DNA of 54,389 bases from a bacterium. GTDB taxonomy: Bacteria; Hinthialibacterota; Hinthialibacteria; Hinthialibacterales; Hinthialibacteraceae. Shown in pieces: positions 1 through 54,389 of this stretch. The notes under the pieces are model-generated. The model was not told the DNA's origin and searched no databases. It saw only the letters and a list, made by a program, of their open reading frames with translations. Numbering within the stretch: position 1 is the first letter of the stretch; each line of letters starts with the position of its first letter. The DNA lies in contig WGLV01000020.1 of assembly GCA_016125385.1 (NCBI GenBank), positions 1-54,389 on the forward strand. The letters are read 5' to 3'. The position numbers and the translations under genes were made by a program.

Positions 1-582
1 GAACAAGCGCGTCTCGCTTCCATTGGAGGCGGCGATCAGCAGATCGTTTGATTCAGCCTCGCCAATAAACCACCCGCCCGTCATGCCGAGCAGGGTGGTG
101 TAATCGCCCAGCGCGATGGAGTGCTCATCGATGTGGTATTGATAAGGAATTTTGCTGTCAGCGGTTTCATCGTAGCGAATCGAAATCAACTCGCTCTGCG
201 ACGCACAGAGAATCAACGATCCCGCCGCGTCGAACCGTGGGAAGGCATGATAAACGAAATCGCCTTCAAGCAACTGGTGTTTGGGAAACACGGATGATCG
301 CGACGAGTACCCATGACTGTGAGAGGGATTTCCCAGCACGGTCGAGAGTCTTTCATCCAACCCATGGTCCGCGTCAAATCGATCGATCTTGACTATCCAA
401 TCATCGATTCCATCACCGGTAAAATCACAAGAAACAACACTGGAATAGTAACTATACAAATAAGCGTGTACATAGAATGAAACATCGGCTTCGTCTACGA
501 TCGATGCCATTCCATATGGGCTGACGGAAACGAGCCAGATGGAAACAACCAGCATCGGGCTCGTCATGCGGAACCAGGACAT
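1..582 (-). CDS. Secreted FG-GAP-like protein, C-terminus beyond window
   Basis: The minus strand is open from an ATG at 582 to the window edge (194 codons, no stop), so the 3' end is missing. The first 26 or so residues look like a signal peptide (hydrophobic stretch LVVSIWLVSV, small residues after it). Around residues 53-61 the motif DFTGDGIDDW resembles the calcium-binding loop of FG-GAP/VCBS repeats, which often form beta-propellers on secreted proteins. A ribosome binding site (GAAGGTG) lies 6 bases before the start. The start is 23 bases after the stop of the upstream secreted protein at 606, so the two are probably co-transcribed. Function unknown; export is well supported, the propeller fold is inferred from one repeat. 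Confidence 0.72.
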   Translation of the reverse strand, partial: MSWFRMTSPMLVVSIWLVSVSPYGMASIVDEADVSFYVHAYLYSYYSSVVSCDFTGDGIDDWIVKIDRFDADHGLDERLSTVLGNPSHSHGYSSRSSVFPKHQLLEGDFVYHAFPRFDAAGSLILCASQSELISIRYDETADSKIPYQYHIDEHSIALGDYTTLLGMTGGWFIGEAESNDLLIAASNGSETRLF

Positions 583-605
583 GATTCACCTTCTTTCTCG
601 ATTAT

Positions 606-2825
606 TTATGGATTGCTTCGGATGGTCACCTCATAATCTTCATAGTCGCCGTATTCCGTCAGGCATCCCCCACCATCAGTCAACATTTGATACGGATTAC
701 CTGGCGGCCAGAAAGCAAAGCGCAGGTAAACTCGCATTTTTGTTGTTATTTGACCGAAAAAATCCAATTCTGGGACAATAAACTTGTAATTAAAAGTAAA
801 AGATTCATCAGCATGGGTGATTGTGAAAGTTCCTACTTGGTTGCCTGGGCTCGGACAAGGATAAGGATCGTGACTTTCAATTACATAAGGATACATGGAG
901 CCGGATGAACTCTTTAATTGGACTTCTTCATCGGAAGGATGTTCAACATCATTATCGTTAACATTCCCGTCAAAAACACAATCTCCATTCAAATCAATCC
1001 ACATCCTCAAGCATTGTCCAAGACCGTAATAGGCTTCCGCGTCCGCATTTGTAGTCGTCAACTTCCATGTCATCGTCACTTCATCTCCCGAATTCCAGGA
1101 ATCAGGTGAAATATTGAAAGAGACTCCATCGGAATGGTCGGAAAACGAGTCTCCTAAAAATTCATAGTCTTCATTAACCCCCGGAGTCCCATAGTTACAT
1201 CCCGATCCGGCGTCAATTTGCAGATAGGGACGGTCTGATCCATTCGACGCGTCATCGCTGTGATAGACAAAGCCCGTGTTGTACCCCGACCAATCGGGCC
1301 GCAGTAACACTCCGTAATTATTCGACGGATGATCCAGCCAATATTTCACCGCATCGCTTGTTACCCACTCTTCCCATCCACCCGCCGTAGTCGAGAGAGT
1401 CACGGAATCCTCATAGGTGGAAGAACGGTCGCCGGAAGTGCTTTCCGCGCCGGACGTGGTCCAGGCGCTGGTATTGTAAATCGCATGATTCCACGTCACA
1501 CCGCCGGTATAGATACCGCCCCACCCATTACCTTCATTCCAGCTTTTCGTGATTTGATAGGCTTTCGCCGTCAATCCCGTGTAGGTATTGCTTTCGATTT
1601 CTTTCAGTTTTATAAAAAGTTTCGCTCCAGCAATCTGAGACGAATCGATGGAACTAATTCCAGACAGATCGAATTTCGCCGCGATACGCATAAAGACAGG
1701 CGAGTTCGCAGCGAGTTTCATCACGGGGTCCCGGCCATAATTCAAATCTTCATTCCCTGATCCGGAATGGTAAATCACGGCAAGAGATGAACCGCTATAC
1801 TCTCCCACTCCCTCCTGAAAGAGAATCGTCGGATCGATCACGACGTCGCCTTTTCCGGCTTCCATAAGCGTCTCATAGGGGAGACCATAAGCCAGCATGG
1901 TTCGGCCTTTTTCATCCGTGTGCCAATATTTTTCGATCGGAACCAGCCGGTCCGGCGTCGAGTAACGATCCACGAACCCGGGCAGCGCCGCGTCGTCCTC
2001 CGGAAAGACATGCGGTGTTTTTTCACCGCGAGAAAATTGTAAACCTTCGCTGAACGCGAACGACGTTTGATTTACACGCTCGCCTTTCCGTTTCAATTCA
2101 TATTTCCCGTTCAGGTCTTCTATCAAAAACGAATACACGATCACCAGATCGGTATTTTCTGGCGCGAAGTCCAGCAACGCCGGGTTCGGCAACCGGTTTC
2201 TCGCGGCTTGCGATAGGATAATATCTTCCTTCACGTAGTCCTCGCTCAGCGTAACATCCAGCCCGACGCCGTCGAAAATGTTGTTCCAAACCATGCGTCT
2301 ACCTTCAACGGCGTCCGGTTTTTCACCCGTCCGTTTCCATCCGAGTGAAATCATTTCACCCGTTACCCTATCGCGATAAGCGATATCCGTCACGGAAGAG
2401 TTCATCCACATGCCGTAATGAAAGACGGCGAATGAAGCGTCGTCCTTGGCGAGGAAGTGATACACGGCAGATTTCATACTCCAGGGATAATCCCCCACAG
2501 GCTGATTACTGATTTGAATCCGGCTCTCCGTCAGACGCCCATCATCGCCGAAATAATACTTGGGGTACGAATACAGGTTGTAGTGCGTCTCATCAATTCG
2601 CTCCACGTAATGACCGATCGGCCCAATTGCGTTTCTGTCAATAACGGGTGGGTGTTCGATATCGAGATCGAGCATCTGTTCCTGTTTCTTTTGTTCACTG
2701 AGAGCGCGGCGCAACTCAAGCCGGTCGATCCGGGGTGAATCCGCATGCGAAGAAAGGCAGATGGAACTTGCGGATAAACCAAAACAAACAAAAATAACAT
2801 ATTTAATAAAATTTCTATACGACAT
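606..2825 (-). CDS. Large secreted protein with DNRLRE-like and GEVED-like domains
   Basis: This 739-residue protein begins with a signal peptide (about residues 1-29, ending SHA). Residues near 345-540 resemble the DNRLRE/CBM96 type beta-sandwich found in secreted and cell-wall proteins: tandem beta strands, a WNEG..W segment, and a closing PYLQID strand. Residues about 540-735 resemble a GEVED domain, with the WIDLNGD strand and the terminal GDYEDYEVTI. The role is probably extracellular adhesion or carbohydrate binding, but no catalytic site is recognised. I prefer the ATG at 2825, preceded by AGAGG at 8 bases, over an in-frame ATG at 2843 that lacks a ribosome binding site and would fall only a few bases after the predicted transcription start. 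It is followed 23 bases later by another secreted protein. Confidence 0.8.
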   Translation of the reverse strand: MSYRNFIKYVIFVCFGLSASSICLSSHADSPRIDRLELRRALSEQKKQEQMLDLDIEHPPVIDRNAIGPIGHYVERIDETHYNLYSYPKYYFGDDGRLTESRIQISNQPVGDYPWSMKSAVYHFLAKDDASFAVFHYGMWMNSSVTDIAYRDRVTGEMISLGWKRTGEKPDAVEGRRMVWNNIFDGVGLDVTLSEDYVKEDIILSQAARNRLPNPALLDFAPENTDLVIVYSFLIEDLNGKYELKRKGERVNQTSFAFSEGLQFSRGEKTPHVFPEDDAALPGFVDRYSTPDRLVPIEKYWHTDEKGRTMLAYGLPYETLMEAGKGDVVIDPTILFQEGVGEYSGSSLAVIYHSGSGNEDLNYGRDPVMKLAANSPVFMRIAAKFDLSGISSIDSSQIAGAKLFIKLKEIESNTYTGLTAKAYQITKSWNEGNGWGGIYTGGVTWNHAIYNTSAWTTSGAESTSGDRSSTYEDSVTLSTTAGGWEEWVTSDAVKYWLDHPSNNYGVLLRPDWSGYNTGFVYHSDDASNGSDRPYLQIDAGSGCNYGTPGVNEDYEFLGDSFSDHSDGVSFNISPDSWNSGDEVTMTWKLTTTNADAEAYYGLGQCLRMWIDLNGDCVFDGNVNDNDVEHPSDEEVQLKSSSGSMYPYVIESHDPYPCPSPGNQVGTFTITHADESFTFNYKFIVPELDFFGQITTKMRVYLRFAFWPPGNPYQMLTDGGGCLTEYGDYEDYEVTIRSNP

Positions 2826-2855
2826 AGTAGCAACCTCTTTCATCAGGATATTTAC

Positions 2856-2884
2856 ACAATAATCAAAAAAAATACAATTGTCAA
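2856..2884 (-). promoter_or_regulatory. Sigma70-like promoter for the secreted-protein operon
   Basis: Read on the minus strand: TTGACA (2884-2879), a 17-base T-rich spacer, then TATTGT (2861-2856). Transcription would start near 2849, giving a leader of about 24 bases before the ATG at 2825. The match to the consensus -35 is perfect and the -10 matches at four of six positions. Confidence 0.6.
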
Positions 2885-2994
2885 CAGGTTTTTGAAAAAA
2901 CTCAAAAGGCTACTCCCACATTGGCGATCTCCATCAGAGCACGGGTATAATCAGAGCAACGTTTACCCGGGAAAAGAGAGCGCCGCCCATCCGC

Positions 2995-4827
2995 ATGATT
3001 ACGCAAGAACAACTCTCGCTGCTGCCCAATCTGCCGGGCGTGTACCTGATGCACGACGCCGCCGGGCGCGTGGTGTACGTCGGCAAGGCGATCGACATTC
3101 AGAAGCGCCTGCGCCAGCACTGCGGGCGCAAGAACGGGCGCTACGCCTCGCCCTTCGTCGAGTTCGTCGAGTCGGTCGAGGCCATCCTTACCGACGGCGA
3201 AGACGAAGCGCTGCTGCTCGAATACAACCTGATCAAGCGCTATCACCCTGAATTCAACATCAAGCTGAAAGACGACAAGCGATACCCCTATATCAAAATC
3301 ACCAGCGAGGCGTTCCCCCGCGCGTACCTGACCCGCACAGTCGACGACGACGGCGCGCGCTACTTCGGCCCCTACCCCCACGTCACCCAGGCGCGGCGCA
3401 CGCTCTCCGCGCTGCACGAGATTTTCCCCATCCGCACCTGCAAGTACGAATCCGATCGCCTGACCAGCGTGCGGCCCTGCCTCGATTACGAGATGGGGAG
3501 GTGCTGCGCTCCGTGCGGCGGCGTGGTGACGCCCGATGAATACGCCCAGCTCTGCAAGGGCGTCGAGGGCTTTTTGCGCGGCAGGCCGGAGGGCGTTATC
3601 GACCAGCTGCAACGCCGCATGATGGAATGCTCGGAAGAGATGTTTTTTGAAAAAGCGGCGTTTTACCGCGACATCCTCACCGCCGCCGAACAATTCGCCC
3701 AACAGCAGAAGATGTTGCGCAACACCGTCGAAAACCAGGATTTCATCGGTCTGGGGCGCGTGCATGAAGCGGCCTGCGTGGCGGTGATAAGGCGGCGCAA
3801 CGGCCGCGTGGTGGGGACCTCAAGCCACTTTCTTGAAGGCGCCACCCACGCCGAAACGCCCGAGGCGCTGTACGCCTTTCTGATGCAGTTTTACGCGCGC
3901 AACACCGACGTGCCGAAAGAGATTTACCTGCCGGCGGCGATCGGCGCGAAACGCGGCGAAAGCCTCGAACGCGCCCTGACCCAACTGGCGGACCGGCCGG
4001 TCACGATCAAGACGCCGCAACGCGGCATGAAACACGCCATGCTGCAACTGGCTGAAAAAAACAGCCTGCATTACGCCGAGCGCGAGTTCCGCAAGCTGCA
4101 CGGCGTCAAGCACGGCGTGGCGCCGAACGTGATCGCGCTGCAGGAATCGTTGCGGCTGGAGGTGTTGCCGCTGCGCATCGAGGGGTACGACATCGCCAAC
4201 ACGCAGGGCGGCGAGGCGGTGGGCGCGATGGTGGTGTTTCAAGACGGCCGGCCGCGCAAATCGGCCTATCGGCGCTTTCGCATCAAGGGCGTCGAACAGA
4301 TCAACGATTACGCCATGATGCAGGAGATGCTCAGGCGGCGCTTTCTGCACGGCGCGGACGGCGGCGAGGAAGCCAAACGATTCGCCGAGCCGCCCGACCT
4401 GCTGATGATCGACGGCGGCAAGGGGCACCTGCACGCCGCGATGGAGGCGCTCGACGAACTCGACATCCCGCAGTTCCCCATCTGCAGCCTGGCCAAGCGC
4501 GAGGAACTGATCTTTCTGCCGGGGCTGCCCGAACCGATCCGGCTCGACCGGCGCAACGAGGGCCTGCGCCTGCTGCAACAGGTTCGCGACGAGGCGCACC
4601 GCTTTGGCAACACCTATCACGCCAAGCTGCGCGGCAAGCGGATTCAGCATTCATCGCTGCGCACGGTGGCGGGGGTGGGTCCGGCGCGCGAGCGGGACCT
4701 GATGAGGCGGTTCGGCTCGCTGGAGGGCATCGCGGCGGCCACGCTGGAAGAGATCGCCGAGGTTCCGGGCGTGACGCACGACCTCGCCGCACGGCTCAAG
4801 GCTCACTGCGCGAAGGGTGTGGAGTGA
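2995..4827 (+). CDS. uvrC: Excinuclease ABC subunit C
   Basis: UvrC makes the two incisions flanking a DNA lesion after UvrA-UvrB damage recognition in nucleotide excision repair. The 610-residue length is typical. The N-terminal GIY-YIG nuclease is visible: GVY at residues 15-17, YVG at 28-30 and the catalytic arginine near residue 40. A UVR motif that contacts UvrB lies near residues 203-238 (LQRRMMECSEEMFFEKAA). The central UvrC RNase H-like endonuclease domain follows, with the DLLMIDGGKGHL segment. Tandem helix-hairpin-helix motifs end the protein (TVAGVGPARERDLM and EVPGVTHDLAARL). The gene is divergent from the secreted-protein operon and stands about 150 bases before comM. No truncation or missing key residue is seen. 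Confidence 0.97.
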   Translation: MITQEQLSLLPNLPGVYLMHDAAGRVVYVGKAIDIQKRLRQHCGRKNGRYASPFVEFVESVEAILTDGEDEALLLEYNLIKRYHPEFNIKLKDDKRYPYIKITSEAFPRAYLTRTVDDDGARYFGPYPHVTQARRTLSALHEIFPIRTCKYESDRLTSVRPCLDYEMGRCCAPCGGVVTPDEYAQLCKGVEGFLRGRPEGVIDQLQRRMMECSEEMFFEKAAFYRDILTAAEQFAQQQKMLRNTVENQDFIGLGRVHEAACVAVIRRRNGRVVGTSSHFLEGATHAETPEALYAFLMQFYARNTDVPKEIYLPAAIGAKRGESLERALTQLADRPVTIKTPQRGMKHAMLQLAEKNSLHYAEREFRKLHGVKHGVAPNVIALQESLRLEVLPLRIEGYDIANTQGGEAVGAMVVFQDGRPRKSAYRRFRIKGVEQINDYAMMQEMLRRRFLHGADGGEEAKRFAEPPDLLMIDGGKGHLHAAMEALDELDIPQFPICSLAKREELIFLPGLPEPIRLDRRNEGLRLLQQVRDEAHRFGNTYHAKLRGKRIQHSSLRTVAGVGPARERDLMRRFGSLEGIAAATLEEIAEVPGVTHDLAARLKAHCAKGVE

Positions 4828-4979
4828 ATTTTATTCATACCGCGTCCAAATCGCGGGCGCTGGATTTTCGATCCCAATCCTATTCAAATTGACAGCGCGG
4901 GTTGATCGGAGCAGCAGGTTTCGCGCATGATGTAGCATCGCTTTACGCCTGAACAAACGCCCCGCGCGAGAGGAACGCC

Positions 4980-6515
<1,536 letters not shown>

Positions 6516-6558
6516 GACCCGCTGTGAATTCGGAAACTCGCAACGCCCGGCGAATCAA

Positions 6559-6891
6559 CTAAGGTTTGGGGGGCAGGTTTTCAACGAAGCGGGTGGAGAG
6601 ATCGACGTATTCCTCTAGCGAATCATCGTCTTCGAGGCCATCCAGCGAAATCATCAGCCAGCCCTTCATCGGCTTGCCGGTAACGTCCATCGGTTTGACG
6701 CAATCCCGCCCGAGCAGCGGAGCGGCCGCGGACTCGCCCACCCGGGCGATCAGCCAGTCCTTATACACGCCCACGCACATATTACCTGTCAGCAGCCAGC
6801 CGATTCCTCCGAACATTTTTTTGCACTCGAATCCATCTCGATCGAGCAGCAGGTCTTCCAGACGAGCGGCGAGCCCTGCGTCATACGGCAT
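6559..6891 (-). CDS. TfoX N-terminal domain protein
   Basis: The 110-residue protein matches the TfoX N-terminal domain: a helical start (PYDAGLAARLEDLLL), then KKMFGGIGWLLTGNMCVGVYKDWLIARVG and the PMKGWLMISLDGL strand-turn. TfoX/Sxy regulates competence genes in gammaproteobacteria, but stand-alone N-domain proteins like this one are widespread and mostly uncharacterised. The start at 6891 follows GGGAGA at 7 bases; the reading frame extends further upstream but without family similarity. It is convergent with comM, ending about 40 bases from the comM stop, and lies downstream of a VOC protein on the same strand with a hairpin between them. Confidence 0.82.
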   Translation of the reverse strand: MPYDAGLAARLEDLLLDRDGFECKKMFGGIGWLLTGNMCVGVYKDWLIARVGESAAAPLLGRDCVKPMDVTGKPMKGWLMISLDGLEDDDSLEEYVDLSTRFVENLPPKP

Positions 6892-6919
6892 AAGGCATTC
6901 TCCCAGACACAAGATCAGT

Positions 6920-6947
6920 ACGCCCCATCCGAATGAGGATGGGGCGT
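6920..6947 (-). terminator. Perfect 11-bp hairpin between the VOC and TfoX-like genes
   Basis: The arms 6920-6930 and 6937-6947 pair perfectly (ACGCCCCATCC against GGATGGGGCGT) around a six-base loop. There is no following T-run on the minus strand, so it may be a weak or Rho-assisted terminator or an mRNA-stabilising structure downstream of the VOC gene. Confidence 0.5.
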
Positions 6948-6983
6948 CATCGATCTTACACCGGATTTTGCGGCGCGAGTCGC

Positions 6984-7415
6984 TTATTTGGCCTCCGGTC
7001 CCGGTACGCTGACCATCCAGTCGACGCCGAAGCGGTCGGTCAGCATTCCGAAACACGGCGACCAGAACGTTTTCGTCAGCGGCATCTTTACCGCGCCTCC
7101 ATCAGAAAGCGCGTCGAACACGCGATGCGCGCCGGATTCATCCGGGACGGAAATCGAAAGCGAGAATCCGCTGGACTTCGACTCCTCTTCGCACCCGTCG
7201 GACGCCATGAGGGTGGTTTCGCCGATATGAAAGGTGGCGTGCATGATCTTGTTATCGAATCCCGGCGGGAGCGTTCCGGGCGGCGGCGGTTCGGGGCTGT
7301 CCTTGAAGGTCATGGAAAAATCAACCACCGCGCCGGCCGCGTTTTTATAAAACTCCAGCGCTTCTTCACAGCGCCCGTTGAAAAAAAGATACGTCTGAAC
7401 CTGGATGTTCGTCAT
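6984..7415 (-). CDS. VOC family protein, PhnB/YjdN-like
   Basis: This 143-residue protein has the paired beta-alpha-beta-beta-beta modules of the vicinal oxygen chelate superfamily, in the PhnB/YjdN style: TYLFFNGRCEEALEFYK at the start, KIMHATFHIGETTLMASD in the middle, and TKTFWSPCFGMLTDRFGVDW near the end. PhnB-like proteins are common accessory genes with no firm reaction assigned. The usual metal ligands of true glyoxalases are not clearly all present. It is divergent from the prepilin gene by about 270 bases and upstream of the TfoX-like gene on the same strand. Confidence 0.88.
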   Translation of the reverse strand: MTNIQVQTYLFFNGRCEEALEFYKNAAGAVVDFSMTFKDSPEPPPPGTLPPGFDNKIMHATFHIGETTLMASDGCEEESKSSGFSLSISVPDESGAHRVFDALSDGGAVKMPLTKTFWSPCFGMLTDRFGVDWMVSVPGPEAK

Positions 7416-7683
7416 CCGTAGACTCCTGTTTCAGTAAAATTGGCTTGTGTTAACTGGATGGTTTGGGACATACCCATGCGTCCGGGCATTCCTCACGGCG
7501 TCATTTTTATTCAGCATCTTTTATTCCCTGGGCTGCATTCCGGTCAAGGGGGAATAATGGCGGGCGGAGATTCCAGCGGCGGCATTCAGATTTATTAGCA
7601 GAGGCAAGAAAACAGGTCTACTATATTGCCGACATCATCGGCTTCTCTCCCCCGCGAACGCCAAGCGCAAGGAGTCTGATTCC

Positions 7684-8313
7684 ATGTTGAACCGATTCGC
7701 CACGCCAGCGGGACGCGCCCTCCGCGGCTTTACTCTGATCGAGCTATTGATCGTCGTCGCCATCATTGGAATACTCGCCGCCATCGCCGTACCGAACTTT
7801 CTCAACGCGCAGATCCGGGCCAAGGTGGCGCGTTGTCACAGCGATATGCAGGCGCTGGGCACGGGCTTTGAGATGTATAACCTCGATAACAATTCGTTTC
7901 CCTATTTCGGAGGAGATCAGTGGTATTCCGCGTTCATCTACCCTGCGCTGACCACGCCGATTTCGTACCTGGCGTCGATCCCCAAAGATGGATTCGTCGA
8001 TCATACCCCCAAGGAAAACATCCATCGCTATGCGGGAGGGCATCTGGATTTTTATCCGGGATGGAACATTAAAGAGGTAGTGAAATCGGGTTCGGCGTGG
8101 GGCGGACGGCCCGTCCAGAACGCGGTCAGGCAGGGCAGCGTCATGCTGACGGTGAGCCGGGGGCCCGACGGGCTGGAGGACATCGGCGGCTCGCCCGCGA
8201 CCGGCGTATTGGCGTATCACTCGTCGAACGGGCTGATATCGGGCGGCGACATCTACCGGCTGACGCCGGGCGGGGTTCTGGTCTCGGCGGATCAGTACGG
8301 CGGGCGGAATTAA
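7684..8313 (+). CDS. Type IV pilin/pseudopilin-like protein
   Basis: The 209-residue protein carries a textbook class III signal: a short basic leader, then G15|FTLIE with the conserved glutamate at mature position 5, and a hydrophobic helix of about 20 residues. Prepilin peptidase would cut after G15 and N-methylate the phenylalanine. After the helix comes PNFLNAQIRAKVARC and a globular domain ending in a glycine-rich tail. This architecture is multiplied in Sumerlaeota, Hydrogenedentota and planctomycete-like genomes, where most copies have no assigned role. AAGGAG lies about 9 bases before the ATG. It precedes a Tat-exported oxidoreductase by 79 bases and may be co-transcribed with it. The gene for the platform protein PilC/GspF is at 36.4 kb. 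Confidence 0.88.
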   Translation: MLNRFATPAGRALRGFTLIELLIVVAIIGILAAIAVPNFLNAQIRAKVARCHSDMQALGTGFEMYNLDNNSFPYFGGDQWYSAFIYPALTTPISYLASIPKDGFVDHTPKENIHRYAGGHLDFYPGWNIKEVVKSGSAWGGRPVQNAVRQGSVMLTVSRGPDGLEDIGGSPATGVLAYHSSNGLISGGDIYRLTPGGVLVSADQYGGRN

Positions 8314-8392
8314 ACATTCAGCGCGCGAGTCTTTGTTTTCCGGCGTACTTTTGCGATGATCGAGCATCAATCCAATGCAGGGAGAGTGCGAT

Positions 8393-9697
8393 ATGCCTTC
8401 GAACCGACGCCATTTTCTGAAAACGGCCGCCGCCGGAGCGGGCGTCCTCATTCACCGCAAAGCGTTTTCAGCCAACGATACGATACGCGTGGGCGTGACG
8501 GGGCTGCACGGCCGCGGACAGGATCACGTGCGCGGCTTCGCCAAACAGGCGAACGTCGAGGTCGCCGCGCTGTGCGACATCGATGAAAACGTGTTGCGCG
8601 AAAAGCGCCAGAGCCTCGATAAGGAAGTACGCGCCGACGCCGGCCTGTTCACCGATTTCCGCGACATGCTGGAAAAAGGAGACATCGACGCGGTGTCGAT
8701 CGCCACGCCCAACCACTGGCACGCCCTGCAAGCCATCCAGGCCTGTCAGGCGGGCAAGGACGTGTACGTGGAAAAGCCCTGCTGCCACAACCTGTTTGAA
8801 GGCCAGCAACTGCTGAAAGCGGCGCGCAAGTATAACCGTATCGTCCAACACGGAACGCAAAGCCGCAGCTGCCCCGCGTTTCAGGAGGCGATTCAACTGA
8901 TACACGATGGTTACCTGGGCGAGGTCTATTACGCCAAGGGGCTTTGTTATAAATGGCGGGACACCATCGGCCATACGCCCAATCAGGCGAATCCACCGGA
9001 GGGCGTGCATTACGACCAGTGGATGGGCCCGGCGCCGAAAAAACCGTTCAGCCAGAACCGGTTTCATTATCAATGGCACTGGCAATGGGATTACGGCAAC
9101 GGCGACATCGGCAATCAGGGCGTCCACGAAATGGACGTCACACGCTGGGGGCTTGGCGTCGAACTGCCCTCGCAGGCGTATGGCATGGGCGGGCATTTCA
9201 TGTTCGACGACGACCAGCAGACGCCCAATACCATGACCGCCGCGTTTAAATACCCCAACGTAAACCGGATGCACCAGTTTGAAGTGCGGCACTGGATGAC
9301 CAACGACGAACTCGACATCGGCGCGAAAGGCAACGTCATCGGCTGCCTGTTTTTCGGCTCGGAAGGGTACATCAAGACGTGGAATTACGGTGAATTTCAG
9401 GCCTACATGGGGCGGGAACGGCGTCCGGGAAAAAGCGCGAAGAGCGATACGCACCACTTCGAGAATTTCATCAAGGCGGTACGCAGCCAGAATCGCAACG
9501 ACCTCAACGCGGAGATCGTCGAAGGCGTGCGCTCATGCACGCTCATCCACCTGGCGAACGCGTCATATCACGTGGGACGCATGCTGCACTTCGATCCCGA
9601 AACCCAGCGCGTCACCAACGATGACGAAGCCAACGCGTTTCTTTTCGAACGAAAACGGGGCTATCGCCAACCCTACGACGTGCCGGAGGAAATCTAG
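8393..9697 (+). CDS. Tat-exported Gfo/Idh/MocA family oxidoreductase
   Basis: The 434-residue protein starts with a twin-arginine signal (NRRHFLKTAAAG), so it should be exported folded, probably with bound NAD(P). The N-terminal Rossmann fold shows VGVTGLHGRG near residue 29 and the CDID acidic residue that binds the adenosine ribose. The family motif EKP followed by CCHN lies near residue 125. The C-terminal half has the substrate-binding sheet with GNQGVHEMDVTRWG. These enzymes oxidise or reduce sugars and cyclitols; the exported planctomycete-type members are many and mostly uncharacterised. The start at 8393 is chosen because GGGAGAG lies 6-7 bases upstream and the Tat motif begins at once; an in-frame ATG at 8375 has no such site. 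Confidence 0.92.
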   Translation: MPSNRRHFLKTAAAGAGVLIHRKAFSANDTIRVGVTGLHGRGQDHVRGFAKQANVEVAALCDIDENVLREKRQSLDKEVRADAGLFTDFRDMLEKGDIDAVSIATPNHWHALQAIQACQAGKDVYVEKPCCHNLFEGQQLLKAARKYNRIVQHGTQSRSCPAFQEAIQLIHDGYLGEVYYAKGLCYKWRDTIGHTPNQANPPEGVHYDQWMGPAPKKPFSQNRFHYQWHWQWDYGNGDIGNQGVHEMDVTRWGLGVELPSQAYGMGGHFMFDDDQQTPNTMTAAFKYPNVNRMHQFEVRHWMTNDELDIGAKGNVIGCLFFGSEGYIKTWNYGEFQAYMGRERRPGKSAKSDTHHFENFIKAVRSQNRNDLNAEIVEGVRSCTLIHLANASYHVGRMLHFDPETQRVTNDDEANAFLFERKRGYRQPYDVPEEI

Positions 9698-9721
9698 CGG
9701 ACAGCGACCGGCAGTGTCGGA

Positions 9722-9804
9722 GGCCACGTTTTTTTGTCTGAATCATGATGGGCAGGATGAAGCGGATATTCAGGATCATTTATCGCAGGGTTTGAATCAC
9801 GAAC
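9722..9804. repeat. 83-bp direct repeat, copy 1
   Basis: This copy and the one at 9922-10004 differ at a single base (T at 9781, C at 9981) and are exactly 200 bases apart. The unit begins GGCCACGTTTTTTTGTC and contains ATCATGATGGGCAGGAT and TTCAGGATCATT, a style of weakly palindromic intergenic repeat common in large bacterial genomes. Confidence 0.9.
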
Positions 9805-9921
9805 GCAAGCCATTGCAAATACGAATCGAGTTCGTGTTATTCGACATCCGCAGCCGGAGACACCCAGCCTTGAAAGGCTGGGCTATCAGCACCTGTCCCT
9901 GACGGGACCGGCGGCGCCGGT

Positions 9922-10004
9922 GGCCACGTTTTTTTGTCTGAATCATGATGGGCAGGATGAAGCGGATATTCAGGATCATTCATCGCAGGGTTTGAATCAC
10001 GAAC
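9922..10004. repeat. 83-bp direct repeat, copy 2
   Basis: Second copy of the unit at 9722-9804, with one mismatch. The 117 bases between the copies carry two hairpins, so the pair may bound or have duplicated with a small structured element. Confidence 0.9.
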
Positions 10005-10379
10005 ACAGGAAAAATATTAAAAATACAAAATGAGTTCACGGGAATTCATCACCCGCGCCCTTGGGTAAAACTTTTCCCGCTCAGGCGGCGCTCCGCCAAT
10101 GGCCGCATTCGCTTGCAAAAGGTTCACCCGGCAGGCGCTTGACCGACAGGGGGAATCATATGGAAGGTTCGGGATTCAGAAGCGCAGGGTGGGTTTAAAG
10201 CAAAGCGTAGATCACTATGAACGGCCGCCCTGGTGAGCCGCGCTGTGCGCCTGATGCCCATGGAATCAAAACTCGACCTGGGCCGAGCGCGACCGAAGGG
10301 AAGCCTTGGCGAAAACGAGAGCCAACGCGGGGTTGGGCGCGGGACGCGTTTCGTTCAGTGGCGGAGTAAGACGCGGAGG

Positions 10380-11660
10380 TTACACGGCGGCGCGGAAGGC
10401 GTTGTGGGCGGCGCGAAGCGTCTTCTCGATTTCGAAGTTGGTGTGCGACGCCGATACGAACCACGCCTCGAACTGCGACGGCGGAAGGTAGACGCCCTCT
10501 TTCAACATCGCGCGCCAGAAGGCGGCGAACCGCTCGGAGTCCGACTCGCAGGCGGAGGCGAAATCGGTCACCTCGCCCTCGCCGAAAAACACCGTCAGCA
10601 TGGAGCCGACGCGGTTGATCGAAATGGCCGCGCCCGCCGAAGCGGCCTCCTTGCGAAGGCCCTCTTCCAGCACGCGGCTTTTTTCTTCCAGCATGGCGTA
10701 AAATCCGTCGGGCTTGAGCATCTCCAGGGTGGCAAGCCCGCAGGCGGTGGCGACGGGGTTTCCAGAGAGAGTGCCCGCCTGATAGACGGGGCCTTCGGGC
10801 GCGATCTTGCTCATGACGTCCGCGCGCCCGCCGTAGGCGCCCATCGGCATGCCGCCGCCCACGATCTTGCCCAGCGTGGTGAGGTCGGGAGTGACGCCGT
10901 ACAGCGCCTGGGCGCCGCTGAAATGCACGCGGAAGCCGGTCATGACTTCATCAAAGATGAGGAGCGCGCCGTAGCGGTCGCAGAGCTCGCGCAACGTTTC
11001 GAGGTAGCCATTGGAGGGCGGAACCACGCCCATGTTGCCCGCCACCGGCTCGAGAATCACGCAGGCGACGTCTTCTGGCGCGGCCGCGAAGACGCGGGCC
11101 ACGGCTTCGGCGTCGTTATACGGAACCAGCAGGGTGTCTTTCACCACCGACTCGGGCACGCCGGGCGTGCTGGGGATGGCGAGAGTGGCCACGCCGGAGC
11201 CGGCCGAAGCCAGCAGGGCGTCATGATGACCGTGGTATCCGCCGATCATCTTGACGATCTTTTCGCGCCCGGTGAAACCACGCGCCAGGCGGATCGCGCT
11301 GAGGGTGGCTTCGGTGCCGGAGTTGACCAGGCGAACCTTTTCGAGGGACGGGACCGCGTCGACGAGGAAGCGGGCGATCTGGACCTCACGTTCGGTGGGG
11401 GCGCCGAAGGTCAGGCCCTCGGAGGCGGCTTCCTGAACCGCCTTGACCACCACCGGGTGAGCGTGGCCCAGAATGAGCGGCCCCCACGAGCAGACGTAAT
11501 CGATGTAGTTTTTGCCGTCGGCGTCAGTGAGGATGCAGCCCTTGGCCCGGGAGACGAAGAAGGGATCGCCGCCGACCGCGTTCCATGCGCGGACGGGGCT
11601 GTTCACGCCGCCGGGGATCAGGTTGCAGGCTTCCGCGAAAAGTTTCGATGATTTAGACAT
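10380..11660 (-). CDS. hemL: Glutamate-1-semialdehyde 2,1-aminomutase
   Basis: HemL converts glutamate-1-semialdehyde to 5-aminolevulinate, the first committed tetrapyrrole precursor in the C5 pathway, using PLP. The 426-residue length fits the family. Diagnostic segments are the N-terminal IPGGVNSPVRA, the FDEVMTGFR aspartate that contacts the PLP ring, and the LGKIVGGGMPMGAYGG segment with the PLP lysine near residue 264. The start at 11660 (MSKSSKLFAEA) matches the family; the frame extends upstream to 11711 without similarity. No strong ribosome binding site is visible. A tRNA-Met gene lies about 115 bases upstream on the same strand. No other heme genes are in the window. Confidence 0.96.
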   Translation of the reverse strand: MSKSSKLFAEACNLIPGGVNSPVRAWNAVGGDPFFVSRAKGCILTDADGKNYIDYVCSWGPLILGHAHPVVVKAVQEAASEGLTFGAPTEREVQIARFLVDAVPSLEKVRLVNSGTEATLSAIRLARGFTGREKIVKMIGGYHGHHDALLASAGSGVATLAIPSTPGVPESVVKDTLLVPYNDAEAVARVFAAAPEDVACVILEPVAGNMGVVPPSNGYLETLRELCDRYGALLIFDEVMTGFRVHFSGAQALYGVTPDLTTLGKIVGGGMPMGAYGGRADVMSKIAPEGPVYQAGTLSGNPVATACGLATLEMLKPDGFYAMLEEKSRVLEEGLRKEAASAGAAISINRVGSMLTVFFGEGEVTDFASACESDSERFAAFWRAMLKEGVYLPPSQFEAWFVSASHTNFEIEKTLRAAHNAFRAAV

Positions 11661-11776
11661 GGTTTCGGATACCCACATTGTTGGTTGAGGCGTGCGGCGC
11701 GGCGCCGCCAACCGGCGAGTCCGCGCAAAAAACGGCCACTGGCGCGAGGCCGAATGGCCGTATTGAAGACGAAAAA

Positions 11777-11850
11777 TAGCGGCGCAGGGACTTGAACCCC
11801 GGACAACACGGATATGAGCCGTGTGCTCTAACCAGCTGAGCTACGCCGCC
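11777..11850 (-). tRNA. tRNA-Met (CAT), elongator type
   Basis: A 74-base cloverleaf folds on the minus strand. The acceptor arm GGCGGCG pairs with CGCCGCT (one G-T at the end), with discriminator A. The D arm is GCTCAGCTGGTTAGAGC. The anticodon loop CTCATAT has the anticodon CAT, at 11814-11816 on the plus strand. The T arm has TTCAAGT. CCA is not encoded. The acceptor and D arm resemble bacterial elongator tRNA-Met more than lysidine-modified tRNA-Ile or initiator tRNA. Confidence 0.93.
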
Positions 11851-12056
11851 GTTTTCAGGCTTTTTCAAGGCGCGGCCGCGCCGAAAGAGACGCGGCTGAA
11901 TCGCCTTGGGTATTTTTCATTGAAACGCGTCTGAATCAAGCCTTGGGGACGGTTTTTATTCACCCCGGCGGGCTTGGGCGACGCGTTGTTTTTTTGAATC
12001 ACGCCATGAGGCGTATTATAGCATTGCGCCCCGAAAAGCGGAGCCGCCGGGCGGCT

Positions 12057-12473
12057 TTATCCGCAGAGTTCTTCGGACGTGAAAAAGAGAGCGACTTCGC
12101 GTTCCGCGCTTTCGGGCGAATCGCTGCCGTGAACCATGTTGCGGGTGAAATTATTGGCCAGGTCGCCGCGGATGGTGCCGGGCGCGGCTTCGATGGGGTT
12201 GGTTTTGCCCATCATGGTCCGCATGGCGGTGATGACCTGATCGCCGCGCCACGCCATGGCGACGATAGGGCCTTCGGTGATGTAATCGATCAGTTCGCCG
12301 AAAAAGGGTTTGCCCTTGTGTTCGGCGTAATGACGCTCGGCGAGCTCGCGCGAGACCTTCATCAACTTCATGCCGGCGAGATCCCATCCCCGGCGTTCGA
12401 GCCGGGTAATAATTTCACCGACGAATTTGCGTTGTACGCCATCGGGTTTAATCAGCAGCAGGGTGGTTTCCAT
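12057..12473 (-). CDS. ndk: Nucleoside diphosphate kinase
   Basis: Ndk transfers the gamma phosphate from ATP to nucleoside diphosphates through a phosphohistidine and balances cytoplasmic NTP pools. The 138-residue protein is complete. The N-terminal strand [13 protein letters not shown], the Kpn-loop region and the active-site segment NMVHGSDS (catalytic histidine near residue 114) are all present. It lies about 95 bases downstream of the long GreA gene on the same strand, so the two may share a transcript. Confidence 0.97.
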
Positions 12474-12567
12474 GATATTTTTTCAGGCTCCTGTCAGGTT
12501 CGATTCATTCAGGTACGGCGTAAACGCCGGAGGGACGATAGCAGCGCGCGGCGCCTCAATCAAGACA

Positions 12568-15132
12568 TCACGATTCCAGCGCGGGCTCGTCGTCTTCATC
12601 GTCAATCGCCGCGGCGGCGATCACCGGTTTGATGCGTTCAATAATGGAGCGCATGGTTTCGGGTGAAATTTTTTCCACGATGCGGACTTCGTAGCGACCG
12701 GTGTGTTGAGGCAACTCGACCTCGACCTGTTCGCCCTGTTTTTTGCCCATGAACGCCATCGCGAAGGGCGCCTGGTATGAAATAATGTGATTGTCGGGGT
12801 CGGATTCCCACGGCCCCAGCATGAAGTACTCGTCCGTGGCGTCGGCGCCGACGGCCTGGATCACGAACCGGACGCCGAAGCCGATCACATCGCCGGTGAT
12901 TTCATCGAGCTCGACCTGTTTGGCGATCTGGAGCTGCTCCTGCAATTCACCGGTCTGTGAGGCGAGCAGGCGCTGTTTTTCTTTGGCGGCCTGGTATTCG
13001 GCGTTTTCACGAAGGTCGCCCTGTTGACGGGCGGTATCGATTTCCTGAACCACCTGGGGCAGCTCGATCTCGACGAGGCGCTTGAGCAGGGCTTTTTTGA
13101 CGTCGAGGGTTTCACGCAGGCAAAGCAAGCCTTCGGGAATCGGTACATCTTCCTGCAGCGTGGAAGTCTGCATGAGGTTGGGGAATCGCGCGCGGATGAT
13201 GGTGGTGAGATCGGATGAGGTGCGGCTGTCGAGCCCTTCGTTGGCCTGGGAGCGGCGATAGATGCCCGCCGCGAGAGCCTCGTCGGCCTCGGCGATGTGT
13301 TTTTTGAAGAGCGCGTAATGAGCGCGGCGGATGATCTCGCGGGCGTCGGCGGCGACGGCGCGCAATTCAAGCGCCTCTTCGCGTTCGCGGCGTTTGGCCT
13401 GGCTGGTGAGAAAATCGGTCAACAGCAGCAGGCGTTCGATCAGCACGGGGTTGGAAATGCGCGACGCGAGCCAGTCGTTCTTTTCTGAAAGCTGGTTATC
13501 GGCGAGCCAGATGAAGGTGTGAGGCGTCTCGCGGTAATTCTGGAGCGCCTGTTCGATCATCTCCTGAATGAGCGATTCATGGCCCGCTTCGTTCAAGGCC
13601 CGGGCGATGTCGTCGCGCACCGATACGTTGGGCGCGAGCAGCAGATCGTAATAGGCGCGCGGCCATTCTTCGGGTTGGATTTCAGCGATGCGTTGGGCGA
13701 ACCGCCACTGATGGGTTTTGAAGCGCAGGCGGCGGAGGATCGATTTGGCGCGTTCGAGATCGGCGATAATTTCATCCAGCACGGCGTAATCGGCCGATTC
13801 GATGCCGTCGGCGTAGCCCTTCAGGTCTTCATTGGCGAACCAGAGTTCGACGCGTTCGACGGCGCCCTTACGGCGCTGGATCATCGATTTGAGACGTTTG
13901 GAGAAATGCTGGACGATGGCGTCGTTGAGGTCGGTGCGCCGGGTGGTGCGCAGGTAGTCGTACATTCTGTCGACGCGGGCGTGAGGCGCCTTGGTGGCGT
14001 CGAACTTTTTGAGGACGTCGTCTTCTTCGCTGAGGGCTTCGCTGCGCAGGGTGTATTGTTTGTTGGCTCCGCTGCTGACGGCGATGTAGGGATCTTTGCG
14101 CAGCAGCGAGTTGACGTTGGACCACCAGGAGGTCCAGTGGCGATCGGCCATCACCGCCGGCACCATGTATTCTTTCATCTGTTTGCCGTTGAGCGAGCCG
14201 CCGAAACTTTTCAACACAATCTTGACGAGGCCCACGGGGTCGTCGTTTTTCATCGCTTCGAGTTTGTCTTTGCCCACTACCGCGAGGACGCGGAAATCAT
14301 CCGGCTCAAGGCGTTCGAGCGCGGACTGAGCGAGATCAAGCCCCATGCGGTGACCGCGCTTTTTCTGAAAGTTGATGGTGAGGCGGCGGGTGATCATGTC
14401 GAGTTCCTTGACGCGGCCAACGCCCCAGTCGGGATGAAGGACGTAGCGGTCGGGCAGGAACATCACCAGGCTTTCGAGCTCGTTCAAGGCGTCGGGCAAG
14501 GGGCGTTTTTCATTGATGCCGGTATGTTGAATCACGCGCTCGAACAGCGGTGAATCGCCGTACATTTTCTGATAGGAATCAATAAATGCCTGACGCAGGG
14601 TTTCATCGTCAGGCGTGTATTCATAAATCTTCCGGTAAATATCAAGGCGGCCCTTCCAGTCCTGGCGGTCATCGCAGGAGGGGAGGAGCATCTGAAGCAG
14701 GGCGGAGGCTTTGGGGGAGTGTTTCTGTTCGTGGAGGAGGTCGGTCATCCGGATGAAGAAATCGATCTTTTCCGGCTCGAGTTCAAGCAGTTCCATCCAG
14801 AGATCGTCGAGGGCTTTATAATGGCGGTCTTCGATGGCGGCCTCGATGGAGAGCTCGTAATGCTTGATAGCTTCGTCCATCTGATCTTTTTCTTTATAAA
14901 ACTCCGCCAGTTTTTGCGCGGTTTCCTGAGATCGGCTTTTGAGGTCGAGCAACCGGATCAGCGCGGCCTCGTATTCGTCTTCCTTGTCGCCGATTTTCTC
15001 GAGGGTTTGAATGACGCCCCGCAGGGCGACTTCAGAGTTGGGATTTTCAGTCAATACTTCGCGCGATTTAACGCCAAGTTCTTCCCACTGGCCGCGCTGG
15101 CGTAAATCATTAAGTTCTTCAACCGTGGTCAT
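12568..15132 (-). CDS. greA: Long-form GreA transcription elongation factor
   Basis: The 854-residue protein has a GreA-type C-terminus on a large N-terminal extension. The GreA coiled coil begins near residue 685, with the acidic tip GDLRENAEYQAAKE near 704-717; the aspartate and glutamate there enter the RNA polymerase secondary channel and stimulate transcript cleavage. The C-terminal globular domain (VIGFGVRFVIQAVG, YQAPFAMAFMGKKQGE) follows. Residues 1-200 are helical and TPR-like. Around residues 225-260, YVLHPDWGVGRVKELD resembles a CarD/SH3-like RNA polymerase-interaction fold. Chlamydiae and spirochaetes have GreA proteins of similar layout. This looks like the organism's Gre factor rather than a chance fusion. 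The start lacks a strong ribosome binding site. ndk follows downstream. Confidence 0.88.
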   Translation of the reverse strand: MTTVEELNDLRQRGQWEELGVKSREVLTENPNSEVALRGVIQTLEKIGDKEDEYEAALIRLLDLKSRSQETAQKLAEFYKEKDQMDEAIKHYELSIEAAIEDRHYKALDDLWMELLELEPEKIDFFIRMTDLLHEQKHSPKASALLQMLLPSCDDRQDWKGRLDIYRKIYEYTPDDETLRQAFIDSYQKMYGDSPLFERVIQHTGINEKRPLPDALNELESLVMFLPDRYVLHPDWGVGRVKELDMITRRLTINFQKKRGHRMGLDLAQSALERLEPDDFRVLAVVGKDKLEAMKNDDPVGLVKIVLKSFGGSLNGKQMKEYMVPAVMADRHWTSWWSNVNSLLRKDPYIAVSSGANKQYTLRSEALSEEDDVLKKFDATKAPHARVDRMYDYLRTTRRTDLNDAIVQHFSKRLKSMIQRRKGAVERVELWFANEDLKGYADGIESADYAVLDEIIADLERAKSILRRLRFKTHQWRFAQRIAEIQPEEWPRAYYDLLLAPNVSVRDDIARALNEAGHESLIQEMIEQALQNYRETPHTFIWLADNQLSEKNDWLASRISNPVLIERLLLLTDFLTSQAKRREREEALELRAVAADAREIIRRAHYALFKKHIAEADEALAAGIYRRSQANEGLDSRTSSDLTTIIRARFPNLMQTSTLQEDVPIPEGLLCLRETLDVKKALLKRLVEIELPQVVQEIDTARQQGDLRENAEYQAAKEKQRLLASQTGELQEQLQIAKQVELDEITGDVIGFGVRFVIQAVGADATDEYFMLGPWESDPDNHIISYQAPFAMAFMGKKQGEQVEVELPQHTGRYEVRIVEKISPETMRSIIERIKPVIAAAAIDDEDDEPALES

Positions 15133-15496
15133 AGTTTTTTTCGCCCTATCGCTTCGATTTTTTCGGCCCGTTTGGAGTCAACAAGAGACCTTGCGCTCCC
15201 GAATACGCGAAAGCGCCTCACCTGGGCGGATCAATCGGAGTGGAATCGAAAGTTGCAAGAATATCGCCGCCAACGTTCCATTCGAATAAACCGTGGCGAA
15301 AATCAGGAAATACCTGATGTTTTCAGCCGGTCCGCCAAGGATCAATTCGAACGCAATGATGACGACCGCCCTAGATCATAGCAGCGGGCGCCGCCGGACG
15401 AAACCACCGGCGACAACGCTTTTTACGTCTCCCTCCGCCGCACGGCGGTTGATTCGGGCGTGAAGCGCCGTAGGATTGGCGTCATCGGAGACGAAC
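15133..15496. other. Divergent gap between greA and tadA
   Basis: This 364-base stretch separates two divergent genes and presumably contains both promoters, but no convincing -35/-10 pair stands out. A frame of 69 codons (15172-15381, plus strand, TTG start) is rich in charged residues but has no ribosome binding site or recognisable similarity, so it is not called as a gene. Confidence 0.4.
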
Positions 15497-15955
15497 ATGG
15501 CCCCGGAACGGAACCACGATTTTTTTATGAGACTGGCCATCAACCAGGCGAAGATCGCCCTGGCGCAGGGCGACACGCCGATCGGCGCCATCGTGGTGAA
15601 AGACGGCGAAGTGATCGGCCGGGGACGGAATCAACGCGAGGAAATTCAAGACCCTACCGCACACGCGGAGATCATCGCGCTACGCGACGCGGCCGAACAG
15701 ATCGGGCAATGGCGGCTGGAAGGCTGTTCGATGTACGTCACGCTGGAGCCCTGCGTGATGTGCGCGGGGGGCATCTGGCTGGCGCGGCTTGAACACGTTT
15801 ATTACGGCGCGGCGGACCCCAAGGCGGGCGCGGTGGAGAGTATGTATCAGATTCTGGAAGACGCGCGGCTCAACCATCAGACCTGCGTTCATCAAGGAGT
15901 TTTGCGGGAAGAGTGCGAGCGGTTATTGAAAGATTTTTTCTCGCGGCTACGATAG
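15497..15955 (+). CDS. tadA: tRNA-specific adenosine deaminase
   Basis: TadA deaminates the wobble adenosine 34 of tRNA-Arg(ACG) to inosine. The 152-residue protein shows the zinc-binding deaminase motifs: HAE near residues 56-58, with the catalytic glutamate, and PCVMC near 85-89. The adjacent segment GAVESMYQIL is typical of TadA rather than of free-base cytidine or guanine deaminases. The ATG at 15497 is preceded by GGAG at 7 bases; a TTG at 15476 in frame is a less likely start. The tRNA-Ser gene lies 110 bases downstream on the same strand. Confidence 0.93.
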   Translation: MAPERNHDFFMRLAINQAKIALAQGDTPIGAIVVKDGEVIGRGRNQREEIQDPTAHAEIIALRDAAEQIGQWRLEGCSMYVTLEPCVMCAGGIWLARLEHVYYGAADPKAGAVESMYQILEDARLNHQTCVHQGVLREECERLLKDFFSRLR

Positions 15956-16065
15956 TCAGGTTGCAAGCGAGGCCGAAACATGCTCATGTCGAGGCCGAGC
16001 CGGGGGAGCAATCATCGCAACCCCAGCGGATCAAGAAACATACATAGCAAGTGGATACCACAAGT

Positions 16066-16152
16066 GGAGGGGTGGCCGAGTGGTTGAAGGCGTCCGCCTC
16101 GAAAGCGGATATACGGGGAACCGTATCGAGGGTTCGAATCCCTCCTCCTCCG
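16066..16152 (+). tRNA. tRNA-Ser (CGA)
   Basis: An 87-base class II tRNA. The acceptor arm GGAGGGG pairs with CTCCTCC, with discriminator G. The anticodon loop CTCGAAA carries CGA. A long variable arm (ATACGG, GGAA, CCGTAT) is present, as expected for serine. The T arm is GAGGG-TTCGAAT-CCCTC. CCA is not encoded. The last 12 bases through 16153 recur at 17014-17025, beyond the parDE pair. Confidence 0.96.
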
Positions 16153-16396
16153 CTGTTTCACGGAAATTCGTTACAACACGCGGCATTTCGCCGACTTGCG
16201 CGGGAAGCGACCGCAATGGCGCGTAGCCTTCGCTCGACGAGCAAACTTCAAACCGGCGGCGCTGTCTGGCGAACCTGACCGGTTGCCCGATGCGTTCCCA
16301 ACCACACTACCCTACGATCCCTCCCTAAACATCCTCATCTTGTTTTGTGTGCGATTTTGATTATATTGAAGACAAACCCGCCCAGGAGGTTTCGCC

Positions 16397-16651
16397 ATGC
16401 CCCGCACTATGACGATGACGGTCCGCCTCAGCGGAGCACTCAGCGACTTCGTTGCCGACAATGTCAGCGAGACAGGTTCTTACGAGAATGTCAGCGAATA
16501 CATCCGCGATCTGATTCGCCGCGACAAAGAGAGGACGGAGCAAGAGGCATTCGACCGGCTGAAGGCCGAACTTACGCATGCCTTCGCGATGCCTGAGTCG
16601 ACCTACCATCCGCTCACGGCAGCCGAGGTCATCACGCGCAACAAGGCATAG
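16397..16651 (+). CDS. parD: ParD-like antitoxin
   Basis: The 84-residue protein has the ribbon-helix-helix DNA-binding start of ParD antitoxins (TMTVRLSGALSDFVADNV, then SYENVSEYIRDLIRRDKER) and a less ordered C-terminus that would wrap the toxin. ParD neutralises ParE and represses the operon. A strong AGGAGGT site lies before the ATG. The ParE gene begins 6 bases after its stop. The pair sits 245 bases downstream of tRNA-Ser, a common integration location. Confidence 0.9.
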   Translation: MPRTMTMTVRLSGALSDFVADNVSETGSYENVSEYIRDLIRRDKERTEQEAFDRLKAELTHAFAMPESTYHPLTAAEVITRNKA

Positions 16652-16657
16652 CCGGGG

Positions 16658-16972
16658 ATGGCAACCGTCCGGGTCCAAGAGGCGGCGTCTCACCGTCTCG
16701 ACGAGATTTACCGTTATACGCGCGACCAATGGGGCGCCGAACAGGCCGAACGCTATATCACCGGCCTGTTCGCAGCCTTCGACAAGATCGAAACACATGC
16801 GGTGACGTCCTACCCGGTTCCCGCGGAGTTCGGAGTCGATGGCTACGTCTTCCGGTACGAAAGACACTTCGTCTATTGGCGGAAACTCAGCAATGGCGAC
16901 ATTGGTATCGTGACGATTCTGCATGAGCGGATGCATCAGATCGACCGATTCCGTGAGGATTGCGGATCGTGA
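16658..16972 (+). CDS. parE: ParE-like toxin
   Basis: The 104-residue protein matches the RelE/ParE fold: an N-terminal helical hairpin (QEAASHRLDEIYRYTRDQW, AERYITGLFAAFDKI), then strands YVFRYERHFVYWRKL and IGIVTILHERMH. ParE toxins inhibit DNA gyrase, unlike RelE, which cleaves mRNA; which target applies here cannot be told from sequence alone. It is translationally coupled to the antitoxin by a 6-base gap. The final DRFREDC is near the usual ParE end. Confidence 0.88.
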   Translation: MATVRVQEAASHRLDEIYRYTRDQWGAEQAERYITGLFAAFDKIETHAVTSYPVPAEFGVDGYVFRYERHFVYWRKLSNGDIGIVTILHERMHQIDRFREDCGS

Positions 16973-17013
16973 CGGATCAAGCGTAATCCCGTTTTGAGAT
17001 CGTGCTTGTTAAA

Positions 17014-17025
17014 CTCCTCCTCCGC
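17014..17025 (+). repeat. 12-bp copy of the tRNA-Ser 3' end (possible attachment site)
   Basis: CTCCTCCTCCGC at 17014-17025 is identical to 16142-16153, the 3' end of tRNA-Ser(CGA). The two copies bracket the parDE pair, as expected if a small element integrated at the tRNA. The sequence is simple and short, and no integrase is present, so chance is possible. Confidence 0.35.
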
Positions 17026-17093
17026 GTTACTTTTCAAGCGTTTTTTTCCCTGCCCAGGCGATACTCACACAACAATCAACCAATTCCTATTAC

Positions 17094-17531
17094 TTACCCT
17101 TCTGCTTTTTTCATCATCACGCCACCGTGTTCGTCCATATCCCAGTGCGGGTTGTGGACGACTTCCCACAGGTAGCCGTCCGGGTCGGCGAAGAAGCTGC
17201 TGTAGCCACCCCATGAGGCGTCGCACGCGGGTTTGACGATCGAAGCGCCCGCGCGTTCAGCCTGAAACAACACCTGGTCGACCTCCTCGCGTGAGGCGAC
17301 GTTGTGAGACAGCGTCACGCCGGAGAAACCGGCGCCCGAAGCGGAGACGTTGGCTTCATCAGCCAGCGCGACGCGAGGATACAGGGCGAGAATGATTCCA
17401 TTCAACTGAAAAAACGCGATCCCGGCGTCATCCGCCGCGCGGGTGGGCCAGCCGAGACGGTTTTTATAAAAATCGATGGCGCGGCGCATATCGGCCACGC
17501 CCAGCGTAATGACTGACAGAGTTGGTTTCAT
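17094..17531 (-). CDS. VOC family glyoxalase-like protein
   Basis: The 145-residue protein has two VOC half-modules: LSVITLGVADMRRAIDFYKN at the start and the closing strand YSSFFADPDGYLWEVVHNPHW, whose glutamate is a typical metal ligand. It resembles stand-alone glyoxalase/bleomycin-resistance-like proteins with no assigned substrate. The start at 17531 (MKPTLSVIT) matches the fold; upstream extension to 17603 is not similar to the family. It ends 122 bases from the ParE stop on the opposite strand. Confidence 0.88.
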   Translation of the reverse strand: MKPTLSVITLGVADMRRAIDFYKNRLGWPTRAADDAGIAFFQLNGIILALYPRVALADEANVSASGAGFSGVTLSHNVASREEVDQVLFQAERAGASIVKPACDASWGGYSSFFADPDGYLWEVVHNPHWDMDEHGGVMMKKAEG

Positions 17532-17615
17532 GATTCCGGCATCCGGCAACGCCCTCCGGATCAGAAGGCTGACCCCGATGAAGCGGAGCGTTGTATAGAG
17601 CAATCAAACGGCGGG

Positions 17616-19220
17616 TTAACCCTTCTTTTCTTCCGAACCTGACTCGGTTTCTTTTTTGGCGGTTTTTTTCGCGTCTTTCTTGTCATCATCGGGGTTGTAC
17701 CCATACGCCTGGATTTCTCCGCCCTTCAAGACGAACTGCGCTTTGGAGGTTCGGGTTTTGACCGCGTATTTATGCCCCATAATCTCGATATTCACGCCCG
17801 GCCAGGCGACGTCGCGCGCGATCACGCCCTTTACCTGTTTGCGCTTGATCTCAAACTCCTCATCCATGCGCTTGATTCCGTCCTGAATTTTTTTGATTTG
17901 CCCCTGCAATTGCAGGCCGGTGCGAGTGATCTTCATGCGGAGGGCGTTCTGTTCTTCGGTGATTTTGCCGGCGTCGCGCAGTTTGTTGAGAGCGGCGGCG
18001 GCCTGGCGGATCTTGTTATAGTTCTGCATCAGCGATTGAAGTTTGCGTTCTTCTTCATGTTTCTGGGCGGAGGCGTTGCTGATGTTCGCGGCCAGAATCA
18101 CATTGGTTTTGGCGCCGATGTCGGAACCGAAGACCTCAGCCACGACCATTTTTTCGGCTTCAAAAACCCCGCCGAGGGCTACGCCTTTCTGGCTTTCGAG
18201 TACGATCGAACCGCCCGCTTTCAAGTTCGATTGAGTCACCGCGCCTTCGATCACAATATGACCGCCCGCAACCAGGGTAGCGGCGTTTACGAATTTGGCG
18301 CGGATATCGCCGTCGGCGTGCAACTCGGCTTTTTCGCCTCCCTGAACGCCCGCCGTGCAATAGATGCTGCCTTTTGCGGTGAGTTTAGCGCTTTCGATGA
18401 GACCGGTGACGTGGATGTCCTGCCCCGCCTCCACGATGAAATCGGGCAGGATTCCCCCGGAGACGACGATGGTTTCATCGAACCGTACGTTTCCAGTGGA
18501 GTAATTCACGTCGCCCTGCACGTTGTAAACGGGGCTGACGGATACTTTTTCGCCTTCCTTGCAGATGACGCCTTTGATCTGGGAGCTCATCTCCCTGCCG
18601 TCTTCGCTGACGGCGACGTTTTTGCCCGCGGGGAGTTTCGCTTCCTTGCCGGGATTGGCGGGGATCTCCTTACCGTAGACGTCCATGCCCGGTTCGCCCT
18701 CGGTAGGGTCGACCAGCGCGGCGAGTACCTGCCCTTCGCTGACGTCGATGACGTGGTGGCGTTCTTTGTGATCGACGCGTCCGCCGCGCTCAACCAGGCG
18801 GGCGCCTTCGAGAATCGACAGATCGATGCGCCAGTCGATGCAGCCGTCTTTTCCATGCTGAGGCTGTCGCCCCTTGGCGACTTTTATGCGTTTATTAAAG
18901 TTTTTCTTTTCAAAGATGGCGTTCACTTCGTGTTCAAGCACGCCGAAGGTGATATTGTTCTCTTCGAGGTAGCGGAGCAGGTCGCCGGCGTTGTAATTGT
19001 CGGCGTAATCGAGAGAGAGCTCCATCGTCGCGGACATCTGTTCGGAAGACACTTCGAGGCTGAGCCCGTCGCCCCATACGAATTGAGGCGCGGCTTCTTC
19101 CTGGGCGTTTTCGGGATTTTCGGCCTTATTCTGATCGCCCGGCGCCCCTTCTTCGCTGGCTGGCGTCGTAGCGGCGTTAACCGGATCGGCCGGATTGGTT
19201 TGTTTTATCGGCTCATCCAT
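17616..19220 (-). CDS. FapA (DUF342) family protein
   Basis: The 534-residue protein matches the FapA/DUF342 family. Residues 1-50 are acidic and low in complexity. The FapA N-terminal region follows (LSLEVSSEQMSATMEL, then a GRQPQHGKDG segment), then a right-handed beta-helix of repeated glycine/alanine strands (KLTAKGSIYCTAG, LVAGGHIVIEGAV). A coiled coil lies near residues 400-450. Family members are linked to flagellar number or assembly in Vibrio and to polymer-type repeats elsewhere, but the biochemical role is not settled. The flagellar filament genes in this window are 30 kb away, so no operon link is visible. It is divergent from the LysM protein gene. Confidence 0.85.
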   Translation of the reverse strand: MDEPIKQTNPADPVNAATTPASEEGAPGDQNKAENPENAQEEAAPQFVWGDGLSLEVSSEQMSATMELSLDYADNYNAGDLLRYLEENNITFGVLEHEVNAIFEKKNFNKRIKVAKGRQPQHGKDGCIDWRIDLSILEGARLVERGGRVDHKERHHVIDVSEGQVLAALVDPTEGEPGMDVYGKEIPANPGKEAKLPAGKNVAVSEDGREMSSQIKGVICKEGEKVSVSPVYNVQGDVNYSTGNVRFDETIVVSGGILPDFIVEAGQDIHVTGLIESAKLTAKGSIYCTAGVQGGEKAELHADGDIRAKFVNAATLVAGGHIVIEGAVTQSNLKAGGSIVLESQKGVALGGVFEAEKMVVAEVFGSDIGAKTNVILAANISNASAQKHEEERKLQSLMQNYNKIRQAAAALNKLRDAGKITEEQNALRMKITRTGLQLQGQIKKIQDGIKRMDEEFEIKRKQVKGVIARDVAWPGVNIEIMGHKYAVKTRTSKAQFVLKGGEIQAYGYNPDDDKKDAKKTAKKETESGSEEKKG

Positions 19221-19422
19221 TCAGACACCCTTCCCCCCTTGAAATGGATACAACGATTCATCCGGTCTGTTCTATTGATCGGCTCCCTGAACCCAATCAT
19301 TGATAAAAAATTGCGAGATGCAGGTTTTTATAACACAAAACCACATTATTATATACGCAATAATTATATTTCGTGGCGCCGTAGAGGGTAGCCGGAAATT
19401 TGCGAAAGTTGGGGGATCAGTT

Positions 19423-20298
19423 ATGAACCAGTCCGCCAGACCCGTATCCGCCGTCAGGCCCGAAGTTCGCCCGCTCGTCCGGCGTCTTACTCATCACGGT
19501 ATCCGCTCGATTTCAATTCTCGTTCTCGCCGCGCTGTGCGCCGCGGCGGCGGGTTGCGGCAACCGCGAGGTGAAAGAGCTGCAATCGACGGTCGACAGCC
19601 TGCAATCGAAACTATCCCAGTATCAGCAGTCGACCTCTCAAGAGACGCAGGAGACCAATCAGACGCTGGGTTCGATGAACCAGACGCTGAACAACCGGTT
19701 TCAGGAGTTACAATTCACGCAGGGCAACCTGCAATCGACCTTGCAACAGATGGCGAACCAGATTTCAGCGCTGGAGCAGAACGTGGACAAGCTGCAACAG
19801 CGGGTGAGCCGGCTGGAATCGTTCTCCACCGAAACGGCCACTCTCACGCAGGACCTGAACCGCTCGACCGCGTCGATTCAGAACACGCTGAACGATCAGG
19901 TAAAGACGCTGCAATCGTCGATTCAGACATTGCGGGCGGATTTTGACGCCCTGCAGACCGAAAGCCGCCGGGGCGATCAGGATTCAGCGGGTAAAATTCA
20001 GGCGGCGCAGGCCCAACTCGATAAACGAATCACCACCATCGAATCGAACAACCGCGCCGTCTATGAGAAAATTTTGAAGGAACTGGGCGCCAGCGTACCC
20101 GACAGCGTTCAACCCAGTCAGCCCACGACGTCCGGCGGACAGGGCGGCGGAGGGACATACGTCGTCAAGGGAGGCGACACATTGTCGAAAATCGCCTCGC
20201 AGTTCGGGGTCAGCATGCAGGCGATTCAGGACGCGAACGGCATCGACGACCCGTCGAAAATCTATCCGAATCAGACGCTCAAGATACCTCAACCCTGA
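19423..20298 (+). CDS. Coiled-coil lipoprotein with C-terminal LysM domain
   Basis: The 291-residue protein has a basic N-terminus, a hydrophobic segment and an AAGC lipobox-like site (Cys45), suggesting a lipid-anchored envelope protein. Residues about 50-215 are a long glutamine- and serine-rich coiled coil with heptad-like repeats. A LysM domain that binds peptidoglycan GlcNAc occupies about residues 245-290 (YVVKGGDTLSKIASQFGVS). It lies 98 bases upstream of tolQ, in a place where other bacteria may have CpoB/YbgF, which also has a coiled coil. The ATG at 19423 has GGGGGA upstream; the frame extends to 19300 without signal-peptide features. The role in cell-wall constriction is inferred from position. 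Confidence 0.8.
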   Translation: MNQSARPVSAVRPEVRPLVRRLTHHGIRSISILVLAALCAAAAGCGNREVKELQSTVDSLQSKLSQYQQSTSQETQETNQTLGSMNQTLNNRFQELQFTQGNLQSTLQQMANQISALEQNVDKLQQRVSRLESFSTETATLTQDLNRSTASIQNTLNDQVKTLQSSIQTLRADFDALQTESRRGDQDSAGKIQAAQAQLDKRITTIESNNRAVYEKILKELGASVPDSVQPSQPTTSGGQGGGGTYVVKGGDTLSKIASQFGVSMQAIQDANGIDDPSKIYPNQTLKIPQP

Positions 20299-20396
20299 CG
20301 ATACGGGGGTCGAATCATTTCCCGGTCTCAAGGATACGGTTTCAGGCAAGCGCCGTTATAATGCCCTAAAGTTTCACGTGAAAGGAATCGCGATCC

Positions 20397-21185
20397 ATGC
20401 CAGGCGCTTTTTTCGCGCGGTTGTCCATCGCGCAGATGGATGAAGCCCTGAATCAGGTGCTTCACAGTTCGCTTATGGGTTGGGGGATTTATCTATCCCT
20501 GCTGCTTTTTTCAGTTTACACATGGGGCATGATCATCAAGAAAGCGTTGCAGCTGCGGGTGGAGAAGCATAAGTCGTCCGCATTCCGCAAACGCTTCGCC
20601 GAGCTGGAAGGCAACATCGTCAAGCTGGCGGAAGAAGGGATCATGCCCGCCAGCAGCGCGGCGCGGCTGTTCGTCTCGGCGTATGAAGAGTTGAGACTGT
20701 GGGCGACGCTCGACCGCGACCGCAACTGCATCGTGGCGGAACGCCCGGTCATCAACGCGCTGGAGCGCACCCTCGACCGCGCCATCGAACTGGAAAAAGA
20801 GTTCTGGGAACGGGGCGCCACCACGCTGGCGACGATCTCGACCACGGCGCCGCTGCTCGGTCTGCTGGGGACGGTGTGGGGCCTGTTCTTTTCGTTTCAG
20901 GACATGAAAGACATGGCCAACGCCAGCATCGCCACCGTGGCGCCCGGCATCTCGGAGGCGCTGCTCACCACTGTGGCGGGGTTACTCGTGGCGATTCCAG
21001 CCGTTTTTGCTTATAACGGGATCACGCGGTCGGTGCGGGTGATCGAGACGCAGCTGGAGACCTTCGCCTACGAGATCATCAACCGGTTCGACCGGCAGAT
21101 CGTGGTGATTCCCGGTCAGGCGCAGACCCGTTCGATTTCATCGGAAAAGCCGCTGGCGGCGAGGAGAAGCCGTGCCGCTACGTAA
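20397..21185 (+). CDS. tolQ: TolQ/ExbB proton channel protein
   Basis: TolQ and TolR form the inner-membrane proton channel that energises the Tol-Pal system. The 262-residue protein has three predicted membrane segments, near residues 25-47, 145-170 and 185-207. The signature TTAPLLGLLGTVWGL and GISEALLTTVAGLLVAIPAVFAY are characteristic of the MotA/TolQ/ExbB family. An AAAGGA site lies before the ATG. The next gene overlaps it by 14 bases. The locus with tolB and pal makes TolQ more likely than ExbB. Confidence 0.94.
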   Translation: MPGAFFARLSIAQMDEALNQVLHSSLMGWGIYLSLLLFSVYTWGMIIKKALQLRVEKHKSSAFRKRFAELEGNIVKLAEEGIMPASSAARLFVSAYEELRLWATLDRDRNCIVAERPVINALERTLDRAIELEKEFWERGATTLATISTTAPLLGLLGTVWGLFFSFQDMKDMANASIATVAPGISEALLTTVAGLLVAIPAVFAYNGITRSVRVIETQLETFAYEIINRFDRQIVVIPGQAQTRSISSEKPLAARRSRAAT

Positions 21186-21591
21186 AGCCCGATACCGCCG
21201 CGAGCCGGTGACGGACGTGAACGTCACCAACCTAATCGACATTGTCATGGTGATGTTGATCGTGTTCATTCTGGTCTCGAATTTCGTGCAGACCGGGCTG
21301 GATATCGACGTGCCGAACGTTCGCTACGTGCAGACCTCGGGCAAGGAAAAGATTCTGATCGGGGTCAACACCACGGGCGAGATTTCGCTGAATGGGGAAA
21401 CCGTAACGCAAGACGAACTGCCGGCCCGGCTGGAGGCGCTGAAGGCGCAGTATCCAGACGAGCAGGTTTTTATCAAAGCGGATGAAAAAGCGTTCGTGGG
21501 CGACTTCATGGGCGTTGCCTCCATCGCCAAGATGGTGGGTTTCGAGAAGATCAACGTCCCCGCGGAGTTGCTGAAAGCGCAAAAAAAATAG
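21172..21591 (+). CDS. tolR: TolR/ExbD family protein
   Basis: The 139-residue protein starts with GTG, preceded by GGAG at about 6 bases, and overlaps the tolQ 3' end by 14 bases. A single membrane helix near residues 20-40 carries the aspartate essential for proton movement (NLIDIVMVMLIVFIL). The periplasmic domain ends with the EKINVPAELL segment. Partner of TolQ in the same complex. Confidence 0.93.
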   Translation: MPLRKARYRREPVTDVNVTNLIDIVMVMLIVFILVSNFVQTGLDIDVPNVRYVQTSGKEKILIGVNTTGEISLNGETVTQDELPARLEALKAQYPDEQVFIKADEKAFVGDFMGVASIAKMVGFEKINVPAELLKAQKK

Positions 21592-21603
21592 CCGCCGAGC
21601 GCC

Positions 21604-22431
21604 ATGCATACCAGCAACAAACCGTACGTGATTTCATTCGGATTGCACATCGTCATCTTTTTGTGCATTCTGCTCGCGCCGGAGGCCAAATACCGGGCGC
21701 GGGAGGCGTACGTGCCCATGAGCGTCGAGGCGTTCACTCCCCCTCAACCCCAGCCGCAGCCTCCCAGGCAGCCGGAGCCCGAACCGGAGCCGCCGAAAAA
21801 AGAAGAACCCAAGCCGAAGGATAAAATCAAGGATCCGGACGCGATTCGGGAACTGCTAAAGAAGGAACTGGAGAAGACCCCGACTCCCAAGAAGGAGCCA
21901 ACGAAGAAGCCGACTCCCACATCCAAGCCCAAGCCGACGCCGAAGCCGACTTCGAAACCCCAGCCGACGGCCACGCCCCCCGCGACGCCGCCGCCGACGC
22001 CCGCCGCGACGATGACTCCATTGCCGGAGCCAACGTTTCCGATGATTCCCATCAGCGAGGCGGTGAACAACCCGATGCAGATGGCGAACCCGACGGCGCT
22101 GCCCAACACAACGATGATTTACGGCGAGCCGGGCGCGGATTCATACGGCTTTGGGGATTACACATCCAAACTGAATTATTATCTGACCATTAACTGGAAG
22201 GAACCGTCGGTCCGGCGTCCGGAGCGCAAAGAATACGTCAGTTACGTTTCATTCACCGTCATGCGGGACGGCAGCATCACCGACGTCAAACTTGAAAAAT
22301 CGTCCGGCTGGCCGGTGATGGATGAATCGGTGCTTGAATCGGTCAAGCGGACGGACGGCATGGCGAAGCTGCCGGAGGATTACAAGGGCAGCCGAATTCG
22401 GGTTTGGTTCCCGTTTGTTCTTCCGTTATAA
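21604..22431 (+). CDS. TonB/TolA-like periplasm-spanning protein
   Basis: The 275-residue protein has one N-terminal membrane helix (VISFGLHIVIFLCILLAP). Next comes a long proline-, lysine- and glutamate-rich linker (about residues 40-145) with KPTPTSKP-type repeats that could span the periplasm. The C-terminal domain (about residues 190-275) has the TonB/TolA-type fold: YVSYVSFTVMRDGSITDVKL and the MDESVLESVKR helix. It starts 12 bases after tolR. By position it plays the TolA role, though the C-terminal domain looks more TonB-like. Confidence 0.88.
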   Translation: MHTSNKPYVISFGLHIVIFLCILLAPEAKYRAREAYVPMSVEAFTPPQPQPQPPRQPEPEPEPPKKEEPKPKDKIKDPDAIRELLKKELEKTPTPKKEPTKKPTPTSKPKPTPKPTSKPQPTATPPATPPPTPAATMTPLPEPTFPMIPISEAVNNPMQMANPTALPNTTMIYGEPGADSYGFGDYTSKLNYYLTINWKEPSVRRPERKEYVSYVSFTVMRDGSITDVKLEKSSGWPVMDESVLESVKRTDGMAKLPEDYKGSRIRVWFPFVLPL

Positions 22432-22491
22432 TAACGCCGTTCGTTTTACTTATTATGCAACCATCTTCAAAATCGGGTTGAGGTACACAAT

Positions 22492-23952
22492 ATGAAGTCG
22501 AGTCTCGTCCGCGGTAGTTGGGCCGTATTATTCTTCTGTCTTACATTCAGCGCGTTCGCTCAGGACGCCAACGCTCCCGCGCCAACGTCACCCACCAACT
22601 TGACGCCCGGCCAGCAAGTGATCGGCCCCGCCGTCGTTGCTCCCGGCCGCCCGGCGGTCATCATGTTGGGAAAACCCACCACGCAAACGCCGTTCACCAA
22701 CCAGGACGCGATCTTACAGGAACTGTACGACCTGTTCGATTTCGACTTGAAGATGTCGAACGCGTTCGTGGTGTACACGGAATCGTACAGCCCGCAGGCG
22801 GCGTACCTGTTCAGGCAGGACGCGGAACGCGGGACCATCGATTATATCGGCTGGAAGCAGTTGAAAGTGGATGGACGCGAGCTGGACTATCTCGCGAAAG
22901 TCGAGCTGGTTCCGCGCGGCGAAGGGCAGTTCGCATTGAACCTGCTGGTATTCGATCTGGTGCAGGAGACGCGCGCCATCGGCCGCGCCTATGGCGGCGA
23001 GCCTCATCCGCCCTTCCCCCGCTCGGCGTTGCGGCGCGCGGGCCACAAAGCCACCAGCGACGTGATTTCGACGCTGACGAACGATCGCATCACGCCGATC
23101 ACCGAAAGCCGCTTCGCCTTCGTCAACCAAGCGCCGGGCACGAAAACCAAGGAAATCTGCCTGATCGACTACGACGGCCATCCCAGCAGTTTTCAGCGGA
23201 TCACCTACTATAACTCGTCGACCCTGTTCCCCGACTGGTCGCCCACCGGCGACGCGTTGGCGTACGTCTCATTGAAAGACGACTGGGCCGACAGTTTCAT
23301 CCAATACCTGGGCAGCGGCGAAGTGAAGAAGCTGGCCGCGTTCAAGGGAACCAACACCACGCCGCGCTGGGCGCCCGACAACCAGAACCTGGCGATCTCG
23401 CTCTCGGCCGAGGGCAACGCCGAAATCTACCTGATGTCGAAAAACGGCGGCAAGCCGCTCAAGCGGCTGACCCATAACCCCGCCGCCGACATCTCGCCCG
23501 ACTTCAGCCCGAGCGGCAACCAGATCGCCTTCACCTCAGACCGCAGCGGCGCGCCCAAAATTTATATCATGGACTCGGAAGGCGCGGCGACGCGGCTGCT
23601 CTCGTATATCGACCGCAAGTGCGACACTCCGTTCTGGTCGCCGGTTCCGCCTCCGGGCGAGAACGACCTGCGCGTCGCGTTCTGCGGGTTTTACGACAAC
23701 CTGCAGGGCGACATTTATACCGTCCGGCCCGACGGTCAGGGCATGATTCCCATCAGCGACGGGCGATCGGACAACAAGAACCCGACCTGGTCGCCCAACG
23801 CGCATTACGTGGCGTTCGCCTCAAACCGGGGCGGCAAGTATGACATTTATATCGCCCGCAGCGACGGCAAACCGCTGGCGACGGGCGACCAGTATTACCG
23901 CGTCACCAAAGTTGCGGGCGACAATCTGCAACCCTCCTGGTCGCCGAATTGA
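22492..23952 (+). CDS. tolB: Tol-Pal system protein TolB
   Basis: The 486-residue protein has a cleavable signal peptide (residues 1-23, ending AFA). The N-terminal alpha/beta domain is followed by a six-bladed beta-propeller of WD40-like repeats with the family phrases ITESRFAFVNQ, PDWSPTGDALAYVS, PDFSPSGNQIAFTSDRSG and PTWSPNAHYVAFASNRGG. TolB in the periplasm binds Pal and TolA. It ends about 465 bases before pal, so a promoter of its own for pal is likely. Confidence 0.95.
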   Translation: MKSSLVRGSWAVLFFCLTFSAFAQDANAPAPTSPTNLTPGQQVIGPAVVAPGRPAVIMLGKPTTQTPFTNQDAILQELYDLFDFDLKMSNAFVVYTESYSPQAAYLFRQDAERGTIDYIGWKQLKVDGRELDYLAKVELVPRGEGQFALNLLVFDLVQETRAIGRAYGGEPHPPFPRSALRRAGHKATSDVISTLTNDRITPITESRFAFVNQAPGTKTKEICLIDYDGHPSSFQRITYYNSSTLFPDWSPTGDALAYVSLKDDWADSFIQYLGSGEVKKLAAFKGTNTTPRWAPDNQNLAISLSAEGNAEIYLMSKNGGKPLKRLTHNPAADISPDFSPSGNQIAFTSDRSGAPKIYIMDSEGAATRLLSYIDRKCDTPFWSPVPPPGENDLRVAFCGFYDNLQGDIYTVRPDGQGMIPISDGRSDNKNPTWSPNAHYVAFASNRGGKYDIYIARSDGKPLATGDQYYRVTKVAGDNLQPSWSPN

Positions 23953-24416
23953 TCGGCGGGGACGAGTAGTAGCAACTATTTTCAAAATTTTCGACCGGCG
24001 GCGCTTGCGGAGGTTGCAGGGCATCGAGCCGCTGATAAAATTTTGTCGATTTATTTTTGATTTCAGACATCACGCCGACATCAATGGGCCGCCGATTGCG
24101 ACGGGGTAAAACTCACCCGCCAACGCGGCCCATGAGTTTATCCGCGCATAATCCAGCGCGTAGCGGCGGCGAGATCACAAAAAAGAGAATCTTTCGTCTG
24201 GACCCACAGCGAAGAAAACGTCACAAGGCGAAAGGAGCGTGGTGATAAAAAGCGGTGCAAAATCGCAAAATTCCAAGATTCATCGTTAAATTGCTTGCAT
24301 GAAACGTTGGATCGGTGTAGACTTAAAGCACTAAAAGCGTCCCAAAAGGCGCCTCAACTGTAAAAAAATCAATAAAAAATAAGACGTTAACGTTCCACCG
24401 GGAGGTTGTTCCAGAA
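23953..24416. other. Long gap between tolB and pal
   Basis: No coding region is seen. The stretch contains two AT-rich palindromic segments that pair with each other (CAAAATTTT near 23981 and AAAATTTTG near 24036), and a sigma70-like promoter at 24295-24323 that would serve pal. Confidence 0.55.
24295..24323 (+). promoter_or_regulatory. Sigma70-like promoter for pal
   Basis: TTGCAT at 24295-24300 is followed by a 17-base spacer and TAGACT at 24318-24323. The leader to the pal start would be about 87 bases. Four of six bases match at each box. Confidence 0.5.
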
Positions 24417-24965
24417 ATGACCGTAAAATCGAAATCCTTGTTATTGGTTCTGGTGTTGGTTTTGACTGCTGGCATGATGGTCGGTTGCGGATGCAGCCCC
24501 ACGAGCAAAGGCGCTCACGCTTTCGCCCAAAAGGCGGGCGGTGAAGAACAGCCGCCGAAAGATGTATTTGACGATACCCGTCCAACGGGTGAGATTCCTC
24601 TCACGCAGTATCCGGGCGCGGAAGGTCTCTGCCAGCGCATCCACTTCGATTACGACAAGTCGAACATCAAGCCGGAGTGGACCGATTGTCTGGATCGCAT
24701 CGCCGCTTTCATCGTTCAGCATCCTAACCTGATCCTGATCGTCGAAGGCCACTGCGACGAGCGCGGCTCCAACGAATACAACATGGCTCTTGGCGAACGC
24801 CGCGCCATGTCGACCAAAGATTATCTGGCCCAGCGCGGAGTGAAGGTTCAGATGATCAACACCCGCTCGAAGGGTGAAGAAATGCCGCTGGCCGACTGCC
24901 ACAACGAAAGCTGCTGGTGGCAGAACCGCCGGGCTGAGTTCTACGTACTCGAAACCGCCCGGTAA
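24417..24965 (+). CDS. pal: Peptidoglycan-associated lipoprotein Pal
   Basis: The 182-residue protein has a signal peptide with a lipid-attachment cysteine near residue 24 (MMVGC) and a C-terminal OmpA-like peptidoglycan-binding domain from about residue 70. The diagnostic motif EGHCDERGSNEYNMALGERRA contains the arginine and aspartate that bind diaminopimelate. Pal anchors the outer membrane to the wall and binds TolB. GGGAGG lies 11 bases before the start. A strong terminator follows the stop, closing the Tol-Pal locus. Confidence 0.95.
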   Translation: MTVKSKSLLLVLVLVLTAGMMVGCGCSPTSKGAHAFAQKAGGEEQPPKDVFDDTRPTGEIPLTQYPGAEGLCQRIHFDYDKSNIKPEWTDCLDRIAAFIVQHPNLILIVEGHCDERGSNEYNMALGERRAMSTKDYLAQRGVKVQMINTRSKGEEMPLADCHNESCWWQNRRAEFYVLETAR

Positions 24966-24984
24966 TTCAGCGACACTGAAAAGC

Positions 24985-25018
24985 AAAAGCCGCGGGGGCT
25001 GGCCTCCGCGGCTTTTTT
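24985..25018 (+). terminator. Rho-independent terminator after pal
   Basis: The arms AAAAGCCGCGG (24985-24995) and CCGCGGCTTTT pair around a short G/C-rich loop and are followed by a T-run (CTTTTTTG). The stop of pal is 20 bases upstream. Confidence 0.9.
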
Positions 25019-25072
25019 GTTTGGGTAAAGCGCCGGGTTTTTGAAAGCGTGAACCCGGCCCGTCGGTTTGCG

Positions 25073-25657
25073 TTAATTGATGGAAAAGTCGTCTGTCATG
25101 AACAGGTCGCGAAACTTGCGGTACGCCGGGTCATCCAGCACGCTGGCCTTCTCAAGCACCTGTTGATATTCGCCGAACTGTTCGCTGAACATCTTGTTGA
25201 CCTTGAGGCGCTTGCTGGAATACTGATCGGGCTGGTTGGGGAACACGATTCGGTGCGCGGGAAGCTCGTATTCTGAGAGGTGTTCATACGCGATGGCGTA
25301 GGAGCGCTTGCCTTCATCCTGATACACCGGCTTGCCGAACAGGCTCGACCACCACAGAATCATTTCGCCAATGGTTTCGTAATAGCGGATCATCTCACGC
25401 GGCGAATCAGGCTCGGCGCCGCAATGGGCGAGCGCCTGCTGTATTGTGGATTCTCCGGCGGCGGGCATGGGCAGAAAGCGGATCAGGACTTTGGTGAGGT
25501 AATCGAGCGCGAGCGGATCGGGAATCCAGTGATTGCGCAAAAAAGAGCGGCTCAATATGTCTCTGAACATGATGAGCAGTTCGGGGTAGGCGTCGCGGTA
25601 GCGGGCTTTGGCCGCCGCGTCCCACTGCTGATCCATCGGATGAAGCGTCACACGCAT
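25073..25657 (-). CDS. Uncharacterised protein
   Basis: The 194-residue protein has no recognised motif. It is mostly helical by composition, with aromatic residues and charged segments (YRDAYPELLIMFRDILSRSF, MIRYYETIGEMILWWSSLF) and no signal peptide or membrane helix. A GAGGTG site lies 6 bases before the ATG at 25657, supporting translation. It is convergent with pal and its terminator and divergent from the methyltransferase. No function is proposed. Confidence 0.72.
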   Translation of the reverse strand: MRVTLHPMDQQWDAAAKARYRDAYPELLIMFRDILSRSFLRNHWIPDPLALDYLTKVLIRFLPMPAAGESTIQQALAHCGAEPDSPREMIRYYETIGEMILWWSSLFGKPVYQDEGKRSYAIAYEHLSEYELPAHRIVFPNQPDQYSSKRLKVNKMFSEQFGEYQQVLEKASVLDDPAYRKFRDLFMTDDFSIN

Positions 25658-25860
25658 CAAATCACCTCAACCGGTTTGATATGGGTTTTCCGCGCCAACA
25701 AACGGTTGGTTCAGAACCGTTTTCCGGAGATGGAAGAGCGAAGCGCTTTTCAACGGCTCCGGTACTGGTTATTCTATCATAAACCTAACCAATTCAACCA
25801 ACTTTTTTAGTCAGGATTCACCGGGCGCGCCGCCGGAATTCCCGCCCGGAAAACCCGTTC

Positions 25861-26613
25861 ATGAGCGACCCCAGCCAGCAGTGGAAAAATTTTTACCGTA
25901 ACGAATACGCCGATCACTGGCGCCAGTTCGCTTCCGAGCTCAGCCAGCAGGATTATCACGTGCGCTACCAGAGTCTGTGCCTGGCGCCGTTGAGCGGGTT
26001 GCATGGCCAGCGCGTGCTGGAAGTGGGCGCGGGGCGCGGCGACCTGATCGAGCGCTTCACACCCGCGGATAACTTCGTCACCGGCTGCGACCTGTCGTGG
26101 GGAAACCTGCTGGCCTGTCAGTCGCGATTCGCCGGGCGCGAGACGCCGGTCGAGCTGGTACACGCCGACGCGGAAACGTTGCCGTTTCGAGACGGGACGT
26201 TCGACGCGGTCTACAGCCTGAGCGTGTTGTTCTACTGCCCGAGCGTCAGCCGCGCGGTGGACGAGATGTTTCGGGTGACGCGCCCGGGCGGGCTGGTGGT
26301 TTTTGACATGCTGAACGCATTGCATGTCACCTCGCTGACGAATCACATCTGGCGGCGGCTGCGGCGCTGGATGGGCCGCGACCTGGGGCTGACCTCGCTG
26401 TCGTCTCCGGCGGAACTGCATCGCGCAATCTCACGCCACGCCGACGATTATCACCTGTACGGAAACTACCTCGTGCTGCCCGCCGGGCTGCCGGTGTTGA
26501 AGGAGGCGGGCAACCTGTGCCGGTATGTTCCATCGCTGGCATACGCGATGCGCGAGGGCGCGGGCGCGTGGCTGGGGCATAAGCTGCTGGCGCACGCGCG
26601 AAAGCGAGGCTAG
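25861..26613 (+). CDS. SAM-dependent methyltransferase, class I
   Basis: The 250-residue protein shows the class I Rossmann-like motifs: LEVGAGRGDLIERF for SAM binding near residue 57, an acidic residue after the second strand (GCDLSWGNLL), HADAETLPF before the catalytic face, and VTRPGGLVVFDM in the fifth strand region. The fold resembles the Methyltransf_11 group. The substrate is unknown. A glycosyltransferase follows 140 bases later on the same strand, so glycolipid or polysaccharide modification is possible but only suggested by position. Confidence 0.88.
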   Translation: MSDPSQQWKNFYRNEYADHWRQFASELSQQDYHVRYQSLCLAPLSGLHGQRVLEVGAGRGDLIERFTPADNFVTGCDLSWGNLLACQSRFAGRETPVELVHADAETLPFRDGTFDAVYSLSVLFYCPSVSRAVDEMFRVTRPGGLVVFDMLNALHVTSLTNHIWRRLRRWMGRDLGLTSLSSPAELHRAISRHADDYHLYGNYLVLPAGLPVLKEAGNLCRYVPSLAYAMREGAGAWLGHKLLAHARKRG

Positions 26614-26670
26614 AGTTGATTTTCACCCCTGTCTCCGGAATTTCATTCCGTACTCAAACCGGTTTTTAAG

Positions 26671-26770
26671 ATGAATTCATTTTCACCCGCCCGCCCTGTC
26701 CCATTTTTTTGCCAGGTTTCCTCGGCCGACGGCCTCGTCAACCCGGCTTTAAATTATGAATATGAATTCA
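26671..26770. repeat. Inverted-repeat element, copy A
   Basis: About 100 bases long, starting ATGAATTCATTTTC and ending in the inverted-complement-like GAATATGAATTCA. The middle carries CCTCGGCCGACGGCCTCGTC, a hairpin core also seen in the other copies. Two related copies lie at 39569-39667 and 43797-43900. The glycosyltransferase reading frame begins inside this copy. Confidence 0.75.
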
Positions 26771-27946
26771 ACCAAGCGCCTGAATTTAAACATTCTCATG
26801 GAAAATGATCTAACCGCTGGGATTCCCGTCATTCTGCTGACCACCGACTCGACCCTCTGCGGCACGGAGCGCATGGTGCTGGCGCTGGCGCGCTCGCTCA
26901 ACCGCTCGAAGTACCAACCCGTCATCGTTTGCATGAAGGGAACGGGCGAGCTGATCGATGCGGCGCGCGCGGGGGGAATCGACGCGTATAACCTCGACAT
27001 GCAGGACGGCGCGCTGAGCGGGCTGTTGCGCTGGCGCGCGCTCTTTCGCGACCGGCGGCCAAAGATCATTCACAGTTTTCTGTTTCATTCAAACCTGCTG
27101 GCGCGGATGACGAAGTTGCGCCACCCCGGCGTGCGCGTGATCGCGGGCATCCGTACGGTGTACACACGAGAAGCGTACGGTGCGTTTTACGCTCGCGCCG
27201 AACGCGCGACGCACTGGCTCGATTCGCTCTATGCGGCCAACTCGGAACAGGGCCGGCTCAGCGCGGAACGGAACATCGGCCTGGCGCCGAGCAAGCTGCG
27301 AGTGGTGGTGAACGGCGTTGAGCCCGCGCGGTTCGACGCGCCGCATGAAGAGATACGGCGAACGGCGCGGGCTGAGTTCGGCTTCAGCGATGACGACCTG
27401 GTGGCGGGCGTGGTGGCGCAACTGCGCCCCGCCAAGCGGCACGACCTGCTGCTCGACGCCGCCGCCCGGCTGAAAGACGAATTCGCCGGGCTCAAGTTGT
27501 TGATCGTCGGCAAGGATGAAGGCGATGGACGCGAACAGGCGTTGCGCGAGCAGGCGGAACGGCTGGGCCTGGGCGATCGCGTCACCTTCAGCGGATACCG
27601 CGCCGACGCGAGGCGGCTGTTGCGTGGCATGGACCTGTTCGTGCTGCCTTCCAGCGTTGAGGGGATTCCCGTCTCAGTGATGGAAGCGATGGAGGCGGGG
27701 CTTCCAGCGATCGCGACGCGGGTGGGAGGAGTTCCCGACGTGATCGAAGACGGGGTAAGCGGGGCGATCATCGAGCCGGAAAACATTGACGCGCTGACGG
27801 AGGCGATGCGGCGCCTGCTGGCTGACGCGGGGTTACGCGAACGGATGGGCGCCGCCGCGCGCGAACGGATCGCATCGCATTTTTCGGTGGATGCGATGGC
27901 GCGAAAATTCGAAGCGCTCTACGCGGAAGCGCTCGGAGCGAGATAA
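26756..27946 (+). CDS. GT4-family glycosyltransferase
   Basis: The 396-residue protein has the two Rossmann-like domains of GT-B glycosyltransferases. The N-terminal domain starts IPVILLTTDSTLCGTERM. The C-terminal domain has VAQLRPAKRHDLLLDA, LLIVGKDEG and the EX7E motif EGIPVSVME near residues 301-309 that binds the nucleotide-sugar. Members retain the anomeric configuration and commonly build lipid-linked or capsular glycans. The first 14 residues are encoded within or next to repeat copy A, so translation may instead begin at the in-frame ATG at 26798; neither start has a clear ribosome binding site. A small membrane-anchored protein is convergent at its end. Confidence 0.9.
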   Translation: MNMNSTKRLNLNILMENDLTAGIPVILLTTDSTLCGTERMVLALARSLNRSKYQPVIVCMKGTGELIDAARAGGIDAYNLDMQDGALSGLLRWRALFRDRRPKIIHSFLFHSNLLARMTKLRHPGVRVIAGIRTVYTREAYGAFYARAERATHWLDSLYAANSEQGRLSAERNIGLAPSKLRVVVNGVEPARFDAPHEEIRRTARAEFGFSDDDLVAGVVAQLRPAKRHDLLLDAAARLKDEFAGLKLLIVGKDEGDGREQALREQAERLGLGDRVTFSGYRADARRLLRGMDLFVLPSSVEGIPVSVMEAMEAGLPAIATRVGGVPDVIEDGVSGAIIEPENIDALTEAMRRLLADAGLRERMGAAARERIASHFSVDAMARKFEALYAEALGAR

Positions 27947-27973
27947 ACGACCGAACAGCCCGAGCGAATCATG

Positions 27974-28366
27974 TTATTTCTTCTGTTTTTCCATTATACC
28001 TTCGCAACTCCATCCGCCATCCATCCGCACGATCACTCCTTCGACGGGGGAGCGGATCTGCGTGGAAACCATAGATCCGCCACCGTGCATTTCGACGCGG
28101 ATTTCATCTTCCGGACGAGTTTTTCGAATCTCAACCCGGGAGACATGCGAATCGGTCAGTTCCCAAGGCAACACGCCGGATATCTTTTCGCGCCGGCCGT
28201 CGCGGATGTACTCTCCGATGAAAGGGACGCCTTCAGCGCCCGACAACTGAACCGTGACCTCATACTCGTTCACCACATGCGGGAAAAGCAGGTTATGCGC
28301 CAGCAAGCCGCCGAAAACAACCACTCCAAAGACAAACAGCAGGATCAATACGATTCGCCGGTTCAT
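27974..28366 (-). CDS. Small membrane-anchored protein of unknown function
   Basis: The 130-residue protein has one N-terminal membrane helix (IVLILLFVFGVVVFGGLLA) and a beta-rich remainder that would lie outside the cytoplasm. No domain is recognised. GGGAGG lies 8 bases before the start, a good site. The stop is 27 bases from that of the glycosyltransferase on the other strand. Confidence 0.75.
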   Translation of the reverse strand: MNRRIVLILLFVFGVVVFGGLLAHNLLFPHVVNEYEVTVQLSGAEGVPFIGEYIRDGRREKISGVLPWELTDSHVSRVEIRKTRPEDEIRVEMHGGGSMVSTQIRSPVEGVIVRMDGGWSCEGIMEKQKK

Positions 28367-28613
28367 CGTATACGCCTCCCGAAAGGTCTTTCACTCTACT
28401 GGCCGCCAGAACATCGTTCATTCTGACACCCGCTATAGAATACGAAATTCATCAATCAAGCATTCATTGAGGACAACATAAATCGCATCTACGTCATCAC
28501 GGGATGATATCATGACAGCCGTCATAGATGCACTTGACGTGCTGTTTTTCCGCATGAAAGAATTCATCATACAAGCCGCGATTATCGGATCGCGTGAAAG
28601 GAATCAAGCCTGA

Positions 28614-29450
28614 ATGGGACGCTATTTTGCTCGTATGATTGCGCCACCGATCATCGTTCTTTTCGCCCTGTTGGGTTCAATCGCCGCCTTCGCACAGGAC
28701 CAGCCCACCGCCACGCCCGCCTGGTTCAGCGGGTTTGAAAAAGGGTTTCCCGGCGAGTTTTTGAATTACGACAACGGGTCGTACACGAAAACCGGCGTCT
28801 CCAACGCGGGGAAGTATGAAGCATGGACGATTCAAAGCGATTTCGTTTTCAGCGGGAGCCACGCCTACAAAGGCTGGCTGTCCGGCGCCAACGACGCCTC
28901 CACGCTGCACCGCGCCTACCCGGTGCTGCATTCCGAGATTCCCTCGCCGCTGGTGAACTCGTTTATGGTGTATCTGGACGTGGACTACGCCAAACTGGGA
29001 GGAAATTGGATGCACCTCGCCACGTGGGGCAACAACCCCGACTGGGAAGTGCATACGCTGTCGGTGCGCAACCGCAAACTGGAGATGGCTCATCTGGACT
29101 GGAAGTACATCGGCCCCAGACCGCAACCCGATTTTCCCCTGCGGCAATGGGTGAGGATCACCGCGTACATCTGGTATCCGCCCGAGGGCGATGGAACGGT
29201 TTTTATCTGGCAGGACGGCGTCCCCATGTTGAGCGGGACCTATACGGCCCGGCAGGGGAAAAACCTGATGCGGTCGCACTGGGGGATGTACGCGCCGGCG
29301 GGAGTCGCCTCGGGAACGCACTATAACGACGACATTGAGATATGGACTCTCTCCGGACCGTGGGCGGATTTCAGCATGGAGCCGCCGTCGCCTTACGCCC
29401 GGGCGTCCGTGGAACACACAAAGGTTTTTGAAAAGCCACAGGGCAACTAG
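28614..29450 (+). CDS. Secreted jelly-roll-like protein
   Basis: The 278-residue protein has a signal peptide ending near AFA-Q (residues 1-28). The body reads as a beta-sandwich: FVFSGSHAYKGWLSG, SFMVYLDVDY, WMHLATWGNNPDWEVHTLSV, WVRITAYIWY and VFIWQDGVPML, the pattern of concanavalin-A-like or polysaccharide-lyase jelly rolls. Catalytic residues cannot be assigned, so carbohydrate binding or cleavage is only inferred. AAAGGA lies before the ATG. Its TAG overlaps the stop of the convergent PPC-like protein. Confidence 0.72.
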   Translation: MGRYFARMIAPPIIVLFALLGSIAAFAQDQPTATPAWFSGFEKGFPGEFLNYDNGSYTKTGVSNAGKYEAWTIQSDFVFSGSHAYKGWLSGANDASTLHRAYPVLHSEIPSPLVNSFMVYLDVDYAKLGGNWMHLATWGNNPDWEVHTLSVRNRKLEMAHLDWKYIGPRPQPDFPLRQWVRITAYIWYPPEGDGTVFIWQDGVPMLSGTYTARQGKNLMRSHWGMYAPAGVASGTHYNDDIEIWTLSGPWADFSMEPPSPYARASVEHTKVFEKPQGN

Positions 29451-30661
29451 TACAAAATCCAGTCTCTCATATTCGACTGCGACGCCTCTATCTGGAACTG
29501 GCAGGTTCGGCCGACTCGCGCACCACGCCCCATGACGTGGAACAGGTAGGTTCCCGCGTTCAAATGGGTTTCGCGAACGCTGAACATTGGCAAGTTCGTT
29601 TCCGTGCCGAAGACGGCGTTGGCGGGGTCGGCGGCGGGCGAAACCTGATACTGCAGAGCATACCCGGCGGGTTCATACGACATGCGGATGGTGACGTCTC
29701 CATCCGGGACGGTAAACAGACACCAATCGCTATCGTCCGGCGTATTGTCGGGACGGATGTGACTGACGTGAATCGTATGGGTGGCGTTAAGCGTGATTGA
29801 CGAAGCCGACGCGGCGTCATCGTTCGGTTCCCGGTCCACTTCGGAGTCAGGAGCGGGGAGGTGTTCGAGCATCAGGTCATAGGTTCGCCCCGTTCGCTGT
29901 CCCCTTCCATTTACCTGAAGAAAGTAGCCGCCCGGAGCCAGCCACGTTTCACGAACCGTCGAGGCGGGGAGGTTGGTTTCCGTGCCAAGAATGGCATAAG
30001 ACAATTCATCCTCGCCGAAGAGGTTGTACTGAAACGCAAAACCTCCGGGGTCCTGCGACACATGGACGCGCAACTGGCCATCGCTCGGGACGGTGAAGGC
30101 GTACCAGTCAACATCATCCGGCGTGTTATCGGTTCGGACGTGGCTGATATGCCCCGTATGAGTGGCGTTGAGGGTAATCGCAGACGCCGTCTCGATCACG
30201 TCGTTGGGTTCCACGTCGAGATCGACGGGCGGCGCGGGAGTATGTTCAAAGAACAGGTTGTAGGTTCGCGCGCCGCGTACGCCGCGCCCGTTAATCTGAA
30301 AATAATAGACGCCCGCGGCCAGCCAAAGCTCGCGCGCGGACGAATCGGGCAGGTTGGTTTCGGTTCTCATAATGTTGTGGTTCAAATCATCCGAACCGAA
30401 AAGGCTGTACTGAAATGATGAACCAGCTGGAGCATATGCGAGCTGGATGCGCACCCGGCCGTCGGCGGGCAGGGTGAAGACATACCAGTCGAGATCATCG
30501 ACGGTGTTATCAGCGGCGACCTGGCTGATGGTTCCGATAATCTCCGTATTGACCTCGACGGTATTGGCCGAGGCGAGATCATCGTTGGGTTCCGCGTCCG
30601 GTTGAGAGAGGGCGGGCAGGACAGTGAACAGGGCGAGCGCAATCGGGATCAGGGTTCGCAT
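29447..30661 (-). CDS. Secreted protein of three PPC-like repeats
   Basis: The 404-residue protein has a signal peptide (about 1-20) and three repeats of about 120 residues. Each begins with a DxEPNDxxxSA motif, then a DDxDWYxFT strand, a tyrosine/proline-rich turn, ETNLP, and ends GRGxRxGRTYxLxxE. This is the pre-peptidase C-terminal beta-sandwich, usually a carbohydrate-binding or folding module attached to an enzyme; here no enzyme domain is present. The repeats are similar enough to suggest recent duplication. The stop overlaps that of the convergent gene in a shared CTAG. Confidence 0.82.
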   Translation of the reverse strand: MRTLIPIALALFTVLPALSQPDAEPNDDLASANTVEVNTEIIGTISQVAADNTVDDLDWYVFTLPADGRVRIQLAYAPAGSSFQYSLFGSDDLNHNIMRTETNLPDSSARELWLAAGVYYFQINGRGVRGARTYNLFFEHTPAPPVDLDVEPNDVIETASAITLNATHTGHISHVRTDNTPDDVDWYAFTVPSDGQLRVHVSQDPGGFAFQYNLFGEDELSYAILGTETNLPASTVRETWLAPGGYFLQVNGRGQRTGRTYDLMLEHLPAPDSEVDREPNDDAASASSITLNATHTIHVSHIRPDNTPDDSDWCLFTVPDGDVTIRMSYEPAGYALQYQVSPAADPANAVFGTETNLPMFSVRETHLNAGTYLFHVMGRGARVGRTCQFQIEASQSNMRDWILY

Positions 30662-31158
30662 GTCACGGTAACCTTATCGTTGGATTTTTACATTCCCATC
30701 GATGCGGTCGTTCCTGAAGAAGTGAAATCTACACAAAGAATAGCACATTCGGGCGAGAAAATGCAATAAAAATTTTCACATAAGCTAAAATATTTAACGA
30801 GAGACGGCGGCGGGACAACCCCCTCCCTGACCTCCCCCAAACTTTGGGGGAGGAGTCAAACGCGGCTCGATTTCGACGTGAGGGCGGGTTTGAAACTCGC
30901 CCCCACACTCGTCCAATCGCAGGCGTTTTTGTTAGATCACGAAAATACATGAAGGGCACGAAGAACGGGATGTTTTGTTCGTTAACGATTGGTTGGTAAG
31001 ATTTGGCAGGCTGCTGGGGCACGTTGCAATGGCGCCCCTACATGGGAGCGGTTACGCTGAGCGGGATGATGGACGCGCAGCGCGGCGCCGCAGAAAAGCT
31101 GGCGAATTTTTTTATGCGGTGGGTTAAAAATGACTAGGCCTGCACGGCTAACTGCCAA
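30662..31158. other. Gene-free gap with a long palindrome
   Basis: No credible gene is seen. The stretch 30817-30904 belongs to a repeat family also present at 38179-38592. It contains a near-perfect palindrome (30831-30853: CCTCCCCCAAA, a central C, TTTGGGGGAGG). The rest has no clear feature. Confidence 0.6.
30817..30904. repeat. CCTCCCCC-palindrome repeat, single copy
   Basis: The start (CAACCCCCTCCCT then ACCTCCCCCA) matches 38179-38200 and the end (GGCTCGATTTCGACG through AACTCGCCCC) matches 38552-38592 with a few changes. The copy therefore looks like a full unit lacking the internal 108-bp tandem block. Confidence 0.8.
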
Positions 31159-32910
31159 TCAATCCTCCTCCGGGAATTGGAGCCAGGTTTCGACGAGGAC
31201 GGGGCGTTCCTGAGCGTTGAGGACGTAGTCGCGGACATAGGGCTGGATCATGCTGTAACGGCGAGTGAAATAAATAAACAGCCAGGGCGCGTCGTCCCAG
31301 GCGATCTGTTCGGCCTGCTGATAGAGTTTCTCGCGGCGAGCGGGGTTCCCTTCCCGCCCCGCTTCTTCGAAGAGGCGGTCGTACTCAGGGTTGGCGTAGC
31401 GCGCGTAGTTGGTCCCCTTCGGAGTGAAATTCTTTCCCCACAGGCAGGCGAGAAAGTTTTCAGGATCGGGATAGTCGGCGATCCAGCCGAGACGGAAGAA
31501 GCTCGACTTGCCCTCGTCGACATTGTCGAGATGCTGCGCCCATTCAACAATGCGCAGGCGCAGCGTGACGCCGCTGTCGGCCAACTGGTCCTGAATGGCT
31601 TCGGCGATCACCTCGTTGGTGGTTCCACCGCTGTTGAGATCGAGGGTGAGTTCGCCAAGCCCCTCGCCGCCCGGGTAGCCCGCCTCGGCAAGCAGCGCCT
31701 TCGCCTTGTCGGGGTGGTAGCCGTAGCCCTCGGTGACGCTCTGGTAATGAGGCATGGTGCGCGGGACGATCGAGCGCGCGGGCGCGCCGGCGCCGAACAG
31801 CACGTAATCAATGATCGCCTGTCGGTCGATGGCGTAGTTGAACGCCTGACGCACGCGCTTGTCGTCATACGGCTTTTTGGTGACGTTGAAGCCGTAATAC
31901 TGCGAGACCATCAGTTCTTTATTCAATATCTGATATTTCTGGTATTCGGGCCGGACGTTGCCGTCTTCGTCCATCACGTTGAGCCAGAGGTCTTCAGGGA
32001 TGGAGTAAAGGCGGTCGAGGTTGCCTGAATCGAACTCGATGAACTCGATCTTGAAGTCGGGGATGAAGGTGAATCGGACTCCGTCGAGATAAGGCAGGCG
32101 GACGCCGTCGGCGTCGGTGCGCCAGTAATGGTCGTTGCGCACCATGAGAATCTCGCGGCCCGGCAGCCAGTGGACATAGCGGAAGGGGCCGGTTCCGACG
32201 GGATGCTGAAAGAAGTCTTCGCCGTAGTATTTGACCGCCTCGGGCGCGGTGATATAGCAGTAGGTCATCGCCAGACGCTGGATGAACGAGGTGAAGGGCG
32301 TGTGGAGGCGAATGCTGAAGGTGTAATCATCGGGAATCTCGAAGCCCTCGACGCGCTGCGCCTCTTTTTTGTGGAAGGCCTCGGCGCCGATGACGACGTC
32401 GAGAAAAACCCACGCGCCGGTCGACTGGGTGGTATCGTCAAGCAGACGGCTGAAAGAATAGTCGATATCGTGGGCGGTCAGTTCGCGGCCCTCGCCGCCG
32501 GGGAAGCAGGGGTCGTCGTGAAAGCGGACGCCCTTGCGGATGTGAAAGGTGTAGAGCAGGCCGTCATCAGAGATTTCATACGACTCGGCGAGACCGGGGA
32601 CGATTTCGAGATTGGGGTCGAGATTGACGAGGGCGTCGTAGATCTGGGTGCAGACGGCGGTGGCGGACGATTCGCCGGTGCGGACCGGGTCGAGGCTGCG
32701 CGGCTGGGCGGATTCATTGACGCGCATGAGGCCGCCCAGCGTCTTGCCGGAGGGGGTGACCTGACCGGCGCGCGTGCTGGCGCCCTCGGGCAGCTCGGTA
32801 AACGGGACGTGCGCGCCCCCGGCGTTGGAACCGCATGAAACCGCCAGAAGAAGCGCGGCCGGCAGCGCGGCGAGGAAGCAATACGCGGCGAGGCGTGATC
32901 GAGCCATCAT
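31159..32910 (-). CDS. Oligopeptide-type ABC transporter substrate-binding lipoprotein
   Basis: The 583-residue protein is a family 5 solute-binding protein (DppA/OppA type). It has a lipoprotein signal ending LLLAVSC, then the family phrase PRSLDPVRTGESSATAV, YEISDDGLLYTFHIRKGVRFHD, and the C-terminal segments VRQAFNYAIDRQAII and DPENFLACLWG. It would capture peptides or similar solutes outside the inner membrane and deliver them to a permease. No permease or ATPase is nearby, so the transporter partner is elsewhere. Its ATGATG start overlaps the stop of the helicase-associated gene upstream, implying translational coupling to DNA-repair-like genes, an unexpected pairing. Confidence 0.92.
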   Translation of the reverse strand: MMARSRLAAYCFLAALPAALLLAVSCGSNAGGAHVPFTELPEGASTRAGQVTPSGKTLGGLMRVNESAQPRSLDPVRTGESSATAVCTQIYDALVNLDPNLEIVPGLAESYEISDDGLLYTFHIRKGVRFHDDPCFPGGEGRELTAHDIDYSFSRLLDDTTQSTGAWVFLDVVIGAEAFHKKEAQRVEGFEIPDDYTFSIRLHTPFTSFIQRLAMTYCYITAPEAVKYYGEDFFQHPVGTGPFRYVHWLPGREILMVRNDHYWRTDADGVRLPYLDGVRFTFIPDFKIEFIEFDSGNLDRLYSIPEDLWLNVMDEDGNVRPEYQKYQILNKELMVSQYYGFNVTKKPYDDKRVRQAFNYAIDRQAIIDYVLFGAGAPARSIVPRTMPHYQSVTEGYGYHPDKAKALLAEAGYPGGEGLGELTLDLNSGGTTNEVIAEAIQDQLADSGVTLRLRIVEWAQHLDNVDEGKSSFFRLGWIADYPDPENFLACLWGKNFTPKGTNYARYANPEYDRLFEEAGREGNPARREKLYQQAEQIAWDDAPWLFIYFTRRYSMIQPYVRDYVLNAQERPVLVETWLQFPEED

Positions 32911-34454
32911 GTTTTCTTTCGCGAAGAATCGGTGAACACGTTGTCGTGCGAGGGTTCATACCCGCGCTCGCGGAACAGTTTGAACAGGCGGCGCGCTTCG
33001 CGTTCAGAGACGGCGAAACAGGCGCCGGATATGCGTTCCTCCAGGGCGCCGTTGGCGTCGGGGAGGTGGGTGATCTCTTCGGCGAGTTCTGGGCCGTCGC
33101 ACTCGACCAGCACCACGCGGCGGAAGCGGATGCGCCCGTAGCGCGCGCCCCACTCTTCGAGACTGAAGCGCACCAGATCGGGCACGCGGCCGCCGCTGAG
33201 TTCATCGAGAAAGGCGAGGACGGCGTCGAGCGTCCAGCCGCGGCGCATCGATTTGAGCAGGGCTCCCTGCGAGAGGTGATATTCGGTCATGACGTCGCGG
33301 CGGCGGAATTCGGCGATCTGGTCGAGCCGCCAGAGCAGGTCGTAACTCGCGCCGGGCGGGGCCAGCAACTCGAAATTGGGCTGGATCATGGCGGGCGCGG
33401 CGGGCTCAGGCTCGATGAAGACGGTCTCTTCAAGCGACAGCCAGCGGCGGCCCCATCCGGTCAGCGCGGCCAGCGCGGGGCGTTCGCGGTCATCAAGCGA
33501 AATGACGCCGGCGGCGTCGAGCCAGCGCAGGCGCTCGATCAAGGCTTCACGCGGCACGGGGTCGCTTTCTTCCGGCCAGGCGTTGAGCTCCAACTCGGCG
33601 AGCAGATCGTCCACGGCGTAGAGTTCGCCGGAAGCGGGCGGGTTTTCGCCTTCCACCGAGGCGAACAGCGCGAGCAGGCGCTGCATCTCACGGCTTCGCG
33701 ACACGCGCGACGACACAATGAAACGGATCAGCTCGCGGCGGTTTTCGTATTCTCCATGACCGAGCCAGCGGGCGGCTTCATCGGTCAGTTCCAGCTCGCT
33801 TTCTTCGACGCGGGCCAGCCCGGCGTGGACGACGAAATCGAGCGCGAACTGGAAGCGGCTCTCCGAGGCGAGGCCCTCGCCGATGCGCTGAGTCCACAGT
33901 TCGAAGATGCGTTTGTGAAGGGCGCCTTTCTGGGTCTGGCGGACGCGGACGTGCAACAGCACGCAGAGCAGATGAAAGACCGCTTCGAGCGCGATGTGGC
34001 GCTGCGGCGGCATCGGGCTGGCCGGGCCGGGACGCGGCGTCAGCGCTTTGAACTGGCCGCGAAACACGTCAAGTAATGACTTGCGCAGCTCATGCGGCAG
34101 AATCACGCGGCCATTACGGCGGAAGTCGTCGGGGAAAATGAGGCCCAGCGCGGCGATCTCTTCAACGGCGCCGGGCAGGTGTTCAGGCTCGACCCACGGC
34201 GCGGCCAGATCGGCGCCAAGCTCAATGGTTTCGTGTTCGGGCGGAGTGAAGAATACGAGCGCGCGCAACAGGCCGCGATGAGAATGAGGCAGCTCGGCGG
34301 TCAGTTCGGCGAGGAACTCCACGTCGCGATAACGCGCGCCGATGGATTGCAGCAGGTTGCGTTTGGAGGGCGAATAGACGCCCACGCCGAATGAATCGGC
34401 GATGCGCTGAAGGCGCTCGTGCGGGATATGAGTCAGCATCTGGTACAGGTTCAT
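32907..34454 (-). CDS. Helicase-associated protein with XPB/Ssl2-like C-terminal domain
   Basis: The 515-residue protein is not itself a helicase; no Walker motifs are seen. Residues about 365-440 (IQPNFELLAPPGASYDLLWR, then EYHLSQGALLKSMRRGW) resemble the Helicase_C_3 / XPB-Ssl2-like domain that accompanies bacterial XPB. The N-terminal half is helical. The gene lies 12 bases downstream of the XPB-type helicase, and such neighbour pairs are known in actinobacteria. Probably a regulatory or DNA-binding partner of the helicase. It ends in the start of the lipoprotein gene. Confidence 0.82.
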   Translation of the reverse strand: MNLYQMLTHIPHERLQRIADSFGVGVYSPSKRNLLQSIGARYRDVEFLAELTAELPHSHRGLLRALVFFTPPEHETIELGADLAAPWVEPEHLPGAVEEIAALGLIFPDDFRRNGRVILPHELRKSLLDVFRGQFKALTPRPGPASPMPPQRHIALEAVFHLLCVLLHVRVRQTQKGALHKRIFELWTQRIGEGLASESRFQFALDFVVHAGLARVEESELELTDEAARWLGHGEYENRRELIRFIVSSRVSRSREMQRLLALFASVEGENPPASGELYAVDDLLAELELNAWPEESDPVPREALIERLRWLDAAGVISLDDRERPALAALTGWGRRWLSLEETVFIEPEPAAPAMIQPNFELLAPPGASYDLLWRLDQIAEFRRRDVMTEYHLSQGALLKSMRRGWTLDAVLAFLDELSGGRVPDLVRFSLEEWGARYGRIRFRRVVLVECDGPELAEEITHLPDANGALEERISGACFAVSEREARRLFKLFRERGYEPSHDNVFTDSSRKKT

Positions 34455-34466
34455 GGATGCGCTCGA

Positions 34467-36167
34467 TCATCCCCCCGATGGAATGGTTAACGCGGCGGCG
34501 CCGTCGATGTTGCGAATGTTGTACTGATAGCCCTGTTCGGCGAGAAAGCGCTGGCGCTTCTGGGCGAACTCGCCCTCGGAGCTGTCGCGGGTGACGATGG
34601 TATAAAAGTGAGCGACGGCGTTTTCCGCCTTGGGGCGCAGGATGCGGCCCAGCCGTTGCGCTTCTTCCTGACGCGAGCCGAACGAGCCTGAAATCTGAAT
34701 CGCGACGTTGGCCTCGGGCAGGTCGACGGCGAAGTTGGCGACCTTGGAAACCACCAGGTGCTTGATCTCGCCGTCACGGAAGCGTTTGAACAGATCGACG
34801 CGTTCGGCGTTGGGCGTCGAGCCGGTCAGCATGGGCAGATTGAACGCGCTGGCGACCACCCGCAGCTGGCGCAGGTACTGGCCGATGATGAGAACGCGGT
34901 CGTTTTGATGCGTTTTGAGCAGTTCATCGAGCACATCCATCTTCATCGGGTTTTCAGAGGCGATGCGATACTGGGCGCGCGGGGGCGACATGACGTACTC
35001 GCGGCGCTGTTCCATCGGCAGCGGGACGCGCAGTTCATGGCACTGGGCCGAGGCGATCCAGCCCTCTTTTTCAAGCACCTTCCAGGGAATATCGAAACAC
35101 TTGGGGCCGATCAGGCTGAAGACGTCGCTTTCGAGGCCGTCTTCACGCACCAGGGTGGCGGTGAGGCCAAGACGGCGGCGCGCCTGAATGTCGGCGGTGA
35201 TGCGAAAGATGGGCGCGGGCAGAAGATGGACCTCGTCATAGATGATCAGGCCCCAGTCCTGCGCCTCGAACAGCTTGAGATGGGGGTATTCATCGCTTTT
35301 CTTTTTTCGATAGGTCAGAATCTGATAGGTGGCGATGGTGACCGGCCCGATGTTTTTTTCTTCGCCGCTGTATTCACACACTTCGGCATCGGTCAGGGTG
35401 GTTTTTTCGAGAATTTCGCGGCGCCACTGGCGCAGAGCGACCACGTTCGTCACCAGAATGAGGGTGCGTTTTTTGAGCCGCGCCATGACGCCGAGACCGA
35501 TGACGGTTTTGCCCGCTCCGCAGGGCAACACGATGGCGCCGCTGCCGCCCGCCGCGCTGCCGTCGCGGTGAAACGCGGAGACGGCCGCGCTCTGGTAATC
35601 GCGCAGGGCGAAGGATTTTCCATTAGCGAGCCGGCCGGAGAGATGTACGTCGAGCTCTTCGCCTTCGACGTATCCGGCGAGGTCGCGCACGGGAAAGCCG
35701 ATTTTGATGAGTTCCTGCTTGAGATGACCGCGATAAGCGCCGCCGATCAGGATGGTGTTGGGATCGATGCGCTCTTCGACGAACGCCTGGGTTCGCTTGT
35801 GGCGGCTGATTTCTTCGATGAGATAGGCGTCCTGACCGCGCAACAGAAGGCGGCCGCCGTCGCGCTCGAGCGTCAGGCGCCCGTAGCGGTTCATGTATTC
35901 GGCGATATCGGTCTCGACGTTGCCGGGGATGGGATAGCGCGAGAAGCGGCGCAGGGTTTCAAGCACGGTCTCGGACTTCATGCCCGCGCTGGCCGCGTTC
36001 CACAAAGACAGCGGCGTGATCTGATAGGTATGGATGTGTTCGGGACACTTGATCAGTTCAGCGAACGCGCCGAGGGCGTCGCGCGCCTCTTCAAACGCGG
36101 GCGACTCTACTTCAACAAAGACGGTGCGGTCGCTCTGAACGATAATCGGTTTATCAGCGGACGTCAT
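34467..36167 (-). CDS. XPB/Rad25-type DNA repair helicase
   Basis: The 566-residue protein is an SF2 helicase of the XPB type. It has an N-terminal domain (1-180), Walker A PCGAGKT (215-221), the DEVH box (311-314), and the XPB-specific RED motif (341-343 in ATLVREDG). The segment KKKSDEYPHLKLF (288-300) resembles the thumb region. The second RecA-like domain has the GSFGSRQEEAQRLGRILRPK arginine-finger region. XPB opens DNA 3'-5' in eukaryotic and archaeal repair; bacterial forms are less studied and may act in nucleotide excision repair. It starts the run helicase, helicase-associated protein, lipoprotein. Confidence 0.93.
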   Translation of the reverse strand: MTSADKPIIVQSDRTVFVEVESPAFEEARDALGAFAELIKCPEHIHTYQITPLSLWNAASAGMKSETVLETLRRFSRYPIPGNVETDIAEYMNRYGRLTLERDGGRLLLRGQDAYLIEEISRHKRTQAFVEERIDPNTILIGGAYRGHLKQELIKIGFPVRDLAGYVEGEELDVHLSGRLANGKSFALRDYQSAAVSAFHRDGSAAGGSGAIVLPCGAGKTVIGLGVMARLKKRTLILVTNVVALRQWRREILEKTTLTDAEVCEYSGEEKNIGPVTIATYQILTYRKKKSDEYPHLKLFEAQDWGLIIYDEVHLLPAPIFRITADIQARRRLGLTATLVREDGLESDVFSLIGPKCFDIPWKVLEKEGWIASAQCHELRVPLPMEQRREYVMSPPRAQYRIASENPMKMDVLDELLKTHQNDRVLIIGQYLRQLRVVASAFNLPMLTGSTPNAERVDLFKRFRDGEIKHLVVSKVANFAVDLPEANVAIQISGSFGSRQEEAQRLGRILRPKAENAVAHFYTIVTRDSSEGEFAQKRQRFLAEQGYQYNIRNIDGAAALTIPSGG

Positions 36168-36382
36168 ATTTTTCAGTACCAGAGTTTTTGTGTTAACGCA
36201 TCAGGGCGGAAAACCCGCGTCGCCGTGTTTTCCACCGGGAAACCCGGATATCGGGCTACGATTCTCCCGCCGGATTTCTCGAACAAACCACCTCGCGCGA
36301 ACCGGCGGAGGCGCGTAAAGGTGGAAACAAAGAGTATACATCCGATACGAGTTGAATGCGAGGCAAAGGCTGAAAATGGAAA

Positions 36383-36409
36383 GCCCCGCCCGGAGGTTCC
36401 GGACGGGGC
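36383..36409 (-). terminator. Hairpin terminator after pilC/gspF
   Basis: The arms GCCCCG-C-CCGGA and TCCGG-A-CGGGGC pair with one mismatch around a GGT loop. On the minus strand a T-rich stretch (TTTCCATTTTC) follows. This separates pilC from the helicase operon. Confidence 0.65.
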
Positions 36410-36436
36410 CGAGAGTGACGAACCTTGTTCGCGCGT

Positions 36437-37681
36437 CTACTTGATCTGGTTGGTGATGGTAAAGATCGGCAGATAGAGCGCGACGACGACGGTACCGATG
36501 ATGCCACCCAGCATGACGATGAGCAGCGGCTCGATCAGCTTGGCGAGGCCGTCGACGGCGTCGTCGACTTCGCGTTCATACGCTTCGGCGACCTTGATGA
36601 GCATCTTGTCGAGGGCGCCGGTTTCTTCACCGACCGCGATCATGTGAACCACCAGCGGCGGGAAGATGGAAAACGACTTCATCGGCTCGGAGACGGTGTC
36701 GCCATCGCGGATGGAGGCGTGAATATCGATCATGGCGCGCGAGATGACCTCGTTGCCGGAGGTGTCTTTAACGATCAGCAGCGTCTGCAGAATGGGGACG
36801 CCGGTGTCAAGCAGCGTTCCGAAGGTACGGGCGAAGCGGGCGATGGCCGACTTCTGTACGATGGTGCCGAAAATGGGCAGCCTGAGTTTGACGCGGTCGA
36901 GGATGTACCTGCCCGTGCTGAAACTGCCCATGAATTTGAAGAACATGATGGTCGCGATGATGAACATCAGCGGGTAGTACCAGTAAATGACAAGGCCGTC
37001 GCTGATATCGACCAGCAACTGGGTCAGGTAAGGCAACTCGCCGCCGAGACCTTCAAACATGGCCGCGAAGTTGGGGACGACCCAGATGAGGATGACCGCG
37101 ACGACGATCAGCGCAATGCTGATAACGACGGCGGGATACCACATGGCGCCCTTCACCTTGGAGCGCACCGCCTGGCTTTTTTCCTGAAAGAGGGCGAGAC
37201 GGTCGAGAACCTGTTCGAGCGCGCCGCCGATCTCACCCGCCTTGACCATGTTGACGTACAGGCGGTTGAAGATCTTGGGATATTTGGCCATCGCCTCGGA
37301 AAGCGAACTGCCGCCTTCGACCGATTCGGTGATGCCGATCAGGGCGTCTTTCAAGTTGCGGTCTTCGACCTGTTCGTGAAGAATCTGAAGACTGCGCAGC
37401 AACGGCAGACCCGCGCCGATCAGCGTGGCCAGCTGACGCGAGAAGGCGGACATGTGTTTGAGGCCGACCTTGCCGCGCGAAATGATCTTGCCCACGATGC
37501 GGACGATGGGCAGATCGCTCAGATCCATCTGGCCCACGCCCTGTTTGTGCTTGTTGATCTGGGTTACGTAATACCCCATGCTGCGCAAGCGTTCTACGAC
37601 AGCGTCTTCACCCGTGGCTTCAATATTGCCGCGGATCTCTTTCCCATTTTTATCCAGCGCTTTATACGAAAATGACGGCAT
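36437..37681 (-). CDS. pilC: PilC/GspF inner-membrane platform protein
   Basis: The 414-residue protein is the polytopic platform of type IV pili or type II secretion. It has two repeats of the T2SSF domain (about residues 70-193 and 273-395), the first beginning LKHMSAFSRQLATLIGAGLPLLRSL and the second KSAIARFARTFGTLLDTGVPIL. Three hydrophobic helices lie near 170-195, 215-245 and 375-400. The platform recruits the assembly ATPase. Neither the ATPase nor the secretin is in the window. The start at 37681 has GGAG at 7 bases; upstream codons to 37768 are not similar to the family. Confidence 0.93.
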   Translation of the reverse strand: MPSFSYKALDKNGKEIRGNIEATGEDAVVERLRSMGYYVTQINKHKQGVGQMDLSDLPIVRIVGKIISRGKVGLKHMSAFSRQLATLIGAGLPLLRSLQILHEQVEDRNLKDALIGITESVEGGSSLSEAMAKYPKIFNRLYVNMVKAGEIGGALEQVLDRLALFQEKSQAVRSKVKGAMWYPAVVISIALIVVAVILIWVVPNFAAMFEGLGGELPYLTQLLVDISDGLVIYWYYPLMFIIATIMFFKFMGSFSTGRYILDRVKLRLPIFGTIVQKSAIARFARTFGTLLDTGVPILQTLLIVKDTSGNEVISRAMIDIHASIRDGDTVSEPMKSFSIFPPLVVHMIAVGEETGALDKMLIKVAEAYEREVDDAVDGLAKLIEPLLIVMLGGIIGTVVVALYLPIFTITNQIK

Positions 37682-37853
37682 GCTCGATCTCCATCGGATA
37701 CGGTCCGATGCATATGGAATGGATAGCCTGCAACGTATCAACCTATCATGGATGGAAGGGATCGGCAATCCGGACGCACGCCCGGCCCTAAGCCCATCTC
37801 TCCCTACCCGTAAGGATATCGAATCGCTTCCGCCCCGTCAACCGAATTCCCTG

Positions 37854-38094
37854 CCGGACAGTGTCCGGGGCCCAGCATTGGGGTGGTAAGAATTTAGCGC
37901 GCTCGTTGGCGCTGAGGCAAGCGGGATCAAGCAATGTTTCCTCCCCCAAGTTTTCCAAGGAGATAGAAAGGAGGTCTGCCAGCGTCAGGGCCCAGTATTC
38001 GGGTTGTATGAATTGAGCGCGCTCGTTGGCGCTGGACAGTGTCCGGCCCCGAGTATTGGGGTTGTACGAATTTAGCGCTCCCGTTGGTCGCTGA
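37854..38094. repeat. Hairpin repeat family 1, three copies
   Basis: Three related units. Two carry a CCGGAC-AGT-GTCCGG-type hairpin, and all have a CCCAGTATT-GGG-type hairpin and an AGCGC...GCGCT-type hairpin. Copies begin near 37854, 37988 and 38035. The same family with different stem bases recurs at 49323-49765. The copies lie in a gene-free stretch between pilC and an AT-rich gene. Confidence 0.85.
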
Positions 38095-38178
38095 GGGGCA
38101 CAAGATTGAGCAGCGGGATCGGCGTTGAGGGGAATGTACAGGCGGACGGAATGACGAATACAACGGCGGCACCGAGGC

Positions 38179-38592
38179 AACCCCCTCCCTCACCTCCCCC
38201 AGACTTGGGGGAGGAAATCCCGCTCGATATCCGCTTACATCAGGCCCAACGAATCCGATAAGTTCGCATAGCCCAAAGACTCGGCGGCGGGCACTGCCCC
38301 CCTCCCCCAGACTTGGGGGAGGAAATCCCGCTCGATATCCACTTACATCAGGCCCAACGAGGCCGATAAGTTCGCACAGCCCAAAGACTCGGCGGCGGGC
38401 ACTGCCCCCCTCCCCCAGACTTGGGGGGCGGAAATCCCGCTCGATATCCACTTACATCAGGCCCAACGAATCCGAAAAGTTCGCACAGCCCAAAGACTCG
38501 GCGGCGGGCACTGCCCCCCCTCCTCCAGACTTGGGGGGGCGGAGTTAAAGGCGACTCGATTTCGACGGATTTGAGGGTTTGAAATTCGCCCC
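38179..38592. repeat. 108-bp tandem repeat with CCCCCAGACTTGGGGG hairpins
   Basis: The hairpin AGACTT centres at 38201, 38309, 38417 and 38527, giving units of 108, 108 and 110 bases. The units share the stretch CTCGATATCC followed by TTACATCAGGCCCAACGA and the end GACTCGGCGGCGGGCACTGC. Differences between copies are few. The flanks match the single repeat at 30817-30904. The 974-base gap between pilC and the orphan gene is almost wholly filled by this and family 1. Confidence 0.9.
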
Positions 38593-38656
38593 ATACGGAA
38601 CTAATTGAATGGCCGGATTAGTAAGAGCAACCGGTGAAACTGATGCGAATTCCAGG

Positions 38657-38962
38657 TTAGGCATCAACACAAATTATATATTTATTTCGATGCAATCTAC
38701 TTTTACCTGAATGAACAATATTCGTTCGAATTGTCCGACCATCTTCTGAGACCCAACTTTTAGGGTTCATAGGCGATCCAGCCCAACCACTCCCAGGATT
38801 AAAGCGCAGATATTCACCTGGATAGTTTCTGATTTCTTCAATATAACGTCTCTTCTCGTCGACATTCTCGACTTTACCGGGAGTGTTAATGTAATTTAAG
38901 CACTCATCCACAACATCGTTTTTGAGATAGGTTTCTCCGGGAACAAAACTATACCAAGACAT
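38657..38962 (-). CDS. AT-rich orphan protein
   Basis: The 101-residue protein has no recognised domain. It is compositionally distinct: AT-rich codons and AT-rich upstream sequence in an otherwise GC-rich region. A perfect AAGGAGG site lies 7 bases before the ATG and a promoter with TATAAT is visible upstream, so expression is plausible. There is no signal peptide or membrane helix; charged and aromatic residues dominate (ECLNYINTPGKVENVDEKRR). It is probably horizontally acquired; function unknown. Confidence 0.7.
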   Translation of the reverse strand: MSWYSFVPGETYLKNDVVDECLNYINTPGKVENVDEKRRYIEEIRNYPGEYLRFNPGSGWAGSPMNPKSWVSEDGRTIRTNIVHSGKSRLHRNKYIICVDA

Positions 38963-39006
38963 TCTCTTCCTCCTTATTTCATCAAATAAACATACATATT
39001 TAATGC

Positions 39007-39036
39007 ATTATAATACATTTCAAAATCACGCCACAA
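39007..39036 (-). promoter_or_regulatory. Promoter for the AT-rich orphan gene
   Basis: On the minus strand TTGTGG (39036-39031), an 18-base spacer and a perfect TATAAT (39012-39007). The leader to 38962 would be about 40 bases. Confidence 0.5.
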
Positions 39037-39049
39037 GAATTACCATTTA

Positions 39050-39080
39050 ATTAAAAGAGCGCGGGGTTAGCCGCGCTCTT
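39050..39080 (-). terminator. Rho-independent terminator after the suf operon
   Basis: The arms AAGAGCGCGG (39055-39064) and CCGCGCTCTT (39071-39080) pair perfectly. On the minus strand the hairpin is followed by TTTTAATT. It lies 63 bases after the sufT stop. Confidence 0.85.
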
Positions 39081-39142
39081 CCGGTGTTCAGGATGGAAAT
39101 GAGATGGAGTTTATTGAGGGCGTTTCGGTCGGGTGAGGCGCG

Positions 39143-39514
39143 TCAGAAGCCGAGTTCGAGGCGGGCGGCTTCGGACATCATGTCGGGGGTCCAGGAGGGC
39201 TCCCACACGACCTCGACGCGGGCGCCGGAGACGCCCGCCACGCAGCGCACTTTGTCTTCGACCTCGCCGGGCAGGGTTCCAGCCACCGGGCAGGCGGGCG
39301 AAGTGAGCGTCATGGTGACGTCGGCGAACGCCGTATCGGGATTGTAATCGATATCGTAAATCAGCCCCAGTTCGTAGATGTCGACGGGGATCTCGGGATC
39401 GTAGCAGGTCTTGAGAATCTGCACGATACGCTCGACCACGTTGTCGTCCGGAGCGGGGCCGGGCGTGGGGGCGGCGTTTTCGTTATTGAGGGCGCTTGCC
39501 GGGTTGTCGTTCAT
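39143..39514 (-). CDS. sufT: SufT/MIP18-family iron-sulfur assembly factor
   Basis: The 123-residue protein has a DUF59/MIP18 domain: VERIVQILKTCYDPEIPVDIYELGLIYDI, where the DPEIP segment and the following cysteine-containing TLTSPACPV are the family hallmarks. SufT helps mature Fe-S proteins. The first 28 residues are a proline-rich tail not typical of the family. The start region (39486-39526) is duplicated at 39714-39754, with repeat copy B between. Last gene of the suf operon, followed by a terminator. Confidence 0.9.
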   Translation of the reverse strand: MNDNPASALNNENAAPTPGPAPDDNVVERIVQILKTCYDPEIPVDIYELGLIYDIDYNPDTAFADVTMTLTSPACPVAGTLPGEVEDKVRCVAGVSGARVEVVWEPSWTPDMMSEAARLELGF

Positions 39515-39526
39515 GGTTTACTCCGT
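39486..39526 (-). repeat. 41-bp direct repeat at the sufT start, copy 1
   Basis: This segment covers the ribosome binding site and first codons of sufT. An identical copy is at 39714-39754, 228 bases away. Read on the minus strand, the upstream copy opens a reading frame of about 22 codons that ends before the element. Confidence 0.92.
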
Positions 39527-39568
39527 AAAAATCCAGTCTGGGCCGAGTCATGAGTATATTCGTTTGAG

Positions 39569-39667
39569 ATGAATCCATTTTCACCCACCCGCCCAGCCCA
39601 CGTTCAAGGATGGCGTCGCCGGCCTTCGGCCTCCTCCGCCGATTTTTTATTCCAAAAATGGATTCAT
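39569..39667. repeat. Inverted-repeat element, copy B
   Basis: The ends ATGAATCCATTTT (39569-39581) and AAAATGGATTCAT (39655-39667) are a perfect 13-bp inverted repeat. Compared with copies A and C, one base of the 5' arm has changed together with its partner in the 3' arm. It lies between sufU and sufT, inside the 228-base interval between two direct repeats. Confidence 0.85.
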
Positions 39668-39713
39668 TCACTCCGCGCATTCAACATACATGCGTTTGCG
39701 TCTGTTTTCCCTT

Positions 39714-39754
39714 TTGAGGGCGCTTGCCGGGTTGTCGTTCATGGTTTACTCCGT
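39714..39754 (-). repeat. 41-bp direct repeat upstream of sufT, copy 2
   Basis: Identical to 39486-39526. On the minus strand it contains a start codon with a GGAG site but its reading frame soon stops. It lies just downstream of sufU (stop at 39775). Confidence 0.92.
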
Positions 39755-39774
39755 GCTTTCTTCAATTGTTTCAC

Positions 39775-40233
39775 TTACTCGGTGCTGACCGGCTCGGACT
39801 TGTCTTCAAGCGCCGCTTTCAGGGTATGCCACGCGAGGGTGGCGCATTTGACCCGCATGGGGAACTCGCGAACGCCCGCCAGCGCGGCGAGCTTCTCGAA
39901 TTCCGGCTCGCCCGATTCAAGCAGGGGGTCGGCCTGGCCCGTCACCATATCGTGAAAGGCGTTAAACAGGCGATTGGCTTCATCCAGCGTCTTGCCCTTC
40001 ACCGCTTCGGTCATCAGCGAGGCCGAGGCGGTGGAGATGGCGCAGCCAGACCCCTGAAACGAGACGTTTTTGACGCGGCCATTCTCAAGATGGAGGTACA
40101 CCGTCACCCGGTCGCCGCAGAGCGGGTTATGCCCCGCCGCGCTGCCGGTGGCGTCGCCCATTTCGAAAAAGTTCCGGGGGGCGCGGGTGTGGTCGAGAAT
40201 GACCTCCTGATACAGTTCGCTCAACTCATTCAT
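39775..40233 (-). CDS. sufU: SufU/IscU-like scaffold protein
   Basis: The 152-residue protein is a SufU-type Fe-S scaffold or zinc-dependent sulfurtransferase partner of SufS. The three conserved cysteines are visible: Cys39 in HNPLCGD, Cys64 in SGCAIS and Cys130 in VKCATLAW. The insertion between the second and third is typical of SufU. The start overlaps the sufS stop by one base (TGATG), indicating coupling. It should accept sulfur from SufS and act with SufBCD. Confidence 0.94.
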   Translation of the reverse strand: MNELSELYQEVILDHTRAPRNFFEMGDATGSAAGHNPLCGDRVTVYLHLENGRVKNVSFQGSGCAISTASASLMTEAVKGKTLDEANRLFNAFHDMVTGQADPLLESGEPEFEKLAALAGVREFPMRVKCATLAWHTLKAALEDKSEPVSTE

Positions 40234-41504
40234 CAGGCGAACATCCGAATCGTTTTCTGAATGGCCGAAGCCAGCCGGCCGATCTCGTCATGAGTATTGT
40301 AGAACGCCATCGAGGCCCGCGCAGTGGCGGGGACGTTGAAACGATCCATCAGCGGTTGCGTGCAATGATGCCCGGTTCGGACCGCGACGCCCTCGCGGTC
40401 GAGGATGGTGCCGATATCGTGCGGGTGGATTCCATCAATGACGAAGCTGACCACAGCGGCTTTTTCAGCCGCGGTTCCGACGATCTTCAGGCCGGGGATC
40501 GCCGAAAGCGTTTCGGTCGCGTAGCGCAGCAGGTCCTGCTCGCGGGCGGCGATGCGATCAAGGCCGATCGACTGGACGTAATCGAGCGCCGCGCCCAGGC
40601 CGATGGCGCCGAGGATGTCGGGGGTTCCGGCTTCGAACTTGTACGGGATGTCGTTGAACAGCGTTTTTTCAAACGACACCGAGAGAATCATGTCGCCGCC
40701 GCCCATATAGGGGGGCATGGCTTCGAGATGGTCTTTTTTTCCGTAGAGCACGCCGACGCAGGGCCCGAACACTTTGTGACCGGAGAAGACGTAAAAATCG
40801 CAATCGAGGTCCTGCACGTCGATGGCCATGTGGGGCGCGGCCTGCGCCCCGTCGAGCAGGACCGGGATCGCCTGAGCGTGGGCGAGCCCGATGATGCGCT
40901 TGACCGGGTTGATCGTGCCCAGCGCGTTGGAGACGTGGTTGACGGCGATCATGCGGGTGCGGCTGGTAATGCGATCGCCGAACGCCAGCATGTCGAGTTC
41001 GCCCTCATCGGTGACGGGCGCGACCACCAGCCTGGCGCCGGTTTTTTCACACAGCAACTGCCACGGAACGATGTTGGAGTGATGTTCCATGTGGGTGATG
41101 AGGATTTCATCGTCTTTATGGAGAACGTGCCCGCCGAAGGACGACGCGACGAGATTGATGCCTTCAGTGGCGTTGCGGACGAAGACGATTTCTTTGGCGC
41201 TGGCGGCGTTGAGAAAGGCGCGCGCCTTTTCGCGGGCGGCCTCGTGGGCGCTGGTGGAGAGTTCGCTGAGACGATGGACGCCGCGATGGATGTTGGCGTA
41301 ACAGGTTGAAGCCGCCTCGGAGATCGCGTCGATCACCGCCTGGGGCTTCTGGGCGGAGGCGGCGTTATCAAGATAGGCCAGCGGCTTACCGTGAACCGTC
41401 TGTTTCAGGATCGGGAAATCATTACGAATCCGCTCGACGTCAAGGGTCAGGTCCGGCGCCGCAGCGGCCGATTCGGGTTGCTCGATACGGGTTGCGCTGT
41501 TCAT
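40233..41504 (-). CDS. sufS: SufS-type cysteine desulfurase
   Basis: The 423-residue PLP enzyme removes sulfur from cysteine, forming a persulfide. The PLP lysine is in VFSGHKVFGPC near residue 243 and the persulfide cysteine in RTGHHCTQPLM near residue 381. The N-terminal FPILKQTVHGKPLAYLDNAA is typical of group II desulfurases (SufS rather than IscS). A 25-residue N-terminal tail is somewhat longer than usual. It is coupled to sufU downstream and follows sufD. Confidence 0.95.
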   Translation of the reverse strand: MNSATRIEQPESAAAAPDLTLDVERIRNDFPILKQTVHGKPLAYLDNAASAQKPQAVIDAISEAASTCYANIHRGVHRLSELSTSAHEAAREKARAFLNAASAKEIVFVRNATEGINLVASSFGGHVLHKDDEILITHMEHHSNIVPWQLLCEKTGARLVVAPVTDEGELDMLAFGDRITSRTRMIAVNHVSNALGTINPVKRIIGLAHAQAIPVLLDGAQAAPHMAIDVQDLDCDFYVFSGHKVFGPCVGVLYGKKDHLEAMPPYMGGGDMILSVSFEKTLFNDIPYKFEAGTPDILGAIGLGAALDYVQSIGLDRIAAREQDLLRYATETLSAIPGLKIVGTAAEKAAVVSFVIDGIHPHDIGTILDREGVAVRTGHHCTQPLMDRFNVPATARASMAFYNTHDEIGRLASAIQKTIRMFA

Positions 41505-41558
41505 ATTCGCCTCGTTTCATGCGCCTCGACAAACAGAATCAAGGCAGCCGGCGGGCGC

Positions 41559-42887
41559 TTACGCCGGCAGCCGTTCAGAGATCAGGCCTTCAAGCTCATC
41601 ACGCACTTCGGGCAGATCGATGGCTTCGACGATCTCGGCCGCGAAGGCGTAGGTCAGCATGGCGCGCGCGGCCTCGGGGCCGATGCCGCGCGCCCTCGCG
41701 TAAAAGAGGGCGTTTTCATCCAGCCGGCCGGTGGTGGCGCCGTGGGTGCATTTGACGTCGTCGGCGTAAATCTCCAGCTGGGGCATGGCGTTGATGGAGG
41801 CTTTATCCGACATCAGCAGGCTCTGGCTGGTCTGTTTGGCGTCGGTTTTCTGCGCGTCTTTCTGGACGAAGATTTTGCCTTTGAACACGCCGCTGGAATC
41901 ATCGTCGAGAATCGACTTGTACATCTCCCAGCTGCGGCAGTGCGGTTTTTCATGCAGCAGGGTGGTGTGATTGTCGACGTGTTGATCGCGATGGCCCATG
42001 ATGAGGCCGTTGAGCGTACAGTCGACGTCCTCGCCATTGAGCGACGCGGTGATATCGTTGCGCACCAGCGACCCGCCAAAGTTGAGGTTGTGATGAAGAA
42101 ATGTGGCGCCGCGGGCGAGATCGATAGTGGTGTTTGAAATATGGCTGGCCGAAGCGGCTTCACGCTGAAACTTGATGAACTGGCCGCGCGCATACTCGCC
42201 GAGCGAAATTTCAGCGACCGCGTTGGTGAGATGGTTCTCACCGCGACCGGCGAAGGTTTCAACGATTTCGAATTTTGAATTGGCGCCGGCGGCGACCAGC
42301 GTACGCGGAAACACGGCGCGCGCCCGCGAACCCGCCGAGCCGAGGTAAACCAGATGAATGGGCTTGTTCAACTCAACGCCCTGGGGGATTGAAATCAACG
42401 CGCCGTCGCGCATGAACGCCGTATTGAGCGCGGCGAAGGGATTGTCTTCATAACTGCCCTTACGCGCGAGATAGGGTTCGACCAGCGCGCCGTCCGTCTC
42501 CAACGCCTGAGCCAGACTCTGGACGCGGACGCCCTCGGGCAGGCCCCGCAGCGAGGAAAGTTCGGCGGAGAAAACGCCGTCGACCAGCACAATGCGCCAG
42601 GCGTCCAACTGAGGCAGGCGCACGGCTTCAAACGCCTCGGCGGGGTATTCGCCCGCTTGCGCGGCCAACTCGTATTCGGTCTCGGCGATGGCGCGCACGT
42701 TGGTGAAGCGCCATTCTTCAAGCCGGGTATGAGGAAAGCCCAGCTCGTTAAAGCGCTCAATGGCGCCCCGGCGGATTTCGTGCAGCCAGGCGGGCTCGTT
42801 CACAAACGACTGTTTACTCAGGGAATCGAAAGACGAAAGATAAAACGCGCGGGCGTCTTGTGCGTTCGTCGTGGATTGAGAGTTCAT
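41559..42887 (-). CDS. sufD: SufD Fe-S cluster assembly protein
   Basis: The 442-residue protein matches SufD: the N-terminal helical domain with FPHTRLEEWRFTNV, and the C-terminal beta-helix with DALIS-like ISIPQGVELNKPIHLVYLG, NGLIMGHRDQHVDNHT and KCTHGATTGRLDENALFYARARG. With SufB and SufC it forms the scaffold complex. It is followed 54 bases downstream by sufS. Confidence 0.94.
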   Translation of the reverse strand: MNSQSTTNAQDARAFYLSSFDSLSKQSFVNEPAWLHEIRRGAIERFNELGFPHTRLEEWRFTNVRAIAETEYELAAQAGEYPAEAFEAVRLPQLDAWRIVLVDGVFSAELSSLRGLPEGVRVQSLAQALETDGALVEPYLARKGSYEDNPFAALNTAFMRDGALISIPQGVELNKPIHLVYLGSAGSRARAVFPRTLVAAGANSKFEIVETFAGRGENHLTNAVAEISLGEYARGQFIKFQREAASASHISNTTIDLARGATFLHHNLNFGGSLVRNDITASLNGEDVDCTLNGLIMGHRDQHVDNHTTLLHEKPHCRSWEMYKSILDDDSSGVFKGKIFVQKDAQKTDAKQTSQSLLMSDKASINAMPQLEIYADDVKCTHGATTGRLDENALFYARARGIGPEAARAMLTYAFAAEIVEAIDLPEVRDELEGLISERLPA

Positions 42888-42959
42888 ACGTCACACCTTT
42901 TCAATTCGGTATTCGCTCGGATTCATCAGCATGGAGCGGGTCAAACAACGCATTCCAGC

Positions 42960-43715
42960 TTACGCGGCGCCCTGTTCGAGCCAGGCGTAGCCTTTTTCTT
43001 CGACCTCGTGAGCCAGTTCGCTGCCGCCGGTGCGGACGATGCGGCCATCGGCCAGAATGTGGACGATGTCAGGCTCCAGATAGTTGAGGATGCGCTGGTA
43101 GTGAGTGATGCAGACGATGGCGCGTTTTTCATCGCGCAGCTTGTTCACGCCGCCCGCCACAGTGCGCAGGGCGTCAACGTCGAGGCCGGAATCGGTCTCG
43201 TCGAGGATGGCGAGCCTGGGATCAAGCACGGCCATCTGGAAGATCTCGTTGCGCTTTTTTTCGCCGCCGGAAAAGCCCTCGTTGACGTTGCGTTTGAGCA
43301 GTTTGTCGTCGAGTTCGACCAGTTTGGCTTTTTCTTTCATGATCTTGATGAACTCGACGGCGTCGACTTCTTCAAGACCGCGATACTTGCGCACGGCATT
43401 GTAGGCGGTTTTGAGAAAGTAGGTGTTGCCCACGCCGGGAATCTCAACCGGGTATTGAAACGCCATGAAGATGCCTTCACAGGCGCGTTCATCGGGCGCC
43501 ATCTCAAGCAGGTTTTTGCCTTCGAAAATGATTTCGCCGCTGGTGACCTCGTAGGCTTCGTTGCCAGCCAGCACCTGCGAGAGCGTGCTCTTGCCGGAGC
43601 CGTTCGGCCCCATGATGGCGTGGACTTCGCCGGGATTCACCGTCAGGTTGACGCCCTTCAGAATCTGTTTGCCTTCGATGGAGGCGCAGAGGTTTTTGAT
43701 TTCAAGCAATGACAT
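42960..43715 (-). CDS. sufC: SufC ATPase
   Basis: The 251-residue ABC-type ATPase drives the SufBCD scaffold. Walker A GPNGSGKS is at residues 36-43, the signature FSGGEKKRNEI near 149 and Walker B LAILDETDSGLD near 172. No membrane segments. It lies downstream of sufB with a 242-base gap that contains repeat copy C, a long spacing for suf genes. Confidence 0.97.
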   Translation of the reverse strand: MSLLEIKNLCASIEGKQILKGVNLTVNPGEVHAIMGPNGSGKSTLSQVLAGNEAYEVTSGEIIFEGKNLLEMAPDERACEGIFMAFQYPVEIPGVGNTYFLKTAYNAVRKYRGLEEVDAVEFIKIMKEKAKLVELDDKLLKRNVNEGFSGGEKKRNEIFQMAVLDPRLAILDETDSGLDVDALRTVAGGVNKLRDEKRAIVCITHYQRILNYLEPDIVHILADGRIVRTGGSELAHEVEEKGYAWLEQGAA

Positions 43716-43796
43716 GATTCTATATCTCCAATTTATCGAGTCGTCTTCAAAATCCAGATCGAAGACAAAATTTCTAAGTCAAAAACATGATTCAGC

Positions 43797-43900
43797 ATGA
43801 ATTCATTTTCCCCCACCCGCTCTGTCCCAAATTACTGGTTGGGTTTCCTCGGCCTTCGGCCTCGTCAATCCGTTTTTTTTAAAATCGAAAATGAATTCAT
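43797..43900. repeat. Inverted-repeat element, copy C
   Basis: The ends ATGAATTCATTTTC (43797-43810) and GAAAATGAATTCAT (43887-43900) are a perfect 14-bp inverted repeat. The middle has CCTCGGCCTTCGGCCTCGTC, shared with copy A except for the hairpin loop. It lies between sufB and sufC. Confidence 0.9.
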
Positions 43901-43957
43901 CAGAGTTTCTAAATTTGAACCGGTTTGTGGTAAACGCGCCGTTCAACTTGCGCCGGA

Positions 43958-45400
<1,443 letters not shown>

Positions 45401-45512
45401 GGATTACGACTCCTTATGATGTAACATTCTTTGAATTATCGGTTTACAATTTCATGGGATGATAAAAAACAGAATGCGGAAGCGTTGAAATGCGGATGAA
45501 CATCCCACGAAG

Positions 45513-45563
45513 GTTGACTCTGTCAAGTATTTTCGCTCAAAAGTTGACTCTGTCAAGTATTTT
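45513..45563. promoter_or_regulatory. Twin palindromes upstream of sufB
   Basis: Two identical 21-base segments at 45513-45533 and 45543-45563, 30 bases apart. Each has the core TTGAC-TCT-GTCAA, a 5-3-5 palindrome. On the minus strand each contains TTGACA, which could act as a -35 box. The spacing of 30 bases is near three helical turns. Such paired sites fit a dimeric regulator of the Rrf2/IscR type. An alternative is the multiple-repeat end of a lost insertion sequence. Confidence 0.45.
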
Positions 45564-45573
45564 GATCGGGAAA

Positions 45574-46290
45574 TCAGCGGAGATCGTCCATCGTTTCAAT
45601 CTGACCGTCGGGAGGCGGGTCCATGATGACGGCTTTCTGGCGGGGGAGGATGGAACTCGAATCGGCGTAGAACTCGCCGTAACTGGCGAGGCCGTTGGTG
45701 GGGTTGTAGGGCGTGAAGGTGGGGCGGGCGTTGTAATACCCCTGCGCGTCAACTTCAAGAAAGTAAGGCGAATCAAACAACTGGGTCTCGGTGGCGCCGA
45801 CCACGACTTTCACCGCCGTGACGACCGGCAATTTCGTAAAGCGCCCCGGCGAATTAAAAACCTCTCTGGCTCCGGCGTATTCCGGATCGTTGAGTCCGTA
45901 ACTGCGGGTGACAAGCATGCACCACGGGCTGACATCCCACTCGGGCGGCTCGATTTCGGGAAATGTTTGAAAAAAGAGTTCTTTGGCTGATTCGTTCACC
46001 GCGACGAAGTCTTCTTTGAAATAGACGCGCAGTTTGATCTTGCGGTCCGGGCCGAACATCGGGCCCTGAAAGCCGACTGTGCGGGCGCCACGAATTTTTT
46101 CGGCGTTGGCATTCTTTGGCTCGTCTCCGCTGAAACGCCCGATTACCGCCTCAGCGAAAGACTGCATCTCGATTCGGCGCGCGTTGTACTGGCTGTGCAG
46201 AAAATGGGGAATCATCAAGGCGAAGAGGCTCGCGAGAAGGGCGAGAGCGACCACGATTTTTACGGCGAACACAACTCGTCTGGATGACAT
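45574..46290 (-). CDS. Pilin-like membrane protein without prepilin motif
   Basis: The 238-residue protein has one N-terminal helix (VVFAVKIVVALALLASLFALMIPHFL), then HSQYNARRIEMQSFAEAV, which resembles the FLNAQIRAK-type stretch after the helix of the prepilin at 7684. The G|FTLIE cleavage motif and glutamate 5 are missing, so it is probably an uncleaved relative or a convergent single-pass protein. The rest is a mixed domain with no match. It is upstream of the palindromes before sufB, on the same strand. Confidence 0.7.
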   Translation of the reverse strand: MSSRRVVFAVKIVVALALLASLFALMIPHFLHSQYNARRIEMQSFAEAVIGRFSGDEPKNANAEKIRGARTVGFQGPMFGPDRKIKLRVYFKEDFVAVNESAKELFFQTFPEIEPPEWDVSPWCMLVTRSYGLNDPEYAGAREVFNSPGRFTKLPVVTAVKVVVGATETQLFDSPYFLEVDAQGYYNARPTFTPYNPTNGLASYGEFYADSSSILPRQKAVIMDPPPDGQIETMDDLR

Positions 46291-46405
46291 GGGGTCACCA
46301 TTTTGGTTGAGAGTGGATTTCGAACTTATTTACAAATACCACATAACGATGACGTGCGTCAACATAAAAACCCGCGCGTCGAATCCCGGACGGAGGAGGA
46401 GTGCT

Positions 46406-46738
46406 TCAGGGGATTGGATGGGCAGCGAGGTATTCCTCTAATGCCTGATTGATGACGGCTTCGATGTCGGCGTTGGCGGAATGTAATTTGAGGAAAGAGG
46501 CCTGTTTTACGTGGATTTCGAGACGCACTCCCTTGCGTCCGTCGACGATCCAGCTGGGGGCGTCTTCGGGCGCTGGTGCGGAATCGGGGTCTTCGGCGAT
46601 GGCGCGGTCGATGTCTTCTTCGGTCATGGCGTCAACGCGGGCCCAGTCAGTGGCGGTTGGCTCACCCCGGCGAATTCGATCCAGCGCTTCATCCAGCGTC
46701 ATGTGGACGATGTGTTCCTGACCGTTATTTTTATTCAT
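46406..46738 (-). CDS. brnA: BrnA-like antitoxin
   Basis: The 110-residue protein has an N-terminal acidic, helical region that would contact the toxin (LDRIRRGEPTATDWARVDAM, TEEDIDRAIAEDPDS) and a C-terminal ribbon-helix-helix-like domain (GVRLEIHVKQ, ADIEAVINQALEEYLAAH). This order is that of BrnA. It overlaps the toxin gene by 8 bases and would repress the pair. Gene order toxin-first is typical of brnTA. Confidence 0.85.
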   Translation of the reverse strand: MNKNNGQEHIVHMTLDEALDRIRRGEPTATDWARVDAMTEEDIDRAIAEDPDSAPAPEDAPSWIVDGRKGVRLEIHVKQASFLKLHSANADIEAVINQALEEYLAAHPIP

Positions 46739-46970
46739 TTTTCTTCGCCCTTCTCGCTGAAATAATTCGAACTTTTCCGCCGCGCTTCGTATAAATAACC
46801 GTTATCCGACGATCCAATACTGTTCCAGTGACCATATATCTTTCTTCAGGCAAATAAGGCGATTTTTTGATAACGTGACTTCCTTCAAACACGGCGATCG
46901 CCAAATCAAAGGATATTCCATGTTTTACAATATTCGCCTGGTTCTTTTGGTCATCCCATTCAAAGTCCAT
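46731..46970 (-). CDS. brnT: BrnT-like ribonuclease toxin
   Basis: The 79-residue protein matches BrnT, a RelE-fold ribonuclease: FEWDDQKNQANIVKHGISFDLAIAVF at the start and RRITVIYTKRGGKVRIISARRAKK at the end, with the conserved basic residues. It cuts RNA under stress when not bound by BrnA. It overlaps the antitoxin by 8 bases. The pair lies between the large secreted protein and the pilin-like protein. Confidence 0.9.
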   Translation of the reverse strand: MDFEWDDQKNQANIVKHGISFDLAIAVFEGSHVIKKSPYLPEERYMVTGTVLDRRITVIYTKRGGKVRIISARRAKKNE

Positions 46971-47030
46971 TATAGCCGCTCTTACATCATGGTGGTGGTA
47001 TGATGAAATTTTCCATCGGAAGATGAAATT

Positions 47031-47064
47031 TAAAAAGCCCCTCGCGCTGAACGCGAGGGGCTTG
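47031..47064 (-). terminator. Rho-independent terminator after the secreted protein
   Basis: The arms AAGCCCCTCGCG (47036-47047) and CGCGAGGGGCTT (47053-47064) pair perfectly with a five-base loop. On the minus strand a T-run (CTTTTTAAATTT) follows. It is 15 bases after the stop of the gene at 47079. Confidence 0.92.
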
Positions 47065-47078
47065 AATGAGAGATGAGA

Positions 47079-49247
47079 TCACCGAACGGCGCGTTGTACG
47101 GACGAGGGCGCCGGGGTCGGCGCGGTCGTGGGCGCCGCCGCGGACGGTGGAGCGCTCATGCCGCGCGGCGGACTGGTTTCATGAGAAAAGCGGGCGGCCT
47201 TGAGCACGCGCACCGTGGCGGGCGCACTGGTTTCAACCGCCTTCAACTTCGCCACCGGCCCCGTTTCGGGCGCCGTAACCATGCGCGGCACGGACTGCAG
47301 GGTGCGTAATTCAGGCGCGTTGACGATCACCGACAGGCCGGACGCGTCGCTGATCCCGCCGATCAAACCGTCCCACACCGAGAGAAAGCGATAGTCGTCA
47401 TCAACGCAGACGGACGTATTGGCGACGCTCTGCAGCTGATCGAGCAGGATGATGGGGTCGGAAAGATACTGGTTATTTTTCGCATCGTAAAACAGAGTCT
47501 GGGTTTCGCCCGTGGCGGCGTCGAACCAGGTCACGATGAACTGATCGGGCGCCCAGACCGCCACCGAGGGCGCCGCCGCGCGGCCCGCCTCTTCGCCCAG
47601 ATCGACGAAGAACGCGTTAACCAGAATCTCACCGCTTTTATTCAACAGCGCGCCCTGCACGTTTTTCTGACCGGTCGACGGATTTTCGTTGATCCAGACT
47701 ATGAAATAGTAATTGTTGCTGACCGCGATAGCGGGATACCGGGCGTTATCAAGAACATCGTCGGAAGGCGAAACGCGGATCTCTTTCACCGAGTCGGGCA
47801 AGAGGAAATCAGATGTGGGCTGAGTGGTCTTGCTCCACACGCGGGCATAGACGTCATAGCGCTGCGTTCCATTCACCGCCACGCGGTTGTCGGACCAGAC
47901 GGAAACGATGGTTCCATCCTCGCCGACGGCGACGGCGGGGCGTGAAGGCGCGGTGTTTTCAAACGTCTTATTGATGACGATATCTTTCGAATCGATCGGG
48001 GTGAACTGATTGTTCGCCCAAGTAAAGCGCCGCGCGAAGATGTTCGTATCGAAGAAGCGGTCGTCCTGCCAGGTCACCACCATATCGCCATGAGAATTCA
48101 TATCGATCTGGGGATTGATGGCGTTGGTGTCCTGAAACGGCTCGTTGACCCAGATATCTTCGTTACGCAGTTTGATTCCGAACGAATCGGTCGCGTTGAG
48201 AAAGACGCCCATGCTCTTGTCGACGCGGCGATCGTCCTGCCAGGCGATGACGCGGTCGCCGCCCGCGTCGATCTCGACCGAAGGCTGATAGGTTCTGGTA
48301 TCGTCGAACGTCTGATTCACAGTGACGGGATCGGAAATGGTTCCCTTGGGCGCATCGAACTCGCGCAGAAGGATATCCTGATAGCCCAGCGTATTGTCGG
48401 CGGCGACGATCGCGAACCGGCTGTTTTTGTCATGCTCCGCGTCGGGGTGAAACGCCTCGTACGCGTCGTCCTGCGGCGAGATATCAAGCAGCCACTCCAA
48501 CTCGAAGTCGGGCGCGGACTGATCGGGCGTGGGCGTCGGCGCGGGAGGCTGAGTCGGGGTTCGGGTGGGCGTCATCGTCGGGACGGGGATGGTCGGCGTA
48601 GGCTCGACTCCAGCCGTGACTCCCAACAGAGAACGCAGACCAGGATCGGTCACGTTCGCCGAATTGAGCGGGAAGATTTCAAAGTCATCAAAATACCCCG
48701 TAACGGTTGTAACGTCCGCCCCGGGATTCACGGCGAACTGAAACAACGGAATCACCGCGCCGTCTTTGGGATCATAGATCGCCGTCAGCCGATGATATCC
48801 GTCGGTGAACGCGGCGCTGTCGTTATCGAACTTGAAGAACCCGGTGTTATCCGTGGTGAAGATGGAACCATCCGGCGCCACGTTAAAGACGCCCATCGCG
48901 ATGATTCCACCCGGCGAGTCGGCCAGCACCGACAAACGAATCACGACCGGATCATCGCCAACGGGAATCACCGGGCCGAACAACAGGGTTCCCTGCCCCG
49001 GCGCCGCTGTGATCAACACGCCGCGCCCCGGTTTGGACGATGTATCGTACGGGTTCGACGGCGTCAGACCGATGCGCGCGTTCGCGCCCTGAAAGCCCGA
49101 ACTCGCAATGCCCGTCCAGCCGATCGCCTGCAGCGAATCGCCGTTGAAATTTTCACGAAACAGAGCCTGCGGCTCCTGAGCCATCACACCGCAAACGCAA
49201 AACAGAACGATCGCGGATAAACTCCAGAATAAAAGAACTCGCTTCAT
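47079..49247 (-). CDS. Large secreted protein with beta-propeller-like repeats
   Basis: The 722-residue protein has a signal peptide (1-23, ending VMA). An N-terminal beta-sandwich (residues about 25-205) resembles a jelly-roll binding module. A proline/threonine linker (about 215-240) follows. The bulk is a set of strands with IAWQDDR- and VSVWSDNR-like phrases (QPSVEIDAGGDRVIAWQDDR, GEDGTIVSVWSDNR), the pattern of sialidase-like or propeller repeats. The C-terminus is alanine- and proline-rich. GGAGG lies 8 bases before the ATG at 49247. No enzyme site is assigned; probably an extracellular binding protein. A strong terminator follows. Confidence 0.78.
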   Translation of the reverse strand: MKRVLLFWSLSAIVLFCVCGVMAQEPQALFRENFNGDSLQAIGWTGIASSGFQGANARIGLTPSNPYDTSSKPGRGVLITAAPGQGTLLFGPVIPVGDDPVVIRLSVLADSPGGIIAMGVFNVAPDGSIFTTDNTGFFKFDNDSAAFTDGYHRLTAIYDPKDGAVIPLFQFAVNPGADVTTVTGYFDDFEIFPLNSANVTDPGLRSLLGVTAGVEPTPTIPVPTMTPTRTPTQPPAPTPTPDQSAPDFELEWLLDISPQDDAYEAFHPDAEHDKNSRFAIVAADNTLGYQDILLREFDAPKGTISDPVTVNQTFDDTRTYQPSVEIDAGGDRVIAWQDDRRVDKSMGVFLNATDSFGIKLRNEDIWVNEPFQDTNAINPQIDMNSHGDMVVTWQDDRFFDTNIFARRFTWANNQFTPIDSKDIVINKTFENTAPSRPAVAVGEDGTIVSVWSDNRVAVNGTQRYDVYARVWSKTTQPTSDFLLPDSVKEIRVSPSDDVLDNARYPAIAVSNNYYFIVWINENPSTGQKNVQGALLNKSGEILVNAFFVDLGEEAGRAAAPSVAVWAPDQFIVTWFDAATGETQTLFYDAKNNQYLSDPIILLDQLQSVANTSVCVDDDYRFLSVWDGLIGGISDASGLSVIVNAPELRTLQSVPRMVTAPETGPVAKLKAVETSAPATVRVLKAARFSHETSPPRGMSAPPSAAAPTTAPTPAPSSVQRAVR

Positions 49248-49322
49248 CACAATAACCTCCTGCACGAATACGCGCATGACCTTATACCTTTACTTTATCG
49301 CGAAAACACCCCAACCAACTAA

Positions 49323-49765
49323 CCGGCAGTGCCGGTTTCCCAGTATTTGGGTGATCTGTCTATAACGCCCTCGTTGGGGCTGACGCGATCGGATTGAGGA
49401 ACCGATGCACGAATCTTGTAGCGTGAAAGCAGGCGGCTCCAGTTGCCCAGTATTTGGGTGATCTGTCTCTAACGCCCTCGTTGGGGCTGACCGGCAGTGC
49501 CGGTTTCCCAGTATTTGGGTGATCTGTCTATAACGCCCTCGTTGGGGCTGACGTGATCGGATTGAGGAACCGATGCACGAATCTTGTAGCGTGAAAGCAG
49601 GCGGCTCCAGTTGCCCAGTATTAGGTTTATCTGTCTCTAACGCCCTCGTTGGGGCTGACGCGATCGGATTGAGGAACCGATGCACGAATCTTGTGACGCA
49701 ATAGCGGACAGTACCGGTTGCCCAATATTTAGGTTGTCTGTCTATAACGCCCTCGTTGGGGCTGA
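49323..49765. repeat. Hairpin repeat family 1, five copies with a 168-bp tandem duplication
   Basis: Five cores with CCCAGTATTTGGGT and GCCC-TCGTTG-GGGC hairpins start near 49339, 49445, 49507, 49613 and 49720. The stretch 49323-49490 is repeated as 49491-49658 with a few changes, a recent tandem duplication of two cores. A CCGGC-AGT-GCCGG hairpin precedes the first and third cores. Compared with the array at 37.9 kb, the GCGC-TCGTTG-GCGC stem has changed in both arms so that pairing is kept. Confidence 0.9.
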
Positions 49766-49919
49766 CGCGATCGGATTGAGAAATCTATTCAAGAATTTAT
49801 CAACCTGAAAGGAATAAGCCCCAAACGCGGATGCGGTTCATAAAGCAAGACGCTTATGACCGCGAAAAGGCTTCAATCTGATCATCGTTTTTCGATCATT
49901 TTCTTTTATCCCAATTGGA

Positions 49920-49958
49920 GAAAAACAAAACCGGCGGGCGGAAAATCGCCAGCCGGTT
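49920..49958 (-). terminator. Rho-independent terminator after fliS
   Basis: The arms AACCGGC (49929-49935) and GCCGGTT (49952-49958) with an inner GGCG-CGCC stem form a bulged hairpin. On the minus strand it is followed by TTTTGTTTTTC. It lies 40 bases after the fliS stop. Confidence 0.85.
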
Positions 49959-49998
49959 GAGTGGATTGCGCGTTAAAGCCGCGAAATAAAGATTGATT

Positions 49999-50646
49999 TC
50001 AGCCCTGAATATTGAGGCGTGGGCGGTCTTCGACCGGAGCGGCGGCGGGCCGGGCGCCCGAGCCATACGTCCCGGTTCGGGCGGGAGCAGGCATGGGCCT
50101 GACCGGCGCGGGCTTGGCCGGTTCGGGTGAATCGGTTTGCGCGGCGGGCTTCGGCGCATTCTGCGCGGGAGCGGAAGGCGTAGCGCCGATCCCGGTCGAC
50201 AACGCCTGAAAACCACTCGCCGGTTTGGGAGACGCCGGCGCGGCGGACTGTTCGAGATTTTCTTTGTTGTACTTGTCGACCGCCTGCGTCCATCCATCAC
50301 GCAGGTTATCCACAACGGGCAGGACTTCATCGATCAGCGAAGCGTCCTGTTTGATGTTGGCGCGCACCAGGTGGTGATAGACAAAGTCATAGATGCGCAG
50401 CAGATTCATGGCGAGATCGCCGCCTTTTTCCATATCGAGGGCGATCATCAGTTCGGAGAAGATTTTTTGAACTTTGGTCAGTTCGGTATGCGCCTTCTCG
50501 ATATTCTTTTCGAGAATCGCTTTTTTGGATATATGGAGTTTCTTGACGGCGGCGTCAAAGATCATCACCAGAAGCTGGGGTTGGCTCGCCGTCTCGATCT
50601 GCGTCTTGAGATAGCGGAGTTGAGGGTTGCCGACCTGCGTCGCCAC
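49999..50646 (-). CDS. fliS: FliS flagellin export chaperone with C-terminal extension
   Basis: FliS binds the C-terminus of flagellin and prevents premature polymerisation. The helical FliS core is residues about 1-135: LRYLKTQIETASQPQLLVMIFDAAVKKLH, then NLLRIYDFVYHHLVRAN. Residues 140-215 are a proline- and alanine-rich tail, unusual for FliS, which is normally about 130 residues. I choose the GTG at 50646 because GAGGAGG lies 8 bases upstream; a TTG at 50679 in frame has no ribosome binding site. It is downstream of fliD on the same strand and ends in a terminator. Confidence 0.88.
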   Translation of the reverse strand: MATQVGNPQLRYLKTQIETASQPQLLVMIFDAAVKKLHISKKAILEKNIEKAHTELTKVQKIFSELMIALDMEKGGDLAMNLLRIYDFVYHHLVRANIKQDASLIDEVLPVVDNLRDGWTQAVDKYNKENLEQSAAPASPKPASGFQALSTGIGATPSAPAQNAPKPAAQTDSPEPAKPAPVRPMPAPARTGTYGSGARPAAAPVEDRPRLNIQG

Positions 50647-50753
50647 GGATAAAACCTCCTCTTTCAAACGAGCGTTCAATCAACTAATTGAGAGTTTTCA
50701 ACGGGGGTTTCACACTATTTTAACTGAAACTCACCCGGTTTCGTATCTGTTTT

Positions 50754-50780
50754 TTTTCGGCTGACGCGTTGCGAATCTGA
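50754..50780 (-). promoter_or_regulatory. Weak sigma28-like promoter before fliS
   Basis: On the minus strand GCCGAAAA (50761-50754) matches seven of eight bases of the sigma28 -10 consensus. A partial -35 (TCAGATTC, 50780-50773) lies 11 bases upstream. It would add a start inside the fliD-fliS gap. Confidence 0.3.
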
Positions 50781-50796
50781 ACTGAAAAATAATGGA

Positions 50797-53124
50797 TCAT
50801 CCACCGTTTCCACCAAGACGTTGAGACAGCAGCTGGCTCACCTGTTGAGACTGCGACATGGTGACTTCCAGCGCGGAGAAGCGTTTGCGCAGCGTCTGTT
50901 CCTGTATCGCGGCGCGGCTTTCGATATCGTCGATGCGCTGAATCTGGCGCTCGATGAAATCGGTCATGCCCTTGGTCGTCGTATCGAGGAGACCGGTGTT
51001 GATCGTGGTGAACGTTTTCAACATGGAACGGAACTTGGAGCCAAAACCAACGTTGCTGGCGGTGAGCACGTTTTCAACCAGATCGGGATTATCGCGAAGG
51101 GCGCTTTCAAGCTTGTTTTGATCAAACGAAAGGTGTCCGGTTGAATCGAGTTCGATGCCAAGCGAAGAAAGCGGCGTGCTGCCCGCGCCGGTCGCAATCA
51201 CGCCGCCGGTCAGGCGGTTGCTGGCGACCTGGCGTTTCAGGCCGAGATCGGCGGCGGTGGTTCCATCGACTTCTTCAACTTTCAGTTGGGTGTACCCGCC
51301 GGAGGTATCGATCAGGTTGATGGAGTCGCCGGTTGAGTTGACTTCAGCCGTGACCTGGATGGTATCGTTATAATTGATTTCGTCGATCACATCCTGAACG
51401 GTCTGAGCGTCGTTCAAATCGATTTCGGCGGTATTACCAGCCCGATCGGTGATTTTGATTTTGCCCAGATCGACTCCCGCCCCATCGTTCAACTGTGATA
51501 ATTTCAACGAGGGGAGATTAGGCACCACGGTTCCCACGGCATTGGCCAGCGCGCTCTGCAACTGGCGCACGACATCGTTGCCAAACAACACGCCGTTGCC
51601 GTTTTTGGGGTCGAATACGGTTTGTTCATCGATAAAGTCAGCCACCTGGTTGAACGCATCGACGAACGACTGAACCGAGGTTGAAACCGCGCTGTGATCG
51701 GCGTTGACGCCGACGTATACCGTACTCGCGCTTTCTTCTTTCAATGCGAGAGAGACGCCGTCAACCAGATCGTTCACCAGATTACTGCTTCGATTGACGG
51801 TTACGCCGTTGAAGGTGATCTGGGAGTTTTCGCCCTTCTGATCGTAATTCGCGAAGCCGGTGTCAACGATACCGAGCGTGGAAAGCACGTTATCGGCGTC
51901 GTTACTGAAGACGGGCGCTCCCGACGCGCTGGAGATTTCAATACGCGAAACGCCTCCCGCCGTAATCACCTGGGCGGATATGTCGGAGCCCGGCGGAGGC
52001 GGGGTGGCGGCCGCATTGATCTTGTCGACGATTTTCTGAAGCGAGTCCGTACCCAGATTCACCGTCACATCAATGAACGACGAGCCATCGCCATTGGTAA
52101 TACGAAACGTGGAGTCGGACGCCGACCCCAGGTTGAGCATTTTTCCCACCGCGGTTACGGAAGAAGCAAAGTCTTCACTCTGAATGCCGCCCACGACGCC
52201 GAGATCGAACAGTGCGTTGTCCGGATCGTCAAACTGGTTGGGGATGCCCGTCGTGCTGGTGATGCGCAGACGTTGATCCGTACCGTCGTTCACAATGGAA
52301 GCGCTGATGTTGGAGCCCGCCGTGGTGGAAGCGTCGTTGATTTCCTGGGCGATCTGAGAGAGGGTGAGTACGCCGCTGAAGTTGACCGTCAGTGAATTCT
52401 GACCGCCGGCGTCTTCAACGGTGAAGCTTTTTCCAGTCATGTCGAACGTGTCGGTCGATGCGAATTTAGACCCCAGCGCGCCGACGTTATCGGCGTTGAC
52501 GGTATAGTCATACGAGGTCGAACCGTCAATCAGCCCCAATGAATCAAGCAGGTTGGAGGCGCCTATTTTACGGAGTTCAAGCCGATTCGCTCCGGTGTCC
52601 TGAGCGGCGATGATCAGTTTGTTCTGATTGGGAGCGACCTGAACCACTTGAGCCTTAACCCCAGCGCCGGACGAGTTGATCTGGGTCGAAATGGTGCGGA
52701 GAGTATCCGTCGAGCCGACGTCGATGGCGCGGCCATTAATGACGAACTTGCCGGTGAAACCCAGTTCTTCATCCGCGCTGGTGAACAGGCTGGATGAGAT
52801 CTGATCGTTTTTGGCGAGGTTATCGACACGCAGAGAAAAAGCGCCTTCCTGAGCGGCGCTGCTGGCGCTGGCGGAAACGATGGATTCGTTGGAAGACTGG
52901 GCTTTTTTGTTGGCGAAGAGAGAGCCCGTGCGGAAACTCTGCGACGAGATATCGAGACCGAGTACGCTGGCGTTGAGTTGCTGGAACGCGGCGAGTTTGG
53001 TCTGTTCGGTTTTAACGCGGGATTCGATCTTGGAGATCGGTCCGCGCACCTGGATATCCAGGATCGCGTTGATCAGGTCGGTGGTATTAAAACCGGATAT
53101 CAATCCCTCAATAGCGGTGCTCAT
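50797..53124 (-). CDS. fliD: FliD flagellar filament cap protein
   Basis: The 775-residue protein is a large FliD. The N-terminal domain (STAIEGLISGFNTTDLINAILDIQ, then SRVKTEQTKLAAFQQLNASVLGL) and the C-terminal domain (STGHLSFDQNKLESALRDNPDLVENVL, ending with a coiled coil SQQVSQLLSQRLG) form the legs of the cap. The middle contains repeated flagellin-hook-like modules (LTLSQIAQEINDASTTAGSN, DSLQKIVDKINAAATP, TVQDVIDEIN) that enlarge the variable head. The cap adds flagellin subunits at the tip. The start at 53124 has GAGGAAGAG before it; frame extension upstream is not similar. A sigma28-like promoter lies 100 bases upstream. Confidence 0.92.
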   Translation of the reverse strand: MSTAIEGLISGFNTTDLINAILDIQVRGPISKIESRVKTEQTKLAAFQQLNASVLGLDISSQSFRTGSLFANKKAQSSNESIVSASASSAAQEGAFSLRVDNLAKNDQISSSLFTSADEELGFTGKFVINGRAIDVGSTDTLRTISTQINSSGAGVKAQVVQVAPNQNKLIIAAQDTGANRLELRKIGASNLLDSLGLIDGSTSYDYTVNADNVGALGSKFASTDTFDMTGKSFTVEDAGGQNSLTVNFSGVLTLSQIAQEINDASTTAGSNISASIVNDGTDQRLRITSTTGIPNQFDDPDNALFDLGVVGGIQSEDFASSVTAVGKMLNLGSASDSTFRITNGDGSSFIDVTVNLGTDSLQKIVDKINAAATPPPPGSDISAQVITAGGVSRIEISSASGAPVFSNDADNVLSTLGIVDTGFANYDQKGENSQITFNGVTVNRSSNLVNDLVDGVSLALKEESASTVYVGVNADHSAVSTSVQSFVDAFNQVADFIDEQTVFDPKNGNGVLFGNDVVRQLQSALANAVGTVVPNLPSLKLSQLNDGAGVDLGKIKITDRAGNTAEIDLNDAQTVQDVIDEINYNDTIQVTAEVNSTGDSINLIDTSGGYTQLKVEEVDGTTAADLGLKRQVASNRLTGGVIATGAGSTPLSSLGIELDSTGHLSFDQNKLESALRDNPDLVENVLTASNVGFGSKFRSMLKTFTTINTGLLDTTTKGMTDFIERQIQRIDDIESRAAIQEQTLRKRFSALEVTMSQSQQVSQLLSQRLGGNGG

Positions 53125-53223
53125 TGCTTTCTCTTCCTCTATCGCCCTATTCAGCCGAATCGCCTTGCGGCGCACACGAATTGCAAAACAATCATGCAAT
53201 TCGAAGATAAAACTCTATCTTTT

Positions 53224-53250
53224 TTATCGGCAAACGGCTGAAAAGGTTGA
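53224..53250 (-). promoter_or_regulatory. Sigma28 (FliA)-type promoter for fliD
   Basis: On the minus strand a perfect GCCGATAA -10 box (53231-53224), an 11-base spacer and TCAACCTT (53250-53243), which matches five of eight bases of the TAAAGTTT -35. Late flagellar genes such as fliD are usual FliA targets. Confidence 0.68.
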
Positions 53251-53654
53251 GTTATTCTTGTGTTTTCCCGTTGAATTTTCCCAGATTCGCTCCTCTATGC
53301 AACAATCCGTAAATATGACTGGCGCACGGGTAGCGTGGCTTGCGGAAAAATTTTCCGCCCCTTTATATGTCCCTCAACCGGAGCGTGACATACCGCTCTA
53401 ATCAATAAGATTCATATTGGCAGGTAGTTACAGCAAGATTTTCCCTCAGAAATCAGATAGTCCGTCAGATGAATGGCGCAATTCAGGGGCCAAAAAATGA
53501 ATCGTGTGGGGGAGTTATCTGAAATGGGGTAAGAAATGAAATCGGTGGGAGAAGGATTTGAGCGATTATGTTACAAAAAAGTCAAATCAGGTGATGTAAA
53601 CAGCAGCCCCCTCTCTTCGGCGGGAGATGGAAAAGAGGGGGAAAGAAAAGGCGT
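53251..53654. other. Gap between flaG and fliD
   Basis: This 404-base stretch has no supported gene. A CCCCCTCT/AGAGGGGG hairpin at 53607-53641, 14 bases after the flaG stop, may end the flaG transcript, but lacks a T-run on the minus strand. Confidence 0.4.
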
Positions 53655-54035
53655 TTACGCCTCGGCATCAAACAGTTTGCCCATAATTTCCTTGATTCGC
53701 TCGGACGACTTTAACAGTTGATCTTGCGGGAATTCCTGAATCACTTCCTCGGTTTCGGGATCGACGATACTGATAACGGTGCGGCCCGATCCTTCATGTT
53801 TATGAAACGAGACCCGGCGGTCGTGGATGGAAGACGACTGGTTTTTATACTGATTGACGAGGTCTTCCAATGATCCATGCGAGTTTTTCGCATCACGGCT
53901 TGAATCGCCGGCTTTTACTTCAGCGACGCCGGCGAGTTCTCTGGACGACTTTTGCGCGGTTTCATGAACCGCTTCCGCCGTTTGCGCGGGGCGCACCGAG
54001 GTACTGGTTACATTGCCCACATAGTCGATGGTCAT
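53655..54035 (-). CDS. flaG: FlaG family protein
   Basis: The 126-residue protein matches FlaG: a variable N-terminal half, then the conserved RRVSFHKHEGSGRTVISIVDPETEEVIQEFPQDQLL segment with the I-P-pattern and the C-terminal helix. FlaG influences filament length in several bacteria; its mechanism is unclear. AAGGAG lies 6-7 bases before the ATG. It lies between flagellin and fliD, the usual neighbourhood. Confidence 0.92.
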   Translation of the reverse strand: MTIDYVGNVTSTSVRPAQTAEAVHETAQKSSRELAGVAEVKAGDSSRDAKNSHGSLEDLVNQYKNQSSSIHDRRVSFHKHEGSGRTVISIVDPETEEVIQEFPQDQLLKSSERIKEIMGKLFDAEA

Positions 54036-54098
54036 GATCGGCTCCTTTCCAAGCGTCGGCTCAATTCAACCGGTTCCGATTCAAGTGGAAGCGATTGA

Positions 54099-54126
54099 GG
54101 GGAACGGGACGAACGTCCCGTTCCCC
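54099..54126 (-). terminator. Perfect 12-bp hairpin between flagellin and flaG
   Basis: The arms GGGGAACGGGAC (54099-54110) and GTCCCGTTCCCC (54115-54126) pair perfectly around a four-base loop. No T-run follows on the minus strand. It may be a partial terminator or a structure that protects the flagellin transcript. Confidence 0.55.
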
Positions 54127-54151
54127 ATGAGCATTCGCTTTATCCAGCCGA

Positions 54152-54389
54152 TTACCCGATGAGTCCGAGGAAGGACTGGCTCTGGAAGTTGGCCTGAGCC
54201 AGGACGGAGACGCCGGCCTGGAGCAGAACCTGATTCTTGGTGAAGTCCGAAGATTCCCGAGCGATATCGGCGTCGCGGATTCGCGATTCGGAGGCGGTGA
54301 GGTTTTCAGCGCCGACCGACAAGTTGGAGATGGTCGCTTCAAGGCGGTTGGTCGAAGCGCCGAGAATCGAGCGCGTCTTGTCAACCTGA
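54152..54389 (-). CDS. fliC: Flagellin, C-terminal part (5' end beyond window)
   Basis: The minus strand encodes 79 residues ending in TAA and open to the window edge. The sequence is the conserved flagellin C-terminal D0/D1 helix: LGASTNRLEATISNL, then TASESRIRDADIARESSDF and the end FQSQSFLGLIG. This helix packs in the filament core and binds FliS. Gene order flagellin, flaG, fliD, fliS is the usual late-flagellar set. Confidence 0.95.
   Translation of the reverse strand, partial: QVDKTRSILGASTNRLEATISNLSVGAENLTASESRIRDADIARESSDFTKNQVLLQAGVSVLAQANFQSQSFLGLIG

Follow-up and report, generated by a model that had tools for sequence, protein, structure and literature searches.

The conserved and informative unit of the locus described here is a pair of genes encoding an XPB helicase and a helicase-associated protein, referred to here as HAP. 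The original prediction, which took XPB, HAP and a lipoprotein as one coupled run, missed this pair, which is present in other phyla too. The third gene looks like a lineage-limited passenger encoding an ordinary peptide-type solute-binding protein. The reading that we favour, at slightly better than even confidence, is a two-protein XPB module plus passenger in which HAP acts as a p52-like partner of XPB. p52/Tfb2 (GTF2H4) is the TFIIH subunit that binds and regulates XPB, serving as its anchor within the human machinery for repair and transcription. The pairing is observed directly in the genomes, the domain common to HAP and XPB is recognized from sequence, and the likeness of the C-terminal half of HAP to p52 is indicated by profile comparisons and a predicted model.

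Within the window (the whole stretch of DNA analysed, 54,389 nucleotides), the three genes form a head-to-tail run on the minus strand: XPB (34467..36167, 566 aa), HAP (32907..34454, 515 aa) and the lipoprotein (31159..32910, 583 aa). The open reading frames confirm both junctions as originally described, a gap of 12 bases between XPB and HAP and, from 32910, an ATG ATG of which the first ATG overlaps the HAP stop codon TGA (ATGA). Tight spacing is not unusual here, as 20 nt or less separates the genes in 7 of the window's 30 called pairs of same-strand neighbours. At other loci, overlaps counted from the first start codon give an upper limit; for G001 and G003, the lipoprotein may equally well start at an ATG lying a few bases past the HAP stop, and we therefore claim no conserved ATGA overlap. 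Located between PilC/GspF and XPB is a terminator-like hairpin (36382..36410, minus strand; 13 pairs with a T-rich tail) in a stretch, 36410–36382, that folds with a z of −4.4, so all three genes could share a single transcription unit. Terminator-like sites across the region number 9 (6.9 ± 3.0 in shuffles), and promoter-like sites show no excess (1, with 1.3 expected by chance).

XPB passes equivalog NF045503 (860 bits, cut-off 610) and matches ERCC3_RAD25_C, ResIII and Helicase_C, comprising two RecA-like domains, together with an N-terminal PF13625 domain (residues 8–134; 35766..36146, minus strand). By both its equivalog score and its domain set it is identified as an XPB/ERCC3 DNA repair helicase/translocase. 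Residues 356–475 of HAP (33030..33389, minus strand) also match PF13625 (Helicase_C_3; 60.4 bits, cut-off 34.2), placing HAP in this family by the curated cut-off; it passes no NCBIfam cut-off. This C-terminal domain is homologous to the XPB N-terminal domain, with bacterial XPB N-terminal domains aligning to HAP in hhalign at 98.4% and E 8.8e-15. HAP relatives in named records carry the PGAP name ‘helicase-associated domain-containing protein’, and the family name itself conveys no function.

XPB is present in 13 of 14 genomes of the phylum and HAP adjoins it in all 13, counting one HAP split over two frames (G003) and one cut by a contig end (G013); the remaining genome, G009, has neither gene. 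In a second phylum, PF13625 occurs in 37 of 40 genomes, and 26 of these 37 carry two copies on the same strand no more than 4.0 kb apart. A further phylum has a single PF13625 match in 29 of its 96 PF13625-bearing genomes, and of the 67 that remain at least 35 have their two copies apart. Of 14 control genomes, Corynebacterium glutamicum alone contains a PF13625 match. Among 33 matches in named records, five were examined (Paenibacillus cellulosilyticus, Deinococcus sp. QL22, Gloeocapsopsis, Actinomyces and Tsukamurella), and in each of them a gene with PF13625 or the ‘helicase-associated’ name is no more than 3.5 kb from XPB; the XPB genes of Cysteiniphilum and Facilibium have a HAP-like gene immediately upstream. 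HAP is not a universal companion of XPB, being absent from the limited stretches available around three XPB loci (L095, L102 and L185).

A model of HAP residues 352–515 (pLDDT 83.2) aligns with residues 305–459 of p52, and each of its 37 Foldseek matches at E ≤ 1e-3 comes from an entry that contains TFIIH. It matches p52 over 143 residues, with an r.m.s.d. of 5.4, and XPB over 92 residues, confined to the N-terminal domain, both with a Z-score of 14.2; four of the seven rows in the model's alignment are XPB. On the PF13625 match and this model, HAP carries, as p52 does, a clutch domain folded like the XPB N-terminal domain. A full-length model built from the single sequence reached a pLDDT of 41 and was set aside. 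An α/β segment at the HAP C terminus (residues about 442–498; 32961..33131, minus strand), seen in the model only, is perhaps p8/p52-CTD-like, with a fold match little above background: against 3dom_B the Z-score is 5.6 (r.m.s.d. of 2.2 over 56 residues), and against p8 (2jnj) it is 4.0, unrelated chains scoring up to 4.8. The C-terminal 71 residues retrieve neither p52 nor p8 from the PDB, with repeat proteins and ribosomal S15 heading the matches, and a single HAP (L089) matches the Tfb5 Pfam family, at E 0.32. The C-terminal model has no match among viral structures at E ≤ 0.001, and no HAP relatives were found in viral contigs.

The best PDB match of the phylum's HAP profile is p52 (E 1.3e-3, and only 0.026 for the best single stretch), with XPB at 0.44, and a profile of the C-terminal half matches p52 at 2.5e-5 in an alignment that also covers the stretch before the clutch; with a more diverse or C-terminal-half HAP alignment, XPB outscores p52. 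In hhalign, HAP aligns with p52 at 91.5% (E 8.6e-7) and XPB with p52 at E 5.3e-4, the p52 profile being biased towards HAP, as it is built from three sequences, stops within the clutch and contains a stretch missing from XPB. Of 17 aligned HAPs, 7 have sub-threshold matches to the Tfb2 Pfam family (PF03849; best E 9.4e-6), three of these matches beginning 53–100 residues before PF13625; a set of 10 XPBs has none at E ≤ 10. Even the highest-scoring HAP, at 25.2 bits, falls short of the Tfb2 gathering score (34.5), the window's own HAP has no match at E ≤ 10, and the HAPs of four named plasmid records (Paenibacillus, Deinococcus, Actinomyces and Gloeocapsopsis) have none; we therefore call the protein ‘p52-like’ and not ‘a p52’. 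The Cysteiniphilum HAP likewise lacks a Tfb2 match. Although p52/Tfb2 alignments begin as far as about 100 residues ahead of the clutch, the N-terminal half of HAP alone retrieves no p52 in the PDB profile search (hhalign against p52, 0.8%) and yields six weak matches (MarR-type regulators, SNF8 and CIP2A) at E 0.084 or worse.

In TFIIH, the XPB N-terminal domain is accompanied by a same-fold domain, the clutch, carried on the separate partner p52 (PMC6422496), an arrangement that the bacterial proteins resemble. They differ in that the bacterial pair consists of two genes only, is known from sequence and model, and has a HAP N-terminal half not recognisably p52. The archaeal XPB partner Bax1 is a nuclease (PMC3353954 and PMC13024598), and the two systems are alike in that a prokaryotic XPB has a dedicated partner; in contrast to Bax1, the window HAP matches no Pfam nuclease family, and on that basis it is not assigned to the Bax1 type. 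According to the 2012 paper (PMC3353954), bacteria had yielded no homologue of p52. Searches on a bacterial p52, on XPB partners and on the name of the PF13625 family, in a library outside which fall preprints and most subscription papers, gave no title or abstract opening that describes such a protein.

HAP could be an XPB partner whose clutch-like domain arose independently, through duplication of the XPB N-terminal domain in bacteria, its likeness to p52 being convergence on the same docking solution; we regard this as a substantial possibility, held at distinctly less than even confidence. Consistent with it, HAP is nearer to the XPB N-terminal domain than to p52 in the hhalign comparisons above, its N-terminal half lacks p52 likeness, the HAPs of the four named genomes lack Tfb2 matches, and the grouping of p52 with XPB survives the AU test (p-AU 0.45). 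Common descent with p52 is favoured, however, by the restriction of Tfb2 matches to HAPs, by the extension of p52/Tfb2 matches into the stretch N-terminal to the clutch, and by the clutch tree, which sets p52 among the HAPs (support of only 84/92, and of 80/83, unstarred). That the pair is instead a mobile or anti-phage defence system and not a housekeeping module is very improbable. XPB does match the PADLOC defence helicase PbeA (E 9.2e-25) across the helicase domain common to both, some named copies lie on plasmid records, and a scan of four HAPs gave two marginal PADLOC matches (E 0.0012 and 0.0056) for one of them (L096) and a match to a CRISPR-associated WYL model (5.7e-5) for another (L182). 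The window HAP and that of L085, however, have no PADLOC match at E ≤ 0.01, XPB passes a repair-helicase equivalog, and the same Suf/PilC block adjoins the pair in four of six family members (G000, G001, G002 and G005).

The lipoprotein matches SBP_bac_5 (PF00496; 317 bits, cut-off 32.4), its lipoprotein status and extracytoplasmic location being read by eye from the N-terminal signal sequence. It is a member of the family of oligopeptide/dipeptide-binding lipoproteins, but reaches no specific NCBIfam equivalog cut-off and has no permease gene on its contig (C22), which holds none of the genome's 16 BPD_transp_1 matches; the locus thus lacks the adjacent permease genes of a complete Dpp/Opp ABC importer. 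The original prediction raised the possibility that an imported signal or nucleotide fragment connects with repair or competence. A single functional system of this kind, with an imported peptide or nucleotide fragment signalling to repair, now appears improbable. In its favour are the tightly joined, same-direction arrangement in G000, G001 and G003 and the 56–65% identity of the linked lipoproteins to the window's, because of which the linked lipoprotein seems to be under selection. Against it, the three-gene order is confined to those 3 of 13 XPB-bearing genomes, all of one family, and the lipoprotein is not behind XPB–HAP in the other 10 (in G013 as judged from a second contig carrying the end of its HAP), so the coupling is rejected as a conserved system. 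G005 lacks the lipoprotein at the locus despite retaining homologues of window genes on both flanks. None of the apparent orthologues in G006, G010, G012 and G013 is near XPB; the neighbours are histidine kinase and glycosyltransferase/carbamoyltransferase genes in G006, a transketolase gene in G010 and an ABC permease gene in G013. The protein is, moreover, apparently extracytoplasmic, and the run encodes no membrane partner. The absence of the lipoprotein gene beside XPB in related genomes, set by the original prediction as its own refutation, is largely borne out for a repair–import system. The originally suggested accident of gene order fits the lipoprotein. The lipoprotein would have come to stand behind XPB–HAP in part of one family, any co-transcription being by position only, and it may function with permeases encoded elsewhere.

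As a p52-like partner, HAP would bind XPB through its clutch-like domain, pairing with the homologous XPB N-terminal domain as the proposed docking site, and its N-terminal part, perhaps winged-helix-like, would supply a scaffold or contacts with DNA or protein. By analogy with p52 in TFIIH, the two would together position the XPB ATPase on damaged or stalled DNA and control its activity, which would give HAP a role in repair. More tentatively, and at well below even confidence, XPB–HAP may be a bacterial counterpart, possibly the forerunner, of the TFIIH XPB–p52 core, a widespread two-protein machine in which the HAP clutch and p8-like C-terminal segment would mirror the same two XPB N-terminal segments, so that no p8 is needed. 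With a gene for a p52-like neighbour present in several bacterial phyla, the action of bacterial XPB and the identity of its partner can be tested directly in cultured bacteria, Paenibacillus and Deinococcus among them. XPB–HAP bears on the origin of the TFIIH core; were the counterpart reading true, eukaryotic p52 would have descended from bacterial HAP.

All three open reading frames of the original prediction, with their strand and junctions, were confirmed on the sequence: XPB (34467–36167), a helicase-associated protein (HAP, 32907–34454) and a lipoprotein (31159–32910), all on the reverse strand. XPB scores 860 bits against a cut-off of 610 for the NCBIfam repair-helicase equivalog, PF13625, a domain common to the XPB N terminus and the C-terminal half of HAP, lies at HAP residues 356–475, and the third protein is by family search a family 5 solute-binding protein (SBP_bac_5) with a lipoprotein-type N terminus, as judged by eye. 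Between PilC and XPB, 3′ of PilC, is a strong hairpin with a T-rich tail, so the trio may form a single transcript; close spacing alone is common in the window (20 nt or less in 7 of 30 same-strand neighbour pairs).

Flanking the PilC–XPB–HAP–lipoprotein block on both sides are copies, exact or with up to three mismatches, of a dispersed palindrome, CCTCCCCCARACTTKGGGGGAGG (30831–30853 and 38193–38541; 28 exact places among the genome matches listed), which could promote rearrangement of the block. A 108-nt unit is present at 38193–38517 in three near-tandem copies, 89–96% like the first. Six genes at 39143–45400, which we take to encode SufB, SufC, SufD, cysteine desulfurase, a SufU-like and a MIP18-like protein, are retained with PilC–XPB in genomes G001, G002 and G005.

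The three-gene order is not generally kept among relatives: the lipoprotein gene directly follows HAP only in G000, G001 and G003 of the 13 XPB-bearing genomes of the phylum. In G005 it is absent at the locus, though both flanks are retained: one consists of PilC–XPB–HAP, and the other has homologues of window genes 26756, 24417 and 22492. G000 is sister to G001 in the XPB tree (support 99/99), and G003 pairs with G002 (88/93, not starred), which is without the lipoprotein gene; given this grouping, one gain with a loss and repeated losses are both possible. Apparent orthologues (42–51% identity by segment) occur in G006, G010, G012 and G013 on contigs other than those carrying XPB, and the neighbours scanned are histidine kinase and glycosyltransferase/carbamoyltransferase genes in G006, a transketolase gene in G010 and, coming next in G013, a permease gene. 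Two of the four SBP_bac_5 genes in the window's genome are adjoined by permease pairs; the window lipoprotein and the gene on contig C68 have no adjoining pair, and a permease pair lies on contig C18, which is without any SBP_bac_5. Most simply, the lipoprotein is read as an orphan binding protein whose gene came to lie behind XPB and HAP.

XPB is present in 13 of the 14 genomes sampled from the phylum, each time with HAP immediately beside it on the same strand. The HAP gene of G013 is interrupted by a contig end, its remaining end lying on another contig. That of G003 (L084:12170–13748) is broken over two reading frames, by either a frameshift or an assembly error, with XPB and the lipoprotein intact.

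In two further phyla the XPB or HAP identity of PF13625 copies was read from sequence for some loci only: in one, 37 of 40 genomes have the domain, with two copies on one strand at most 4.0 kb apart in 26, 6.5 kb apart in one, and copies on different contigs, single or fragmentary in ten; in the other, 96 of 120 have it, 29 with one match and 67 with two, the two copies lying, by eye, within ~3.2 kb in at least 20 and apart in at least 35. Five of 33 matches among named records were inspected for a PF13625 or 'helicase-associated' gene near XPB. The HAP gene adjoins XPB with overlapping ends in Paenibacillus, is separated from it by one small gene in Deinococcus, and lies one small gene away on the opposite strand in Actinomyces; a HAP-like gene adjoins XPB on its upstream side in Gloeocapsopsis (31.5 bits, below the PF13625 cut-off of 34.2), and in Tsukamurella, by annotation only, a 'helicase-associated' gene is five genes away. 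The Deinococcus sp. QL22 gene between the two (L207:6744–7043) is a 99-aa ORF with no Pfam match that overlaps the HAP start.

The order is reversed in the gammaproteobacteria Cysteiniphilum and Facilibium, where a HAP-like gene, assigned by the HAP profile at 22–24 bits and weak by Pfam in Cysteiniphilum (15.6 bits), immediately precedes XPB without a gap (L103:1886–5254, L104:33–3419). Ahead of both genes at L103 is a 451-aa protein with no Pfam match. The limited stretches of loci L095 (G027), L185 and L102 showed no HAP next to XPB. HAPs of another phylum are ~910–920 aa long (L094, L182–L184). The C terminus of one (L182, 313–3078) has a WYL-domain match (21.1 bits against a Pfam cut-off of 21.8, E 3.2e-4; PADLOC, 5.7e-5), which hints at added sensing in that phylum and at an XPB partner with a sensing role.

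At its C terminus HAP carries a domain homologous to the one at the XPB N terminus (hhalign 98.4%, E 8.8e-15). In eukaryotic TFIIH, the clutch domain (306–399) of p52/Tfb2, the subunit that holds XPB, is described as having the same fold and pairing pseudo-symmetrically with the XPB N-terminal domain (PMC6422496), and p52 is reported to stimulate the XPB ATPase (PMC3353954) and, with p8, also to limit its speed (PMC7708078). HAP was therefore compared with p52. Against the PDB, the phylum's HAP profile placed p52 on top (E 1.3e-3, best single stretch 0.026; XPB 0.44); a more diverse profile placed XPB first (7.5e-7; p52 2.7e-4), and the C-terminal half gave 5.5e-7 for XPB and 2.5e-5 for p52. 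Pfam Tfb2 matches occur in 7 of 17 aligned HAPs, all under the cut-off (best 9.4e-6), those in L082, L085 and L086 starting 53–100 residues ahead of the PF13625 domain, and at E 0.02–0.03 in the L094 and L182 HAPs outside that alignment. The scan found none in the window HAP, the Cysteiniphilum HAP or four HAPs from named plasmid records, nor, at E ≤ 10, in ten XPBs. By hhalign, HAP–p52 reached 91.5% (E 8.6e-7) and XPB–p52 30.6% (E 5.3e-4), with a three-sequence p52 profile that stops inside the clutch and takes in a preceding stretch absent from XPB.

A model of HAP residues 352–515 (pLDDT 83.2, pTM 0.61) was built from three HAP and four XPB rows; as the XPB rows influenced its shape, it demonstrates a common fold rather than descent. 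Foldseek gave 37 matches at E ≤ 1e-3, every one a chain from a TFIIH-containing entry, XPB and p52 being told apart by PDB-search names, lengths and numbering. VIA-align gave Z 14.2 both for p52 (8ebu_D; 143 residues, 305–459, rmsd 5.4) and for XPB (7egb_6; 92 residues, rmsd 1.5); by aligned length, p52 spans the two parts of the model, whereas XPB is limited to the first. The high whole-length rmsd suggests that the two modelled parts are set at a different orientation. Model segment 91–147 alone matched 3dom_B, a chain of a Tfb5–Tfb2 complex (Z 5.6), and p8 (2jnj, Z 4.0), little above unrelated chains (Z 4.8 and below).

Neither the HAP N-terminal half (PDB profile search, hhalign) nor the C-terminal 71 residues (PDB search) found p52 when used alone. 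A clutch tree (40 rows, 98 columns) separates XPB, human XPB included, from HAP and p52 at 84/92, unstarred, and does not reject a p52–XPB grouping (p-AU 0.45). That HAP works like p52 is thus better supported than that HAP is p52.

According to a 2012 paper (PMC3353954), bacteria had yielded no homologue of p52, and bacterial and archaeal XPB function has been termed more elusive (PMC13024598, 2026). Our search of journal articles, mostly open-access, found no paper on PF13625 or the PGAP family 'helicase-associated domain-containing protein'; of six papers listed for homologues of TFIIH or p52 in bacteria, none deals with the subject as judged from its title and the opening of its abstract. 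XPB and HAP are paired as genes and have a fold in common. We infer that HAP binds and regulates XPB in a repair role: its clutch-like domain would dock onto the N-terminal domain of XPB, and the C-terminal segment of HAP, together with its N-terminal part, would set the position of XPB and adjust its ATPase on DNA.
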